This document shows positions 1-64,000 of a DNA stretch of 64,000 bases, one piece after another. Numbering within the stretch: position 1 is the stretch's first letter; each line of letters begins with the position of its first letter. The notes beneath the pieces were generated by a model. That model made no database searches, was not told the DNA's origin, and saw only the letters and a program-made list of their open reading frames with translations. The stretch comes from Haloglycomyces albus DSM 45210. GTDB lineage: Bacteria; Actinomycetota; Actinomycetes; Mycobacteriales; Micromonosporaceae. The position numbers were made by a program, and so were the translations under genes. The stretch is taken from NCBI RefSeq assembly GCF_000527155.1, contig NZ_AZUQ01000001.1:2043615-2107614 (forward strand), in the 5' to 3' direction.

Positions 1-2
1 AG

Positions 3-2003
3 TTGGACTACCAGGACGTATCGCCGCGCCAGATGACGTCGGTGGCCACGGCCCTGGTTCCCTTCCTGGAGCACGACGACGCCAACCGCGCCCTGATGGG
101 TGCCAACATGCAGCGTCAGGCCGTGCCGCTGATCCAGCCCGAAGCGCCCATCGTCGGTACCGGTATGGAATACCGCGCCGCCGTGGACGCCGGTGACGTC
201 GTGGTGGCGGAAGCCGACGGAGTCGTCGAAGAAGCCAGCGCGGACTACATCACGGTGGTTCAAGACGACGGAATGCGGCGTACGTACCTGCTGCACAAGT
301 TCCGCCGCTCGAACGCCGGTTCCTGCATCAACCAGATCCCCGTCGTCACCGAGGGACAGCAGGTTGAGGCGGGGCAGCCGATCGCGGACGGACCGTCCAC
401 CGATAAAGGTGAGATGGCGCTGGGTAAGAACCTCTTGGTCGCCTTCACCTCGTGGGAAGGTCAAAACTTCGAAGACGCCATCGTGTTGTCGTCGCGGCTG
501 GTGGAAGAGGACGTACTCACCTCGGTTCACATCGATGAACACGAGGTCGACGCCCGTGACACCAAGTTGGGACCGGAGGAGATCACCCGCGATATCCCCA
601 ACGTGAGCGAAGAAATGCTCTCCGACCTGGACGAACGCGGTATCATTCGCATCGGTGCCGAAGTCAACGACGGCGACATTCTCGTCGGTAAGGTCACGCC
701 CAAGGGTGAGACCGAATTGACTCCGGAAGAGCGCCTGCTGCGCGCCATCTTCGGAGAGAAGGCCCGTGAGGTTCGGGACACGTCTCTGAAGGTTCCGCAC
801 GGTGAAACCGGTACCGTCATCGGGGTTCGGACCTTCAGCCGTGAAGACGGCGATGAACTCTCCCCAGGAGTCAACGACCTGGTGCGCGTCTACATCGCCC
901 AGAAGCGCAAGATCGGCGTCGGTGACAAGCTGGCCGGTCGTCACGGTAACAAGGGTGTTATTTCCAAGGTGGTTCCCGCCGAGGACATGCCGTTCCTCGC
1001 CGACGGAACGCCGGTGGACATTCTGCTGAACCCCATGGGTGTGCCCGGTCGTATGAACATCGGGCAGGTTTTGGAAGTGCACCTGGGTTGGGCCGCGAAG
1101 GTCGGGTGGAAGCTCGACGGCTTCGACGAAGCCTGGCAGCAGGCGTTGCGCGACATCGGAGCGGACGAACATCCGGCCGGTACTCCGGTCGGCACTCCGG
1201 TGTTCGACGGGACCAACCCCGACGAAGTGCAGGGAATCCTCGCCAACACGCATCCGGACCGCAACGGGGACCGACTGGTCGCTCCCAGCGGTAAGGCGGA
1301 GCTGTTCGACGGTCGCACCGGCGAACCGTTCCCGGATCCGATCAGCGTGGGCTACATGTACATCTTGAAGCTCAACCACATGGTTGACGACAAGATCCAC
1401 GCCCGTTCGACCGGACCGTACTCGATGATTACGCAGCAGCCCTTGGGTGGTAAGGCGCAGTTCGGTGGACAGCGCTTCGGTGAAATGGAGTGCTGGGCCA
1501 TGCAGGCGTACGGCGCGGCCTATGCTCTGCAGGAACTGTTGACCATCAAGTCGGACGACGTGGTCGGTCGAGTCAAGGTCTACGAGGCCGTGGTCAAGGG
1601 CGAGAACGTACCGGAGCCGGGTATTCCCGAATCGTTCAAGGTGCTGCTGAAGGAACTGCAGTCACTGTGCTTGAACGTTGAGGTACTGTCGGCGGACGGT
1701 ACCCCGATTCAGATGGCCGACAACGATGATGAGGTCTTCCGCGCGGCTGAGGAGCTGGGTATCGACCTGTCACACGACGAGCCGGCCACGGCTGAATACG
1801 ATTCCGGTTCATCGGAATCCTCACAGGGCAGCTCTGCGCAGCCGGCCGGCGGTTCACCCGGTCTGGGCGGCTCCGCGCTGGGCGAGGTTCTGGGGGATGC
1901 CGGATTGGGCAATTTGGCTTCCGGTGGCCTCGGCGATGTTTTCAGTAGCGGCTCCTCGGAGGGCGGTTCACTGGGTAACGATCAACTCGGGGACAACAAG
2001 TAG
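3..2003 (+). CDS. rpoB: RNA polymerase beta subunit (partial, C-terminal part)
   Basis: The beta subunit forms part of the catalytic core of RNA polymerase. The frame is already open at the left edge, so the N-terminal part, including the rifampicin-binding cluster, lies outside the window. The remaining 666 residues carry family hallmarks: [11 protein letters not shown] near residue 33, [11 protein letters not shown] near 310 and [18 protein letters not shown] near 480. Normal homologues end close to LGIDLSHDE (about residue 593). Here the protein continues for 73 residues rich in Gly, Ser, Asn and acidic residues, with no stop until 2001-2003. It is followed at 106 bp by rpoC on the same strand. 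Identity is certain; the role of the tail is unknown. Confidence 0.98.
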
Positions 2004-2050
2004 CCATTGACGTCGAGTGGGGGCCGTTGGCCCCCGCCCACGTCCCGTCC

Positions 2051-2103
2051 GAATATCTTGCTTGCGCAAGATCTTTATATAGGATCTTTATATAAGGGGA
2101 AGA
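2051..2103 (+). promoter_or_regulatory. rpoB-rpoC spacer: hairpin, tandem 12-mers and rpoC ribosome binding site
   Basis: A 7-bp stem (ATCTTGC 2055-2061 / GCAAGAT 2066-2072, loop TTGC) overlaps the first of two identical 12-mers, GATCTTTATATA, at 2070-2081 and 2083-2094 (period 13). The second runs into the purine-rich binding site AAGGGGAAGAG before the GTG start of rpoC. The AT-rich tract stands out from its surroundings. It may be an mRNA-processing site, a weak promoter or an attenuator; the sequence does not decide which. Confidence 0.45.
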
Positions 2104-2109
2104 GTTTAA

Positions 2110-5100
2110 GTGCTCGACGTCAACTTCTTCGATAAGTTGAAGATCGGTCTGGCGACCGCCGAGGACATTCGCCAATGGTCGCACGGTGAGGTCAAAAAAC
2201 CCGAAACCATCAACTACCGCACCCTGAAGCCGGAGAAGGACGGTCTTTTCTGCGAAAAGATCTTCGGTCCCACTCGTGACTGGGAGTGCTACTGCGGTAA
2301 GTACAAGCGCATCCGCTATAAGGGCATCATCTGTGAGCGCTGTGGTGTCGAGGTGACCCGTTCCAAGGTCCGGCGTGAGCGCATGGGCCACATCGAACTG
2401 GCCGCTCCCGTCACCCACATCTGGTACTTCAAGGGAGTGCCAAGCCGTCTCGGTTACCTGCTTGACCTGGCTCCAAAGGACCTGGAAAAGATCATCTACT
2501 TCGCCGCCTTCGTCATCACCGAGGTGGACGAAGAGGCCCGACAGCGTGATCTGCCGACTCTGGAAAACGAGATCGTAGCCGAGAAGCGTGCCATGGAGAA
2601 GCAGCGCGACGAGGCCATCGCCAATCGTGGTTCGCAGTTGGAGGCCGACATGGCCGAACTCGAGTCCGAGGGAGCGCGTGCCGACGTCCGCCGTAAGACC
2701 AAGGACGCCGGAGAGCGCGAGATGCGCCAGATCCGCGATAAGGCACAGCGGGAGATCGATCGCCTGGACGAGGTTATGGACATGTTCCGTAAGCTCGAAG
2801 TGCGCCAGCTGGTCGGCGACGACATGCTGTACCGCGAATTGGATCTTCGCTTCGGCGAATACTTCAAGGGCGGCATGGGCGCTGAGGCCATTTACTCGCT
2901 GCTGGAGCGTCTTGACCTGGACGCCGAGGCCGAGTCGTTGCGCGACGTCATCGCCACCGGTAAGGGACAGAAGAAACTGCGTGCTCTCAAGCGCCTGAAG
3001 GTGGTGGCCTCGTTCCAGGCCACGGGTAACTCTCCGCTGGGCATGGTGCTGGATTCGGTACCGGTCATTCCGCCGGAGCTGCGCCCCATGGTGCAGTTGG
3101 ACGGTGGTCGATTCGCTACCGCCGACCTCAATGACCTGTACCGTCGTGTCATCAACCGCAACAACCGTCTGAAGCGGCTCATCGATCTGGGAGCACCCGA
3201 GATCATCGTCGCCAACGAAAAGCGTATGTTGCAGGAATCGGTGGACGCCCTGTTCGACAACGGACGTCGCGGTCGTCCGGTTACCGGACCGGGTAACCGT
3301 CCGCTGAAGTCCTTGTCCGACATGCTGAAAGGTAAGCAGGGACGTTTCCGTCAGAACCTGTTGGGTAAGCGTGTGGACTACTCCGGTCGTTCGGTGATCG
3401 TGGTCGGTCCGCAGCTGAAGCTGCACCAGTGCGGTCTCCCCAAGCAGATGGCGCTGGAGCTGTTCAAGCCCTTCGTCATGAAACGTCTGGTGGACCTCAA
3501 CCACGCCCAGAACATCAAGAGCGCCAAGCGCATGGTGGAAAGGGCCCGTCCGGTCGTGTGGGACGTCCTTGAAGAGGTCATCGCCGAACACCCGGTGATG
3601 CTCAACCGTGCTCCCACGCTGCACCGTCTCGGTATTCAGGCCTTTGAACCACAGTTGGTCGAAGGTAAGGCCATTCAGCTGCACCCGCTCGTATGTACGG
3701 CGTTCAACGCCGACTTCGACGGTGACCAGATGGCCGTCCACGTACCGCTGTCGGCCGAGGCTCAGGCGGAGGCGCGCATTCTCATGCTCGCGTCCAACAA
3801 CATTCTGAAGCCGTCCGACGGTAAACCGGTCGCTCTGCCGACTCAGGACCAGATCATCGGTCTGTACTACCTGAGCCACCAGGAAGACGAGGCTACCGGC
3901 GCCGGTCGCGCCTTTGCCTCCGTTTCCGAGGCCATCATGGCTTACGACCGTGGTGAACTGAACATTCAGGCACCGGTGAAGATCCGCCTGACGGAGCTTC
4001 CCGGAGTGGACAACGGCCCTGCGGAGGAATGGCAGGCTCCCGAGGATTGGCAGCCTGGACTTCCCGCCGTCGTGAGTACCACTCTCGGGCGTGTGTTCCT
4101 GAACGACTGCCTGCCTCCGAACTTCCGTTTCATCAACTATGAGATTCGGAAGGGTCAGCTCTCGGACGTCATTTACGATCTGTCCGAGCACTACTCGAAG
4201 GTCGAGCTCGGTGCCTGCCTGGACGCCCTGAAGACGTACGGCTTCAAGTGGGCCGGTTGGTCGGGTGTCACCATCGGTATCGACGACGTCGTTCCGCCGG
4301 CGCACAAGGAAGAGATTCTCGGCCGTTACGACGCCGACGCCGCCAAGATCGACAAGCAGTACAACCGTGGTTTGATGACCGCCGAAGAGCGGCGTGGTGA
4401 ACTCACCGAGATCTGGACCAAGGCGACGTCCGAGGTCATGGACGATCTGGACAAGACCCTGACGACCGATAATCCGCTCTGGCAGATGATCAACTCCGGA
4501 GCGCGCGGTAACATGCTGCAGCTGCGGCAGATCGCCGGTATCCGTGGTCTGGTGGCCAACCCGAAGGGTGAGATCATTCCGACTCCGATTAAGTCGTCTC
4601 TGCGCGAGGGCTTGACGGTGCTGGAGTACTTCATTTCCACGCACGGTTCCCGTAAGGGTCTGGCCGACACGGCTCTCCGTACCGCGGACTCCGGTTACCT
4701 GACTCGTCGTCTCGTGGACGTCTCTCAGGACGTCATTGTTCGGGAAGAGGACTGCGGAACCGATCGCGGTCAGGAATTCGAGATCGCCACTGAGATCGAC
4801 GGCAAGGTCATCCCGTCCGAGATCAATGAGATTTCGGTCGACGCCCGGTCGCTCGCGACCGACGCCACTGCCGACGGCCAGGTCGTTCTGCCGCGGAACT
4901 CCGCGGTCACCAACGACCGTATCGCCGAAATGATCGCCGGCGGCGTCAAGAAGGTCAAGGTGCGGTCGGTTCTGACCTGCGAATCCCGTCAAGGGGTATG
5001 TGCTCTCTGCTATGGACGTTCCATGCCGACCGGTACGAAGGTCGACCTGGGTGAAGCGGTCGGTATCATCGCCGCGCAGTCCATCGGTGAGCCCGGTACT

Positions 5101-5994
5101 CAGCTGACGATGCGTACCTTCCACACCGGTGGTGTGGCCGGGGACGACATCACGCAGGGTCTACCGCGTGTCGCGGAGGTCTTCGAAGCCCGTATTCCGA
5201 AGGGTAAGGCGCCCATCGCCGAATCCAGCGGTACGGTTCGCATTGAAGACGCCGAGAAGAGTCGCAAGATCGTCATCACTCCGGACGACGGTTCCGAAGA
5301 GGTCGTCGTGGACAAGGTTCCGCGTCGTCTCCGCCTGCGCTACCACGACGGAGACCACGTCACCGTCGGGGAGAAGCTGGTGGAAGGTGCCATCGACCCG
5401 CACGAACTGCTGCGTGTACTGGGACCCCGTCAGGTGCAGCGTCACCTGGTGGAGGAAATCCAGAACGTCTACCGTTCGCAGGGTGTGCAGATCCACGACA
5501 AACACATCGAGATCATTGTGCGCCAGATGATCAAGCGCATTACGATCATCGATTCCGGTACGTCGGAATTCCTTCCGGGCTCCTTGGTGGACCGGCTGGA
5601 GTTCAACGAGGTCAACCGGAGTTTGATCGAAAACGGTGGCGAACCGGCTTCGGGCCGTCCGCAGCTGATGGGTATTACCAAGGCCTCCTTGGCGACCGAG
5701 TCGTGGCTCTCGGCGGCCTCCTTCCAGGAGACCACTCGAGTACTGACCGAGGCGGCCATTTCCGGCAAGTCCGATGCGCTTATGGGACTCAAGGAGAACG
5801 TCATCCTCGGTAAGCTCATCCCGGCCGGTACCGGGTTGCCGCACTACCGCAATGTGTCGGTGGAACCGTCCGCTGAGGCGAAGGCGGCCGTGTACAGTCT
5901 CGGAGGTTACGAGGACAATGCGGCTCCGACCTTCTCCTACGGCGGCGGTGCCGCGGTCAGTCTGGAAGACTCGTATGATCTGGGGACTTACTGA
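2110..5994 (+). CDS. rpoC: RNA polymerase beta' subunit
   Basis: The beta' subunit carries the catalytic magnesium site of RNA polymerase. The 1294-residue length is normal for Actinobacteria. Zinc site 1 is visible as C60, C62, C75 and C78. The catalytic loop NADFDGDQ begins near residue 533. The second zinc site [11 protein letters not shown] lies near residue 957, and the conserved [16 protein letters not shown] segment follows. Translation starts at GTG 2110, which is preceded by a good purine-rich binding site. It is co-transcribed with rpoB and followed by an intrinsic terminator. No oddities were seen in the body of the protein. Confidence 0.99.
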
Positions 5995-6013
5995 CTGACC
6001 TAATGTCAATCTG

Positions 6014-6049
6014 AAAGTGGGTGGGCGCGAACGCGCCCACCCACTTTTT
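6014..6049 (+). terminator. intrinsic terminator after rpoC
   Basis: A 16-bp perfect stem (AAAGTGGGTGGGCGCG 6014-6029, AA loop, matching arm from 6032) is followed by a run of Ts. It ends the rpoBC transcript and separates it from the convergent gene at 6088. Confidence 0.93.
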
Positions 6050-6087
6050 GCTTTCTTATTGAACTGTTCGGTTCGGTCTTTCTCTAC

Positions 6088-6795
6088 CTACTCTCTGGCC
6101 TTGAACTGCACCATATTCCGCAGTTCTTTATGCTGGTACTCGACGCCGCGTTCAAACTCGGTGACGAGATCCTCGTCGGCGTTGTCGGGAAGGGCGGCTA
6201 CCGTGAGGACCATATAACGACCGCCGCCTCCGACGTGATTGATGAATGTCGCGCCCTCCAGCTTTTCGGAGGAACAGTCGCCGTAATGCCACGTCGGATC
6301 GTCTTCATTGGTCTTCATACCGTCACGTAGGAACTCGCGGCTGGCGGCGGCACCGTCGTCACTGTCGAATTCAAAGAGCCACGTACACATTCGCCCATTG
6401 ATGTCTCCATGCGTGAACATGGCCTCCACTCCGTACATGCAGCCGTGATTAGCGAGGTAATCCTCGCGGTAGTCATCGGAAACCGCGTTGCTGCATTGGT
6501 CGTGATCGGACTTTTCCACGAAATTGATCACGCCGACGGTCGTTTCGCCTCTTTCTTTGCCGCGTAGGCTCACCGTCTCTCCAGGTTCGAAATGAAACAC
6601 CTCTTCAGCGGTGAATTCCCGATCGATGTCGCCGGAGCCGTTAAAGGGGTTGGCGAAACCTCGTTCGCCCATGGTGTACCACGTTACGACCAAAGCGCCG
6701 GTGACCACCAGGGTCAATAGGAGAGCAACCAGGGACTTGACGTGGGTTGGGGTATTCCTGTCGCCTTGCGACGGGGGGTCTTCATTTACGGACAT
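6088..6795 (-). CDS. hypothetical single-pass membrane protein
   Basis: The 235-residue product was not recognised. The N-terminus is hydrophilic (SVNEDPPSQGDRNTP), followed by one transmembrane segment at about residues 20-41 (SLVALLLTLVVTGALVVTWY). A soluble domain of about 190 residues then probably lies outside the membrane. That domain has four cysteines (CSNAV, HGCMYG, GRMCTW, GDCSSE) that could form two disulfides. The ATG start is preceded by GGGAG at a normal distance. It is convergent with rpoC, with the terminator between them. The fold resembles anchored secreted proteins of unknown function common in actinomycetes; no function is proposed. Confidence 0.8.
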   Translation of the reverse strand: MSVNEDPPSQGDRNTPTHVKSLVALLLTLVVTGALVVTWYTMGERGFANPFNGSGDIDREFTAEEVFHFEPGETVSLRGKERGETTVGVINFVEKSDHDQCSNAVSDDYREDYLANHGCMYGVEAMFTHGDINGRMCTWLFEFDSDDGAAASREFLRDGMKTNEDDPTWHYGDCSSEKLEGATFINHVGGGGRYMVLTVAALPDNADEDLVTEFERGVEYQHKELRNMVQFKARE

Positions 6796-7495
6796 CTGTG
6801 GATCTCCCGTGCATTTTCGGGGCCGGTCCTCCTGGAGGGCAGTAAGAAGGCAGGGGCCAGGCCGGTCTTCCTCATATATTCATCCGCTGCGGGGAGCGGA
6901 ATCCAATTTCGATGGGAACGAGCGAGTGTCGAGTGCCGACCTCACACGTTCTCTGTACGGATCCCTCGGGGACCTCATTATGTCCAAAGGAACCGGGCAC
7001 ACCCGATTGAATCCGGCAATCTCCGCGAAAGCCGGTAGAACCGAATCAATCAGGCAACACCAAACTAGTCAAACGCCGCCACCCGCAGCCGTGCCGAGAT
7101 AATCGACAGGGCGCGGGGCAGGCCGACCGTTCCCGTCGGGAGACGTTCCGGGGCCCGGGCTCTACCGTCCCGGCACCGTGGAAGCCTGTCGGCCGCCGCG
7201 ATTACCGCCTTGGGGAAGGCGGGTGGAGTACAAACCGGCTCCCTGAGATTCGGTTCGTGCAGAACGGATTCTCAATGGGCTATGGTGTCGGCTCATAGCC
7301 TTTGGCGTTTGTCCCAGTCCTTGGCGCAATGTCCTTTTTCGCCTTTGGAACGAATATCATTGTAAGGGTTTAGATCCGGTTCGTATAGTCCATGTCTAGA
7401 TGTGCCCAACTGGAAATATTGCAGACAATTGAAGTGGTGGTGCGGTGCTGAGGCGTTACGCGGACGTTTAGCGGGGTTTTCGCACTGGACTGGCG
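6796..7495. other. 700-bp intergenic stretch without a supported gene
   Basis: No open frame here has both a plausible start and coding character. The only clear structure is a 7-bp hairpin, GGCTATG 7278-7284 / CATAGCC 7294-7300. The divergent genes at 6088 and 7496 must take their promoters from this region, but no convincing -35/-10 pair was identified. Confidence 0.5.
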
Positions 7496-7900
7496 ATGCG
7501 GCAACGGGGATGGCAACATGGGGGTGTGTATGAATCACCCGTCTCCCAGGCTCCGTCGGTATCTCCGGGGCGACATCCGAACGACCCCGAACCGGTCCTG
7601 AACACCAAGATTCTCGCGGCGCAGTCGTTGTCGATGATCGCGGTCGTTCTGTCCCCGCTGGTCGGTGGTTTCTTTGCCGCCACGGTGGCATTGCAGCTGG
7701 TGAGGCAAGGAGAGAAGGACGTACGCGATTCAGACGGTTTCATGCTCGGAGGAGGCCGGGTCGCTCGGATTCGACGCCGCGCGAAGCTGGCATTGGGCGT
7801 CTCGACCATTGCCGCCGTATTCGCCGTGTGCGTCGTGGTATTGTGGTTGCTTCAATCACTTTTGAGCGAGGGGGCCTCGTTCGGCGGCGACACCGTTTAG
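7496..7900 (+). CDS. small membrane protein with two transmembrane segments
   Basis: The 134-residue product has a proline-rich cytosolic N-terminus. Two hydrophobic helices follow (about 41-66, ILAAQSLSMIAVVLSPLVGG; and about 97-121, LALGVSTIAAVFAVCVVVLW), separated by a basic loop. The layout resembles small two-helix actinobacterial membrane proteins, but the family was not recognised. The start is uncertain: ATG 7496 gives the longest frame, while in-frame GTG 7526 would give a 124-residue product starting VYESPVS. Neither has a strong binding site. It stands alone between long non-coding regions. Confidence 0.6.
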   Translation: MRQRGWQHGGVYESPVSQAPSVSPGRHPNDPEPVLNTKILAAQSLSMIAVVLSPLVGGFFAATVALQLVRQGEKDVRDSDGFMLGGGRVARIRRRAKLALGVSTIAAVFAVCVVVLWLLQSLLSEGASFGGDTV

Positions 7901-8686
7901 CCGTCGTAGTCGATTCCGGGCAAGCGGCCGTATTTCGGAATTTCGAGGCCTGCGTTCCGCCCCGCCACGCTGGCGGAATACCGGCAATACAGTGGCCTCC
8001 CTCATGTCCTCCCCGCTTCGTGACCGCAAGTCAGATGAGGTAAGATAGTCCCGGTTTAGGCTGGAATTCTGCCTTGAATAATGAGCCCGCTGTGATAGGT
8101 CCTACGACCGAATCCGTGGGAATTTATTCCATTGCGATCGGTGGTTAAACTACCTAGACTCTTCCCTTGTGCTTGGACACCGCGTCTTGCGGCATGACGG
8201 CCCTGTCTACTCCGGCAGCTTGGTCTTCGTGAGTGCCAGGCCAGGTTGCGTGCCTGTCCCAATGACGTGTCACTGGGATGATGTCATCGGCACGCACGCC
8301 GCCCGCTGATGGATGCGATCGCATGATCGCCGATATCCATGCGGGGTTCGGCTCTTGGGCCGAACAATAGCCGTGGGGCTCCGAGGAATGCCACTGTCGT
8401 GTGGAAACAACCACACGCCTTGGGTGCCGTCGGTCCGGACTGAGGTCGCGACCGATGCGCCCGTGGAAATCGGACACGTCTGCCGAGAGTGAATACTTTG
8501 GGCTTTGACCGGAGAGACGTGACACGCCCGAGTGCGGGGGCGGGAACGTACAGCATAAATGCTGAATGCGATGACATCGAAGCCACTTCGGTGGTTGCCC
8601 AGGAACGTAACCATTCGCCGAGCATGCGATGACTTGAACGGGTCACAGTGTGCTTTGCGACCGTTGCAGTAGAGGAGATTGGCTTA
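7901..8686. other. long non-coding region upstream of the str operon
   Basis: The 786 bp before rpsL hold no convincing gene; open frames here lack coding character. Several inverted repeats are present: the nested palindrome at 8247-8296 (separate entry), GTTCGGC 8346-8352 / GCCGAAC 8359-8365, and CGTGTGG 8398-8404 / CCACACG 8411-8417. The str operon promoter and leader must lie here, but no consensus -35/-10 pair could be fixed. Confidence 0.55.
8247..8296. promoter_or_regulatory. nested palindrome upstream of rpsL
   Basis: The outer arms TGCGTGCC (8247-8254) and GGCACGCA (8289-8296) enclose a second near-perfect palindrome, TCCCAaTGACGTGTCAcTGGGA (8257-8278). Both layers share roughly one axis, so the 50 nt can form a two-tier hairpin as RNA or present a double operator as DNA. 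It sits about 390 bp before the rpsL start. Confidence 0.4.
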
Positions 8687-9061
8687 ATGCCAACAATTCA
8701 ACAGCTGGTTCGGAAAGGCCGTCAGGCCAAGGCCGGCAAAAACAAGACGCCCGCGCTGAAGGGTAGTCCTCAGCGTCGCGGTGTATGCACTCGTGTGTAC
8801 ACGACCACGCCGAAGAAGCCGAACTCGGCCATGCGTAAGGTCGCTCGTGTCCGTCTCATGAGTGGCATCGAAGTTACCGCTTACATCCCAGGTGTCGGTC
8901 ACAACCTCCAGGAGCACTCCATCGTGCTCGTCCGTGGTGGTCGTGTCCGTGACCTTCCCGGTGTTCGTTACAAGATCGTGCGCGGCGCACTTGACACCCA
9001 GGGTGTTCGTGACCGCAAGCAGGCCCGCAGCCGTTACGGAGCCAAGAAGGAGAAGAAGTAA
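8687..9061 (+). CDS. rpsL: 30S ribosomal protein S12
   Basis: S12 sits at the decoding centre of the 30S subunit. The 124-residue protein starts [12 protein letters not shown], the usual family start, with AGAGGAGAT just upstream. An open frame extends 13 codons further but has no binding site. The streptomycin-region motif [17 protein letters not shown] and the loop [11 protein letters not shown] are intact, with the wild-type lysines, so nothing suggests streptomycin resistance. It is the first gene of the str operon, and rpsG follows after 3 bp. Confidence 0.98.
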
Positions 9062-9064
9062 CCG

Positions 9065-9535
9065 ATGCCACGTAAAGGCCCAGCGCCCCGTCGGCCCCTG
9101 ACAGCCGACCCCGTACACAATTCAGTGCTCGTCACTCAACTTGTCAACAAAGTCTTGAAGGACGGTAAGCGTCGTCTCGCTGAGCGCATCGTCTACGACG
9201 CGCTTGAAGCTACGCGTTCCAAGACCGACGCCGAACCGGTATCGACCCTGAAGAAGGCCCTCGACAACGTCAAGCCGACCCTCGAGGTTCGGTCGCGCCG
9301 TGTCGGTGGTGCCACTTACCAGGTTCCGGTCGAGGTTCGTCCGCAGCGTGCGACGACCCTCGGACTCCGCTGGCTGGTCGGCTTCGCCCGTGACCGTCGC
9401 GAGAAGACCATGGTGGATCGGCTCACCAACGAGATCCTCGACGCTTCCAACGGCCTTGGCGCCGCTGTGAAGAAGCGCGAAGACACCCACAAGATGGCCG
9501 AGTCCAACAAAGCATTCGCCCACTACCGTTGGTAG
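9065..9535 (+). CDS. rpsG: 30S ribosomal protein S7
   Basis: S7 nucleates assembly of the 30S head and contacts tRNA at the exit site. The 156-residue length and the start [20 protein letters not shown] match the family, as does the end NKAFAHYRW. It lies 3 bp after rpsL and 18 bp before fusA in the same transcript. Confidence 0.98.
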
Positions 9536-9553
9536 TGAGACCAGGAGAGTTCC

Positions 9554-11662
9554 GTGGCTAAAAAAACCAATGCCGCCCTTGAAAAACTGCGTAATATCGG
9601 CATCATGGCACACATCGATGCCGGTAAGACCACTACTACAGAGCGCATTCTCTACTACACCGGTGTGAGCCACAAGATCGGTGAGGTTCACGACGGTGCC
9701 GCCACAATGGACTGGATGGCGCAGGAGCAGGAACGTGGTATCACGATTACCTCCGCTGCGACCAAATGTGAGTGGGACGGCCATGTCATTCAGATTATTG
9801 ACACGCCCGGTCACGTCGACTTCACCGTCGAGGTGGAGCGCTCCCTGCGCGTTCTGGACTCCTCCATCGCCGTTTACGACGCGGTGGCCGGGGTCGAGCC
9901 GCAGACGGAGAACGTGTGGCGTCAAGCCGAGACGTACGGCGTCCCGCGGATGTGCTTCGTTAACAAGATGGACCGCACCGGTGCGGACTTCTACCGCAGC
10001 GTCGCCATGATGGAAGAGCGTCTGGCCGGTTCCAACCCCGTCCCGATTCAGCTGCCCATCGGCTCTGAGTCGGACTTCATCGGGGTTGTCGACCTGGTTG
10101 AGATGGACGCGAAGGTCTGGCGCGGCGAGACCGGTCTCGGGGAAGACTACGAGACCGAGGAGATTCCCGCGGAACTGGCCGACAAGGCCGCCGAGTACCG
10201 CGAGAAGCTGCTGGAAGCGCTGTCGGACCTGGATGACGACTTCGCCATGAAGTATCTCGAAGGCGAAGAGATCACCACCGCGGACATCAAGATGGCCATC
10301 CGCGTGGGAACCACCGGTAACAAGCTCAACCCGGTCATGTGTGGTACCGCGTTCAAGAACAAGGGTGTGCAGCCCTTGCTCGACGCGGTCATCGACTACT
10401 TGCCCTCCCCGCTGGACGTGCCCGCCATTGAGGGCACCAAGTTGGACGGCGAGACCACCATCGAGCGTCACCCGGACGTCAACGAGCCCTTCGCGGCCTT
10501 GGCGTTCAAGATTCAGACCGATAAGCACCTCGGTCGCCTCACTTACGCCCGGATCTACTCCGGTCGTATCGAAGTGGGTAATCAGGTGATGAACTCGACC
10601 AAGTCCAACCGCGAGCGCATCGGTAAGATTTACCAGATGCACGCGAACAAGCGTGAAGAGCGCGGTTACGCCGAAGCGGGCGACATCATCGCCATCCAGG
10701 GTCTGAAGAACACCACGACCGGTGACACTCTGAGCGACTCCAAGGATCAGGTGATTTTGGAATCGATGGTCTTCCCCGAACCGGTCATCGACGTGGCGAT
10801 CGAGCCCAAGTCGAAGGCCGACCAGGAGAAGCTGGGTGCCGCTATTCAGCGTCTGGTGGAAGAAGACCCGACTCTGCGCATTCAGACCGACGAGGAGACC
10901 GGTCAGACCATCTTCTCCGGTATGGGTGAGCTGCAGTTGGACATCCAGGTCGACCGTCTCAAGCGTGAGTTCAACGTGGAAGCCAACATCGGTAAACCAC
11001 AGGTCGCCTACCGTGAGACCATCACCAAGCGGGTGGAAAAGGTTGAATACCTGCACAAGAAGCAGTCCGGTGGTTCGGGTCAGTTCGCCCGCGTCATCGT
11101 CAACCTGGAGCCCAAGGAGATGAAGCCGAACGAGGACGCGGTCTTCGAGTTCGACGATCAGATCACCGGTGGACGCATTCCGCGCGAATTCATCCCGTCG
11201 GTCAAGGAAGGTGCCGAAGCGGCCCTACCCGACGGTGTGCTGGCCGGATATCCGCTCGTTGGCGTCAAGATGGAACTGGCCGACGGTCAGTACCACGATG
11301 TTGACTCGTCGGAAATGGCGTTTAAGATTGCCGGACGCATGGTGCTCAAGGAAGCCGCCAAGCGTGCCAAGCCGACGATCTTGGAACCGATGATGTACGT
11401 CGAGGTCATCACTCCGGAGGAATCCATGGGTGACGTCATCGGTGACATTAACTCCCGTCGCGGTCTCGTTCAGGAAATGGGCGAGCGGGGCAATGACCGT
11501 ACGGTCAAGGCTCTGGTTCCGCTGTCGGAGATGTTCGGTTACGTCGGAGACCTTCGGTCGAAGACTGCCGGTCGTGCGAACTACTCCATGCAGTTCGACA
11601 GCTATGCCGAAGTCCCGGCGAACGTCGCTAAGGAAATTATCGCCAAGGCGACAGGCGAATAA
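9554..11662 (+). CDS. fusA: translation elongation factor G
   Basis: EF-G is the GTPase that drives ribosomal translocation. The 702-residue protein has the P-loop [19 protein letters not shown] near residue 19, DTPGHVDF near residue 83 and NKMD near residue 137. Domains III-V are complete and end with [19 protein letters not shown]. The GTG start at 9554 follows AGGAGAG. A 171-bp structured spacer separates it from tuf. Confidence 0.98.
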
Positions 11663-11745
11663 GATTGCCCGGTGGCGGTCCAGCCATCGAGTAATCTGAC
11701 AAGCGTTGGGCGGGCTTCCGCCATGGCCGACGCGACGTCTGAAGA

Positions 11746-11789
11746 CCGTTGCGATTATAGGGTTCACAGCCCTTTAGCGACAGCAACGG
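11746..11789 (+). promoter_or_regulatory. structured leader before tuf
   Basis: Two stems nest here: CCGTTGC 11746-11752 with GCAACGG 11783-11789, and inside them AGGG 11759-11762 with CCCT 11770-11773. The 44-nt fold lies 45-88 nt before the tuf start, inside the fusA-tuf spacer. It has no T-tract, so it is more likely a processing or attenuation element than a terminator. Confidence 0.4.
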
Positions 11790-11833
11790 GCAAAGTAAGT
11801 CAAACCAGATTTAACTAGTCCACAGGAGGACAA

Positions 11834-13027
11834 GTGGCTAAAGAAAAGTTCGAGCGGAGCAAGCCGCACATTAACATCGGTACCCTTGGTCACGTCGACC
11901 ACGGTAAGACCACGTTGACCGCGGCCATCACCAAGGTTCTGCACGAGAAGCACCCGGACCTCAACCCGTACACCCCCTTCGACGAGATCGACGACGCTCC
12001 CGAAGAGAAGCAGCGTGGTATCACGATCTCGATCTCCCACGTGGAGTACGAGACCGAGAAGCGTCACTACGCTCACGTAGACTGCCCCGGTCACGCGGAC
12101 TACATCAAGAACATGATCACCGGTGCCGCTCAGATGGACGGCGCCATCCTGGTTGTGTCCGCCGCTGACGGCCCCATGCCGCAGACCCGTGAGCACGTGC
12201 TTCTGGCTCGCCAGGTCGGTGTTCCCTACATCGTCGTCGCCCTGAACAAGGCCGACATGGTTGACGATGAAGAGATCCTCGAGCTGGTGGAGATGGAAGT
12301 CCGTGAGCTTCTGTCCGAGCAGGACTTCCCCGGCGATGACGCTCCCGTCATCAAGGTTTCGGCTCTCAACGCCCTGGAAGGCGACGAGAAGTGGTCCGAC
12401 GCCGTTGCCGACCTGATGACCGCCGTCGACGACAACATTCCGGAGCCGGAGCGTCAGATCGACAAGCCGTTCCTGATGCCGATCGAAGACATCTTCACCA
12501 TCACCGGTCGCGGAACCGTTGTCACCGGTCGTGTGGAGCGCGGTGTGCTGCTTCCGAACGAAGAGGTCGAGATCCTCGGTATCAAGGAAGACTCGATCAA
12601 CACCAAGGTCACCGCGATCGAAATGTTCCGCAAGGTTCTGGACGACGCTCGCGCCGGTGAAAACGTCGGTCTTCTGCTGCGTGGTACCAAGCGCGAAGAA
12701 GTCGAGCGTGGCATGGTCGTGACCAAGCCCAACACCACGACTCCTCACACGGAGTTCGAGGGTGAGGTCTACATCCTGGCCAAGGACGAGGGCGGCCGTC
12801 ACACGCCGTTCTTCAACAACTACCGTCCGCAGTTCTACTTCCGCACCACCGACGTGACCGGTGTTGTGACCCTGCCGGAAGGCACCGAAATGGTTATGCC
12901 CGGCGACAACACCTCCATGAAGGTGGAGCTGATCCAGCCGGTCGCGATGGAAGAGGGCCTCCTCTTCGCCATCCGTGAGGGTGGCCGCACCGTCGGTTCA
13001 GGTCGTGTGACCAAGGTTGTCAAGTAA
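11834..13027 (+). CDS. tuf: translation elongation factor Tu
   Basis: EF-Tu delivers aminoacyl-tRNA to the ribosome. The 397-residue protein has [11 protein letters not shown] near residue 19, DCPGHADYI near residue 81 and NKADMVDD near residue 136. It ends in the usual [14 protein letters not shown]. The GTG start follows CAGGAGGAC. It is the last gene of the str operon and has its own terminator directly downstream. Only one copy is visible in this window. Confidence 0.98.
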
Positions 13028-13080
13028 GTAGCGACTGTGCAGTCGTAAGGTCGATCGCCGATTGAGTTCGGTGAACGACG

Positions 13081-13118
13081 AATCCGGTCGGAGCGATTAG
13101 GCTCCGGCCGGATTTTTT
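13081..13118 (+). terminator. intrinsic terminator of the str operon
   Basis: The 14-bp stem AATCCGGTCGGAGC (13081-13094) pairs with 13101-13114 with a single G-T wobble and a 6-nt loop. It runs into six Ts. Confidence 0.92.
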
Positions 13119-13203
13119 ATGGGCGGATGAGGTGGTCTTGTTTCCGGATATCGGTGAGGGACGGGTTCGGCGGTGGGAGGCCGAGTCGCTCGGGTGGATC
13201 CGG

Positions 13204-13725
13204 TTATTCGTCCAGCGAGGTGGGCCGGTACGACGCGGGATCGAGTGTAAAGGTGAGTAGCCTGATATCGGGGAGCGGTGCCCAATCGCGATGCGGCGCG
13301 CGGTTGAATCCGATTTTGCGGTAGATGTGGTGAGCGGCGTGCATCGTGTCTTTGGAGCACAGTGCGATCGCGGTAGCTCCCAGTTCGTCGAAGGCCGTGG
13401 TGACGGCTCGTTCGGCAAGGCGCGTCCCCACGCCGCTTTTCCCGGCGGTGGGTGCGACGGCGAGGGCACGGATTTCGGCTTCACCGGGCAAGGCGACCTC
13501 GGCCTTCTTCGAGCCCGGGGGAACGACTGATATCCCACCCACTATCTCGGTGGAGTCGAGCGCTACGAGAACCGTGCCCGATTCGGCTCGCGCGCCGACG
13601 TCTCGAAGGTAGTCGGCGTATCCGCTGTTGGCGGTGAGGAAACCGGAGGCGAGATACGATGCGACCGTGATCTCGCCGAGTGTTTCCCACTCGGATGGTT
13701 CGATGGGGCGAATCGTCAGAGACAT
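13204..13725 (-). CDS. GNAT family N-acetyltransferase
   Basis: This is a predicted acetyl-CoA-dependent N-acetyltransferase of unknown substrate. The 173-residue protein has the GNAT acetyl-CoA loop AVAPTAGKSGVGTRLAERAV (about residues 91-110) and the downstream strand-helix AHHIYRKIGFNRAP (about 138-151). The ATG start lies 6 nt after a TAAGAT -10 box, so the mRNA is probably leaderless. It is transcribed opposite to tuf, downstream of the SDR gene and a hairpin. Confidence 0.85.
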   Translation of the reverse strand: MSLTIRPIEPSEWETLGEITVASYLASGFLTANSGYADYLRDVGARAESGTVLVALDSTEIVGGISVVPPGSKKAEVALPGEAEIRALAVAPTAGKSGVGTRLAERAVTTAFDELGATAIALCSKDTMHAAHHIYRKIGFNRAPHRDWAPLPDIRLLTFTLDPASYRPTSLDE

Positions 13726-13731
13726 GAGGCC

Positions 13732-13737
13732 ATCTTA
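13732..13737 (-). promoter_or_regulatory. -10 box for a leaderless transcript (GNAT gene at 13725)
   Basis: TAAGAT on the minus strand is followed by 6 nt (GGCCTC) and then the ATG. No Shine-Dalgarno sequence is available, so transcription probably begins at the start codon. Confidence 0.6.
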
Positions 13738-13794
13738 CGACGCGGAGCCGACGGTCGGCATCGTCATGGTGTCCCGTATGTGGGGTCACGAAGC

Positions 13795-13832
13795 CCCAGG
13801 TGCCGGCTTCGCATTTCGCGCCGGTACCTGGG
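13795..13832 (-). terminator. hairpin downstream of the SDR gene
   Basis: CCCAGGTGCCGGC (13795-13807) pairs with GCCGGTACCTGGG (13820-13832) over 13 bp with one wobble. It lies just after the stop of the gene ending at 13844. There is no T-tract, which is typical of actinobacterial stem-only terminators. Confidence 0.65.
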
Positions 13833-13843
13833 ACTACCACGGA

Positions 13844-14563
13844 TTAATAGTGGATGTAGGCGCCGCCGTTCACCGCCAGTGTCTGGCCCGTGATGAAGGA
13901 GGCGCCGTCCGAGGCGAGGAAAACCGCCGCGGAGGCGATGTCGCTGGGACGTCCGCCCCGTTTCAGCAGCGTCTCATCGATCAGGGTGTCGTGATGCGGG
14001 GCGCGCCCGGCTTCAAAGAACTCCGTGTCCATAATGTAGCCGGGTGCGATGGTATTGGCGGTGATTCCCGCCGGGCCGCCTTTACGGGCCAGGCCACTGG
14101 TGTGCCCGATGAGGCCGGCTTTGGCCGCTCCATAGGTGCCTCCGCCGCGTTGTCCGGCGATCGAACTGATGTTGATGACGCGTCCTCCGGGGCGAGCGAG
14201 GTTGTCCCAGAGAGCGTCAACGACGTTGACCGCGGAGGTCAAATTGAGCTCGATCATGTCCCTGGTGGAGGCGATACGGTCCGCTCGCGTTTCTCCGCCA
14301 CCGCCCACAAGACCACCGGCGTTGTTGATCAGCACATCGATCGTCCGGTCGTGGAGAGAAGTCGCGAGGGTATCGATTCCGTCCGTCCTCGTGAGGTCGG
14401 CGGCTATCGTGTTGACGTTGATGTTCGCCAGTTCCATGGAGACTTCACTCAATTTGTCGTCGCGGCGTCCCACGATCGTTACGGTATTGCCCTTCTGCGC
14501 GAAGGCGTGGGCGATGGCGCGGCCGATTCCGGTGCCGCCACCGGTAACTACGATATGAGTCAT
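13844..14563 (-). CDS. short-chain dehydrogenase/reductase
   Basis: This is an NAD(P)-dependent oxidoreductase of the classical SDR family, 239 residues. The nucleotide loop TGGGTGIGRAIA is at about residues 7-18 and NNAGG at about 93-97. The active site includes Ser in NISSIAGQRGG and the pair YGAAKAG (Tyr and Lys four apart). It ends with the usual ASFITGQTLAVNGGAYIHY. The size and motifs resemble 3-oxoacyl-ACP reductase (FabG)-like enzymes, but the substrate cannot be told. The start follows an AGAAGGG binding site. Confidence 0.92.
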   Translation of the reverse strand: MTHIVVTGGGTGIGRAIAHAFAQKGNTVTIVGRRDDKLSEVSMELANINVNTIAADLTRTDGIDTLATSLHDRTIDVLINNAGGLVGGGGETRADRIASTRDMIELNLTSAVNVVDALWDNLARPGGRVINISSIAGQRGGGTYGAAKAGLIGHTSGLARKGGPAGITANTIAPGYIMDTEFFEAGRAPHHDTLIDETLLKRGGRPSDIASAAVFLASDGASFITGQTLAVNGGAYIHY

Positions 14564-14634
14564 GTATGGGGCCCTTCTAGTTTTAGGGCCAGTCTAAACA
14601 TGGAAATGTAATCGGCTCAAGCGGTTTGATGAGT

Positions 14635-15276
14635 TTAGCCATTGAGAAAGGCCAATACTGCCTTGACTCGCCGGTGCTGTTCATTGTCCGCTTCCTTGAG
14701 CTCCAGTTTGGTGAATATATTGCGGATGTGCTTTTCCACCGCCCCGCCGCTCACGACCAACTTGCGGGCGATGGCTTGATTGGAGAATCCTTCCGCCATC
14801 AGCCCCAGAACCTCGCGTTCGCGATGTGTCAGCTTTTCCAACGGTTTACCCTGCCTGGTCATAAGCTGTGCGATCACTTCCGGGTCGAAAACGGTGCCGC
14901 CTGTGGCAACGCGATTGAGCGCGTCCATGAAGTCGTCTACGTCGATGACCCGTTCCTTCAGAAGGTAGCCCACGGCTCCGATGGGGCTGGCGACGAGCTG
15001 CTCGGCGTAGGACGATTCGACGTATTGCGACAGGATCAAGACGGGACTGTCGGGAATCGACTCCCGCACTTCGAGCGCCGCACGCAATCCCTCGTCGACA
15101 AACGAGGGAGGCATTCGAACGTCGACGATTGAGACGTCAGGGCGGTGATGGACGATGGCGTTGACCAAATCGGTGGGCTCGGCGACCGCGGCTACCACTT
15201 CATGACCGAATTCCTCCAGGAGCTTGACGATCCCGGTTCGAATGAGAACGGCGTCGTCGGCTATGACTACTCGCAT
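14635..15276 (-). CDS. NarL/LuxR-family response regulator
   Basis: This is the output protein of a two-component system. The N-terminal receiver domain (about 1-120) has the acidic pair DD at residues 7-8, the phosphoacceptor Asp in VSIVDVRMPP (about residue 52) and Lys in YLLKERV (about residue 105). The C-terminal LuxR helix-turn-helix is LTHREREVLGLMAEGFSNQAIARKLVVS. The start codon lies within the end of the upstream kinase gene (10-bp overlap), so the two are translationally coupled and probably partners. Confidence 0.93.
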   Translation of the reverse strand: MRVVIADDAVLIRTGIVKLLEEFGHEVVAAVAEPTDLVNAIVHHRPDVSIVDVRMPPSFVDEGLRAALEVRESIPDSPVLILSQYVESSYAEQLVASPIGAVGYLLKERVIDVDDFMDALNRVATGGTVFDPEVIAQLMTRQGKPLEKLTHREREVLGLMAEGFSNQAIARKLVVSGGAVEKHIRNIFTKLELKEADNEQHRRVKAVLAFLNG

Positions 15277-16550
15277 GGCACTTCGGCTACGATCACGGTC
15301 GGTCCTCCCTCGGGGGAATCAATGGAAATTTGCCCTTCTACCGACTTTACCCGCTCGGTCAGCCCCGCGAGGCCATGGCCCTTCCCGGTCGATGCTCCGC
15401 CGACGCCGTTGTCGGCGACGCAGACCGAGATGGCCGTTCTAGTGCTCCGCAGGGTGATGACGAGCTGTGAGGCATGTGAATGCTTGGCGGCGTTGGTCAA
15501 TGCCTCGGCGGTGGCGAAGTAGATGGTGTTCTCCGACTGTTGTGGATAGCGACGATCCCACAGCGCCACATCCAATTCGACTGGAATCGGCGAGCGCGCC
15601 GCCAGTGCCTCGATGGCGGCCGTCAAGCCCTTGTCGGTCAAGATGGGCGGGGCGATGCCACGGGACAGCGAACGTAGTTCGTCGATGGTGGTCCGCGTCT
15701 GTCCGATGGCTTCGTCGAGTGCTTCGCGGGCGGCGTCCGGGTCGCGATCCATCTGTCGGCGCGCACGTGACAGTTCCATCCCCAGGCTGACCAGTTGCTG
15801 TTGTGGGCCGTCGTGGATATCGCGTTCGATGCGACGCAGCGCTTCGTTCTCCGCTGATTGAGCGGCGCTTCGGCTGGCGGAGAGGTCGTCGATGCGTTGG
15901 GTCAATTGGGAGGTCGCGGTGAGCAGGGCGCGGCTCAGCTCTCCTTGGGCCGCAGCGCACCCCCGCACGACGAAAGGGAGTGTTACCGCGAAGAAAAGGC
16001 CTCCGATGACGTAGAGCGTTGACTGTGCCAGGTATGAGGTGCCCCATCCCAGCCATTCGGTGGCGTATTCGATCCCGCTGGGGCCGGCGGTATTGATGAT
16101 GATCCACCCCCAGAGTGGCCAGGTGAAGCCTGCGATGACGCCTGCCCACCACGTGACCGTTAGTACGAAGGTGACGATGGAGATGGGGAAGACCAAGAAC
16201 ATCCAGAGGATATTGAGCCAGGATTGTCCGTCGAAGATCGGTTGTACCAGGGTACGGATCTTTCCGGCTCCTCGTGGGGCCGTGGTGTAACTGACCGAGG
16301 GGATCTCGGAGTAGGTCACGCCCCGTACCAGAAATCGCTGTGCCGCGGAGAACCCACGACCCGCCACGAGTATGGCCGCGAGGATGGGAACCCCGATCCA
16401 AATGATGGCGGTGGAAATGCCGAGAACCACTCCAACGACCGCGACGACGAAACCGGCGATGGCGAGGGGAAAGGAGACCAGCAGGTAACGGGAATCGGTT
16501 GTCAGGCGATCGAAGAGACTGTGTCTCTTGGGAGCGTCGATGTCGTTCAT
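15267..16550 (-). CDS. sensor histidine kinase (HisKA_3 / DesK-NarX type)
   Basis: The 427-residue membrane kinase has about six transmembrane segments in its first 210 residues. The HisKA_3 dimerisation helix follows with the phospho-acceptor in RRIERDIHDGPQQQLVSLG (about residues 245-263). The HATPase domain has TAEALTNAAKHSHAS, DNGVGGAS and GHGLAGLTERV. The signal is unknown; the small sensor region suggests detection of membrane or envelope state. The ATG start is 6 nt after a TACATT -10 box. The gene overlaps the response regulator that follows it. Confidence 0.93.
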   Translation of the reverse strand: MNDIDAPKRHSLFDRLTTDSRYLLVSFPLAIAGFVVAVVGVVLGISTAIIWIGVPILAAILVAGRGFSAAQRFLVRGVTYSEIPSVSYTTAPRGAGKIRTLVQPIFDGQSWLNILWMFLVFPISIVTFVLTVTWWAGVIAGFTWPLWGWIIINTAGPSGIEYATEWLGWGTSYLAQSTLYVIGGLFFAVTLPFVVRGCAAAQGELSRALLTATSQLTQRIDDLSASRSAAQSAENEALRRIERDIHDGPQQQLVSLGMELSRARRQMDRDPDAAREALDEAIGQTRTTIDELRSLSRGIAPPILTDKGLTAAIEALAARSPIPVELDVALWDRRYPQQSENTIYFATAEALTNAAKHSHASQLVITLRSTRTAISVCVADNGVGGASTGKGHGLAGLTERVKSVEGQISIDSPEGGPTVIVAEVPCE

Positions 16551-16556
16551 ACTTCC

Positions 16557-16562
16557 AATGTA
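16557..16562 (-). promoter_or_regulatory. -10 box for a leaderless transcript (kinase-regulator operon)
   Basis: TACATT on the minus strand, 6 nt (GGAAGT) before ATG 16550. The GGAAG directly against the start codon is too close to work as a ribosome binding site. Confidence 0.55.
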
Positions 16563-16640
16563 AGCGTCGGACGCCGCTGAAACGATCCCGTTACCTGGCT
16601 TTTCCGGGGTGGGGTTAACCCCACCCCGCGCGTCACCCCT

Positions 16641-18080
16641 TTAGAGGAGTCCGTTTTCCCACGGCCCCCAGATGGCGACGGTTCGTCCACGAGTGGACGG
16701 CTGGGCGGGGTCGCCCGAGGTAGAACCCTGCAGATTGGCGAACAGGATCTCTCCATTGGGAGAGAAGGTGGCGCCGCACCATTCGTCGTTGCTGGGATCG
16801 AGACAGAAGGGGAAGACCCTTCCGTCGTGTGTGAGGCCTCGCAGCGCGGGGCGGCTGCGGCTGGTGTCCTCGCAGAGGATGAGCGCTCCGCTGGGAGTGA
16901 CGGTGACATTGTCCGGGAACGAAAGGACGTCGCTGTCGGGGGACTCGAACACGAGCCGGAGCGTGCCTCCGCTCATACGCCCGTTGCCCTTGCCGGGGCG
17001 GTACTCCCAAATCTGTCCCTGGCCCTCGTCGCCGCCGTTGGTGGAGGCGATGTAGGCGGCACCGCCACCCCACCAGCAGCCTTCCAGACGTCCGAAGGTG
17101 GCGGCTCCTTGAGCGTGTCCTTGCTCGTAGACGGCTGAGGAATTCTCCTCGGCTTCGGCCGGGTCCGGGTCGTCGATGTCGACCCATTCCACTGCCAGCG
17201 GGCGAGCCGCGTGTTGTCCGGTGCGGGTGTCGTATTGCCATTCGTCGACGACCTTCAGCATCTGCAGTCGACCGCCCTCGGCGAGTTGGCCTGGTGTGTG
17301 GGGGAGGAATCGATAGAAACCGGCGGCACCACGATCCTCGGTTTCGTAGACGTAGCCGGATTCGGGGTCGATGGCGACCGCTTCGTGGACGAACCGCCCC
17401 ATGTCGGTGAGTGCGATCGGGTCGACCTGATGATCGGAATGAGCGGGGACTTCAAAGACGTATCCGTGTTTACGGTCCCAGCCGTCACCGTATCCCGAGG
17501 TGGTTTCCTCACAGGACAGCCAGGATCCCCAGGGGGTGGGTCCTCCGGCGCAATTGACGATCGTCCCCGACAGGGACATCCAGGAATCGGTCACGGTTGG
17601 GGCGGATCCGTCCGTTTGAACGACGAGAGTGGAGGTGCCGCCGCTGCCTTTGGGGTCGTAACGGTATTCGAGGTCCCCGGAGGGAACGGCCTCCGGTTGG
17701 TCGGTGCGTTCCTCGTGGTTGCGAACCAGTCGAACCGTTCCGGGCTCGACTCCTTCGAAACATGCCATGGCGTCCGGGCCCAGTGGAGTCATATGGTTGT
17801 CGCCCAGGGCGGTTCCGCTCAGACTGAGCAGGGTGAAGTCGAAGCCCTCGGGGAGTTCCAGGGTCTGCTGGAATCCGGTCTCGGGGTCGGTTCTGGTGAC
17901 GGGGCGCAGTGGGCCGTAACCTCCGTTGTCTTCTGCTTCTCGAGGTGGACGTCCCTGTGCGGCATCGGCGGCTCGAACGGTGAAGCCTTCCATCGCGGTG
18001 ACGGCGAATACGCCCATACCTGCGGCGGCCGTGCCTTGCAGGAGGCGACGTCGACTTGTGGAGGCGGAATTGTTGCCCAT
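16641..18080 (-). CDS. Tat-exported PhoX-like (DUF839) protein
   Basis: This is a predicted secreted phosphatase-like protein of the PhoX/DUF839 family, 479 residues. The N-terminus has a twin-arginine signal (TSRRRLLQGTAAAGMGVFAV, residues 8-27) followed by AxAxA-type cleavage candidates. The mature part contains family segments such as VRNHEERTD, CAGGPTPWGSWLSCEET and GRFVHEAVAIDPESGYVYETED, whose acidic residues could bind calcium. Known PhoX enzymes are Ca/Fe-dependent and release phosphate from organophosphates; the substrate here is untested. The start follows AAGGAG. It stands alone. Confidence 0.88.
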   Translation of the reverse strand: MGNNSASTSRRRLLQGTAAAGMGVFAVTAMEGFTVRAADAAQGRPPREAEDNGGYGPLRPVTRTDPETGFQQTLELPEGFDFTLLSLSGTALGDNHMTPLGPDAMACFEGVEPGTVRLVRNHEERTDQPEAVPSGDLEYRYDPKGSGGTSTLVVQTDGSAPTVTDSWMSLSGTIVNCAGGPTPWGSWLSCEETTSGYGDGWDRKHGYVFEVPAHSDHQVDPIALTDMGRFVHEAVAIDPESGYVYETEDRGAAGFYRFLPHTPGQLAEGGRLQMLKVVDEWQYDTRTGQHAARPLAVEWVDIDDPDPAEAEENSSAVYEQGHAQGAATFGRLEGCWWGGGAAYIASTNGGDEGQGQIWEYRPGKGNGRMSGGTLRLVFESPDSDVLSFPDNVTVTPSGALILCEDTSRSRPALRGLTHDGRVFPFCLDPSNDEWCGATFSPNGEILFANLQGSTSGDPAQPSTRGRTVAIWGPWENGLL

Positions 18081-18308
18081 TAACTACTCCTTGACATCGG
18101 CTAATCCCGGTGATTTCCCGAAATAGGTGAACAAATTTCAGTATTGAGTCTGGTATCGACGAGTAGGGGAGCGCAACCTTAAGTCGGAGTTACCTATTCA
18201 TTAAGATTATGCGACCCCGCTGTGCGGATTGCCGTAATTGGACAGACGAGGGGATAAGCGGAGACTCTTGCCGGTCGTCTCTTCGTCCACCGTGGTCACG
18301 GTCGTTCG

Positions 18309-18932
18309 TTAAGCTTGGCCGACGTCGCGCCACATTGGAATCAATACCGGACCGGAATCGGGGAGGGGCAGGCGTTTCCCTGTGGCAGTGAAACCCATGC
18401 GCCCGTACAACCGTGCCGATTGCGTCGTACTGGCTTCGAGGTATTGCGGTAGGTTTCTCCCATCGGCCCATTCGGTCAAGCGACGGAGGAGCGTCCGGCC
18501 CGCCCCTTTGCCGCGATGTGCGGAATCGGTGACGATGGAATTCAAATACAGGTGCGGGAACCGTCGCGGATGCGAATCCGCTACCAGTCGTGTCGCGGCC
18601 GCGAAGCGGTGCAGGGGATGCAGCCCCGTTTCGCGAGCGGCGGACTCCGTCTCCACGGCCTCGGCCTCGAGCCGCTCAGTGTCATGGACGACGGTGCAGA
18701 TCGCGACGGTCCATATTTCGTGGTCGTCGCCCGCAATCCAGATCTCGTCGCGCTCCAATGCGCCGTCGAGGTAAGTGGGAACCCGGTTCTCCATATGGCG
18801 ATCGATAAAGTCAGTGTTATCGCCTCCGGCCCAAGCGAATACCGCCTCGTCTCGGCAGCCTGCTTGGAAGGCCTCCACCAGTTTGTCGCGGTCTTCGCTA
18901 AGCGCGGGTCGGGCGATGATCGATTGTGTCAT
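18309..18932 (-). CDS. GNAT family N-acetyltransferase
   Basis: The 207-residue protein carries the GNAT core IVTDSAHRGKGAGRTLLRRL (about residues 134-153) and the terminal YLEASTTQSARLYGRMGF (about 163-180), the acetyl-CoA site and the family C-terminal strand. The substrate is unknown. The start follows AAAGGTAG. The neighbouring genes give no clue to pathway. It diverges from the TetR gene at 19078. Confidence 0.88.
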   Translation of the reverse strand: MTQSIIARPALSEDRDKLVEAFQAGCRDEAVFAWAGGDNTDFIDRHMENRVPTYLDGALERDEIWIAGDDHEIWTVAICTVVHDTERLEAEAVETESAARETGLHPLHRFAAATRLVADSHPRRFPHLYLNSIVTDSAHRGKGAGRTLLRRLTEWADGRNLPQYLEASTTQSARLYGRMGFTATGKRLPLPDSGPVLIPMWRDVGQA

Positions 18933-19077
18933 TGTCTACCTTTAGGTTGAGTTGGATACAATGTTCGGTTCCTGGTCGTGGAAGAACCCGGCCTTAAATC
19001 GTCGTGGTTATAAAACCATGTGTCGTCGTAAAACCAAAGTATTTCATCACGAAAATCGAGTGTGACGGAAGAGATTA

Positions 19078-19905
19078 GTGTGCGAAGAATGTGGAGAGCC
19101 ACTGGCGGAGGCGTACAAGGGCCGACCTCGGAAATACTGTTCGCGGAGCTGTCAGGCTAAAGCTTACCGGCGTCGCAAACAGAAGAAGGAAGCACAGAGG
19201 TCGGTATCGTCCCACTATCTCGGGAGCCTGAACACGGTCTCGATGACCAGAACGGCGATCGCCCGAGCGGATGCCACGGGACTTGACTCTCTCACCATGC
19301 GGCGATTGGCCACAGACCTTGGAGTGGCGACTTCGACGGTGTATCGCTACTTCGGTAACCGCGACGAACTGCTGGCGAACATGGTGGAGCTGGCCTTGTC
19401 CGATATCGCACCTCGTCGCCTGCCGACCGGAACGGTACGTGAACGGATGTCGGCCGAAGCGTGGCGAGAATGGCAACTGTACCAACGTCATCCGTGGATA
19501 TTGCCCGTGCTGGCTCGTGTGCATCCGCCACTGAGCCCGGCATTGCTCGACATGGTGGAACGATACGCCGTTGCGATATCCGATCGTTCGGAATCAGGGG
19601 AGCACAGCGTCGTAAACGCGCATAGAATTCCGGGTCGTTCCCCTTTCATGGTGGTCTTCCTGGCCATATCGGGTCTCGCGCAAGGGCTGGCCATGGTACC
19701 GATGTCAGGATCCATATCTGATTCGGAAAAGGCAGCCGATCGGAAGGCCCTAGGCGAATGGTTGGAGTCCGGAGACTTTCCCTATCTGAAGGAATGTGTT
19801 TTGGCTGAATCGTGGGACGAAATAACCGATTTCGACGACGTTTTCGAACAGGCCCTCGGCATTATGTTGGACGGATTGGAATACAGGCGAAGGCAAGAGG
19901 AATGA
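19078..19905 (+). CDS. TetR-family regulator with N-terminal zinc-ribbon-like segment
   Basis: This is a predicted transcriptional repressor, 275 residues. It starts CEECGEPL...GRPRKYCSRSCQAKAYRRRK, a short four-cysteine motif (C2, C5, C21, C25) sometimes found before TetR domains in actinomycetes. The TetR helix-turn-helix follows: LTMRRLATDLGVATSTVYRYFGNRDELL (about residues 72-99). A TetR_C-like ligand domain fills the rest. The GTG start at 19078 follows GGAAGAG. Its target is unknown; the divergent GNAT gene or the downstream glycosyltransferase-like gene are the obvious candidates. Confidence 0.88.
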   Translation: MCEECGEPLAEAYKGRPRKYCSRSCQAKAYRRRKQKKEAQRSVSSHYLGSLNTVSMTRTAIARADATGLDSLTMRRLATDLGVATSTVYRYFGNRDELLANMVELALSDIAPRRLPTGTVRERMSAEAWREWQLYQRHPWILPVLARVHPPLSPALLDMVERYAVAISDRSESGEHSVVNAHRIPGRSPFMVVFLAISGLAQGLAMVPMSGSISDSEKAADRKALGEWLESGDFPYLKECVLAESWDEITDFDDVFEQALGIMLDGLEYRRRQEE

Positions 19906-19974
19906 CACAGGCCTCGAAGGTCACGAACGATCTGCTTGTCAGGGCCGTACAATTTTCTCTGACACACTTGGGAA

Positions 19975-21780
19975 ATGCGACCGGGAGTTCTGGAGACGAT
20001 TAAAATTGGGGATAAAGCGTCCAGCGTCCAGCGTCCAGCGTCCAGCGTCCAGCGTCCAGCGTCCAGCGTCCAGCGTCCAGCGTCCAGCGTCCAGCGTCAA
20101 CTTACACTCCCGAGTGAACGTCAGATTGTCCTCGCCGGGCGAACCCAACAAGCGCTTGCTCGACTCCACTTTGATCTAGCGCCGCTGTTTGCCGCCGATC
20201 CCCGCATCGATTATCGCTACGCGATCGTTCCAGGATCGGATCATGCCCTTCCCGCCAAGCGGTTCATCCTGAAATACGATCTACCGGAAGTGGATTGGGA
20301 AGACGTCACTAAATCCAATACCGATCTTGTCATTACCGCTAGCCCGCGTGGATTCATATTCGATCGTGGTATCCCGACAGTGGTCATTCCACATGGAGCC
20401 GGGCACAACCGATTGCTACCGGACACCAGCGGGGTTGCGGGCCTCTGTCGTGAACATCTGGTATCGGATTCGGGAGCGAAACCGAGTTTTATCGCCCTAC
20501 CGGGAGCTGTGGCGTATCGGCAGCTGAGGCAGGAATGCCCGGAAGCTCTGGACCGAGCTGACATTACCGGTGACGTTTGTTGGGAACGGTTTCACATCAG
20601 CGAAGACCGACGTCAACACTATCGGCGCGCGCTCGGCGTCTCCGACACCCAGAAACTGATCGTCCTAGCCTCCACCTGGGGGAGAGATTCCCTTGTCGGC
20701 CGGGACCATTCCGCGATACCAAAGTTGCACGAGTGGCTGTCCGACCCGGAAACCGTCGTCGCATTCGTGCCACACCCGAACATCGACAGCGGTAATCCAC
20801 CGTCAACGGATCATCGCTATGCCTCCCATGTGCGTAACGGCCTCATCATGGTTCCACCCGAAGAAGGCTGGCGCTCGCTCATCGTAGCCGCTGATTACAT
20901 TGTCGGCGACCATGGTTCGGTAACCGTATACGCTGCCGCTTTGGGGAGGCCGGTTGCCATTGGGGAATTCGGCTTCTCGGAGATGCCCGCTGAGGGTGCC
21001 TTGGCACGATTGGGCAGGGAGCTCCCTCGACTGCAGTGGAGTGAGCGGCCGTCAGTGGAACGGCTCACTAGCCAATGCGAAAGGGTCGATGCGAGCGTGA
21101 TCGGCGATATTTTCGACCTATCACGGGACTCACCGGCTCAATTGATTGTCGAACGCTGTTACGAGCTGCTGGAATTGTCTCCCACGCAGGCGTCGTACCC
21201 GATCGCGTTTCCCGAACCCGGTTTTCGGATCGATTACAGGCCGACTTCCTCCTGGCAGGTTCACTATTCGAGCGATGGTGCCGATGTCCACCCGCTCTGT
21301 TCCTTGGGTTCACGCGATTCGCCGGATTTCATCGTTACCTCGACGCAGACGCTGGATTATAGAATCAAGGGTATAGCCGAGGTCGTCACGAGTCTGGAAC
21401 GGCCCGTTGAGGACGTGGCACACGCGTGGGAAGAGAACGCCCGGATTCTCGACGAATCCCAAGTCCACGGTATGGCGGTTACCGCGTTCGGGGTCGACCG
21501 CTACGCCGTCACCTTTAAATCCGGCTATCGCGGAATCCTACGTGTCAAAGGAAATCCGATTCGGGCGCTTGCCGATCTGTTTTATTACCGAACACTCGGG
21601 AGTACCGTCGACGGCTTGGATTTTGAACCCATGCCATACAAACCGGGTGTTTTACGCACGGATATCCTGCTCCAATGCCGCTATCCGGTGTTTGACGTCG
21701 TTGGCCCGGGGAGAGTGGCCGCTTTCCCAAACGGCGAGTGCGGATTTCAGACACCGCAGTTGAAAATCCTTATCGCGTGA
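19975..21780 (+). CDS. CDP-glycerol glycerophosphotransferase/glycosyltransferase-like protein with 5' heptanucleotide repeat
   Basis: The 601-residue protein has a GT-B-like body resembling TagB/TagF-type polymerases. Supporting segments are DLVITASPRGFIF, VVIPHGAGHNR, VLASTWGRDSLVG, VAFVPHPNI and YIVGDHGSVTVYAAALGRPVAIG, consistent with teichoic-acid or surface-glycan assembly. Residues 15-42 are encoded by eleven full GCGTCCA units plus a partial twelfth (20017-20099), read as repeats of SVQRPAS. The conserved fold starts immediately after the repeat, and there is no in-frame ATG, GTG or TTG between the repeat and the fold, so translation must cross the repeat. The C-terminal 200 residues are unrecognised. 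The 3' end overlaps the opposite gene by 129 bp. Confidence 0.75.
   Translation: MRPGVLETIKIGDKASSVQRPASSVQRPASSVQRPASSVQRQLTLPSERQIVLAGRTQQALARLHFDLAPLFAADPRIDYRYAIVPGSDHALPAKRFILKYDLPEVDWEDVTKSNTDLVITASPRGFIFDRGIPTVVIPHGAGHNRLLPDTSGVAGLCREHLVSDSGAKPSFIALPGAVAYRQLRQECPEALDRADITGDVCWERFHISEDRRQHYRRALGVSDTQKLIVLASTWGRDSLVGRDHSAIPKLHEWLSDPETVVAFVPHPNIDSGNPPSTDHRYASHVRNGLIMVPPEEGWRSLIVAADYIVGDHGSVTVYAAALGRPVAIGEFGFSEMPAEGALARLGRELPRLQWSERPSVERLTSQCERVDASVIGDIFDLSRDSPAQLIVERCYELLELSPTQASYPIAFPEPGFRIDYRPTSSWQVHYSSDGADVHPLCSLGSRDSPDFIVTSTQTLDYRIKGIAEVVTSLERPVEDVAHAWEENARILDESQVHGMAVTAFGVDRYAVTFKSGYRGILRVKGNPIRALADLFYYRTLGSTVDGLDFEPMPYKPGVLRTDILLQCRYPVFDVVGPGRVAAFPNGECGFQTPQLKILIA
20017..20099. repeat. 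heptanucleotide tandem repeat (GCGTCCA, 11 units plus partial)
   Basis: Eleven perfect 7-bp units occupy 20017-20093, followed by GCGTCA. Because 7 is not a multiple of 3, gain or loss of one unit changes the frame. One extra unit leads to TGA within six codons after the tract, and one fewer leads to TAG after about 27 codons. The present length keeps the downstream gene open. Confidence 0.97.
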
Positions 21781-23577
21781 ATAAGCGGCCAGTCGTTCCC
21801 AACCTTCGGCTTTATCCTTCTTAGACGAGAGTTTCGTCAATGCGTTGTGCGCGCGTAGAAGTGACGGCCGATTCGCACTTTCCTCAGCTTGGAGCAGAGC
21901 GAGTTTGGCGGCGACCTTTGGTTCGATATTCTGTTCGCCGATGGAACGGAACAGGTTTATCGAACGCTCGTAGTGGCCTTTCGCGTCCTGATGCCGCCCC
22001 ATTCGTTCCAGGATTTCGCCCTTTTGCTTGGTATATAGAGCTTTGGAACGAATGCGACGCTGTTCGTCGGCAAATTTCGGGCACAGTTCGAGAGCCTGGT
22101 CGGTACGTTCTTCGGCCTCGAGGAGGTCTCCGCGAGCGGCAAGCGTGCGGGCCTGTTGTTCGAAGACGCTGGCTTGAAACATGTGACGCGGATAGGGCTT
22201 GTCGCCGATCATGTCGCACAGCAGCTCAGCTTCTCGCAAGTGCTGTAGCGATTCGTCGAAACCGCCGATCTCACTGAGGCTTTTGCCAAGCCACAACCGT
22301 GCTTGCAGTTCCACCGCAGGGTCGTCGAAGGCTATGGTTTCGGCAGCGACGAGGGCGTCGGAATAACAATCGACCGCTTCTTCCGGGAACGGCTGATTGT
22401 TGTAGAACGCCCAGAGCGCTTCCGCCAGGCTAACGGCGCGGGTCCACCACTGATTGTGCAGCGCAATGGTCACCATCGTTTTCAGCGCGGTATGGCGTTC
22501 GAAGAACCATTTTTCGGCCTCCCACTTGCCCGAATGGCCGTGTAGTCCTTCCAGCGGGGCCTGCGGCATGATCCGACGGCGGTTGCCCATGATGATCCTG
22601 TCGGCTTCCTGTGCAAGGGCGAGAACCTTGTCGAAGTACGACTCGAATGACAGTCGGAATTGCGTTCGGTCGGCGAGGGAAGTGCTGTGAGGTTCAGCGG
22701 CCGACGACCGGTGCAACCGGAAATAACCATGATTGTCCGGGATAACCAAATCCAGCCGAATAAGCTCATCCAGAGGAGACGGGTCCTGCGGTTGAGGCCC
22801 GATCAGGATTTCGGCCGTCGTCTCGTCGAAGAGCCGTTGTGGCAATAGGTGCAGGAATCTATAGAGCCACAGTGCCGCGTCGCTCAAGGAAGCTTGTAGT
22901 ACACCATTGCTCGACCCCAAGGTCACGATGTTCTTCAGCTCTTCTTGGCTTTCACCGGCAAGATCGGGATCGTTCGAGATGAGTCGCGCGATCTGTAGCA
23001 GTTCGTGGGGTCCGAAGAGCTCATCGTCGTTAATGGTGGGGCGCAAACGGTGGTCCAGCCCGACCTGATCGAAGAGTTCGGCACGTTGCTCAGCGTCGAA
23101 CGGCGGCAATTCCAACTCGAGGAACTCCATGTCGTTTGCGGAATCCGGACTGACAAGTACGAAACCACAGACATCTCGTGAGGGTCGGAAAAGACGTGCG
23201 GAATCGGTATTTCGATCGCTACGCACCATGATCAGCCTGACGTCCTCGCTGGCGGCGTCATTGAACTGCCGACCCAAGTTCTTGACTGTAGACGTCAGGA
23301 GATCGGTGGGCACTCCGAGGCGGATCAGGCTCTCACGCAGGACGGTAACAAGGTCGGATCCACGAAGGTCCACGAACAACTGACCACCTGGATAGTGGTC
23401 GTTGACTTCCTGGGCGATGACCCGAACTACGCTGGATGCTCCCCGGTTTTCGGCGGAGCGCAACCATACGGGTCGGGGACGTAGTTTTCTGAGTTCGGCA
23501 CTAAGCCTATCGGCCGTCGGGCCTCTGTTCACCCAGATGTGAGGGGGACGAATTCCGTCTGCTGGTTGTGTAACCAT
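21652..23577 (-). CDS. STAND/NB-ARC-like protein with degenerate P-loop and TPR region
   Basis: The 641-residue product looks like the NTPase-TPR part of actinobacterial NB-ARC proteins. The segment before PGGQLFVDLRGSD is where homologues carry a GxGGxGKT P-loop; here it reads SAENRGASSVVRVIAQ, without the Gly-Lys-Thr. A winged-helix-like region (about 210-300) follows. TPR-like helices cover about 350-641 (ARLWLGKSLSEIGGFDESLQH, KGEILERMGRHQDAKGHYERS). ATG 23577 was chosen because TATAGT lies 7 nt upstream; an ATG 6 nt earlier is possible. It is divergent from the gene at 23706. The role is unknown; this family often acts in signalling or defence. Confidence 0.7.
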   Translation of the reverse strand: MVTQPADGIRPPHIWVNRGPTADRLSAELRKLRPRPVWLRSAENRGASSVVRVIAQEVNDHYPGGQLFVDLRGSDLVTVLRESLIRLGVPTDLLTSTVKNLGRQFNDAASEDVRLIMVRSDRNTDSARLFRPSRDVCGFVLVSPDSANDMEFLELELPPFDAEQRAELFDQVGLDHRLRPTINDDELFGPHELLQIARLISNDPDLAGESQEELKNIVTLGSSNGVLQASLSDAALWLYRFLHLLPQRLFDETTAEILIGPQPQDPSPLDELIRLDLVIPDNHGYFRLHRSSAAEPHSTSLADRTQFRLSFESYFDKVLALAQEADRIIMGNRRRIMPQAPLEGLHGHSGKWEAEKWFFERHTALKTMVTIALHNQWWTRAVSLAEALWAFYNNQPFPEEAVDCYSDALVAAETIAFDDPAVELQARLWLGKSLSEIGGFDESLQHLREAELLCDMIGDKPYPRHMFQASVFEQQARTLAARGDLLEAEERTDQALELCPKFADEQRRIRSKALYTKQKGEILERMGRHQDAKGHYERSINLFRSIGEQNIEPKVAAKLALLQAEESANRPSLLRAHNALTKLSSKKDKAEGWERLAAYSRDKDFQLRCLKSALAVWESGHSPRANDVKHRIAALEQDIRA

Positions 23578-23584
23578 ATACATC

Positions 23585-23590
23585 ACTATA
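23585..23590 (-). promoter_or_regulatory. -10 box for a leaderless transcript (STAND-like gene)
   Basis: TATAGT on the minus strand lies 7 nt before ATG 23577. No ribosome binding site is visible. Confidence 0.5.
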
Positions 23591-24114
23591 ATGGTTGCGG
23601 TATAACGTGTTGACCTCCTCCCCATTCGTAATGTGGGGGTCGGTGCACCGCGTAATTCCGATCAACCATGGAACGTGTCACGCCCGCAACCAACGAAGGA
23701 CTCCTATGATCGAACCAATCTCCGCCGCGATCGCATCGGCGGCTGCCGGTTATACCACGGACCTCGCTGCGTCTTGGACGAAAACGGCCTTGACGAAAAT
23801 AACCGATATAACCACGGGTCGACTGAAACGCAAAGACGCAGACGTCGATCTGCTGTTGGCGGCCAAGAGCGATCCCGAGGAGCTGGAGGCTCTCGCGCAA
23901 CGCATCCAGAGCCTACTGGCGGACGACGCGGATTATCGTGCTGACATGGAGGGTTACACCGGGCAGCGCATTCAGATCGACCAGTCCGTCAATCACTTCC
24001 ACGGAACCGTCAATCAAATGCAGATCAGCGGTGACAACCACGCCCCAATGTTCGGTGGGCAGCCCAACGACGTTGCCAAGGAATTATGCGGAAAGCCTGG
24101 GCCTTGTGTCTATA

Positions 24115-24276
24115 TTAGTCGGCGAAGATCTCCGCGACCGGAACGGGCGGCTGATCGTCTCTGGGCTCGGATTTCTCCATTTCCCAACCCAGCAGGCTCA
24201 ATACCATCATCGGTACCGCGACCGCGCTCAGTACGATGGCGGTCAAGAAACGCCGTGAGTAACGTTCGGACGACAT
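24115..24276 (-). CDS. 53-residue single-pass membrane protein
   Basis: A short frame reads MSSERYSRRFLTAIVLSAVA onward. It has one transmembrane helix (about residues 10-31, FLTAIVLSAVAVPMMVLSLLGW) followed by an acidic and proline-rich tail ending VAEIFAD. The ATG at 24276 lies exactly 6 nt after TAGGCT, matching the leaderless start pattern used by other genes here. That supports a real gene although it is antisense to the run-on frame above. The function is unknown. It lies divergently next to yjbQ. Confidence 0.6.
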   Translation of the reverse strand: MSSERYSRRFLTAIVLSAVAVPMMVLSLLGWEMEKSEPRDDQPPVPVAEIFAD

Positions 24277-24282
24277 GGTTCC

Positions 24283-24288
24283 AGCCTA
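24283..24288 (-). promoter_or_regulatory. -10 box for a leaderless transcript (53-residue protein)
   Basis: TAGGCT on the minus strand, then GGAACC (6 nt), then ATG 24276. Confidence 0.5.
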
Positions 24289-24404
24289 GAATCGACCCAC
24301 GTTCTCACGAACCGTGGTTCCTCGAAATTGTGACGTGGGATGGGAAGCACGTGGTGGTCGGTACGGTTCTGCGGCGGTGCTCCACGTTCGCCCTGTTCTC
24401 TTCG

Positions 24405-24410
24405 TACGAT
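24405..24410 (+). promoter_or_regulatory. -10 box for a leaderless transcript (yjbQ)
   Basis: TACGAT followed by GAATGT (6 nt) and ATG 24417. This fixes the start of yjbQ inside the longer open frame. Confidence 0.6.
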
Positions 24411-24416
24411 GAATGT

Positions 24417-24833
24417 ATGAGTTTGTTCCAAAGCAATGAGATTTCGCTGCAAACCGGCCACCGCCAATGCGTTCTTGACATCACGGACAAATGTCGACGT
24501 TTTCTCGTGGATTTTGACGCTTACAGCGGTCTCCTCAACATCTTCGTGCCTCACGCGACCGCTGGGGTCGCCATTCTGGAGACCGGAGCCGGGTCGGACG
24601 ACGACCTGTTGGCAAGTCTTGAGGATCTGCTACCGCGCGATGATCGCTGGCAGCACCGCCACGGATCCTATGGGCACGGGCGTGACCACGTGCTCCCCGC
24701 CTATATCGCGCCTCATGCCACGATCCCGGTTATCGACGGTCGCATGGCCCTGGGGACTTGGCAGTCGGTGACACTTGTAGACACCAACGTTGACAATCCT
24801 GACCGGCGAGTTCGATTGTCGTATTTGGGGTAA
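24417..24833 (+). CDS. yjbQ: YjbQ family protein (UPF0047)
   Basis: The 138-residue protein belongs to the YjbQ/UPF0047 family, for which a secondary thiamine-phosphate synthase activity has been reported. It has the family segments ITDKCRRFL, GLLNIFVPHATAGVAILETG (metal-site His), HRHGSYGHGRDHVLPAYIAPHATIPV and LGTWQSVTLVDTN. The length and start (SLFQSNEISLQTG) are normal for the family, which is why ATG 24417 is preferred over the upstream in-frame extension. It stands alone. Confidence 0.85.
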   Translation: MSLFQSNEISLQTGHRQCVLDITDKCRRFLVDFDAYSGLLNIFVPHATAGVAILETGAGSDDDLLASLEDLLPRDDRWQHRHGSYGHGRDHVLPAYIAPHATIPVIDGRMALGTWQSVTLVDTNVDNPDRRVRLSYLG

Positions 24834-25364
24834 CTGCCGATTTTCCGAGGGAAAACGGGACGATAACACGGACGTCAGTCACGTATTGTGACGGCCCGCG
24901 ACCTATTGAGATAGTGTACGGCTGCAATTCTGGACCGACTGGCCGATTGCGGCAATATTCGGAACCGGCATCCCCTGCGCCGAGTGTGTTCGACCCGAAG
25001 TGCATGGGCACCGGCGCGGTGGTGGGATATCGGATGCAGAGCCTGTTCCGCAACAATCGATTTAACAAGTGCCTCGACTCAAACCGTTATGCGCTCGCGG
25101 CCGCGAGCGTGCGACGTTGTCTTACCGTGAACAAACGCCCCGGAGTAACGAACGCAGGCGTCCAAGGTAGTAGCTCCCCTCCTCCACACTGCCTGGGACG
25201 ACCTCGAATCGGAAACGGTTATCGAAGATCTATACCGGTTCCTGGCCAAGCTTCTGCAATGTGCAGAGTGGGCCCGGGCCGAAACGAAGGCCTGGGCCAC
25301 CGATCCGGAACGGGTCTCCCGTTTACTTCGAGATGTCGTGGACGAAGACACCTCTCAACGATCG
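24834..25364. other. 531-bp intergenic region with possible gene remnants
   Basis: No complete gene is supported. The second half contains a start-less coding-like frame (separate entry at 25149). The first half has open frames without binding sites or a recognisable product. Given the truncated gene on one side, this looks like a region of decay. Confidence 0.45.
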
Positions 25365-25446
25365 TTATGGTTTCGCCACACCGCATTCCCATGTAGGAGT
25401 CGTGGTGGTCCAGGAAGCTACTTCATTGACCGCGTCGTACAAGGGT
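25149..25446 (+). pseudogene. start-less coding-like fragment
   Basis: From a stop at 25146-25148 a frame reads VAPLLHTAWDDLESETVIED, LYRFLAKLLQCAEWARAETK and AWATDPERVSRLLRDVVDED before losing protein character, where it becomes antisense to the glycosylase gene end. It has amphipathic helical composition but no ATG, GTG or usable TTG start near its beginning. It may be a remnant of a gene cut by rearrangement. The family was not recognised. Confidence 0.3.
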
Positions 25447-26471
25447 GAACGATCCCGCTCGGACCATTCGGCGGCCTCCACGACCAATTCGTTGCGACGA
25501 CGTCGCAGCGCCACGCGACCCGGGATGCGCGAACCAACCACTACCGGCATACACCAGTACCCGAACGTTCGTTTCGCCTTTGGAACGTAGATTTCGATCT
25601 TCCAGTCGTGCCCCCACAAGCGCCTCAATCGCGCTCGGTGCCAGACCAGGGGATCGAACATCGACACCGGCACCGTGTTCTCCTCCGGTGTGGGAACGTC
25701 GTCAACGGACGTATCCTTCCACGCCGGAACGTCCCAGCCTTCCACCTCAACCCGAGGTACCTCCATGCGTTCCAGCGACTCGCGCACTGCGGCGCTGCGG
25801 AGTCGAAAGTAATCGGCGATATCGTCCAAGGTGCCCACGCCGAGGTTTCGCAGCGCGATCGCGACAAGTGCGTCAACACAGTCGGAATCATCGGCATCCC
25901 ATCGATACTCGGTCGGAATGACCTCGTCGGCAGCCTGATACACCCGCTGAAAGCCTTGCCGCCACGTGCACGTGACCTCCCCCGACTGCACCATCCAATC
26001 CAAGGCGCGTTTATGGTCACTACGTGGATTCCAACCGGTGACCCCGGCCGGTTTAGGTAGGGTGGCACCGTCCGGCAGGTGCTTTGACGTGATGGAACCG
26101 TGGCCCTGCAACAGTTCTCGAATGCGGTCGACCGCGTTGTCGTCGATGCCGAGAGAACGGATATCCTCTTGTGCCGCCGAACGTCGTCTCCGGGCCAAAT
26201 ACGGCCACAGTTGGAGATCGATCAAAGAGAGCGCGTGACCCCAGTGCTCAAAGGCGACCGGCTTTTCACGCCGTTTCAAGGCGTCATCCACCTCATCGGC
26301 CTTCACGCCCCGAGACAAGAGTGTCAACTCGTGGGCTCGACGAACCGCCGAAATGGTATCGATTTGAATGCATCCGAGACGCCGAATCACGTCCTGATAC
26401 GACTGGGGGCCGCCAGATAGCTGACGATCGACCGCCACCGCACGGGCCTGGGCAAGAGAAAACGAATCCAC
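25365..26471 (-). CDS. YcaQ-type winged-helix DNA glycosylase family protein
   Basis: The 368-residue protein belongs to the HTH_42/YcaQ family, whose studied members are DNA glycosylases acting on interstrand crosslinks and bulky alkyl lesions. The N-terminal segment LGCIQIDTISAVRRAHELTL holds the family QxD catalytic motif (QID). The body has FEHWGHALSLIDLQLWPY and the C-terminal MFDPLVWHRARLRRLWGHDWKIEIYVPKAKRTFGYWCMPV. GTG 26471 was chosen because AAGGAGC precedes it; a longer in-frame start exists 21 codons upstream but would overlap the divergent kinase promoter. The physiological lesion is unknown. Confidence 0.85.
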   Translation of the reverse strand: MDSFSLAQARAVAVDRQLSGGPQSYQDVIRRLGCIQIDTISAVRRAHELTLLSRGVKADEVDDALKRREKPVAFEHWGHALSLIDLQLWPYLARRRRSAAQEDIRSLGIDDNAVDRIRELLQGHGSITSKHLPDGATLPKPAGVTGWNPRSDHKRALDWMVQSGEVTCTWRQGFQRVYQAADEVIPTEYRWDADDSDCVDALVAIALRNLGVGTLDDIADYFRLRSAAVRESLERMEVPRVEVEGWDVPAWKDTSVDDVPTPEENTVPVSMFDPLVWHRARLRRLWGHDWKIEIYVPKAKRTFGYWCMPVVVGSRIPGRVALRRRRNELVVEAAEWSERDRSPLYDAVNEVASWTTTTPTWECGVAKP

Positions 26472-26544
26472 TGATAGCTCCTTATAAACGTCGCTCCGCC
26501 ACGAAGCTACCTCCCAGGTGTGACACCGCCACATTCCAGCGCAC

Positions 26545-26550
26545 TAAACT
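26545..26550 (+). promoter_or_regulatory. -10 box for a leaderless transcript (kinase)
   Basis: TAAACT followed by TGAACC (6 nt) and GTG 26557. Confidence 0.6.
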
Positions 26551-26556
26551 TGAACC

Positions 26557-27954
26557 GTGACTGTTCCCCACAACGACGATTCCTTCTGGGGCGGCCGATA
26601 CCGCGTCAAAGGAGACATCGGGTCCGGCGGTATGGGACGCGTATTCTTGGCCGACGACACGGTACTGGACCGCGAGGTAGCCATCAAGACCATACGCCCC
26701 AGTCGGCTGGAAGGCGATGGAGCCACCACCGTGATCCGGAGGTTCGAACGCGAAGCACGTTTGGCCGCTCGCCTCCGCCATCCCAACCTCCCGGAAATAT
26801 ACGATGCCTCAGAGCGAAACGCCGATTCCCTTTATTTGGTGATGGAGTTCGTCAAAGGAGTCGACCTACAGGCGCCCATCGATGAAAAGACACCTCTGAA
26901 CTCCCGTGAAGTAGCGGCCATCGGAATGCAAACTGCCAGCGCTCTCGACGCTATTCACCACGGCCACATCGTCCACCGCGACCTTAAACCCGCAAACTTG
27001 CGCCTCAACGAAATGGGCGTGGTGAAACTCGTCGACTTCGGGATCGCGGCCGATCGTGATTCGCGAGCCACTCGACTGACGCATACCGGAAACGAACCGG
27101 GTACTCCGGACTATCAGGCCCCCGAATTTCTCACCGGCGGTCAGGCCACCCCGGCAACCGACCTGTACGCCCTGGGAGTCGTTCTGTACGAACTGCTACG
27201 CGGCGCCAAAATCTTCGGCGACGGTCGGCTCACCGTTTATGAAACTCAACGGGCCCATGCCGAAGAAATCCCGGAGCCTTTGTCTCACCCCGAACTGAAC
27301 GTACTCATCGTGGAAGAACTTCTGGCCAAAGACCCGAGCAACCGCCCCGCAACGGCCGGTGACGTGTATCGGAGGCTTGGTGAGATCTTTCCATCGACGC
27401 CTTTGTCGACCTGCACTCTAGATGTCGATCCCAGCATTCCGTTGGTCATGCCTTTGACTCCGCCCACCGCAGTTAAGGACGTCAATAGTTCGTCGGGGCG
27501 GCAAGCTCCGGTGCAGGCGCGACCGTCCAATACCCTGGAGGAAGACCTGCAGCGGCTGTTTCGTGAAGCCGAGGGCTATTTTCGCACTGAGGACTGGAAG
27601 CAGGCCGTGCAAAGTTACCGCGTCTTGGCCCGTCGCCTAGCGCAGTCCGACCCGCATGCGGAATTGCGCGCCCAGATTCGAATCGCGGAGGCATTGGCTC
27701 AGCTCGGACACCGAGAACAGGCGCTTCAAGGTATCGATACTCTGCTGCGACGGGCAAGCAAGTCAGAGGTCATCGGCCCGGAGGGGTATTTCGAGGTACG
27801 ACTCGTACGTTGTGACCTTCTGTACCCGACGATAGGGGACACTGCTGCACGCGCCGATATGCAGGCACTGTATGAAGAAGCGCTGCCCGTGTTGGGGTCA
27901 CAGCACGATGTCGTTCGCGGTGTGCGACAGCGGATGAACAGATCGGATTGGTAA
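26557..27954 (+). CDS. soluble serine/threonine protein kinase with C-terminal TPR-like region
   Basis: This is a 465-residue Hanks-type kinase. The Gly-rich loop GSGGMGRVF is at residues 22-30, the ATP lysine is K44 in VAIK, the catalytic loop HRDLKPAN is near 140, DFG is near 160, and the activation segment ends GTPDYQAPEF. All key residues are present. After the kinase domain (to about 275) a linker leads to helical repeats at about 325-465 (EAEGYFRTEDWKQAVQSYRV, RIAEALAQLGHREQALQ), likely TPRs for partner binding. There is no transmembrane helix or PASTA domain, unlike PknB, so it should act in the cytosol. The gene is probably leaderless and diverges from the glycosylase gene. Confidence 0.92.
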   Translation: MTVPHNDDSFWGGRYRVKGDIGSGGMGRVFLADDTVLDREVAIKTIRPSRLEGDGATTVIRRFEREARLAARLRHPNLPEIYDASERNADSLYLVMEFVKGVDLQAPIDEKTPLNSREVAAIGMQTASALDAIHHGHIVHRDLKPANLRLNEMGVVKLVDFGIAADRDSRATRLTHTGNEPGTPDYQAPEFLTGGQATPATDLYALGVVLYELLRGAKIFGDGRLTVYETQRAHAEEIPEPLSHPELNVLIVEELLAKDPSNRPATAGDVYRRLGEIFPSTPLSTCTLDVDPSIPLVMPLTPPTAVKDVNSSSGRQAPVQARPSNTLEEDLQRLFREAEGYFRTEDWKQAVQSYRVLARRLAQSDPHAELRAQIRIAEALAQLGHREQALQGIDTLLRRASKSEVIGPEGYFEVRLVRCDLLYPTIGDTAARADMQALYEEALPVLGSQHDVVRGVRQRMNRSDW

Positions 27955-28059
27955 TGGCACATTCATACCCGTTACCTTCCAACCGTTTTCCTGCCCAACC
28001 TGGAATCGGTATTCTTACTTCGGTTGCCCGATTGCCTCTATTGACAGGAAAGCCCAGAC

Positions 28060-28773
28060 ATGGCCGTTGACGAAGATCGTAGTAGCGCCCCGTCCTTTAC
28101 CCTGCGTGTGTGTTCCTGGGGTTGGAGTCTTATCCCGTTTGCTTCTCTCGGTTATCTGACCCCCATGGTGTATTTGGTAGGGGCGGTCCGTCGGCCCGGA
28201 ACGACGATGTGGATATCCACAGCGGGGTACGCCGTTCTTTGGATTCTGATCCTGGCGCTGGTGCCCGTTCACGATGCTGATTCGGTGATCGTCAACGTTT
28301 TGATCGCCCTGCAGATACTCCTGCTCATGATCGGGGCCGGCGTTCAGTCCATTGTTCTGCGCCGCCGTGTCTGGTATCCATCGACCCCTACCGCCACGAC
28401 GACGACCGATTATCCCAGGAACAATCGGGCACCGATGCCGGACGCCACCGAACTGCTGCACCGAAAACGTATGGAGCGGCAGCAAGCGCGCCGAATCGTC
28501 GCCGATGACCCCATACTCGCCAAACAATGTTGCATCGGACGTCCCGATGTGGACGCTCGGACCGTATCAGACGGTGGCCTGGTGGACGTGAATCATGCGC
28601 CCGCTCAGGTACTGCGGGAGTATCCGGGTCTGTCCGCCGCTGTTGCCGACTCGGTCCGTGAGCGTGTTTCTACGCTTGGGCCGTTTACCAACATGGGGGA
28701 GATGCTGATGGAAATCGACGTCGCCCCCGAATATGTCAATGAACTATCGGAGTATGCCGTTTTCCTGCCTTGA
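28060..28773 (+). CDS. membrane protein with C-terminal helix-hairpin-helix domain
   Basis: The 237-residue protein has three predicted transmembrane helices: about 20-42 (WSLIPFASLGYLTPMVYLVG), 49-68 and 76-97. A proline/threonine-rich linker follows, then a C-terminal domain DVNHAPAQVLREYPGLSAAVADSVRERVSTLGPF that matches the helix-hairpin-helix pattern of ComEA-like DNA-binding modules. The HhH unit would face the cytosol. The function is unknown. ATG follows AGGAAAG. It is convergent with the lipoprotein gene. Confidence 0.75.
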   Translation: MAVDEDRSSAPSFTLRVCSWGWSLIPFASLGYLTPMVYLVGAVRRPGTTMWISTAGYAVLWILILALVPVHDADSVIVNVLIALQILLLMIGAGVQSIVLRRRVWYPSTPTATTTTDYPRNNRAPMPDATELLHRKRMERQQARRIVADDPILAKQCCIGRPDVDARTVSDGGLVDVNHAPAQVLREYPGLSAAVADSVRERVSTLGPFTNMGEMLMEIDVAPEYVNELSEYAVFLP

Positions 28774-28782
28774 TCGCCGCGG

Positions 28783-28804
28783 AGGGTGGGTGGGAACCCA
28801 CCCT
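28783..28804. terminator. stem-loop between convergent genes
   Basis: A perfect 9-bp stem, AGGGTGGGT (28783-28791) / ACCCACCCT (28796-28804), with a GGGA loop. It lies between the stops of the two convergent genes, and no T-tract follows. It probably serves both directions. Confidence 0.7.
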
Positions 28805-28821
28805 GAAGCCGATGGTGGGAG

Positions 28822-29496
28822 CTACTTCCTGTCCCACTGGCAATCTCCGCTGAACAGTACCCCGGCATCGGACTCATCGACGGTAATGCGTCCCTGCGCA
28901 CCGGCGTCGATGTTCTCATTGGAGATGAGGTCGTCCACCGACATGGTGAACCCCGACAGGCGCGCGACGTAGCAGAGGTCCAGGGAATCCTCACCTTCAT
29001 TGACGGTGGTATAGGTTCCCGGTTCGATTTCACTGCCTACTTCCCATATTCCGGCGCTAACGGGGTCTCCGGCGTCGGCCAGGTTGTCGTCTGTGGCTTC
29101 CTGCCATCGGCAGTCTCCGGTGAACTCGACGCCGGCGTCGTTCTCGGTGACGGTGACACGGCCGCGCATACCTCCCTCGATGTTCTCGTTCGCGACGAGG
29201 TCGTCCAGTTCGCCGCTGAATCCGCTGAGGCGAGCGACGTAGCACAAGTCGAGCGAACCGTCGCCGGTGTTGGTGGTGACGTACGTACCGGGGGAGATTT
29301 CTTCGCCGACCTCCCAGGTTCCGGCTCCGATTCCTTTAGACTCCTCAGCGGCGGAGGTACCCGTTTCCTCGGCGGCGTCGGCATCGGAGTCCTCCTCGCC
29401 CCCAATGCATGCGACCGATAGACCGGCGAGAGCGACGGAACCCAGCCCGACCAGAAATTTTTTACGAACCGACACGTTGTTGACTGATGTACTCAC
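28822..29496 (-). CDS. lipoprotein with two tandem copies of an unknown domain
   Basis: The 224-residue product starts with a type II signal: basic VRKKFL, a hydrophobic core, and the lipobox LSVAC, so it should be anchored on the outer face of the membrane. An acidic linker follows. Two copies of a 70-residue domain are then visible. Each begins WEVGxEIxPGTYxTxNxGxxSLDLCYVARLSGF and ends FxGDCxW, with a conserved cysteine pair. A recent internal duplication is likely. The start is GTG after AGGAG. The repeat domain was not assigned to a family. Confidence 0.82.
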   Translation of the reverse strand: MSTSVNNVSVRKKFLVGLGSVALAGLSVACIGGEEDSDADAAEETGTSAAEESKGIGAGTWEVGEEISPGTYVTTNTGDGSLDLCYVARLSGFSGELDDLVANENIEGGMRGRVTVTENDAGVEFTGDCRWQEATDDNLADAGDPVSAGIWEVGSEIEPGTYTTVNEGEDSLDLCYVARLSGFTMSVDDLISNENIDAGAQGRITVDESDAGVLFSGDCQWDRK

Positions 29497-29619
29497 AAAT
29501 TGCTCCTGTAGATAGAATATTGAAAAACTGACTGTGAACTCACTTCACGACAATACTCATGTGTGTATCATGTTCGCAAGGCAGGGATGATCACGATTCC
29601 ATTACAAGAGGAGAGCTCC

Positions 29620-31275
29620 TTGACGGCTGTGACCTTGAGTGAGATTGCTCGGCTTGCGAATGTCCAGGTCAGTGCGGTGAGTAATTGGAAATTCCGCGAC
29701 CGGTCCTTCCCCGAACCGATTGATGCTGAAGGAAAGTACTTCGATCTCGATGCCGTAGCCGCGTGGGCCGATCAGGAGGGTCGCCCCGTGCGGATTTCCG
29801 GTACGGATCGCATTTGGTACGACTACCTGGGAAACGAGCGGCGCTCCACGACGGCCTTGGCCGACATATTGGAACAGCTCTACCCCGGGCCGATGACCGA
29901 CCCGGCGCTACACGAACTGGCCAAAGGCGAATCCAGCAACGCACTCATCGAGTCCTTTGTCGCCAAAACCTCACTTGGAACGGGCATTGAACCGGCGGAA
30001 TACCTGCGGGATATCAGTGTTGCCGTGCGGTCGAACCGACCCGCCGACGTCTATGATCCTGCAGCCGGGACCGGAGAGCTCCTCCTGGCCTTGGCGGGTG
30101 CGCTTCACGTCGGCAGAGTCGTCGCGGTCACCTCCTCCGAGGACGATTCCATTATCGCGCTCGCCCGACTTCAGGCCGCCTTTCCCGAGCAGTCCGTCGC
30201 AGTGAGAAGCGTCGACCCGTTCGCGGAACCGGTCGGTGAAGAGCGCTTTGATTTGGTGGTTTGCGATGCGTACAGCGCTGCGCGCTCCCAGTCGACCCCG
30301 CAATTGGATGTCGGCGACGTGCGGAGCCGATTCGGCCGCCCACCTAAATCGGAGCCGGAACTCACCTGGCTCGTCCATTGCCTGACGGTCACCGCTGCGA
30401 ATGGACACGCGGTGATCCGGATGCCGAACGCCGCGGCTCATCGCAAAACCGGACGTCGTATTCGCTCAGAGTTGCTGCGTCAAGGTCTGCTCCGCGCCGT
30501 CGTCGCCAATCCGGACGGACGGACTCAGACCTGGGTATTGGACGGGGAGAATCACGGTGCTGCTGACCGGCGACTCATGGTGTCCGAATTCGACTCCTTC
30601 GCTCGGAAATGGAACGCCGGTGATGGCGAGGTTGCCGGTGCAGCCTCGGTTCCCGTTATCGAATTGCTGGATCAATCGGTGGACTTGAGCCCCAATCTCC
30701 ATCTTGGTCCAGGCCACGCGACCGAATCGGACTTTCGCGATGGAGTACATGCTCTCCGCCGACGGCTCCGCGGAATTACCTCGACCTTGCCGGAGTGGGA
30801 TTTCGAATCCAGTGCACAGTACCCCCTGGTAAGTCTCGGGGCCTTGGACAAGGCCGGCGAGATCTCGATCTCGACGGCGCGAGAAGGGCACGGCGTCGTC
30901 CTTGACCACCGACATCTGCGAGTGGTGACCGTTGGAGACGTCCCCGAATCAGAGGCGCTCTATTGGTTGGTGGAGGCGAGCGATGAATGGGACCCGCACT
31001 ACCTGGCCGCTGGGATCCACAGCGGGGTGCGGGACATGTCGACCGCCGTCACCGGCGAAGCCAAGCGTCGTGTGATGGGAATCCGGGTTCCACGCCTCCC
31101 CGTGGAGGAACAGCGTCGTCGCGGGGCAGCGTTTCGAGTCGTATGGGAGCTCAATCAGGAGCTTGAAGCGGCTCGTCGGGAGGGTAGGGACGTCATGTTC
31201 GACGCCGCGCAGGTGCTTATGGAGAATCGGGTCACCGGTGAGGTGGATTCAAGTGGTCGTCACGGGTGCACCTAG
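29620..31275 (+). CDS. HTH plus N6-adenine-methyltransferase-like protein lacking motif IV
   Basis: The 551-residue product (start TTG 29620, chosen because GAGGAG precedes it) has an N-terminal MerR/DNA-binding-like helix-turn-helix (LSEIARLANVQVSAVSNWKF). An HsdM-like Rossmann domain follows with SAM motif I DPAAGTGELLLAL near residue 146. The catalytic (N/D)PPY/F motif expected after FDLVV reads CDAY at 215-218, so catalysis is doubtful. The C-terminal 180 residues resemble a target-recognition domain with a closing coiled coil (RVVWELNQELEAARREG). No restriction endonuclease gene is adjacent. It may be a DNA-reading regulator derived from a methyltransferase. Confidence 0.7.
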   Translation: MTAVTLSEIARLANVQVSAVSNWKFRDRSFPEPIDAEGKYFDLDAVAAWADQEGRPVRISGTDRIWYDYLGNERRSTTALADILEQLYPGPMTDPALHELAKGESSNALIESFVAKTSLGTGIEPAEYLRDISVAVRSNRPADVYDPAAGTGELLLALAGALHVGRVVAVTSSEDDSIIALARLQAAFPEQSVAVRSVDPFAEPVGEERFDLVVCDAYSAARSQSTPQLDVGDVRSRFGRPPKSEPELTWLVHCLTVTAANGHAVIRMPNAAAHRKTGRRIRSELLRQGLLRAVVANPDGRTQTWVLDGENHGAADRRLMVSEFDSFARKWNAGDGEVAGAASVPVIELLDQSVDLSPNLHLGPGHATESDFRDGVHALRRRLRGITSTLPEWDFESSAQYPLVSLGALDKAGEISISTAREGHGVVLDHRHLRVVTVGDVPESEALYWLVEASDEWDPHYLAAGIHSGVRDMSTAVTGEAKRRVMGIRVPRLPVEEQRRRGAAFRVVWELNQELEAARREGRDVMFDAAQVLMENRVTGEVDSSGRHGCT

Positions 31276-31702
31276 TTCGAGTCGGATGTGTGCTTCGTAA
31301 TCTGCGTTACCCTGACCGCCCCTGCCTTGCGCCTGATCTCCTGCTTGAGGCATACTATTCAGGTTGCGTCGTGATCCAGTCAAGCACATTGACTTCTCAT
31401 GACGTGTATTCAAACGGCTCTCACAGAGCGGGCATCTTTTTCTCACGACGTTTGCCCCGCAGGGAGTTGGTTTGTTCGCCTGAATTGCGCTTATCGGTCG
31501 GTTCTGCCGGTCCGTGCTGCCATCAGGCCATGTGAACTAACTATTGGTTCTCAGTCGCTGATTCAAACAGTGTCATAAGGGCGCTTCGTCCCCGGAGTTC
31601 TCCTCTTGGGGAAGTGCTGTGCCCGACGCTGCTTTTCCCTAGTGACACGCCCGGCCGCGTGAAGCGGCCCCACCTGTTGTTTAACTAAAAAGGTAAGGAA
31701 CC
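31276..31702 (+). other. 427-bp leader/promoter region of the S10 operon
   Basis: No gene is supported. A 6-bp GC stem, GGCCGC 31653-31658 / GCGGCC 31664-31669, lies 34 nt before the rpsJ start and could take part in attenuation. The S10 operon promoter should be here, but no clear consensus pair was found. Confidence 0.5.
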
Positions 31703-32011
31703 ATGGCGGGACAGAAGATCCGCATCAGGCTGAAGGCGTACGACCACGAGGTCGTCGATTCCTCAGCCCGCAAGATTGTGGAGACGGTCACCCGTACTGG
31801 AGCGAATATCTCCGGTCCGGTACCGCTCCCGACTGAAATAAACCGTTTTTGTGTCATTAAGTCGCCGCACAAGTACAAGGATTCGCGCGAGCACTTCGAG
31901 ATGCGCACGCACAAGCGCCTCATCGACATCCTCGACCCGACTCCGAAGACCGTCGATTCGCTTATGCGTCTCGACCTGCCGGCCGGCGTTGACATCGAGA
32001 TCAAGCTGTAG
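31703..32011 (+). CDS. rpsJ: 30S ribosomal protein S10
   Basis: The 102-residue S10 matches the family from [32 protein letters not shown] to the end [14 protein letters not shown]10 is in the 30S head and is also the NusE antitermination factor. It is the first gene of the S10 operon; ATG follows AAGGTAAGGA. Confidence 0.98.
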
Positions 32012-32020
32012 GAGGTGACC

Positions 32021-32668
32021 ATGGAACGCAAAATCAAAGGCATCCTGGGCACCAAACTCGGCATGACCCAGGTGTGGGACGAAAAAGGCCAGGCCGTACC
32101 CGTGACGGTCGTCCAGGCCGGTCCCAACGTCGTAAGCCAAATCCGTAAACCCGAGATCGACGGCTACAGCGCCGTCCAGCTCGGTTTCGGCGACATCAAA
32201 CTGAAAAAAGTCACCAAGCCGTTGCAGGGGCACTTTGAGAAGGCCGGTGTCGCTCCGCGTCGCCACCTCGTCGAACTGCGCACCTCCGACGCTGCTGACT
32301 ACGAACTCGGCCAGACGCTGGACGCCACCGTTTTCGAGAGCGGTGAGCTCGTGGACGTCACCGGTAAGACCAAGGGTAAGGGCTTCGCCGGTGTCATGAA
32401 GCGTCACGGCTTCTCCGGTATGGGAGCCGGACACGGTGTGCACAAGGTCCACCGTGCCCCCGGTGCCATCGGCGGTTGCGCCACTCCGGGGCGCGTCTTC
32501 AAGGGTATGAACATGGCGGGCCGCATGGGCGGTAACCGTCAGACGACCCAGAACCTGAAGGTTCACGCCGTGGACACCGAGCGTGGTTTGCTGCTTATTA
32601 AAGGTGCCGTTCCCGGACCGAAGAACGGTCTGGTGCTCGTCCGTAGCGCAGTGAAGGCGGTCGTCTAA
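32021..32668 (+). CDS. rplC: 50S ribosomal protein L3
   Basis: L3 contacts the peptidyl transferase region and initiates 50S assembly. The ATG 32021 start ([17 protein letters not shown]) follows TAGGAGGTGACC at ideal distance; a GTG two codons upstream lies inside that binding site. The glycine-rich loop [21 protein letters not shown] is intact. Its stop overlaps the rplD start by one base. Confidence 0.97.
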
Positions 32669-33318
32669 TGAGCATTGAAGTCAAAGTAAAAGACGCTGCT
32701 GGTAAAGAGACCGGGACGACCATCGAGCTCCCCGTCGACATTTTCGACGTAGAGCCGAACATCCCGCTCATGCACCAAGTGGTTACCGCCCAGCAGGCGG
32801 CCGGTCGCACCGGATCGGCCAACACCAAGACCCGTGGCGAGGTCCGCGGTGGAGGTAAGAAGCCTTACCGCCAGAAAGGTACCGGTCGTGCCCGTCAGGG
32901 TTCGATCCGCGCCCCCCAGTTCACGGGCGGTGGAACCGTACACGGACCGAAACCGCGTTCGTTCGCCGAGCGTACTCCCAAGAAGATGATTGCCGCCGCC
33001 ACGTTCGGCGCTCTCACCGACCGGGTACGCAGCGAGCAGCTGCACGTCATCGACTCCTTCATCAAGGACGAGAGCCCGAAGACCAAGACCGCCAAAACGG
33101 CGCTGGCCAATGTCAGCGAAGCGAACAAGGTCCTGGTCGTTCTCTCCCGCGATGAAGAAGTTCAGTGGAAGAGCCTGTCGAACCTCACCAACGTTCACCT
33201 GCTCACCGCTGGCCAGGTCAACTGCTACGACGTGCTCAACAATGAAGACGTCGTGTTCAGCGAGGCCGCTCTGCGGCAGCTCATCGCTGACCGTAGTAAG
33301 CAGGAGGCTACGGCATGA
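32668..33318 (+). CDS. rplD: 50S ribosomal protein L4
   Basis: The 216-residue L4 has the tunnel-lining loop [18 protein letters not shown] (about residues 61-78). In other bacteria L4 also represses its own operon. The start overlaps the rplC stop (TAATG), and the end overlaps rplW by 4 bases, so translation is coupled. Confidence 0.97.
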
Positions 33319-33629
33319 GTGAAGTGACCATCGCCGATCCGCGCGACATCATCATCAAGCCGATCATTTCGGAGAAATCCTACGCTCTGCTTGGTGACAA
33401 CAAGTTCACCTTCGAGGTGGACAAACGCGCCAACAAGGCCCACATCAAGATCGCCATCAAGCAGATCTACGGTGTCGAGGTCGAAAAAGTGAACACCATT
33501 AACCGTCAAGGTAAGCGCAAGCGCACCCGCTACGGCTGGGGCAAGCGTAAAGACACCAAGCGCGCCATCATCACCATTAACGGTGACCCGGGCCGTCTCG
33601 GTGAAGTCTTCGGCGGAACGATCAACTAA
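33315..33629 (+). CDS. rplW: 50S ribosomal protein L23
   Basis: The 104-residue L23 borders the exit tunnel and is the docking site for trigger factor and [41 protein letters not shown] and the terminal [12 protein letters not shown] match the family. It overlaps rplD by 4 bp (ATGA). Confidence 0.96.
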
Positions 33630-33646
33630 AGGGGGGTTAGGACACA

Positions 33647-34489
33647 ATGGCTATTCGTAGATACAAGCCGACCACTCCTGGTCGTCGCGGATCGAGCGTT
33701 TCCGACTTCGCCGAGATTACTCGTTCGCACCCGGAGAAATCACTGGTCAAGCCGATCACTAAGACCGGCGGACGGGGTAACGGCGGTAAGATCAACACCC
33801 GTCACCGCGGTGGAGGTCACAAGCGGCGTTACCGCATCATCGACTTCCGGCGCCACGATAAAGACGGTATTCCGGCCAAGGTCGCCCACATCGAGTACGA
33901 CCCGAACCGGACGGCCAACATCGCGCTGCTGCACTACGTCGACGGGGAAAAGCGCTACATTCTCGCTCCCCGAGACATCAAGCAGGGCGACCGGATTGAG
34001 AGCGGCCAGGGAGCCGACATCAAGCCCGGTAACGCGATGGAGCTGCGTCACATGCCGGTCGGTACCACCATTCACGCAGTGGAGATGAAGCCCGGTTCGG
34101 GTGCGGCCCTTGGTCGCAGCGCCGGAACGGCCATTCAGCTGCAGGCTCGGGAAGGGAAGTACGCCCACCTGCGTATGCCTTCCGGCGAGATTCGACTGGT
34201 GGACGTGCGTTGCCGTGCGACCGTCGGTGCGGTCGGAAACTCCGAGCACAGCAACATCAACTGGGGTAAAGCCGGACGTCGTCGGTGGAAGGGCTGGCGC
34301 CCGTCCGTCCGCGGTGTCGTGATGAACCCGATCGACCACCCGCACGGTGGTGGTGAAGGACGCACCTCCGGTGGTCGTCACCCGGTTAACCCAAAGGGTA
34401 AGCCCGAGGGTCGTACCCGTAAGAAGAACCACCCGACGGACCGCCTCATTGTGCGTCGTCGTCAGGCTAACCGGAAGCGGGGTAAGTAA
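33647..34489 (+). CDS. rplB: 50S ribosomal protein L2
   Basis: The 280-residue L2 is required for subunit association and peptidyl transfer. Key segments are [20 protein letters not shown], and the C-terminal [22 protein letters not shown] with the conserved histidine. AAGGGGGGT precedes the ATG. rpsS follows after 3 bp. Confidence 0.98.
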
Positions 34490-34492
34490 GCC

Positions 34493-34774
34493 GTGGCACG
34501 TTCATTGAAAAAGGGACCTTTTGTAGACGACCACCTTCAGAAAAAGGTGGACGCCGCCATCGAGTCCAAAAGCAAGAACGTCATTAAGACCTGGTCGCGT
34601 CGCTCGACGGTCACCCCCGATTTCATCGGGTTGACCTTCGGCGTTCACGACGGACGTAAGCACGTTCCGGTGTACGTCACCGAAAACATGGTGGGGCACA
34701 AGCTCGGTGAGTTCGCTCCGACGCGTACGTTCCGTGGCCACATTAAAGACGACAAGAAGAGCCGTCGCCGCTAA
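34493..34774 (+). CDS. rpsS: 30S ribosomal protein S19
   Basis: The 93-residue S19 starts [18 protein letters not shown] and contains [43 protein letters not shown] in parts, as expected. It binds 16S rRNA in the 30S head together with S13. The start is GTG 34493. Confidence 0.98.
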
Positions 34775-34809
34775 GGCAGGCTTCACAGAAATTACGAAGG
34801 AATATCACC

Positions 34810-35274
34810 ATGGCACAACTGGAGCAAGAGGCTCCGAAGGCACGCGCCGTAGCTCGCTACGTTCGCGTGGCTCCGCGCAAAGCGCGCCGCGTCGTGGACC
34901 TCGTACGTGGCCTGCCCGTGGACGAGGCGCTGACGACTCTGGATTTCGCGCCGTACGCGGCTGCTCGTGACGTCTACAAGGTCGTCGCTTCAGCCCAAGC
35001 TAATGCCGAGAACAACCTCGGTCTGGACCCCGAAGCGCTCATGATCTCCGAGATCATGGTCGACGAAGGGCCCACCATGCGCCGTTACCGTCCGCGCGCT
35101 CACGGGCGTGCTTACCGGATCAACAAGCGCACCAGCCATATCACGGTCACGGTGGAATCGGTGACTGCCTCCGGCAGCCCCTCCGAGCCGACCGTCCGTC
35201 GCCCGAAGGCCAAGAAGCCTGCGGAGGCGGAGACCGTGGAAAGCAAAGACGACGCCGAGAAGGAGACCGAATAA
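34810..35274 (+). CDS. rplV: 50S ribosomal protein L22
   Basis: The 154-residue protein has the L22 core [20 protein letters not shown] and [21 protein letters not shown], whose hairpin lines the exit tunnel. It carries a charged C-terminal extension of about 35 residues ([20 protein letters not shown]), as in many actinobacteria. The stop overlaps the rpsC start. Confidence 0.97.
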
Positions 35275-36104
35275 TGGGTCAAAAGGTTCACCCTACCGGG
35301 TACCGCCTCGGCATCAGCGCTGACTGGACGTCCCGCTGGTACGCCGACAAAGACTACGCCGACTACGTCGGCGAGGACGTCAAGATCCGTAAGCTCCTGA
35401 CCAAGGGTCTCGAGCGGGCCGGTATCAGCCACGTTGACATCGAACGGACCCGCGAGCGCGTACGCGTGGACATCCACTCCGCGCGCCCCGGTATCGTCAT
35501 CGGGCGCAAGGGCGCCGAGGCCGATCGTCTGCGCGGTCGCTTGGAGAAGCTCACTTCGAAGCAGGTCCAGCTCAACATTATCGAGGTCAAGAACCCCGAT
35601 ATTGATTCGCAGCTGGTGGCTCAGAGCGTCGCCGAGCAGCTGGCCAGCCGAGTCAACTTCCGTCGCGCGATGCGCAAGTCGATTCAGTCGGCCATGCGCA
35701 ATCCGCAGGTGAAGGGTATTAAGATCCAGTGCTCCGGTCGTCTGGGTGGAGCGGAAATGTCCCGCTCCGAGCAGTACCGCGAGGGCCAGGTTCCCCTGCA
35801 CACGCTGCGCGCCAACATTGACTACGGCTTCTTTGAGGCCCACACGACCTTCGGCCGCATCGGTGTGAAGGTGTGGATCTACAAGGGTGAGGCCACGCTC
35901 AAGGAGCAGGCCGAGCAGCAAGTGCAGCGTCGCCGTGAGGGCGGCCCAGCCGGTGGACGTGGCGGCCGTGGTGGCCGCGGCGGTCGCGGCGGTCGCGGTC
36001 GTGGCGGCCAGCAGCAGACCCAACAGACGCAAAGCACTGAGAAGCGCAACAACGCTTCTGCTGAGGCTTCTGCGTCAGCGGAAACTCAAAAGCAGGAGGG
36101 TTAA
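35274..36104 (+). CDS. rpsC: 30S ribosomal protein S3
   Basis: The 276-residue S3 forms part of the mRNA entry site. [23 protein letters not shown] opens it, followed by a KH domain with [18 protein letters not shown]. The C-terminal 55 residues are a Gly-Arg-rich run followed by a Gln/Thr/Ala-rich tail, a common but variable actinobacterial extension. Confidence 0.98.
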
Positions 36105-36109
36105 GCGAC

Positions 36110-36538
36110 ATGCTTATGCCACGGAAACCACCGCGTGGTTACCGCAAGCCTCACGCCCCGAAGCGTAAGGGTAAGGCATCCCGCGGTACGCGCGTGTCGT
36201 TCGGTGAGTATGGCATTCAGGCCACCGAACACGCGTACGTGACCAACCGTCAGATCGAAGCGGCCCGTATCGCCATGACCCGTCACATTAAGCGTGGCGG
36301 TAAGGTCTGGATCAACATTTTCCCTGACCGTGCGATCACGAAGAAGCCGGCCGAAACCCGTCAGGGTTCCGGTAAAGGTAGCCCGGAGTACTGGGTTGCC
36401 AACGTGAAGCCGGGCCGGGTCATGTTCGAGATTTCGTTCCCGAACGAAAAGACCGCCAATGAGGCGTTGATGCGTGCGATCCACAAGCTTCCGATGAAAT
36501 GCCGCATCGTAAAGCGTGAAGGTGCAGGTGAAGTCTAA
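36110..36538 (+). CDS. rplP: 50S ribosomal protein L16
   Basis: The 142-residue L16 lies near the A-site tRNA on the 50S. It starts [23 protein letters not shown] and has [30 protein letters not shown] split across the core, plus [15 protein letters not shown]. The first ATG is used because AGGAGGG lies at the right distance and family members begin ML(I/M)PR. Confidence 0.97.
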
Positions 36539-36768
36539 TGGCAGTCGGAATTGACGCCGGTGAGCTGCGCGAGCTCGGAGATAAAGAGCTCGTCGACAAG
36601 CTGACCGAAAAGAAAGATGAGCTGTTCAACCTTCGGGTTCGTTCAGCCACGGGGCAGCTCGAAAACAACCACACGCTCGGTGTGGTGAAGAAAGAGATCG
36701 CCCGTATTTACACTGTCATGAATGAGCGCCGTCTTGGCCTCAGTGCTGCGCCGGAGGAGGATAACTAA
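36538..36768 (+). CDS. rpmC: 50S ribosomal protein L29
   Basis: The 76-residue L29 is a two-helix protein at the exit-tunnel rim next to L23. [36 protein letters not shown] is typical. It overlaps both neighbours by one base (TAATG), indicating coupled translation. Confidence 0.95.
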
Positions 36769-37034
36769 TGAGCGAGAACGCAACTCGTGGCCGGCGTAAA
36801 GTAATGGAGGGCATTGTCGTCGGCGACAAAATGGACCGGACTGCCGTCATCGAAGTGGAGAGCCGTAAGAAGCACTCCCTGTACGGCAAGGTCATGCGTA
36901 CCACTAAGAAATACAAGGCACACGACGAGAACAACCAGTGCGGTGTCGGCGATCGTGTTTCCATCATGGAAACCCGTCCGCTGTCCAAGACCAAGCGCTG
37001 GCGTCTGGTCGAAATCCTTGAAAAGGCAAAGTAG
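36768..37034 (+). CDS. rpsQ: 30S ribosomal protein S17
   Basis: The 88-residue S17 has the core [21 protein letters not shown] and [21 protein letters not shown]. It is a primary 16S rRNA binder in the 30S body. It overlaps the rpmC stop. Confidence 0.97.
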
Positions 37035-37046
37035 GGGAGATTCGAC

Positions 37047-37412
37047 GTGATCCAGCAAGAATCTCGGCTGAAAGTCGCCGACAACACCGGTGCGCGCGAG
37101 CTGCTTTGCGTTCGCGTGCTGGGTGGTTCGGGCCGTCGCTACGCCGGCATTGGTGACACCATTGTCGCCGCGGTGAAAGAAGCGACCCCGGGCGCCGGCG
37201 TGAAAAAAGGCGACATTGTGAGAGCCGTTATCGTTCGCACCAAGAAGGAACGCCGTCGTCCCGACGGTTCCTACGTTAAGTTCGACGAAAACGCCGCAGT
37301 CCTCGTCAGAGACGGTGAACCGCGAGGGACCCGTATCTTCGGCCCTGTCGCCCGCGAACTGCGTGACAAGCAGTTCATGAAGGTCATCTCCCTCGCCCCG
37401 GAGGTGTTGTAA
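37047..37412 (+). CDS. rplN: 50S ribosomal protein L14
   Basis: The 121-residue L14 reads [21 protein letters not shown] from a GTG start, ending [11 protein letters not shown]. It forms an inter-subunit bridge. The length and all family blocks are normal. Confidence 0.98.
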
Positions 37413-37415
37413 GAG

Positions 37416-37727
37416 ATGAAGATCAAATCAGGCGACCGTGTACGCATCATCGCCGGCAAGGACAAGGGTGCCGAGGGGCAGGTCCTCGAGGCCTACCCGC
37501 GGCGTGAGCGTGTCCTCGTCGAAGGTGTCAATCGCGTTACCAAGCACGTTAAAGCCGGTCAGACCGCACGCGGTTCGCAGACCGGTGGGATCGAGACGCA
37601 TGAGGCGGCGATCCACGTGTCCAACGTGATGGTCCTCGAAGATGGCAAGCCCACCCGCGTGGGTTACCGCATCGGCGACGATGGCCGTAAAGTCCGTATT
37701 TCGAAACGGACGGGTAAGGATCTGTAA
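37416..37727 (+). CDS. rplX: 50S ribosomal protein L24
   Basis: The 103-residue L24 is an early 50S assembly factor. It has the KOW motif [19 protein letters not shown] at about residues 6-24 and [12 protein letters not shown]. It lies 3 bp after rplN, and its stop overlaps the rplE start. Confidence 0.97.
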
Positions 37728-38296
37728 TGACTGACGTAGCTGAAAAAGTCGCTCCGCGTCTAAAGGAGAAGTACAACTCCGAGATCCGCGGCAAGCTGAC
37801 CGACGAATTCAAGTACGGCAACGTTCACGAGGTTCCCGGTCTGGTGAAAATCGTGGTCAACATGGGTGTGGGTGACGCTGCGCGTGACTCCAAGCTGATT
37901 GACGGCGCCCTGTCCGACCTGGCCACCATTACCGGGCAGAAAGCTATCGTGCGTCGCGCTAAGAAGTCCATCGCGCAGTTCAAACTGCGTGAGGGACAGG
38001 CCATTGGCGCCAAGGTCACCCTGCGCGGTGACCGGATGTGGGAATTCCTGGACCGGACTCTCTCGTTGGCCCTTCCTCGTATCCGCGACTTCCGTGGACT
38101 GTCCGACCGTCAGTTCGACGGCAACGGCAACTACACCTTCGGTCTGACCGAGCAGAGTGTGTTCCCCGAAATCGACATGGATAAGATGGACCGGGTTCGC
38201 GGTATGGACATCACCTTGGTGACCACCGCGAAGACCAACGATGAAGGCCGGGCGCTGCTGCGTCACTTGGGCTTCCCGTTTAAGGAGAACAGCTAA
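37727..38296 (+). CDS. rplE: 50S ribosomal protein L5
   Basis: The 189-residue L5 binds 5S rRNA. Blocks [41 protein letters not shown] and the terminal [17 protein letters not shown] are typical. It overlaps rpsN by one base. Confidence 0.98.
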
Positions 38297-38481
38297 TGGC
38301 AAAGAAAGCGCTCATCGCCAAGCAACAGCGCAAGCCTAAGTTCAAGGTGCGCGCTTACACCCGCTGCCAGAAGTGCGGTCGTCCGCACTCGGTGTACCGC
38401 AAGTTCGGCCTCTGCCGCGTGTGCCTGCGTGACATGGCGCACCGTGGAGAGCTGCCCGGCGTTCACAAGGCCAGCTGGTAG
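38296..38481 (+). CDS. rpsZ: 30S ribosomal protein S14, zinc-binding type
   Basis: The 61-residue protein is the short S14 (type Z) with a complete zinc ribbon: C24 and C27 (CQKC) and C40 and C43 (CRVC). It ends GVHKASW. Actinobacteria often have this form in the spc operon and a zinc-free paralogue elsewhere. An unusual 266-bp gap follows before rpsH. Confidence 0.97.
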
Positions 38482-38496
38482 TTTTCCACACCTGCG

Positions 38497-38582
38497 GGTC
38501 GGCCCCGTTCTCTCGGGCGGGGAATCGACCGAACGGGTGCTGGTTTCGTTGGGGTGGGTGTTCGACAACGGGCACTCACCCC
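38497..38582 (+). promoter_or_regulatory. two hairpins in the rpsZ-rpsH gap
   Basis: Hairpin 1: GGTCG 38497-38501 with CGACC 38526-38530, enclosing CCCCG 38503-38507 / CGGGG 38518-38522. Hairpin 2: GGGGTGGGTG 38551-38560 with CACTCACCCC 38573-38582, one mismatch. Neither has a T-tract. They could be an attenuator, a processing site or a protein-binding leader for the rpsH segment. Confidence 0.45.
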
Positions 38583-38747
38583 CTCTGGTGTGGCCTCGGG
38601 CTCGGGTAACCGTTTCCGAAGGCGCACATAATTTCATTCGACCGTTGTCCCCGCTCTGACTTTTCACGAGCCGGGGCAACCGACTGTCACAGGCCCGGAG
38701 ACGGTGTACCGGCTTCGGGAACCGTGACGGAAAGAGAGTTCTACTCC

Positions 38748-39155
38748 ATGACAATGACCGATCCGATCGCAGACATGTTGACCCGTCTGCGGAATGCCAA
38801 CCAGGCATTTCACGAATCGACGTCAATGCCTCACTCCAAGACCAAAGCGGCTATCGCCGAGGTCTTGAAGCAGGAAGGTTACATCGCCGACTGGCACGCC
38901 GAAGAGCCCAAGGAAGGCACCGTCGGCAAAAAGCTGGTCGTCGACCTCAAGTTCGGTGCCAACCGGGAGCGTTCGCTCTCCGGCCTGCGTCGTGTTTCGA
39001 AGCCCGGTCTGCGGGTGTACGCCAAGTCCAGTGAACTGCCGCGAGTGCTCGGTGGTCTGGGTGTGGCGATCGTATCCACGTCCGGTGGTCTACTCACCGA
39101 CCGTCAAGCTCGTAAACGTAACGTCGGCGGCGAAGTTCTCGCCTACGTCTGGTAA
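38748..39155 (+). CDS. rpsH: 30S ribosomal protein S8
   Basis: The 135-residue S8 starts [20 protein letters not shown] at ATG 38748. An upstream in-frame start would add eight residues not seen in the family, and GAAAGAGAG precedes this ATG. It ends with the usual [16 protein letters not shown] sequence ([11 protein letters not shown]). S8 is the translational repressor of the spc operon in other bacteria. Confidence 0.97.
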
Positions 39156-39175
39156 ATCAAGGGAGGGTATGCAGC

Positions 39176-39712
39176 ATGTCCCGTGTTGGGAAAGCACCGA
39201 TTTCAGTTCCCTCCGGCGTTGACATTTCCGTCAACGGCGTTGCGGTCACCGTTAAGGGCCCGAAGGGTGAACTGTCGCAGGAAATTCCGGAAGAGATCTC
39301 GGTTGAGGTCGAAGACGGCACCATCAAGGTGTCCCGCCCCGACGACGAGCGGAAGAGCCGTGCGCTGCACGGGCTCGTACGCAGCCTGATCAATAACATG
39401 GTTCAGGGCGTCTCGGAAGGCTTCCGTAAGACTTTGGAAATCAACGGTACCGGTTACCGTGGGCAAGCCAAGGGTAAAGGCGTCGAGCTCAGCCTCGGCT
39501 ACAGCCACAGCATTCAGGTCGACGCACCTGAAGGCATCACCCTGACGCTGGAAAAGCCCACCATTCTGCACATCGACGGTATCGACAAGCAGCTGGTCGG
39601 TCAGGTTGCCGCGAACATTCGCGGTCTGCGTCCACCGGAACCGTACAAGGGCAAGGGCGTTAAGTACGCGGACGAGCGCATTCGCCGCAAGGCCGGAAAG
39701 GCAGGTAAGTAG
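39176..39712 (+). CDS. rplF: 50S ribosomal protein L6
   Basis: The 178-residue L6 lies near the GTPase-associated centre. It has [20 protein letters not shown] at the start and the C-terminal [23 protein letters not shown] block with the second RNA-binding fold. ATG follows GGGAGGG. rplR follows after 2 bp. Confidence 0.98.
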
Positions 39713-39714
39713 TT

Positions 39715-40110
39715 ATGGGTGCCAAACTGCAGAAGCGAAGCAAAACCGCTCCGAAGGCGTACCGCCGTCGGGTGGCTCGCGACCGTCGCCATTTCCGTCT
39801 GCGCAAGAAGGTTCACGGCAGCTCGGCGCGTCCGCGCCTCGCGGTATTCCGTTCCGACTTGCACATCACCGCTCAGGTCATCAACGACGACGAGGGCCAC
39901 ACGTTGGCCGCTGCCTCCAGTGTCGAGGCGTCGTTTGACGACTTCGAGGGCACCAAGACCGACAAAGCGAAAAAGGTCGGTGAACTGGTGGCCGAGCGCG
40001 CCAAGGAAGCGGGCGTCGACGCGGTCGTATTCGACCGTGGTGGCCGCAAATACCACGGCCGCATCGCCGCACTGGCCGATGCAGCCCGCAACGGCGGCCT
40101 TACGTTTTAG
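39715..40110 (+). CDS. rplR: 50S ribosomal protein L18
   Basis: The 131-residue L18 binds 5S r[33 protein letters not shown] and the C-terminal [26 protein letters not shown] match the family. Unusually, rpsE does not follow directly; about 1 kb of non-coding DNA intervenes. Confidence 0.97.
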
Positions 40111-40116
40111 GTGACC

Positions 40117-40227
40117 GTTCCGACGTCGCACAGCACGTCGCCTAGCGGTGTTCTCAGAACCCCGCGTACTGAAGTACGCGCGGAACCTGAGAATCCCACT
40201 ATTCAACGCACTGTGCGACGTCGGAAC
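40117..40227. repeat. nested palindrome directly after rplR
   Basis: Perfect 17-bp outer arms GTTCCGACGTCGCACAG (40117-40133) and its complement (40211-40227) enclose TTCTCAG 40151-40157 / CTGAGAA 40187-40193. Innermost is GCGTACT 40164-40170 / AGTACGC 40173-40179. The whole 111 nt can fold into one long hairpin. It begins 7 bp after the rplR stop. Confidence 0.85.
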
Positions 40228-40626
40228 TCCTTTCCAGCTCGGACGTCGCATGACCGCGTACGCGCGTCAGCGACTTAATTTTTCGTTGTTATTGCCGTGG
40301 TGACCGCATTAGGTGGTGCACTGCGGTTTTTCTTTTGGGCATGTCCCAGTTCCGAACTCGATTGTTGAGCAACCTCCATCGATAGTCCTGCGCCCGGCGT
40401 TAATCCAATGGATTGCCCTCGAGCTTCCTACCGCCTACGAACAGCAATCGGCTAACGATTGTTTCCGGCGTCGAGAACGTAAGTACTGGTAGATGCCAGT
40501 AGATCTGGCTGTCACGTCAGGAAAGATTCGACCGCCATACCGAACTTGCGATCTACCGATTGGTGACCTGCGGGTGTTTTAGCGCGGTGTGGCAGGAGAA
40601 CTGGCCGTTTTTCAATCGCATCGTCC

Positions 40627-40905
40627 CCACGGATACGTCAACTAGCGAGCTTCCAGCGGAGCGTAGAGGCGGTAGAGCTGCCTGTACCTTCAAGAAAACT
40701 GGACCACCACGCATGCCCCTGACGTAACTGGCGAGCTTCGAGCGCAGCGCAGAAGCGGTAGAGCTGGAAAGGAGCTGGGGGCTGCTGAGGTGCTGCGAAT
40801 TCGTGCGAGGAGGACTCGTAGCGGCCTTGTGGTCGCAAGAGGCCCCCGCAGCGCGAAGGCGTAGTGCCTCAGCAGCCCCCAGCGGTCACCCACCCACCAA
40901 GTGTG
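40627..40905. repeat. structured repeat, copy 1 (modules B-B-A)
   Basis: Two module-B hairpins (40641-40680 and 40727-40766) share ACTxGCGAGC at the left and GCGGTAGAGCTG at the right. Module A follows (40774-40883), a 110-nt palindrome with perfect 17-bp arms starting GCTGGGGGCTGCTGAGG. The conserved tail GGTCACCxACCCACCA closes the unit. The same unit occurs at 51579-51874 in the same orientation. Confidence 0.9.
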
Positions 40906-41107
40906 GAAGTTCACGTGGGGTCAATACCTTCGTTAGGGAGGCTTCAAGGCATAATGGTGAGGTTGCCCGTGTCATGGAGTCGATCGATGTGGTCGGCCCC
41001 GATTCAGGTAGCGATGTTCCGTTCGCTTGCGAACGGTACAGAAGTATAGAGCGAGTCGAACCCCATAACGGTGGGTTCGGCGTTTAGCAATGGAAGGAAT
41101 CAGTCTC

Positions 41108-41722
41108 ATGGCTGATGAGAAGCAACAAGGCGGTAAGGGAGACGGTAAGCGTCGTTCCCGCCGTGACGGCGGTGGCCGTGGTGGGGCGGAGAAGTCTCCG
41201 CACATCGAGCGCGTCGTCACCATCAACCGCGTATCCAAAGTCGTTAAGGGTGGCCGTCGGTTCACCTTCACCGCTCTCGTCGTCGTCGGCGACGGTGAAG
41301 GCAAGGTCGGTGTCGGTTACGGCAAGGCCAAAGAGGTGCCCTCCGCGATTGCCAAGGGTGTTGAAGAGGCCAAGAAGTCGTTCTTCAGCGTTCCCCGTAT
41401 CGCGGGATCCATTCCGCACCCGGTCCAGGGTGAGGATGCCGCCGGCGTCGTCATGTTGAAGCCGGCCAGCGCCGGTACCGGTGTTATCGCCGGTGGACCC
41501 GTCCGCGCCGTGTTGGAGTGCGCCGGAATCCACGACATTCTGACGAAGTCGCTGGGTTCGTCGAACGCCATCAACATCGTGCACGCGACGGTTGACGCGC
41601 TGCGTCAGCTGGAGAGCCCGGAGTCGGTCGCCGCCCGTCGTGGCATGCCGCTCGAGGACGTCGCTCCCGCCGGCCTTCTGCGTGCGCGCGCTGAAGCCTC
41701 GACGCAGGCTGTACAGGCGTAA
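41108..41722 (+). CDS. rpsE: 30S ribosomal protein S5
   Basis: The 204-residue S5 starts [15 protein letters not shown] at ATG 41108 with GGAAGGA upstream. An alternative start six codons earlier lies on that binding site. The double-stranded-RNA-binding part ([20 protein letters not shown]) and [25 protein letters not shown] are intact. S5 is important for decoding accuracy. It opens a new transcription segment after the 1-kb gap. Confidence 0.97.
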
Positions 41723-41734
41723 GGGGGTTTGGAC

Positions 41735-41920
41735 ATGTCAGAGTTGAAGATCACCCAGACCCGTTCGCTGATCAATAAGACCCCCAAACAGCGGGCCACG
41801 ATCCAGTCGCTGGGACTGCGCCGTATTCGTCACTCGGTACTGCGCCCCGACACGCCGGACACCCGCGGCATGATCGCAATCGTCGACCACATGGTTGACG
41901 TCGAGGAGGTGGAGAAGTAA
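41735..41920 (+). CDS. rpmD: 50S ribosomal protein L30
   Basis: The 61-residue L30 reads [46 protein letters not shown] in parts, typical of the family. ATG 41735 follows AAGGGGG; an in-frame TTG two codons upstream is too close to that site. The stop overlaps the rplO start. Confidence 0.96.
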
Positions 41921-42369
41921 TGGGTATTCGCATTCACGACCTCCGTCCGGCACCCGGCGCCAAGACCACCAAGCCTCGCGTTGGGCGCGGTGAAGCCTCG
42001 AAGGGTAAGACGGCCGGCCGCGGTACGAAGGGTACGAGGGCTCGCAAGACCGTACCGGCAGGTTTTGAGGGTGGCCAGATGCCGCTCCAGATGCGCCTGC
42101 CGAAGCTCAAGGGCTTCAAGCCCCACAACAAGGTCGTTTTCCAGGTTGTGAACCTGGACCGCCTAGTGGAACTGTTCCCTGAAGGCGGTCAGGTTGGTCC
42201 TGAGGAACTCATCGAAAAGGGAGTCTTGAACCGTAAAGAACGCATTAAGGTTCTCGGTCAAGGCGACCTGGAGGGTGTCAAGTTCGACCTCAAGGCTCAC
42301 GCCTTCAGTGGTTCGGCCAATGACAAGATCACCGCCGCCGGCGGTACTTGTGAGGTCGTCGCCCGTTAA
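41920..42369 (+). CDS. rplO: 50S ribosomal protein L15
   Basis: The 149-residue L15 has the glycine/lysine-rich N-terminus [30 protein letters not shown] in part, and the C-terminal [21 protein letters not shown]. It is a late 50S assembly protein. A strong terminator follows, so secY is probably transcribed separately. Confidence 0.97.
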
Positions 42370-42432
42370 GGGAGCTGTGACGACCTGTGCTCTGCTCGTC
42401 CGCACCGAGGTGTTGGACGTAGGCTAAGACAC

Positions 42433-42465
42433 AAGGGCGGCTGGGGATACCCAGCCGCCCTTTTT
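42433..42465 (+). terminator. intrinsic terminator after rplO
   Basis: An 11-bp perfect stem GGGCGGCTGGG (42435-42445) / CCCAGCCGCCC (42450-42460) with a GATA loop, flanked by AA and TTTTT. Confidence 0.93.
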
Positions 42466-42705
42466 CACTGCCTCCAACTTGTATTCATCCCGTAACTCCT
42501 TGGGCGGCAATTTCGTTGACTTGCCAGGGTGGGTGTACTGCGATACTCACCACCTGCTAGGCTCACCTAGCGAGGATCGGTGTTTTGTGAACGCGGATTC
42601 TCGACAGACCTTGAAACCTATGAAGCCCGATTTTGGTCAATTGGGAACCCCACCCGATTGAGGCTCGCTTAAGGATCGACCCGGTCCTAACCAGGAGGAA
42701 ATGCC
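42466..42705 (+). other. rplO-secY spacer
   Basis: After the rplO terminator about 240 bp precede secY. A TTGACT lies at 42518-42523, and a small CTAGG/CCTAG hairpin lies at 42557-42570. No well-spaced -35/-10 pair was found. The AGGAGGAA site at 42693-42700 sets the secY start. Confidence 0.4.
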
Positions 42706-44043
42706 TTGCTCTCCGCCTTCGTTAGCGCGTTCAAGACCCCTGACCTGCGCAAAAAAATACTCTTTACGCTTTTTATCATTGCGTTGTATCGTCTTGGGGC
42801 GCAAACACCGTCACCGGGCATTGACTATGCCACTGTGCAGGCATGTATCGCACCATTGCAGGATGCCGACAGTGACAGTGCCGGGGTCTTCGGTATTTTG
42901 AACCTGTTCACCGGTGGGGCCCTTCTGCAGTTGTCGGTGTTCGCCTTGGGTGTCATGCCCTACATCACGGCGTCGATCATCATGCAGTTGCTGACGGTGG
43001 TTATTCCCCGCTTGGAGCAGCTGCGTAAGGAAGGTCAGCCTGGGCAAGCCAAGATCAACCAGTACACCAGGTATTTGACGGTTGGCTTGGCGACCTTGCA
43101 GGCGGCCGGTTATATCGCGTTGGCAAGAAACGGAACCCTGATGGGGGCCGACTGTCCGGGTATGTTGCCGAACCTGTCTGATCAAGGAATTCCCTTCTGG
43201 TTGTCGATCGTCACCGTCGTAGCCGTTATGGTCGCGGGAACCACGATGATCATGTGGTTCGGTGAGCAGGTGACCGAACGCGGTGTCGGTAACGGTATGA
43301 GCCTGATGATCTTCGCTTCGATCGCGTCGGCGCTGCCAGGTCAGTTCTGGACGTTGCAGCAGACCGAGGGCTGGTTCCTCTTCGGGATCATCGTGGTCGT
43401 CGGTATCGCCATCATGGTCGCGGTCGTCTTCATCGAACAGTCGCAGCGTCGGATCCCCGTACAGTACGCGAAGAAGATGGTGGGGCGCCGGATGTACGGC
43501 GGCACCAACACCTATATCCCGATCAAGGTCAACCAGGCCGGTATCATTCCGGTCATCTTCGGTTCCTCGTTGCTGTACATCCCGACCCTGCTTCTCCAAC
43601 TCAATCAGGGCAGTGACTCCGCTTGGGTCAGCTTTGTATCCACTTATCTGACCGACCAGGGCTCGTGGGTCTACATCAGCATGTACGCGCTGATGATCAT
43701 CTTCTTCACGTACTTCTACGTGTCGATCACCTTCCGGGCCGACGACATCGCCGACAACATGAAGAAGGCCGGCGGCTTCGTCCCCGGTGTGCGCCCAGGT
43801 AAGCCGACGGCGTCTTACCTGCAGCAGGTTCTCTCCCGATTGACGTTCCCAGGGTCGATATACTTGGCCTTGATCGCGATTCTGCCGAACCTGGCGATCG
43901 TGATCATGGGTAATCAGGACCTGTTCGCACAGTTCCCCTTCGGTGGTACCTCGGTGCTGATCATGGTCGGTGTCGGTCTTGAATCGGTCCGACAGATCGA
44001 ATCGCAGCTGGAGCAGCGTCACTACCAAGGCTTCCTGCGGTAA
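42706..44043 (+). CDS. secY: preprotein translocase subunit SecY
   Basis: SecY is the channel of the Sec translocase in the cytoplasmic membrane. The 445-residue protein starts at TTG 42706 (LSAFVSAFKTPDLRKKILFTL), directly after AGGAGGAA. Ten transmembrane helices are predicted, with family blocks LGVMPYITASIIMQLL, QYTRYLTVGLA, GNGMSLMIF and VKVNQAGIIPVIFGSSLL (here IKVNQAGIIPVIF). A very strong terminator follows, separating it from adk. Confidence 0.98.
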   Translation: MLSAFVSAFKTPDLRKKILFTLFIIALYRLGAQTPSPGIDYATVQACIAPLQDADSDSAGVFGILNLFTGGALLQLSVFALGVMPYITASIIMQLLTVVIPRLEQLRKEGQPGQAKINQYTRYLTVGLATLQAAGYIALARNGTLMGADCPGMLPNLSDQGIPFWLSIVTVVAVMVAGTTMIMWFGEQVTERGVGNGMSLMIFASIASALPGQFWTLQQTEGWFLFGIIVVVGIAIMVAVVFIEQSQRRIPVQYAKKMVGRRMYGGTNTYIPIKVNQAGIIPVIFGSSLLYIPTLLLQLNQGSDSAWVSFVSTYLTDQGSWVYISMYALMIIFFTYFYVSITFRADDIADNMKKAGGFVPGVRPGKPTASYLQQVLSRLTFPGSIYLALIAILPNLAIVIMGNQDLFAQFPFGGTSVLIMVGVGLESVRQIESQLEQRHYQGFLR

Positions 44044-44054
44044 TTAAACGTTGA

Positions 44055-44100
44055 AGACCGGTTCGCCGCTCGAGTTGCGAGCGGCGAACCGGTCTGTTTT
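44055..44100 (+). terminator. intrinsic terminator after secY
   Basis: An 18-bp perfect stem AGACCGGTTCGCCGCTCG (44055-44072) with its complement (44078-44095), a 5-nt loop, then GTTTT. A second hairpin, CCTCCCG 44103-44109 / CGGGAGG 44116-44122, follows at once. Confidence 0.93.
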
Positions 44101-44304
44101 ATCCTCCCGCCATGTCGGGAGGGCGAGGTTCGCAAAGGCGCGGGCCGAAAGATAGATAAGCCATAAACTCCGCTGTGGCCTCGACAGGGAATGTCGCGGA
44201 AGGATACGTTTAAATCCCGTGCCCTTTCGAAGTGGCCGTACTTGCGGGTAGGCATTCGAACGGCATTCGCTGAGAACTCCGCAGTATTTGGGAAGGATAT
44301 GTTT

Positions 44305-44931
44305 GTGCGATTGGTATTGGTAGGTCCCCCCGGGGCCGGTAAAGGTACCCAGGCCGGCATGATCGCCGAAAAGCTCAACGTCCCCGCCATCGCGACCGGC
44401 GACATCTTCCGCGCCAACGTGGCCGGGGAAACCGAACTGGGCCTCGAGGCAAAGCGGTACATGGACGCGGGCGACCTGGTTCCGGACGAGGTCACCAATA
44501 AGATGGTCGCCGACCGTCTGAACGAGGCCGACGCACAGGAGGGCTTCCTTCTCGACGGCTACCCGCGTAACACCGGCCAGGCGCAGTTCCTCGACGAGAC
44601 CCTGGGAAGCCACGGCATCGACGTCGCTCTGGAACTGCGTGTGCCGGACGAAGAGGTCGTTCGTCGGCTCTCGGGGCGTCGCACCTCGACCGTCACCGGC
44701 AAGGTCTATCACGTGGAATTCAATCCTCCGCCGGAAGACGAGCGTGAGCACGTGAAGCAGCGTGACGACGACCATCCTGAGGCGATTCAAAATCGTCTAA
44801 AGGTCTTCCACGACCAGACCGCCCCCATTCTCGACTACTACTCCCAGCAAGGAAAGTTGCAGGGCGTCGACGCGGTCGGGGAACTGGATTCGGTAACCAA
44901 ACGTATTATGAAGGCTTTGAAACTCGATTAG
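44305..44931 (+). CDS. adk: adenylate kinase
   Basis: The enzyme converts AMP plus ATP to two ADP. The 208-residue protein starts at GTG 44305, giving the canonical [17 protein letters not shown] with GGAAGGA upstream; longer in-frame starts add a non-homologous segment. The P-loop [19 protein letters not shown] and the [21 protein letters not shown] are visible. The LID has no zinc cysteines. Confidence 0.97.
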
Positions 44932-44980
44932 AGTCGGGTTTCGCCCTTTGTCGATTTAAATGCCGTAGGGAAGCGTGGAC

Positions 44981-45817
44981 ATGTTCCGTCGTCGTCAGAA
45001 TATTCAAATCAAAAGCCTCGAGCAGATTCAGAAAATGCGTCGCGCCGGTCTGGTGGTGGCGGCGGTGCACCAGGCCATGCGGGATACGGCTGGACCCGGT
45101 GTGACGACCGGTGAGCTGGATCGTATTGCCGAGAAGGTGATTCGTGACGGCGGTGGGATTCCCTCATTCAAGGGCTACGACATCGGTTCGGGCCCCTATC
45201 CGGCCTCGATCTGTGCGTCGGTGAATGAGCAGATTGTTCACGCCATCCCAAGTGACGAGCGGGTTCTGCGTGATGGTGATGTGATTTCCATCGATGTCGG
45301 CGCGATCGTGGACGGCTGGCACGGGGACGCGGCCATCACCCTTGAAATCGGCGAGGTCACTCCTGAGGTCCACGCTCTCAACCAGGCGTGTGAGGCCTCC
45401 ATGTGGGCCGGTATCCGAGCTGCCGCGACGGCAAAGCGCCTGGGCGGTATTTCGAACGCCGTTGAGCGTTCGGTCGACAGTTCGGGGAAGTACGGCATTG
45501 TCGAAGGTTTCGGTGGACACGGTATCGGGACCGAGATGCATCAGGACCCGCATATCCTCAATTACGGTGAACCGGGAGACGGCCCCAAACTCAAGCCTGG
45601 CATGTGCCTGGCGATCGAACCCATGATCACTCTTGGTTCTCCCGACACGATGGAACTGGACGACCAGTGGACCATCGTCGCTGAGGATGGATCGATCGCT
45701 GCCCACACCGAACACACCATTGCCCTGTTGGAGGACGGGTTGTGGGTTCTGACCGCTCCTGACGGCGGGGTGGACATGCTGGGAGACCTGGTATCCGCCA
45801 TCGCCAAGCGCGAATAG
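44981..45817 (+). CDS. map: type I methionine aminopeptidase
   Basis: Removes the N-terminal methionine from nascent proteins. The 278-residue protein starts at ATG 44981 (MFRRRQNIQIKSLEQIQKMRRAG), after GGGAAG. Metal ligands are visible in VISIDVGAIVDGWHGDAAITL (two Asp), GHGIGTEMHQDPHI (His), CLAIEPMITLG (Glu) and AHTEHTIALLEDG (Glu). It follows adk in the same direction, but the usual infA-rpmJ genes do not come next. Confidence 0.97.
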   Translation: MFRRRQNIQIKSLEQIQKMRRAGLVVAAVHQAMRDTAGPGVTTGELDRIAEKVIRDGGGIPSFKGYDIGSGPYPASICASVNEQIVHAIPSDERVLRDGDVISIDVGAIVDGWHGDAAITLEIGEVTPEVHALNQACEASMWAGIRAAATAKRLGGISNAVERSVDSSGKYGIVEGFGGHGIGTEMHQDPHILNYGEPGDGPKLKPGMCLAIEPMITLGSPDTMELDDQWTIVAEDGSIAAHTEHTIALLEDGLWVLTAPDGGVDMLGDLVSAIAKRE

Positions 45818-45908
45818 CTTGATAATTCCTCACCATCCGGGGATCCGATTCTGACAGCACTGTGCCATAGTCATAATGTCTTGATGACGTCGCGGCGGCG
45901 AGATTCGT

Positions 45909-45914
45909 TAATGT
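45909..45914 (+). promoter_or_regulatory. -10 box for a leaderless transcript (DUF1707 gene pair)
   Basis: TAATGT followed by CATACT (6 nt) and ATG 45921. Confidence 0.6.
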
Positions 45915-45920
45915 CATACT

Positions 45921-46424
45921 ATGAGCATGTCTACCGACCCCGGCAAGTATCGTATTTCCGATCGTGAACGTGAGCAAGCCGTTGAACTGCTGAACTCGGC
46001 CACTACTGAAGGGCGACTGACGATCGGGGAGTTCGACACCCGCTCAGCCCAGGTCTATGAAGCCCAGACCCGAGCGGAATTGGACTTGATATTCGATGAC
46101 CTTCCCGTTGAGCTGCCTGGCGCACAAGGCGTGGTTCACGCCAATGACCATCGCCCGCTTGAAGGGTCATACGTGGAAAAGCGTGATGGCAAGGTCACGC
46201 GTGACGGTGAAGTAGTGGCCGACCAGGATGATACGAAGTCGTTGTCATTCATTGAGGCACTTCATCCGTTCTTGTGGGTCGGTTCCATCACTACATCCGT
46301 ATGGTTGGCTACCTGGGTCGTCTCCGGCTCGATGAGCGCGTTCTGGCCGGCGTTTCCCATGGCGGTTCTCCTTGCCGTAGGGGTAGTGCGATATATAACG
46401 GGTACCGGGAATTGCGATGAATAG
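45921..46424 (+). CDS. DUF1707 membrane protein
   Basis: The 167-residue product begins with a DUF1707 domain (RISDREREQAVELLNSATTEGRLTIGEFDTRSAQVYEAQTRAELDLIFDDLP in parts, about residues 10-62). Two C-terminal transmembrane helices (about 108-155, VGSITTSVWLATWVVSGSMS and FPMAVLLAVGVVRYITG) follow. The function of DUF1707 is not established. It is 12 bp before a second gene of the same architecture, so the pair is an operon. Confidence 0.85.
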   Translation: MSMSTDPGKYRISDREREQAVELLNSATTEGRLTIGEFDTRSAQVYEAQTRAELDLIFDDLPVELPGAQGVVHANDHRPLEGSYVEKRDGKVTRDGEVVADQDDTKSLSFIEALHPFLWVGSITTSVWLATWVVSGSMSAFWPAFPMAVLLAVGVVRYITGTGNCDE

Positions 46425-46436
46425 GTAAGGATAAGC

Positions 46437-46949
46437 ATGGCCAATAAGAACAACGAGATCGGCGACGGCGGATTCGATGTGGCTAACTCTCCCCCGGAAA
46501 CACGGCTGGGGCATCGTGAACGACTCTATTTGGATTCACTTCTTAATCGCTCGGTGGAGGACGGATATCTCGAACTGGACGAATATGAGAAACGTCTGGA
46601 AAACGTGTTTGACGCCAAGACCTTGGGCGCAGCCGAACGAGAGCTGGCCGACCTTCCCCTCTATCAACAGGCCGTGGCCGGCGGACAAGTGTCGCACGGT
46701 ACACCCGCGTGGATTAAATGGGTTTGGTTCGGTCTTTCCATTCCCATGGCCACGACCACCAGTATCTGGATGGCTGTTTTCCTTCTTACTGGGGAGCACC
46801 AGAACATGTGGCCGATTTGGGTATTGATACCACTCCTCATTGCTGGTGGGGCCCTGACGATTGCCGAACGGTCGATCATCCGTCCCTGGTGGCAGGAGGA
46901 ACAGCGCAAGCGACGTATGCGACGTGTCCGTAAGCGTTTCGACGACTGA
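46437..46949 (+). CDS. second DUF1707-like membrane protein
   Basis: The 170-residue protein repeats the layout of its upstream neighbour: a diverged DUF1707-type domain (LGHRERLYLDSLLNRSVEDGYLELDEYEKRLENVFDAKTLGAAERELADLP in parts), then two transmembrane helices (about 98-117 and 122-143) and a basic end RKRRMRRVRKRF. ATG follows TAAGGATAAG. It probably arose by tandem duplication; the products may form a heteromer. Confidence 0.8.
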   Translation: MANKNNEIGDGGFDVANSPPETRLGHRERLYLDSLLNRSVEDGYLELDEYEKRLENVFDAKTLGAAERELADLPLYQQAVAGGQVSHGTPAWIKWVWFGLSIPMATTTSIWMAVFLLTGEHQNMWPIWVLIPLLIAGGALTIAERSIIRPWWQEEQRKRRMRRVRKRFDD

Positions 46950-46964
46950 AACTTTAAGGCATGA

Positions 46965-46996
46965 AAAAGGGCCCCACTTAAAAGTGAGGCCCTTTT
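46965..46996. terminator. bidirectional intrinsic terminator
   Basis: A 15-bp stem (46965-46979 with 46982-46996, one mismatch) has T-runs on both strands. It ends the DUF1707 operon on the plus strand and the tRNA-His transcript on the minus strand. Confidence 0.88.
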
Positions 46997-46999
46997 GTC

Positions 47000-47076
47000 T
47001 GGGGCGATCGACGGGATTTGAACCCGCGACATCCTGGACCACAACCAGGTGCTCTACCTGCTGAGCTACGATCGCC
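47000..47076 (-). tRNA. tRNA-His (GTG anticodon)
   Basis: The minus strand folds into a complete cloverleaf: acceptor GCGATCG / CGATCGC, D-arm GCTCAGCAGGTAGAGC, anticodon arm CCTGG TTGTGGT CCAGG with GTG, and T-arm GCGGG TTCAAAT CCCGT. The extra 5' G (position -1) opposite C73 is encoded, which is diagnostic of tRNA-His, and the CCA end is encoded at 47000-47002. Confidence 0.96.
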
Positions 47077-47185
47077 ATGGGTGGTTACCCGGTTGTTCGG
47101 CTTCCGGTGAGGAAACCCCGCAACCGGTACTCAATGATAGTCAATCGCTTCCGGCGGATTGACACCGGGGTGGGTGTTCGGCGTC

Positions 47186-47860
47186 TCAGTCCGAAGTGGC
47201 TTCTTTTTCTGATACCTCGTCGCTGGACGCGTCCCAGTTCCGAGCGGACACCTGAGCGGCTATCTCCGCCGCCTGCGTGCTGTTCGGCCCGGGGTGGGGA
47301 ACAAACACGGCCTCTCGGTAGTAGGTCATCTCGTCGATGCTCTCTCGGATGTCGGCCAGCGCGCGATGTGCCATTCCTTTACCGGGCTGATTCTGGTACA
47401 CGCGGGGGTACCACCGACGCGTCAATTCTTTGACGCTGGAGACGTCGATCATCCGGTAGTGGAGATGTGCTTCGAGCCGGGGAAGGTACTTTCTGATGAA
47501 CAAACGGTCAGTGGCAATGGAATTGCCGCACAATGGAGCGGTATTGGCATCGGGAACGAATTGTTTGACGTAATCGGTCACTGCGATGTCGGCTTCGGAC
47601 AAGGTGACCGTGGACGCGCGCACGGCGTCGGTGAGTCCCGATTCGGCGTGCATCGTAGAGACCACGGGGACCATGTTGTCGAGATGCTCGTCGTCGGCGT
47701 GAACGATGATGTCGATTCCTTCATCCAGTGGATTCAAATCAGCATCGGTGACGATGACGGCGATTTCAATGAGGGTTTCGGCCTCGGGGTCGAGACCGGT
47801 CATTTCACAGTCGGCCCAGACAAGTCGGTCGGATTTATTGTTGTTTCCGTTATTACTCAC
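47186..47860 (-). CDS. orn: oligoribonuclease
   Basis: A DEDDh 3'-5' exonuclease that finishes RNA decay by degrading 2-5 nt fragments and pGpG-type dinucleotides. The 224-residue protein has ExoI LVWADCEMTGLDPE (Asp and Glu, about residues 13-26), Exo II around APLCGNSIATDRLFI and Exo III HRALADIRESIDEM (His and Asp). The start is GTG 47860, 6 nt after TACAGT, so it is probably leaderless. tRNA-His lies downstream on the same strand. Confidence 0.95.
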   Translation of the reverse strand: MSNNGNNNKSDRLVWADCEMTGLDPEAETLIEIAVIVTDADLNPLDEGIDIIVHADDEHLDNMVPVVSTMHAESGLTDAVRASTVTLSEADIAVTDYVKQFVPDANTAPLCGNSIATDRLFIRKYLPRLEAHLHYRMIDVSSVKELTRRWYPRVYQNQPGKGMAHRALADIRESIDEMTYYREAVFVPHPGPNSTQAAEIAAQVSARNWDASSDEVSEKEATSD

Positions 47861-47866
47861 AGGGTT

Positions 47867-47872
47867 ACTGTA
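47867..47872 (-). promoter_or_regulatory. -10 box for a leaderless transcript (orn)
   Basis: TACAGT on the minus strand, AACCCT (6 nt), then GTG 47860. Confidence 0.6.
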
Positions 47873-47906
47873 CGCGGTGGGATTGGAAACAACCGCACTT
47901 GGCGGC

Positions 47907-47936
47907 TTGACATTTATTCGCGCTTACCGTTATATT
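47907..47936 (+). promoter_or_regulatory. consensus-like housekeeping promoter without a downstream gene
   Basis: TTGACA (47907-47912), an 18-bp spacer, then TATATT (47931-47936); TTATAT with 17 bp is an alternative. It is the best sigma-70-type match in the window. No coding sequence on that strand begins within 500 bp. Confidence 0.55.
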
Positions 47937-48387
47937 ATTGGTCACTGTAGTTGACAGTTATAGTGTGTTTATTCAATTGTTACGTATTATCGCATGTCAT
48001 GGTACGTGATTGGTGCCGCAATATAAATAGCTCTCGACTTTCGTGCAATAATGCGCGTGTACCTCTGGAGAGTAAGGGCCGCGACGAGGCGGGCCGCACA
48101 ATGCGGTTGATGAAATCGACTGAATTGCGGCAAACATCTGACGGAGTTTACCTGTTGCCTCCGCGAAGATGTGCCTGTGTTGACAGTCACTGGAAATTCC
48201 TTGGAATAAGGTCGTCATGATCGTCCGTTGAATCCGTGAGGTAGATGAGCCTGTGCTTAAGCCGGCGATTCGACGGCAGTGAACAATGAGGTTGCTGCAG
48301 GTACCGTTCATCGGTCAAAGCTGTAAGCGTAAAGTAGGAGCAGTGGCGACGGTGGGGTATTGGTGGTGTAAGCGACACCCTGATTGT

Positions 48388-48415
48388 GGAATTCCCGGTG
48401 GTTGCACGGTCGTTG
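48388..48415 (+). promoter_or_regulatory. ECF (SigH/SigR-like) promoter before the sigma factor gene
   Basis: GGAATT (48388-48393), an 18-bp spacer, then GTTG (48412-48415) match the GGAAT-N18-GTT consensus of actinobacterial thiol-oxidative-stress ECF sigma factors. The predicted transcript would start roughly 50 nt before GTG 48474. Confidence 0.6.
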
Positions 48416-48473
48416 TAACAGGTACGCCGATTTTTACGGCGTGGGGGACGAGAACCTAGAGGAGACCTTGAGC

Positions 48474-49424
48474 GTGGACAACAACACTACACCCACCCTA
48501 ACCACCGAAGAGGTCGCTGAAGAGCGGGACCTGGTAGGTGTCTACCTACACGAGATCTCGCGGACGCCGTTGTTGGACGCCGCCGCGGAGGTCGACTTGG
48601 CCAAGGCGATCGAAGCGGGACTCTATGCAGCCTACCTGCTTAAGGAGCGCACGGCACCCGAAGGTCTGAGTGATAAAGATCTCAAGCGACTGATCGAAGA
48701 GGGTGCTCGAGCGAAAGAGCAGTTCATCAAGGCCAACCTGCGACTTGTCGTATCCATAGCGCGGCGCTACGTACGCTCGGGTATGCCGATGCTGGATCTG
48801 ATCCAGGAAGGCAACACCGGACTCGTGCGCGCGGTGGAGAAATTCGACTATGCCAGGGGCTATAAGTTTTCCACCTATGCCACCTGGTGGATCCGGCAAG
48901 CGATCAGCCGAGCGATCGCACAGCAAGAACGCACCGTACGTCTACCCGTGCATCTGGTAGAAGACGTCAACCGGATGCGCAATGTGACCCGACAACTCAC
49001 TCGCGAGTTGGGCGGAGAACCCGATCCCGAACAGATCGCCAACGCACTCGGCGTGACCGTCGAGCGAGTCAACGAACTCATACGCTGGAGCCAAGACACC
49101 GTCTCTCTGGATACGCCCATCGGTGACGACGGGGATACGAACCTCGGGGACCTGGTGGCCGACTCCGACGAACCGGGACCGGAAGACCTCGTACTGGCCG
49201 GGCTGGAACGCCAGCGTATCGAAATGATGCTCAACCACCTGGACGAGCGTTCCGCCGGAATCGTGAAAGCCCGGTACGGCCTCGAAGACGGGCGGGAACA
49301 CTCCCTGACCGAAGTGGCGCACCGCTTCCACCTATCCAGGGAACGCATCCGCCAACTGGAAATCCAGGCACTGGCCCGCCTGAAAGAGCTGGCAAACGAT
49401 CAAATACTCGCCGAAGCCGCTTGA
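48474..49424 (+). CDS. sigB: group 2 (SigB-like) RNA polymerase sigma factor
   Basis: The 316-residue sigma-70-family factor lacks the long acidic N-terminus of a primary factor. Region 1.2 is DLVGVYLHEISRTPLL. Region 2 includes KEQFIKANLRLVVSIARRYV, MPMLDLIQEGNTGLVRAVEKFD and YKFSTYATWWIRQAI. Region 3 starts TVRLPVHL, and region 4 ends HSLTEVAHRFHLSRERIRQLEIQALARLK. The GTG start follows GAGGAGA; a longer frame exists upstream but would include the promoter. The length and sequence fit mycobacterial SigB-type factors for stress and stationary-phase transcription. Confidence 0.92.
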   Translation: MDNNTTPTLTTEEVAEERDLVGVYLHEISRTPLLDAAAEVDLAKAIEAGLYAAYLLKERTAPEGLSDKDLKRLIEEGARAKEQFIKANLRLVVSIARRYVRSGMPMLDLIQEGNTGLVRAVEKFDYARGYKFSTYATWWIRQAISRAIAQQERTVRLPVHLVEDVNRMRNVTRQLTRELGGEPDPEQIANALGVTVERVNELIRWSQDTVSLDTPIGDDGDTNLGDLVADSDEPGPEDLVLAGLERQRIEMMLNHLDERSAGIVKARYGLEDGREHSLTEVAHRFHLSRERIRQLEIQALARLKELANDQILAEAA

Positions 49425-49444
49425 TTGGTGAGGTGACCGCTCAG

Positions 49445-49620
49445 CTTGCCCCAGGCACTCCATATTTGCGCTGTGGGGGATTCTCACGACCTGAAGGTCG
49501 CGACGAATCTTCCTCGCGCAAATCTGAAGCACCTGGAACAACCTGAGCTCTTCTCCAGCTCTACCGCCGCTACACACGCGCCTGCGGCGCGATGTTAGCG
49601 GCTCGCCAGTTCCCTGAGAC
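49445..49620. repeat. structured repeat, copy 3 (inverted, diverged)
   Basis: Read on the minus strand this is one module B (49555-49609) and one module A (49445-49540). Module A keeps the pairing but changes the bases: CCAGG/CCTGG replaces TGAGG/CCTCA, and TTTGCGC/GCGCAAA replaces TTCGCGC/GCACGAA. The central ACGACCT/AGGTCG hairpin is shared. It lies 20 bp after the sigma factor stop. Confidence 0.8.
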
Positions 49621-49820
49621 GTGCGCGCTGGTCGAGTTCCTCCCGAATGCACGGGCAGATCAACCGCTGCGTCGCACTTTCAGCGTCAGCGACCCGTCAG
49701 TTTGACACTCCTGGGAGAAAGTTCGGCGGAATTCCTTCCGTGGTCTTAAGCCTGAACGATTTCGATCCATTTAGTTTTGCCTACTCTGGCCCCAGACCCT
49801 GATGTTCGTCTTATTCGCAT
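49621..49820. other. non-coding remainder of the sigma factor-NlpC interval
   Basis: Nothing recognisable was seen in these 200 bp between the repeat copy and the terminator of the minus-strand NlpC/P60 gene. Confidence 0.4.
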
Positions 49821-49860
49821 AAAAAGAGGCGACCGCTGGAATACCAGTCGGCCGCCTCGT
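49821..49860 (-). terminator. intrinsic terminator of the NlpC/P60 gene
   Basis: A stem 49826-49839 / 49844-49858 (one bulge) with an AATA loop, followed on the minus strand by TTTTTAT. Confidence 0.88.
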
Positions 49861-49874
49861 AACGGTCGGTTGCG

Positions 49875-50927
49875 CTAAGCGCGTTTGTAACCGTCGATCG
49901 CCATCATGTCGACATTGGAGATCTTGACCGATTCACCGGGTTGCGGCGCGTGGACGACGTCGCCACCACCGATGTAGATTCCGACGTGGCTTTGCCCGTT
50001 GTAAAACACCAGGTCGCCCGCTTGGAGCTGGTCACGGGAAACAGAGCTGGTCTGATCCCACAAGGCCCACGTATTACCACTGACGTTGATTCCAGCGGAT
50101 GAATAGGCGGCACTCACCAAACCGGAACAGTCGAACGCATCGGGGCCGGTGGCTCCGAAAACGTACGGCTTTCCGATTTGCGCCACGGCGAAGTCGGCGA
50201 CGGCATTGCCGGTCTGTGCATCATGCCCTGCGGTATCGTCAGTGCTCTCCGAAGCCTCGGAGGTGTCTGAGCCGGAGTCGTCGGTTTCGGATTCTTCAGC
50301 AGCTTCCTCAGCGGCCTTCCGCTCGGCCTCCGCTTCCTCTGCCAGCTCCTTCTTCTCACGCTCGGCCTCTTCCTCAGCCTTCTTAGTGCTGGTGTAGGCG
50401 GCATGTGCGGTGGCGATATCGTCCGTCAAGTCCGTTAGGTGTCCGTGCGCACGATTGATATCGGTTTCCAACTCGTCGATAGTGTCGGAGGCGTCGAGCG
50501 CCTCGTCCTTTTTCTCATCGAGAATGTTGTTGACGTTGTAGAGATCGCTGACCTTTTGCTTCAGTGAGAGTTCGTCGTCGCGAAGTGTATCGGCCGCAAC
50601 CTCGAACGCCGACGTATGCGTGTCGAACGTTTCAGCCGCGTCGTCGACGACCTCCTGCTCACGCTTGATTTGCGACTCCCAGGATTCCACTTGGTCGGAG
50701 ACGTTCCCGAACTCATCGGTCAGGTCGTTCAAGTAGGTCTGGATTTCCTCGCTGGACATTTCACTGTAGTCGACGGAGGTGGGAGCGCTGTCGGCTGAAG
50801 CCGGGGTAGCGCCGAAAACTGCGGCGCCACCGACTCCGAGCAAGCCGGCGCCCACAATGGCGATGGAACGTCGTATTAGCGGGTGGCCGGCATGCTGCGC
50901 ATGCGGTGAGTTGTTTTCGATTGGCAC
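49875..50927 (-). CDS. secreted NlpC/P60 cell-wall peptidase
   Basis: This is a predicted D,L-endopeptidase that cuts peptidoglycan stem peptides. The 350-residue precursor (GTG 50927, seven bases after GAGGAAAGG) has a signal peptide with core IVGAGLLGVGGAAVFGATPASA. A long acidic and alanine-rich coiled coil follows (about 45-215), then a C-terminal NlpC/P60 domain. The catalytic Cys is in DAFDCSGLVSAAY (about residue 267) and the His in SHVGIYIGGGDVVHA (about 314). The layout resembles RipA/RipC-type hydrolases. The c-di-AMP riboswitch upstream links its expression to cell-wall and osmotic signalling. Confidence 0.93.
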   Translation of the reverse strand: MPIENNSPHAQHAGHPLIRRSIAIVGAGLLGVGGAAVFGATPASADSAPTSVDYSEMSSEEIQTYLNDLTDEFGNVSDQVESWESQIKREQEVVDDAAETFDTHTSAFEVAADTLRDDELSLKQKVSDLYNVNNILDEKKDEALDASDTIDELETDINRAHGHLTDLTDDIATAHAAYTSTKKAEEEAEREKKELAEEAEAERKAAEEAAEESETDDSGSDTSEASESTDDTAGHDAQTGNAVADFAVAQIGKPYVFGATGPDAFDCSGLVSAAYSSAGINVSGNTWALWDQTSSVSRDQLQAGDLVFYNGQSHVGIYIGGGDVVHAPQPGESVKISNVDMMAIDGYKRA

Positions 50928-50948
50928 GAAGGAGCCTTTCCTCATCTT

Positions 50949-51090
50949 CCGCCTACCGGGTTAGCTGTCGGGTTCGGGCTGAAGAGGAAAGCCCTACGCA
51001 CTGGGGTCCGTGCGATTCACCCCGGATGTCGCATAACAGGGGAAACGGCTGTACGCCGTTGCGCGACGGGTGGGTCCCCGGTCCGGGCGA
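50949..51090 (-). promoter_or_regulatory. c-di-AMP (ydaO/yuaA) riboswitch
   Basis: The minus strand carries the hallmark 3' consensus AGCCCGAACCCGACAGCTAA, then CCCGGTAGGCGGA, preceded by GGGGTGAATC and AGGGCTTTCCTCTTC. These match the ydaO motif that binds two c-di-AMP molecules. It ends about 20 nt before the start of the NlpC/P60 gene. In actinobacteria this class typically controls resuscitation-promoting factors and cell-wall hydrolases, usually as an off switch. Confidence 0.9.
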
Positions 51091-51578
51091 CCGATTCAGT
51101 CGAATCGGAAGTCTGGTTCGGCGGTCCGCTCGGGTGGATCGGGTCGATCCGCTGTTTCCCGGTCGGAACGAGAATGACCCTACTGTTTTAAAAAATTTGC
51201 GCCAAGGGATGTGTGAAAATCTCGACAAGGTGGACTGAGAGAAATGATCGAGTGGTCAGAGTAATCATCCGAACGTTGGAGGGGAACAGGCCATACGTCC
51301 GAGGAGCATCACATAAAAGAAAGGTGAATCAGTCCAATTGTTGGTGTTGGAGCCAATTAAAAATTGGTCGGTGAACAGTTACTGAATTCGACATATCACT
51401 TAATCTAGATGCAATATCCGCTGCTGCCCAACGAGCTGCAAACGCTGAAACGACGATATGGCTACCGGTGCTTTAGCAAAACGCCTGACCACCCACGTAC
51501 TTTCAACCGGTGCGCTTCCGGCGAAGCCCAGAAGGTACGGCTGCCTGTGTTTTCTGCAGAGCTTAATCACGAGTCTGT
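51091..51578. other. non-coding region between riboswitch and repeat copy 2
   Basis: No gene is supported. The minus-strand promoter of the riboswitch gene should lie around 51100-51250, but no clear pair was fixed. A segment at 51440-51560 (for example GGCTGCCTGTG) is weakly similar to the repeat family flank and may be an eroded piece. Confidence 0.4.
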
Positions 51579-51874
51579 TCCCACGGATAAACCAACTGGC
51601 GAGCCGCCAACACCGCGCGCAGTGCGTGTGTATGCGGCGGTAGAGCTGCCTGTACCTTCAAGATAACTCGACCAACACGCATTACCCCTGACGCAACTGG
51701 CGAGCTTCGAGCGCAGCGCAGAAGCGGTAGAGCTGGAGAGGAGCTGGGGGCTGCTGAGGTGCTGCGAATTCGTGCGAGGAGGATTCGTAGCGACCTCCAG
51801 GTCGTGAGAATCCCCCACAGCGCGAAGGCGTAGTGCCTCAGCAGCCCCCAGCGGTCACCTACCCACCACGTTGG
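51579..51874. repeat. structured repeat, copy 2 (modules B-B-A)
   Basis: Same order and orientation as copy 1, beginning CCCACGGATA. Module B copies are at 51595-51648 and 51696-51735, and module A is at 51743-51852 with identical 17-bp arms. The first module B here has a longer stem (GCCGC/GCGGC instead of GCTTC/GAGGC). The right end contains the stop codon of the MerR gene. Confidence 0.9.
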
Positions 51875-52500
51875 TGCCAGGAGCTCGCCGCCGTGTGCGC
51901 TATTCGGTGCAATGTGGACATTAGGGTTTCGCCTATGAGGAGAGACGTCACCGCCCATTCGGCATCCAGTTCGCCCTCGCTGGCGGTGGCTCGGTCGATG
52001 ATGTCCAGGTCTCCGGCCGCCAGTTGTGCGGCCGCGTTGGCGATCATGGTGAACAGTTCGGGTGTGTCGGGGTAGCCGAGTGTGTAGTAGGCGGTCAGGA
52101 TCGCCAGCAGTGAATCGCGATAGGTTTCGGGAGCGTAGTCCTCCCAATCGTGTTCCCGTAGCAGGCGATCTGCGGTTTGCTGTGCTTGTTGTACTGCGGT
52201 TTCGGGGGCTTTGGTGGGATGTGGCGTATGGTGTGTGGCGGCCAGTCCGGCGGCCATGGCTTGGTGCACACTCCCACCGAATCGGTTGATCGCCCCGAGG
52301 ACCTCCTTGATCTGGGAGATCGTCAGGTTCGTGGTATCGGCCAGCGTGCGTATCAAAAGGAGGCGGTGGATATGTGATGCGTCATAGGACATGCTCCGAT
52401 CGGACGTCTCCACGCCACGCGGGAGAAGTCGCTCGCGTACGTAGTACTTGATCGTGGCCACCGGTATTCCCGTGACCTGCGATAGTTCCCCTATCCTCAT
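51859..52500 (-). CDS. MerR-family transcriptional regulator
   Basis: The 213-residue protein starts at ATG 52500 (MRIGELSQVTGIPVATIKYYVRERLLP), the classic MerR winged helix. A dimerisation helix follows (LRTLADTTNLTISQIKEVLG region). The C-terminal effector part of about 130 residues is mostly helical and has no cysteine, so it is not a metal sensor. The start is 6 nt after TACACT. It diverges from argS, with only 101 bp between the starts. The final codons (HQRGG) and the stop lie inside repeat copy 2, so the C-terminus may have been altered by the repeat. Confidence 0.88.
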   Translation of the reverse strand: MRIGELSQVTGIPVATIKYYVRERLLPRGVETSDRSMSYDASHIHRLLLIRTLADTTNLTISQIKEVLGAINRFGGSVHQAMAAGLAATHHTPHPTKAPETAVQQAQQTADRLLREHDWEDYAPETYRDSLLAILTAYYTLGYPDTPELFTMIANAAAQLAAGDLDIIDRATASEGELDAEWAVTSLLIGETLMSTLHRIAHTAASSWHQRGG

Positions 52501-52506
52501 GTATCC

Positions 52507-52512
52507 AGTGTA
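52507..52512 (-). promoter_or_regulatory. -10 box for a leaderless transcript (MerR gene)
   Basis: TACACT on the minus strand, GGATAC (6 nt), then ATG 52500. Confidence 0.6.
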
Positions 52513-52589
52513 CGGCCCGGAGGGAGCGGGGACATGCGACCTCGAACATTCCCGCAATAAACCATTCGAGTCGGTGGAGAGCGGAACGG

Positions 52590-52595
52590 TACAGT
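52590..52595 (+). promoter_or_regulatory. -10 box for a leaderless transcript (argS)
   Basis: TACAGT followed by TGGGCT (6 nt) and GTG 52602. Confidence 0.65.
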
Positions 52596-52601
52596 TGGGC
52601 T

Positions 52602-54251
52602 GTGACTCCAGAATCGCTCGCAGAAAAGGTCCTGTCCGCCACCGTGACGGCGTTCAACGCCGCCGGTCTTGACACGTCGGTGCTTCCGGCGAAGACCACC
52701 GTAGAGCGACCCCGAAATCCCGAGCACGGCGACTACGCCTCTACTATCGCCCTACAGTTGGCGAAGAAGGCGGGCACTCAACCGCGTTCGTTGGCCGAAC
52801 AGATCGCCGCGGAACTCGTTGACGCGGAAGGCATTGAATCCGTCGAACTGGCCGGGCCAGGGTTTCTCAACATCACTCTCGCGGCCGGTGCGGCCGGAGA
52901 AATCGTGGGAACGATCGTGGGGCAAGGTGCCAAGTTCGGCACCAATACCACCATGAACAGCGACCGGATCAATCTGGAATTCGTCTCGGCCAACCCCACG
53001 GGTCCGGTGCATTTGGGCGCCACCCGGTGGGCGGCGGTCGGCAACGCTCTCGCTCGCGTGATGCAGGCATCGGGAGCCGAAGTGGTCCAGGAATACTACT
53101 TCAACGACGCCGGAGCACAGATCGACCGTTTCGCCGAGTCGCTGTACGCCATTGCTCAGGGGCGTGACATCCCCGAAGACGGGTACGCCGGGGCTTACAT
53201 GGAAGACATCGCGCAGGAAATCGTGGACAACAATCCCGATATTCTTGAGTCGGACAATGCGCTGCGGACTTTCCGAAACGAGGGAATCGACCTCATGTTC
53301 GCCGATATCAAGCGTTCTCTCGCTGACTTCGGTGTCGAGTTCGATGTGTACTTCAACGAGCGTGACCTGCATGAATCGCACGCCCTTGAGGACGCCCTCG
53401 AAAAGTTGTCCGCCGCCGGCCACGTCTTCGAGAAGGACGGGGCCACCTGGCTGCGCACGACGACCTTTGGAGACGACAAGGATCGTCCCCTGAAGAAGTC
53501 GGATGGGGCGTGGACCTATTTCGCCGCCGACTGCGCGTATTACCTCAATAAACGTAAACGGGGATTCGAACACAACGTCATCATGCTGGCGGCCGATCAC
53601 CATGGCTATGTCGGTCGCATGAACGCCATGACGCAGTGCTTCGGTGACAATCCCGCGCACCTTGAGCTCATCATCGGGCAGTTCGTCAATTTGCTGAAAG
53701 ACGGGCAGCCGGTCCGCATGTCCAAGCGTGCCGGAACCGTCGTCACCTTGGACGACGTTGTGGAGCAGATCGGCGTCGACGCCACGCGTTACGCCTTGGC
53801 CCGTTACAGTATGGACACACCCATCGATCTCGACATTGATCGGTGGACGCGCCACAACAGCGACAATCCGGTGTATTACGTGCAGTACGCGCACGCTCGG
53901 ATCAGCGCCGTTATTCGCAACGCCGCTGAAAAGGGCATTATTCTGGGTGGGACCTACCGGGCCGAAGAGCTCACTCACGAGCGCGAGCTTGACCTGTTGA
54001 AGGAGCTCGCCGAGTTCCCGAACGTGGTGGCCAGTGCGGCCGAGCTGCGGGAAATCCACCGTGTCGCGCGTTATGCCGAAGGGCTTGCGGGTGCCTACCA
54101 CCGGTTCTACTCTGAGTGCCGGATTCTTCCCCGCGACGGCGAGAAGCTGACCGAGACCGGTCTGTCGCGATTGTGGCTGGCCGAGGCCACCCGTATCACC
54201 TTGCGGAACGCTCTCCGCATGCTGGGTGTGTCGGCTCCCGATCGAATGTAG
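52602..54251 (+). CDS. argS: arginyl-tRNA synthetase
   Basis: Charges tRNA-Arg. The 549-residue class I enzyme has the additional N-terminal domain, then ANPTGPVHLGATRWAAVGNAL with the HIGH-type signature (HLGA) near residue 136, and RMSKRAGT as the KMSK-type loop. The C-terminal DALR domain ends LRMLGVSAPDRM. The GTG start lies 6 nt after TACAGT, so it is probably leaderless. It is the first gene of the conserved argS-lysA-hom-thrC-thrB run. Confidence 0.97.
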   Translation: MTPESLAEKVLSATVTAFNAAGLDTSVLPAKTTVERPRNPEHGDYASTIALQLAKKAGTQPRSLAEQIAAELVDAEGIESVELAGPGFLNITLAAGAAGEIVGTIVGQGAKFGTNTTMNSDRINLEFVSANPTGPVHLGATRWAAVGNALARVMQASGAEVVQEYYFNDAGAQIDRFAESLYAIAQGRDIPEDGYAGAYMEDIAQEIVDNNPDILESDNALRTFRNEGIDLMFADIKRSLADFGVEFDVYFNERDLHESHALEDALEKLSAAGHVFEKDGATWLRTTTFGDDKDRPLKKSDGAWTYFAADCAYYLNKRKRGFEHNVIMLAADHHGYVGRMNAMTQCFGDNPAHLELIIGQFVNLLKDGQPVRMSKRAGTVVTLDDVVEQIGVDATRYALARYSMDTPIDLDIDRWTRHNSDNPVYYVQYAHARISAVIRNAAEKGIILGGTYRAEELTHERELDLLKELAEFPNVVASAAELREIHRVARYAEGLAGAYHRFYSECRILPRDGEKLTETGLSRLWLAEATRITLRNALRMLGVSAPDRM

Positions 54252-54380
54252 GGGCTTTCGACACGACCCACATCGTGGACAGGACGCCGTCAAGGCAACA
54301 CCCGCTGGACCCGACGCGTTACGCTGGTCGGGTCCATATCGCTTTCTAGACCATCAGCACAGAGCACCCAAGGACACACG

Positions 54381-55778
54381 ATGCGCGCCCATGAAGCCGG
54401 AGCCCTGCACGGAGACTTCACCGGACTCCGCCCCTCCTGGTTGACCGTACCGGTCGACGTCAATGAATTGCACGGTTATCTATGGCCCCAGAACGTTTCC
54501 CGCGATGATCGGGGTGAACTGACCGTGGCCGGTCATTCCGTCAGCGAACTGGCCCGGCAGTACGGAACGCCCGCGTATTTCTTCGACGAGGGGGATTTCC
54601 GTACCCGGTGTCACCGCTGGGCTGAGGCCTTCGACTTCGCCGACGTCTACTATGCCGCCAAGGCCTTCTGTTCCAAGGCCGTACTGCGCATCGTCGCCGA
54701 ATACGGATTCAAAGTCGACGTGTGCACCGAAGGCGAAATGGTCGTGGCCCTCACGGCGGGAATCGAACCGAGCAATATCGGACTACACGGCAATAATAAA
54801 TCCGATTCCGAGCTCACCCTGGCGCTGAAGCATGGAATCGGGCGTATAGTGGTCGATTCCTTCGATGAGATCCACCGCCTGGAACAACATGCCGCCGCGC
54901 TCGGTGTCCGTCCTCAACTGATGGTCCGAGTCAACGTTGGAGTGGAAGCGCATACTCACGAATACATCGCGACGGCTCATGAAGATCAAAAGTTCGGATT
55001 CAGCCTGACCGACGGCGACGCGTATGCCGCCGCCGATCGCATCATCCGTAGCGAGCACCTCCAACTAGTGGGTCTGCACACTCATATTGGGAGCCAGATT
55101 TTCGACACCTCCGCGTTCGAGGTCTCCGCACAACGCGCACTGCGGCTACACGCCAGGTTGCAGCGAGAGCACGGGGTCAACCTGCCGGAATTGGACCTCG
55201 GAGGTGGGTATGGAATCGCTCTGAACAGCCAGGACGATCCACAACCGCCTGAGGACATCGCCGATGGTCTGCGGGCGATTATCGCCGAGGAGTCGGCCGC
55301 CGCCGGAATCGACCAGCCGCGGATTTCCATTGAACCGGGGCGGAGTCTCATCGGCCCCAGCATGTTCACTCTCTACACCGTGGGGACGGTCAAACCGGTT
55401 CGCCTGTCGGGAGGTACCGGACGCCTGTACGTGTCGGTGGACGGCGGTATGAGCGACAACCTTCGTCCTGCGCTGTACGATGCGTCGTATTCCGCGACGC
55501 TGGCGTCTCGGGCCGACACCTCGACTGCGTCCCTCGCCCGTGTGGTGGGCAAACACTGCGAAGCGGGCGATATCGTCGTCAAAGACGAGTTTCTCCCCTC
55601 GGACATCGCCGTGGGAGACCTGCTGGCCGTCCCGGGGACCGGGGCGTATTGCCGATCCATGGGATCGAACTACAACCACATTCCCCGTCCTCCAGTCATC
55701 GCCGTCACCAGGGAGGGAAGTCGCCCCATCGTTGCCCGCGAAACCATAGAGGATCTCCTCCGACTTGACGTCGGTTGA
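54381..55778 (+). CDS. lysA: diaminopimelate decarboxylase
   Basis: Catalyses the last step of lysine synthesis, meso-diaminopimelate to lysine, with PLP. The 465-residue protein has the PLP lysine in YYAAKAFCSKAVLRIV (about residues 91-106), HTHIGSQIF, the phosphate-binding LDLGGGYGI, EPGRSLIGP and the cross-subunit VVGKHCEAGDIV with the active-site Cys. ATG follows AAGGACA. It is the second gene of the locus, 39 bp before hom. Confidence 0.97.
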   Translation: MRAHEAGALHGDFTGLRPSWLTVPVDVNELHGYLWPQNVSRDDRGELTVAGHSVSELARQYGTPAYFFDEGDFRTRCHRWAEAFDFADVYYAAKAFCSKAVLRIVAEYGFKVDVCTEGEMVVALTAGIEPSNIGLHGNNKSDSELTLALKHGIGRIVVDSFDEIHRLEQHAAALGVRPQLMVRVNVGVEAHTHEYIATAHEDQKFGFSLTDGDAYAAADRIIRSEHLQLVGLHTHIGSQIFDTSAFEVSAQRALRLHARLQREHGVNLPELDLGGGYGIALNSQDDPQPPEDIADGLRAIIAEESAAAGIDQPRISIEPGRSLIGPSMFTLYTVGTVKPVRLSGGTGRLYVSVDGGMSDNLRPALYDASYSATLASRADTSTASLARVVGKHCEAGDIVVKDEFLPSDIAVGDLLAVPGTGAYCRSMGSNYNHIPRPPVIAVTREGSRPIVARETIEDLLRLDVG

Positions 55779-55817
55779 AGCGAAACGCTGACGAAAGTAC
55801 AACGAAAGGTAAGTTCA

Positions 55818-57095
55818 ATGAAACTCGCGCTACTCGGATGCGGCACCGTCGGCAGTGAAGTCGTACGCCTCATGCGAATGCGCGCCACTGAACTTGCCAA
55901 TCGCATCGGAGAGCCGCTGGAGATCGCCGGGGTGGCCGTCCGTCGTGCCGGGAAGGATCGTTCCCACCTGGGACTCGACCCCGATCTGTTCACTACCGAC
56001 GCCACCGAGCTGATCAAACGTCCCGACATCGATCTCGTGGTGGAGGCGGCCGGGGGGATCGAACCGGCCAAGACCTGGATCACCACGGCTTTGTCGGAAG
56101 GCAAGAGTGTCGTGACGGCCAATAAGGCGCTTCTCGCTTCGGACGGTCCGGCACTTGCGGCAGCGGCCGAGTCCGGCCGTGCCGATCTGTATTACGAAGC
56201 GGCCGCCGCCGCGGCGATACCGCTCATGCGGCCGTTGCGTGACTCCTTTCAAGGCGACACGATCAATGCGGTGCTGGGAATCGTCAACGGGACGACCAAC
56301 TACATCTGCACTCGGATGACCGAGGCGGGGATGTCGTTCGGAGAAGCGTTGGCCGAGGCCGGTGACCTGGGGTATGCGGAAGCTGATCCCAGTGCCGACC
56401 TCGACGGTTACGACGCGGCCGCCAAGGCGGCTCTGATCGCGTCGTTGGCCTTTCATACGCATATCGATCTCGGTGACGTTCACCGCGAAGGCATCTCGTC
56501 GCTCACGTCCGCCGACATTGCGGCGGCCACGGCGGATGGACGGGTCATCAAACCGCTGTGCATCGCCACCCGGGACGACGACGGTATCTCGGTGCGCGTG
56601 CATCCGGCGATGATTCCGCGCCACCATCCGTTGGCCAATGTGAACGGAGCCTACAACGCGGTGTTCATCGAGGCGGAGTCCGCTGGGCAACTGATGTTCT
56701 ACGGGGCCGGAGCGGGTGGTACGGAAACCGCCTCGGCTGTCCTGGGTGATATCGTCACCGTGGCTCGTAACCGGCGTAGCGGTGCTCGCGCCTTCCCACC
56801 GGAAGCGGCGTGGCAGGAACGGCCCGTGAAGGAAATCGGACAGGCGCTCACGCGCTATTACGTCAGCCTTGACGTCGTCGATGAACCCGGGGTACTGGCT
56901 CGGGTGGCCTCCACCTTTGCGCATCATGGTGTGTCCCTGGCCACGGTCAGTCAGACCGGGCACGGGGAGGACGCACAGCTCGTCGTCGTTACGCACCTTG
57001 CGCCGGACGCCGAGCTGGCCGCCACCTTGGAGGAACTCAAGCAATTGGCTCTCGTGCGACACGTGAGCTCAACCATGAGAGTTGAAGGAGAATAG
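55818..57095 (+). CDS. hom: homoserine dehydrogenase
   Basis: Reduces aspartate semialdehyde to homoserine, the branch to threonine and methionine. The 425-residue enzyme has the dinucleotide loop [37 protein letters not shown] and [28 protein letters not shown] with catalytic acidic and lysine residues. A C-terminal ACT domain (about 345-425, [20 protein letters not shown]) suggests threonine feedback. ATG follows AAAGGTAAG. Confidence 0.97.
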
Positions 57096-57102
57096 GGCAC
57101 TC

Positions 57103-58185
57103 ATGTCCGACGGTTCCATGTCACAGCACGAATTCACGGGATGGCCGGGGCTCATTCGCCGGTACCGCGATCGATTGCCCGTCAGCGCCGATACTCCGGT
57201 CGTTACCCTCCAAGAGGGAAACACTCCGCTGGTTCACGCTCCCGCCTTGTCGGAGCGAGTCGGTTGTGACGTGTATTTGAAGGTCGAGGGGCTGAATCCC
57301 ACCGGGTCCTTTAAAGACCGTGGCATGACGATGGCCGTATCTAAAGCTCTCGAAGCCGAGTCGCGGGCCGTGATCTGTGCGTCGACGGGGAACACCTCGG
57401 CCTCGGCGGCGGCTTATGCGGCCCGGGCCGGGCTGACCTGTGCGGTCTTGGTTCCCGAAGGGAAGATCGCGCTCGGCAAACTGGCTCAGGCCTTGGTGCA
57501 TGGGGCGGAGTTGCTGCAGGTCAGCGGTAACTTCGACGATTGCCTCACCATTGCCGACGAGCTGTCGCGCAATCACCCGGTCACTTTGGTCAATCATTTG
57601 AACCCCAATCGGATCGAAGGGCAGAAGACAGCCGCCTGGGAAGTGGTCGAACGGCTCGGCGACGCTCCGGATCTCCATGTTCTTCCGGTCGGTAACGCCG
57701 GCAATATCACCGCGTACTGGGCCGGATACGAACGGGACGTCGAGGACGGCAATGCGAGTCGCTTGCCGGTCATGCTCGGAGTGCAGGCGAGTGGAGCTGC
57801 GCCGATCGTCAATGACCGCAGGGTAAAAGACCCGCGAACCATTGCCACGGCTATTCGTATCGGTAATCCGGCCTCCTGGGACAAGGCCCTGGCGGTTCGC
57901 GACGCTTCGGCCGGGGAGATCATTGCCGCCACCGATCGTGAGATCCATGCCGCTTACATGTTCTTGGCCCGTTCCGAAGGCGTGTTCGTGGAACTGGCGT
58001 CGGCCGCCAGTGTCGCGGGTCTGTTGCAGCAGGCGGAGGCCGGGAACATCACGCCGGGACAGACGATCGTCTGCACTCTGACCGGAAACGGGTTGAAAGA
58101 CCCCGACTGGGCCGTTTCGACGGCGCCGCAACCGACTCTCGTGCCCGTCGATGCCGAGGCGACCGCTGAAGTGTTGGGGTTGTAA
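57103..58185 (+). CDS. thrC: threonine synthase
   Basis: PLP enzyme converting O-phosphohomoserine to threonine. The 360-residue form is the short actinobacterial type: [30 protein letters not shown], then the PLP lysine in [36 protein letters not shown] and [18 protein letters not shown] 57103 was chosen because AAGGAGA overlaps the end of hom upstream; ATG 57118 is an alternative. Confidence 0.96.
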
Positions 58186-58188
58186 GGA

Positions 58189-59073
58189 ATGAGAGATTCG
58201 TCTACGGCCCTGGTTCCGGCCACGAGCGCCAATCTGGGGCCGGGTTTCGACAGCCTTGGATTGGCACTGTCCGTGCACGACACCGTCACCGCTACCCGAG
58301 TCGACAGTGGAGTACGTGTCGAGATCGATGGTCCGGCCGACGGTCTGCCTCGCGACGAAAGCCACCTCATTGCCGCCACGATCATGACCGCTTCAGAACG
58401 TCTGGGGCATCCACTGCGGGACTTCGAACTCCACTGTGTCAATCGTATTCCTCACGCGCGGGGAATGGGGTCGTCCTCCGCCGCCATCAGTGCCGGGGTC
58501 CTCTTGGCCGACTCGCTGCTGGAGACCAAGATGACCAATGGGGAAAAGGTGGCCCTGGCCAGTGAGATCGAGGGGCATCCGGATAATGTGGCTCCCTGCC
58601 TGCTGGGCGGGTTCACCATTGCCTACCTTGGGGAGACAGGTGCCCGTGCGGTGTCGCGTCGAGTCCACGAACGGGTCCGTCCCGTGGTTTTCGTCCCTCA
58701 GATGCAGGGGCTGACCGAGACGGCGCGGGCCGCGCTTCCGGCGACGGTTCCCTATACCGACGCCGTGTTCAATCTGTCTCGCTCGGCCTTGCTGGTCGAG
58801 GCGTTGACGTCGGAGCCGGATCTGTTGTGGGAGGCGACGGCGGATCGGATTCATCAGCCGTATCGGGCCAATGGAATGCCCGACGCCTGGGAGTTGGTAC
58901 GCAGGCTGCGGGAACAGGGGTTCGCCGCGGCGATTTCCGGGGCCGGACCGTCGGTCATCGTGCTGTGCGACAGAGAAAGTGAGTCTCCGGGTGAATGTGA
59001 GGACTGGGAGAGACTGGAACTTGACGTCGGTCCGGGAGCCTGTGTCCTCGATGAGAGCCCGGGAAAATCGTGA
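58189..59073 (+). CDS. thrB: homoserine kinase
   Basis: GHMP-family kinase phosphorylating homoserine. The 294-residue protein has VPATSANLGPGFDSLGLAL at the start, the ATP loop PHARGMGSSSAAISAGV (about residues 88-104), EGHPDNVAPCLLGG and the C-terminal GFAAAISGAGPSVIVL. ATG comes 3 bp after the thrC stop, with AAGG immediately before it; the site is closer than usual, so translation may depend on coupling to thrC. Confidence 0.96.
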   Translation: MRDSSTALVPATSANLGPGFDSLGLALSVHDTVTATRVDSGVRVEIDGPADGLPRDESHLIAATIMTASERLGHPLRDFELHCVNRIPHARGMGSSSAAISAGVLLADSLLETKMTNGEKVALASEIEGHPDNVAPCLLGGFTIAYLGETGARAVSRRVHERVRPVVFVPQMQGLTETARAALPATVPYTDAVFNLSRSALLVEALTSEPDLLWEATADRIHQPYRANGMPDAWELVRRLREQGFAAAISGAGPSVIVLCDRESESPGECEDWERLELDVGPGACVLDESPGKS

Positions 59074-59577
59074 GTATCGTGTCGCGGGAAGCGCTATCGG
59101 CCTCGGCGGAGTAGTTGACGTCTCAATTTTCTTTCCCGCCCCTATTGGTCATTCGGATACACATGCGCTATCATTAACCCCATAAGAGAGCCTTGTATGA
59201 AAACAGGTTCATGGCAGGCCGCTAGGAGCGGGTTCGTCAATCGATCTTCTCCCACGACACAGAAGCCAAGGACACTTTGAATAAGGCTCATCCACCCAGT
59301 GTCGTAGCATCTAAATCTAGAGGCTATGCTTATAATCACAACGGCCGCGACGCATCTAGCGTACGCTGGATCTCTGGTTTCTGCTCTACTACCTCCGCGC
59401 ACATTCCGTTGCGGACAAACGGATTGGCGAGCAGACAGCTGCAAAGGCACACAATGTGGGAAACATTCGCCGCGTGACAGCTGAATCTATGACCAGTTGC
59501 TTGGCATCGTGGCTATTTGAGAACGTGGGCACGGTATTTCATTCTCGTAACTCGTGTCCGCTAAGGGAAGGAATCCA
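59074..59577. other. 504-bp thrB-rho interval, rho leader
   Basis: No gene is supported. A plus-strand promoter candidate lies at 59145-59174 and a perfect TATAAT at 59331-59336 (without a good -35). If transcription begins near 59181, rho would have a leader of about 400 nt, consistent with the long autoregulated leaders known for rho in other bacteria. No terminator for the thr operon is obvious. Confidence 0.5.
59145..59174 (+). promoter_or_regulatory. candidate rho promoter
   Basis: TTGGTC (59145-59150), an 18-bp spacer and TATCAT (59169-59174). It is a moderate match to a housekeeping promoter. Confidence 0.4.
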
Positions 59578-61425
59578 TTGAGCGACACCACCGGCACATC
59601 GTCGGACCAGAAGAGCAGCGCTAAAACAACTACTAAACGCCGCCGGCCTGGGACGGGATTGGCCTCTATGCTGATGCCTCAGCTGCAGCAGATGGCGAGC
59701 AACATGGGCATCACCGGCGTGGGCCGGATGCGCAAGAGCGAACTGATCACTGCGATCAAGGCCGCCGAGGAGGCGGCTCAAGACGCTGGTGGCAGTGCAG
59801 AACAGGAGGCCCTACCAGTGCCTGACTCCGATAATCCGTCTACCGTCGATGAAAAGGAAAGCTCGGGGGTGGAGACGGCACAGCGTGGGAGACGACGCTC
59901 CGCACGCCAGACCAATGCCCCAGAGCAGGAAGACAACGTTAGCGCCGCTTCTGAATCCGAAGGCTCCGAGAATCAGTCCAGCGAAACCGCATCTGAGTCG
60001 GTTGAGCAGGTGCGGCGTGGAACCCGTCGTCGCCGTCGGGGCAACGACAGCGACTCCGGTGGTTCCGCACCGCAGCAGTCGTCCACGGAACAGTCTGAGA
60101 AGAGCTCCGATGACGACGACAATGGACGCCGTCGGCGCCGCGATTTTGACAACAACCGAGGCAACTACCGCGACCGCCGGAAGCGCCGCGATCGCACCGA
60201 CCGGGATCGCCGTCGCGGCGGCTACCGGGACCGCAATGACGACAATCGGTCGAATTTCGGTGACGATCGGCGCGATCAGCGCAATGACGACGATTTGCTT
60301 CCGGTTGCCGGAATTTTGGACATCCTGGAGAACTACGCTTTCATTCGAACCACCGGATATCTCGCAGGTTCGGAAGATGTGTATGTGTCAATGGCGCAGG
60401 TGCGCCGCAATAAACTCCGCCGCGGTGACGCGGTTACCGGTGCGGTCAAGCCGCACCAGGAAAACCAGGGCGGAAAACGCCGCGAGAAGTACAACCCGTT
60501 GGTTCGTCTGGATTCCGTCAACGGGATGGATCCGGAGGAGGCGAAGCGTCGCGATGAGTTCTACAAGCTGACGCCGCTGTATCCGGATGAGCGCCTGCGT
60601 TTGGAAACCGAACCGAACAACCTCACCGGCCGCGTCATCGATTTGGTAACGCCCATCGGTAAGGGACAGCGCGCCTTGATCGTCTCGCCTCCGAAGGCTG
60701 GTAAGACGATGGTGATGCAGTCGATCGCGAACTCCATCACCACCAACAATCCTGAATGCCATTTGATGGTGGTACTGGTCGACGAACGGCCCGAAGAGGT
60801 CACCGACATGCAGCGTTCGGTGAAGGGCGAGGTCATTTCGTCCACCTTCGACCGTCCACCGTCGGATCACACCACTATCGCCGAACTGTCCATTGAACGC
60901 GCCAAGCGGTTGGTGGAACTGGGGCACGACGTCGTTGTCCTGTTGGATGGAATTACCCGTTTGGCTCGCGCTTACAACAACGCGACTCCGGCTTCCGGAC
61001 GCATCATGTCCGGTGGTATCGATACCACTGCCTTGTACCCGCCCAAGAAGTTCCTGGGTGCCGCCCGCAACATTGAAGGCGGCGGTTCGCTCACGATTGT
61101 GGCGACGGCTCTGGTGGAGACCGGTTCGATGGGTGACACGGTCATCTTCGAAGAATTCAAGGGAACCGGTAACTCCGAGCTGAAACTGGACCGGAAGATC
61201 GCGGAGAAACGGCGTTACCCGGCTGTCGACGTTCACGCGTCGTCCACTCGTAAGGACGACCTGATGATGAGCTCCGACGAGCAGGCCGTCATGTTGAAGT
61301 TGCGCCGAGTCCTGGCGTCGCTGGAACCGCAACAGGCCATTGACCAGCTCTTTGACCGTCTTAAGAAGACTCAAACGAACGCCGAGTTCCTGATGCAGAT
61401 CGTCAAGACGACTCCTGGGGAATAG
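59578..61425 (+). CDS. rho: transcription termination factor Rho with long N-terminal insertion
   Basis: Hexameric RNA helicase ending transcription. The 615-residue protein starts at TTG 59578 after GGGAAGGA. The N-terminal Rho_N helix bundle ([33 protein letters not shown]) is followed by about 170 residues of acidic then Arg/Asp/Asn-rich low-complexity sequence, as in other high-GC actinobacterial Rho proteins. The primary RNA-binding domain ([20 protein letters not shown]) and the ATPase with Walker A SPPKAGKT (about 370-377) and [13 protein letters not shown] follow. The core is intact. Confidence 0.97.
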
Positions 61426-61440
61426 GCTTCGAACCTAAGC

Positions 61441-61480
61441 GTAAGGGGCGGCGATCCAATCACGGATCGCCGCCCCTTAC
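61441..61480. terminator. stem-loop between rho and the convergent DUF6114 gene
   Basis: A perfect 17-bp stem GTAAGGGGCGGCGATCC (61441-61457) / complement (61464-61480) with a 6-nt loop. There is no T-tract. A smaller CTGTACGTCGTACAG palindrome follows. It probably terminates both genes. Confidence 0.82.
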
Positions 61481-61507
61481 GCTGTACGTCGTACAGGGCC
61501 GTCGCCT

Positions 61508-62845
61508 CTACTCGACCGGTTCGTTGATCGTCGGCAGTTCGATGACGTCACCACGAACGTAGGTCGTCACGGATTGGGCCTCGGTCAATACCAGGTACGG
61601 GGGGACAACCGGCATGGGATTGTCCACAGTCACCTTGATCGGCAGAATTCCGAAGGCCAGACCCTCCGTGGAGAGCGCGTACAGTTCGACGTTTCCCTTC
61701 AATTCGGCGGTGGTTCCCGGGTTCTTGACGTGTATATCCTTGTCGCTACCGGGGACGGCGGCGGCCGCCTGATCCATTTCCTCCAAATACAGGGAATCCA
61801 TGGTGAACTTCATGGCTTCCACGGGACCGTCGTTCGTCTGGATCTCGACGATTCCGTCGTAGGTCACCCACACCATGGTCATCTTGTCGGCCGTGATGGT
61901 GGTGAGATCCGAAGCGGCGACCGGGGGGCCGTCGGCGTATTTCGGTTCCGACTCGTAGTCGTCGTCCTCCATACACTCTTCCAGAACCTCGGCGGCCTCT
62001 TCGGCGTCGCCGGAGCCCAATTCGATTTCACCATCGGGCATCTTATCGGGTTCGCAGGTGGCGTCCGACTCTTCGTCGTCGCCTTCCCCCTCGTCCTCTT
62101 CGGACTCCTCTTCGTCCGAATCGGTGTCCTCGCCCTCATCCGGGTCGGTTTCGCCCTCCTCGGGGAGATCGTCCGACTCCTCGTCCGAGCCCTCCTCAGA
62201 GTCCTCGTCTCCGGAGTCGTCCTCATCGTCGCAGAAAAGGGGAATCAAGCACCAGTTGGAATCTTGGGCGTAGGCCGGTTCGCTGGGAACGGCTACCGCC
62301 AAAGCGAGCACGACGGCCGCGACCACAGCGGAGGCGGACACGGCACCCGAGGTGCCCTTCTCACCGTCCTTCTGCGTCTCGACCGTGGTCTCGTCGGCAG
62401 TGGAATCGGAGTCGTCAGCGGACCCGTCCACGGCCTCGTCCCACAGCTCATCCTCGGATTTGGGTGGGGTCCAGGCGAAAATGAGTCCGCCACCGATGAC
62501 TATCAACAGCATTCCGATGACGAACCCACCCAGGTTGGCAACAGGCATGGACGCCAAACCCGCGATGACGATCAAGATTCCGGTGACCGTGCGCATCTGG
62601 TTTTGAAACCACGACACGAGCACCATACACAGCACCGTCACGCAGATGACGAGCGTACCGAGCTCACCGATTCCACGGATGAAACTGATACTGATCATGC
62701 CGCCCAAGACGAGATAGAGTTCCAGCGCTCCGAGAAGCGCGATCAGCCCACCCCAGAAGGGACGTGTGCGTCGCCAGCGGCGCCAGGATCTCCAAGCCCG
62801 CCGCAACCACGCGACCTTCTCCTCCGGGGATTCATCCTTGGGCAT
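61508..62845 (-). CDS. DUF6114 membrane protein with acidic C-terminal extension
   Basis: The 445-residue protein begins with a DUF6114-type four-helix membrane domain (about 25-125, starting RRTRPFWGGLIALLGALELY). A cytosolic acidic linker comes next, then another hydrophobic segment (about 165-190), then about 60 residues almost entirely Asp, Glu and Ser (residues 205-270). A C-terminal beta-rich domain (about 300-445, DLTTITADKMTMVWVTYDGI) follows. It sits 43 bp downstream of the DUF6230 gene, the usual partner in actinomycetes. The fused C-terminal domain resembles the DUF6230 product in style. The function is unknown. Confidence 0.8.
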   Translation of the reverse strand: MPKDESPEEKVAWLRRAWRSWRRWRRTRPFWGGLIALLGALELYLVLGGMISISFIRGIGELGTLVICVTVLCMVLVSWFQNQMRTVTGILIVIAGLASMPVANLGGFVIGMLLIVIGGGLIFAWTPPKSEDELWDEAVDGSADDSDSTADETTVETQKDGEKGTSGAVSASAVVAAVVLALAVAVPSEPAYAQDSNWCLIPLFCDDEDDSGDEDSEEGSDEESDDLPEEGETDPDEGEDTDSDEEESEEDEGEGDDEESDATCEPDKMPDGEIELGSGDAEEAAEVLEECMEDDDYESEPKYADGPPVAASDLTTITADKMTMVWVTYDGIVEIQTNDGPVEAMKFTMDSLYLEEMDQAAAAVPGSDKDIHVKNPGTTAELKGNVELYALSTEGLAFGILPIKVTVDNPMPVVPPYLVLTEAQSVTTYVRGDVIELPTINEPVE

Positions 62846-62888
62846 CTACATTACCTCCCTTGCGATTACGCTCCAGTGCGTTAACCGC

Positions 62889-63497
62889 CTAGTAACACTC
62901 GTTCTCGCCTTGGTGAATGGACATGTGGAGCCCGTTCAAGGTAAAGGTGCCCGCTTCGACGAACCAAGCGTTCTGCTTGGCATCGGTAATGGTGATGGTC
63001 TCGGATTGTTGGGCAAAACCACCGGGGGTACCGCTGAATCCTGGGGTGCGATCGACTTCTCCCGCGTCGACGCCGACTTCGATGTTTCCGAACTCGGCGT
63101 TACCTTGCAGTTCGTCGATATACAGAATGAGGTTTTCGGCCTCAACAGGGTTTTCAGGGTCGGTACCAGCCTCGACGACCAGGGTGTAGGTGCCCAGAGG
63201 CGTGTCGATGAGCGCCGACTGGCACAGACCGACGATCTCGGCACTGGCAATGGCCGAAGGAGCGACGACGTGCTGTTCACCGTCGGACCCCTCCACGATC
63301 GCGCCGACCTGGCTAAAGCCTTCACCTTCCATGCTTTCGGCCGTAACCTTGAAATCATCGGAGGATACGGCAAAGCTCGAGGCGATGGCCCCTTGCGCCG
63401 TCAGCGCCGCCATGGTGACTCCAGCCGCAACAGCGGGGCCCGCGAGCAGCCCGAATCTCTTCCAGCTGGTGCGCCCCTTAGGTGCATCGTTGGACAT
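62889..63497 (-). CDS. DUF6230 secreted/membrane-anchored protein
   Basis: The 202-residue protein has a basic start, a hydrophobic signal or anchor (FGLLAGPAVAAGVTMAALTAQGAIA, residues 15-39) and a beta-rich domain matching the DUF6230 pattern (ASSFAVSSDDFKVTAESMEGEGF, VGLCQSALIDTPLGTYTLVVEAG, NAEFGNIEVGVDAGEV). These proteins are usually encoded just before a DUF6114 gene, as here. Their role is not established. ATG follows AAGGGAG. Confidence 0.85.
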   Translation of the reverse strand: MSNDAPKGRTSWKRFGLLAGPAVAAGVTMAALTAQGAIASSFAVSSDDFKVTAESMEGEGFSQVGAIVEGSDGEQHVVAPSAIASAEIVGLCQSALIDTPLGTYTLVVEAGTDPENPVEAENLILYIDELQGNAEFGNIEVGVDAGEVDRTPGFSGTPGGFAQQSETITITDAKQNAWFVEAGTFTLNGLHMSIHQGENECY

Positions 63498-63809
63498 GAT
63501 GCTCCCTTCTCAAATGTCGTGCGGTTTACTTGCTGGTAACTATTCCAAGCAAACATGAGAAAGGCCACAACTGTCAATAGTGAATTGGCAAAACGTCAAT
63601 GGAAAATCTTGAGTGAACTCTACAAACGCTCATGCTTGGGAACCGACTGTAGCGACGATCACCGGTTACACTAGTTAGTTGGCGTCAAGAAAGGATTGAC
63701 GACCACTGTCCAAGCGCTTCCTCGGAAGCACGATCCGGTACCGGTTCACGGTTGGCGTCGCGCTCTGTTCGTGCCGTCGATCGACCCGGCGACCGAAGAA
63801 AGGCCCACA
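63498..63809. other. 312-bp interval between DUF6230 and rpmE
   Basis: The divergent promoters of both genes should lie here. TACACT at 63667-63672 is a plausible plus-strand -10 for rpmE, but no clear -35 is present. Nothing else was seen. Confidence 0.4.
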
Positions 63810-64000
63810 ATGAAACAGGGAACTCACCCGGAATACGTTGTCACTGAAGTGACCTGCACCTGCGGTAATAGCTTCACCACGCGCTCCACGGTGACCTCCG
63901 GCAAGATCCAGGCCGCCACCTGCAATGTTTGCCACCCCTTCTACACCGGCAAACAGCGCATCCTCGACAGCGGTGGTCGTGTCGCGAAATTCCAAGCCAA
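63810..64000 (+). CDS. rpmE: 50S ribosomal protein L31 (partial, N-terminal part)
   Basis: The frame from ATG 63810 (after GAAGAAAGG) reads [20 protein letters not shown] and continues to the window edge after 63 codons. It is the zinc-binding form of L31: CTC near residues 16-18 and CNVC near 38-41. The block [21 protein letters not shown] is typical. Its position after rho is the conserved actinobacterial order, though two unrelated genes intervene here. Confidence 0.95.

Follow-up and report, generated by a model that had tools for sequence, protein, structure and literature searches.

In Escherichia coli K1, the capsule O-acetyltransferase gene neuO carries AAGACTC heptamers in its 5′ coding region; in the cited account, repeat numbers divisible by 3 turn the gene ON, and 42 of 64 genomes were OFF (PMC13001214). 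Among actinomycetes, pglX of the Streptomyces coelicolor Pgl system is described as phase-variable through a G-tract (PMC4365076), and homopolymer frameshifts are described for glpK of Mycobacterium tuberculosis, where NucS stands in place of MutS/L (PMC10159617). Repeats with units of 6–9 nt are stated to be rarely reported (PMC4692102), and the part of a survey of frameshifted gene clusters in 1106 genomes that we draw on (PMC3711429) does not mention the GT-B-like family studied here. The initial annotation of the present locus called its arrangement little described in actinomycetes, which is fair, although the account of pglX in S. coelicolor was already published (PMC4365076). In the open-licence literature, we found no paper on repeat tracts in this GT-B-like family or on its pairing with a TPR/NB-ARC-like gene. 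The closest working analogue is neuO.

Here, we analyzed a 64,000-nt stretch of DNA (the window, in which positions are counted from the first letter) containing a gene, hereafter the window gene, whose 601-aa frame opens at ATG 19975 and holds a heptanucleotide tract in codons 15–42. TRF reported the tract as period 7 with 11.9 copies and 100% matches (20016–20098, score 166), while the runner-up array in the window scored 58. The perfect period-7 run of 83 nt is the longest in the window, with a maximum of 23 nt for the other periods from 4 to 12, and its match run of 76 compares with at most 12 in first-order Markov sequences (n = 20). The pattern (GCGTCCA)x3 was found at a single site in the 3.54-Mb genome, and no other perfect simple sequence repeat (SSR; units of 1–12, at least 3 copies, at least 20 nt) was present in the window and 20 sampled stretches of the same genome, 464 kb in total. 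Between 18500 and 24900, there were no Rfam matches above the gathering score. At 60839–60863, the window also has an imperfect CGTCCAC array of 3.6 copies, the letters of which resemble the tract unit.

A perfect non-triplet tandem repeat in a coding region or promoter characterizes SSR contingency loci, and the window tract is such a repeat. We generated an in silico series of 8 to 14 units, assuming ATG 19975 as the start. Loss of one unit yields a product of 65 aa and gain of one unit a product of 49 aa, so that a one-unit change would abolish the full-length product; the frame is preserved only by steps of three units. The unit itself is free of stops in all frames, and no in-frame ATG, GTG, or TTG was found between the tract and the fold. 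The initial annotation had already described the tract, its stop-free unit, the stops waiting in both other frames, and the lack of an in-frame start before the fold, and the sequence, the open reading frame call, and the in silico series bear it out. The coordinates of the features are listed in Table 1.

Table 1. Features of the window gene and its surroundings (positions count from the first letter of the window).
Feature	Position	Strand	Remark
TetR-type regulator upstream	19078–19905	+	Outside the neighbor clusters that recur beside homologues
Upstream −10-like box, TACAAT	19948–19953	+	Candidate gene promoter, 53 bp upstream of the second box; putative role
GACAC motif between the two boxes	19961–19965	+	Kept in the window's own gene group
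GT-B-like gene, very probably phase-variable	19975–21780	+	601 aa as sequenced, given ATG 19975 as start
−10-like box TAAAAT, directly before the tract	20001–20006	+	Counterpart of the TAnnnT box of related tracts
TTG where 13/15 related genes have ATG	20006–20008	+	Out of frame in the sequenced allele; putative role
Heptanucleotide tract	20017–20099	+	11 perfect GCGTCCA units plus GCGTCA (six bases)
TGA reached after one-unit gain (49 aa)	20115–20117	+	In silico and sequence
TAG reached after one-unit loss (65 aa)	20177–20179	+	In silico and sequence
Convergent TPR (NB-ARC-like) partner	21652–23625	−	657 aa; overlaps the 3′ end of the GT-B-like gene; Walker A place degenerate

A structure model built with three sequences for the 392 residues that directly follow the tract (pLDDT 64, pTM 0.66) has a GT-B fold; an earlier two-sequence model (pLDDT 42) was left unused, and the C-terminal part gave no useful model. 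VIA-align placed the wall teichoic acid polymerase TagF first (3l7m, Z 19.1, rmsd 4.0 over 324 residues), followed within 1 Z by UDP-GlcNAc 2-epimerases and a capsule polymerase, and Foldseek ranked UDP-GlcNAc 2-epimerases at the top. The model thus has the GT-B fold like that of TagF expected of PF04464 (Glyphos_transf, CDP-glycerol glycerophosphotransferase), but the window enzyme scores 17.5 bits against that family, below the gathering cut-off of 22.1, and four of 16 family members match it at E up to 0.01. No NCBIfam or PADLOC family matched the window enzyme, and the best result of a sequence-profile search of solved structures was E 0.012 (NapD, in the C-terminal stretch). The enzyme accordingly shares a GT-B fold with TagF/TarL, as far as the predicted model goes, and differs from these PF04464 proteins in falling under the Pfam cut-off and in having the epimerases within 1 Z. 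We make no claim of PF04464 membership; judged by the model, the protein resembles surface-polymer enzymes of the nucleotide-sugar or CDP-polyol kind. The label “surface-glycan-type” given in the initial annotation is supported by the fold only, together with the PF04464 hit below threshold.

Homologues of the window gene are carried by 12 of 61 genomes of relatives, 66 of 300 genomes of the family, and 38 of 394 genomes of the class, the host genome being included each time, while a search of phage records gave no match. From 182 hits, a catalogue of 145 distinct homologues was obtained by dropping copies that share a 300-nt core; one hit (G527:C53) lies outside the catalogue. Homologues whose family-profile match ends past position 430 were termed long-form (n = 91) and the others short-form (n = 54). 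Perfect tandem tracts (unit 4–12, at least 3 copies, at least 18 nt) are present in 70 of the 91 long-form genes as compared to one of the 54 short-form genes, and this lone carrier (L009) sits on a contig that ends within the gene, which hides its true form. With the exception of three triplet arrays in L147 and L148, which have units of 6 and 12 and lie further downstream, the tracts occupy two sites only: one precedes the GT-B fold, and the other is the loop that follows the PHG motif, where they begin 282–341 nt into the fold. Among the 76 tracts at the two sites, the unit is 7 nt long in 59, 8 nt in 15, 4 nt in one, and 9 nt in one (L146), and a scan widened to units of 1–40 agrees with this preference.

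The repeats themselves differ from gene to gene and are spread over more than ten genera. At the position of the window tract, for example, the 5′ ends of relatives carry GCAACCCG, ACCAGTC, GCCA, or GGCAGCG, and 40 unit types require 43 changes on the family tree (FastTree only; 142 rows, three low-scoring rows omitted), in which the window's own branch is long and its placement unsure. A conserved peptide linker encoded by the tract was ruled out, since the encoded peptides differ among relatives. None of the 42 distinct non-triplet units has a stop on the sense strand; this is weak evidence, because shuffling the bases within units also left no stops in 9% of trials. The close relatives L141 and L142 have homogenized 8-nt units, AACCAGAG and AACCAGGG, with a one-base difference that is seen in each copy.

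The 21 long-form genes without a tract at our threshold include L045, which starts 23 nt before the fold, L090, with an N run at the loop, and L140, with 2.75 copies of an 8-mer. In two other tract-less long-form genes, L172 and L174, runs of 12 and 10 C lie near the 3′ end (+1708 and +1597 from the fold start), possibly another slippery site. Three genes were scored as N-terminal by the script, namely L141 and L181, in which the contig begins within a loop tract, and L029, whose placement is unsure; they were kept in the tract-site and partner counts and excluded from the counts of N-terminal tracts used for boxes (41) and frames (43).

The specificity of the tracts was evaluated in 68 loci of 9–20 kb (1.29 Mb) covering long- and short-form neighborhoods. 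Tracts of at least 28 nt numbered 35 inside family genes and their 350-nt leaders (119 kb) and two outside, so the tract is a property of the gene family and not of the host genomes. One of the two outside is the gene of L009 fetched again. The other, the sole tract of this length outside the family in 1.29 Mb, is an intergenic GGATCAC array of 11.1 copies (L066, 2905–2982). General abundance of heptamers in the genome was ruled out as a cause by this single unrelated tract, together with the 464 kb of the host genome that held no other SSR.

Natural alleles with open and broken frames occur at both sites. Among the 25 loop tracts, one frame is kept in 13 genes, and the enzyme is split exactly at the tract in 12. 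Translation must cross 19 of the 43 N-terminal tracts, because no ATG or GTG follows them; an in-frame start precedes the tract in 11 of these, none lies within 90 nt in seven, and one is at a contig edge. Another 16 are open with a later start too, and eight cannot toggle the frame because a stop in the fold frame lies between tract and fold. In these eight and in the 16 with a later start, the tract need not act by frame, as judged from the reading frames. For the gene part after the loop, dN/dS between ON and OFF relatives is 0.27 (L122/L139) and 0.23 (L124/L147) in a run that covered 10 of 17 pairs, values that indicate purifying selection on these relatives. The OFF state of L139 differs from L122 by one base in the imperfect last unit, the whole units being unchanged.

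A natural same-species pair comes from a relative, Streptomyces anthocyanicus. Strain NBC_01372 has (GCCGGGA)x9.6, a 67-nt tract in a single frame (ON), whereas strain NBC 01668 has 17.6 copies of the same unit in a 123-nt tract with a broken frame (OFF). The difference of 56 nt is exactly 8 units; the 3′ flanks are identical over 1400 of 1400 nt, and the 5′ flanks share 99.5% identity over 1000 nt (2 mismatches, 3 gaps). Both copies are plasmid-borne with shared neighbors in the plasmid records searched, which are complete (L213/L214; NZ_CP109572.1 and NZ_CP109229.1), and the OFF copy is annotated from a later start only. Two S. coelicoflavus strains, about 94–95% alike in this region, are both OFF, with GCCGGAA x7.7 in one and GCCGGGA x7.9 in the other; the one-base difference recurs in every copy, which points to turnover of the unit. 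The convergent partner gene is fragmented in the S. anthocyanicus pair but not in S. coelicoflavus. The comparison of tract length among strains proposed in the initial annotation has thus been made in relatives and returned an ON/OFF difference of eight units; the length of the window tract comes from one genome of its genus.

Which state the sequenced window allele represents depends on its start codon. ATG 19975 is in frame with the fold. In 13 of the 15 genes of the window's own group, an ATG overlaps the second of two upstream boxes (TAGAATG and similar), and the window counterpart reads TAAAATTG, giving TTG 20006, which misses the fold frame. The allele would therefore be ON with ATG 19975 as the start and OFF with TTG 20006. 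The start is uncertain; we infer ATG 19975 and, on balance, lean towards an ON allele.

A −10-like box is coupled to the tracts. For 25 of 41 N-terminal tracts, TAnnnT is present in the 28 nt preceding the tract (1.2% in control windows further upstream), and the same holds for 23 of 25 loop tracts (1.4% in gene-body controls). The gap from box to tract is mostly 3–12 nt (range 0–21), a spacing at which transcription would start close to the tract. Eight of the 41 N-terminal tracts, from genus codes g29 and g62, directly follow the end of an ECF-like element, [AG]TAAC-N15-18-CGTT; TAnnnT and CGTT are both missing before six of the 41. In the window's group, another TAnnnT lies 53–67 bp upstream, mostly 55, and GACAC (once GCCAC) stands between the two boxes in 14 of the 15 genes. 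A promoter scan called no full sigma-70 promoter at the window tract, and the −10-like box may be a promoter or a pause element.

In the loop, the box is built from coding sequence, namely Gly-Tyr-Asn-Lys, or ACT (Thr) in place of Asn. The box residue in the 25 loop-tract genes is Asn in 19 (all AAT) and Thr in four (all ACT), with Ser TCG in L100 and no motif in L163. These are rare synonymous codons, as the same genes otherwise use AAC 78 times and AAT 10 times for Asn, and ACT for 10 of 677 Thr. Tract-less genes that share Tyr-Asn (L123, L127, L129, and L176) have the codon AAC, and a dip of GC3 just before the loop site is seen in loop-tract genes only. Of 118 genes scored, 23 have both box and loop tract, one has the tract alone, one the box alone (L140, the gene with the 2.75-copy repeat), and 93 neither. 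Seven independent pairs on the tree gave 6 to 0 for box versus loop tract with one tie in most pairings (p 0.03) and 5 to 0 in some pairings (p 0.06).

These results bear on three other explanations for the tracts. Unit number could tune transcription, mRNA structure, or RNA polymerase pausing, instead of or besides the reading frame. Such a device would account for the box before most N-terminal and nearly all loop tracts, the ECF-like element, the local fall of GC3, and the N-terminal tracts in which the frame cannot toggle. However, a pure promoter device would not be expected to have non-triplet units at both sites (the 9-mer of L146 excepted), nor loop tracts inside the enzyme fold with the frame broken in about half of them, and the window tract has no called full sigma-70 site. 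We consider this explanation unlikely, and we retain it, together with box-driven instability, because tracts exist where no frame toggles (8/43).

The repeats could also be neutral, the N-terminus and the loop merely tolerating insertions, with slippage products devoid of function and OFF copies representing dying genes. Both tract sites do lie outside the well-aligned fold core, and tracts are missing from 21 of 91 long-form genes, but tolerance alone would favor triplet units, 53 of 54 short-form homologues have no such tracts, and only one such array lies outside family genes in 1.29 Mb. The OFF copies, moreover, have low dN/dS and are open on both sides of the tract. This explanation is disfavored and very improbable. 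Even less credit can be given to an assembly or sequencing artefact, which might be suspected where draft contigs start inside the tract (L046, L049, L141, and L181) or 23 nt before the fold (L045) and where N runs fall within the tract (L165 and L171); the window genome is one contig, the S. anthocyanicus records are complete plasmids, and the tracts recur across more than ten genera. The contig starts and N letters at tracts suggest either assembler failure or population variation in the tract. N letters also stand just after the tract in L204.

Frame switching of a surface-polymer enzyme remains the most likely account. The differing 7- and 8-nt repeats at the same two places in relatives, together with the S. 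anthocyanicus pair, lead us to regard the window tract as very probably a contingency switch that turns the gene on and off by frame, and the same sequence comparisons point to a family-wide contingency locus. The contingency arrangement proposed in the initial annotation is thereby supported by frame logic, recurrence at two sites, and natural alleles. We propose that the number of 7-nt units changes through replication slippage; as 7 is not divisible by 3, a change of one or two units would shift the frame. Translation from ATG 19975 would cross a tract of 11 units (or 8 or 14) and yield a GT-B enzyme of the teichoic/capsule-polymer type (ON), and it would stop after 42–72 codons if the tract had 9, 10, 12, or 13 units (OFF). 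The host genome has a NucS match (E 6.5e-37), and a repair search for NucS and MutS_V gave no match to the latter. In mycobacteria, NucS is described as correcting substitutions and leaving frameshifts (PMC10159617), so slips at the 83-nt repeat would be expected to go unrepaired. Most of the long-form family would share the switch, at one or other of the two sites. The enzyme would probably alter a surface polymer, and switching could hedge the population against phages or other attackers.

More tentatively, a dedicated cis device, consisting of the −10-like box and, in some g29 and g62 genes, the ECF-like element, might both make and keep the tracts. The repeat would begin at about the transcription start, even within the coding region by means of rare codons; RNA polymerase would melt the first unit, and the length of the initial transcript or a sigma-dependent pause would set the 7–8 nt step. 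The two-gene module could then represent a widespread and undescribed phase-variable system of actinomycetes with promoter-driven local hypermutation. We regard this extension as possible but doubtful.

The second gene of this module is a TPR gene of one family, found directly downstream and convergent in 122 of 145 homologues: 65 of 70 long-form genes with a tract, 14 of 21 without, and 43 of 54 short-form genes. Twelve long-form genes have no such partner, six of them with less than 1.5 kb of downstream DNA. Of four partners scanned with Pfam, that of L168 matches NB-ARC at 33.3 bits (cut-off 23.5), while the other three (L154, L187, and the window) gave TPR matches and, at the limits used, no NB-ARC. 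The Walker A region of the window partner is degenerate (RSAENRGASS), and that of the L154 partner likewise lacks the lysine (GVGASS). For the window partner, PADLOC gave a generic TPR model only (E 0.0035); beyond it, no PADLOC anti-phage defence model named the enzyme or the partner. The convergent TPR/NB-ARC-like protein is the regular partner of the enzyme. Among the other neighbors, the TetR-type regulator has an N-terminal CxxC...CxxxC stretch before its HTH, which we take to be zinc-ribbon-like, and a longer frame at 23595–24833 carries a UPF0047/YjbQ domain at its C-terminal end, its N-terminal part being unmatched.

The place of the tract is kept while the repeat sequence turns over, and most long-form members in Streptomyces and related actinomycetes appear to use the switch. 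If this is true, OFF alleles are misread by annotation, isogenic cultures contain a mixture of alleles, and colonies would differ in a surface trait, which may be sensitivity to phages. Since the repeat is tied to the −10-like box, a link between local mutability and the initiation of transcription can be put to the test, and S. anthocyanicus NBC_01372 and NBC 01668 offer an ON/OFF pair as an experimental system.

The systems described so far resemble the GT-B-like family in different respects. Like glpK, which exemplifies frameshift silencing in a NucS-bearing actinobacterium, the window gene would be silenced by frameshift in a genome with NucS; in glpK, however, a homopolymer in a metabolic gene is involved, and the cited part of the account does not describe a family-wide tract (PMC10159617). 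pglX is likewise an actinomycete gene switched by tract length, but its tract is a homopolymer in a methyltransferase gene, a protein class set apart by the description in that paper (PMC4365076). The window gene and neuO both have heptanucleotide repeats near the beginning of the coding sequence and a role in a surface polymer, the latter being predicted for the window gene; neuO belongs to another enzyme class and phylum and, in the cited account, has a single unit sequence (PMC13001214). In contrast, the GT-B-like family has 42 unit sequences at two sites, a −10-like box, and a convergent TPR/NB-ARC-like partner. What is new in this family is that tracts recur at two sites while their units change, that a box is coupled to them, and that the enzyme gene has a convergent partner.
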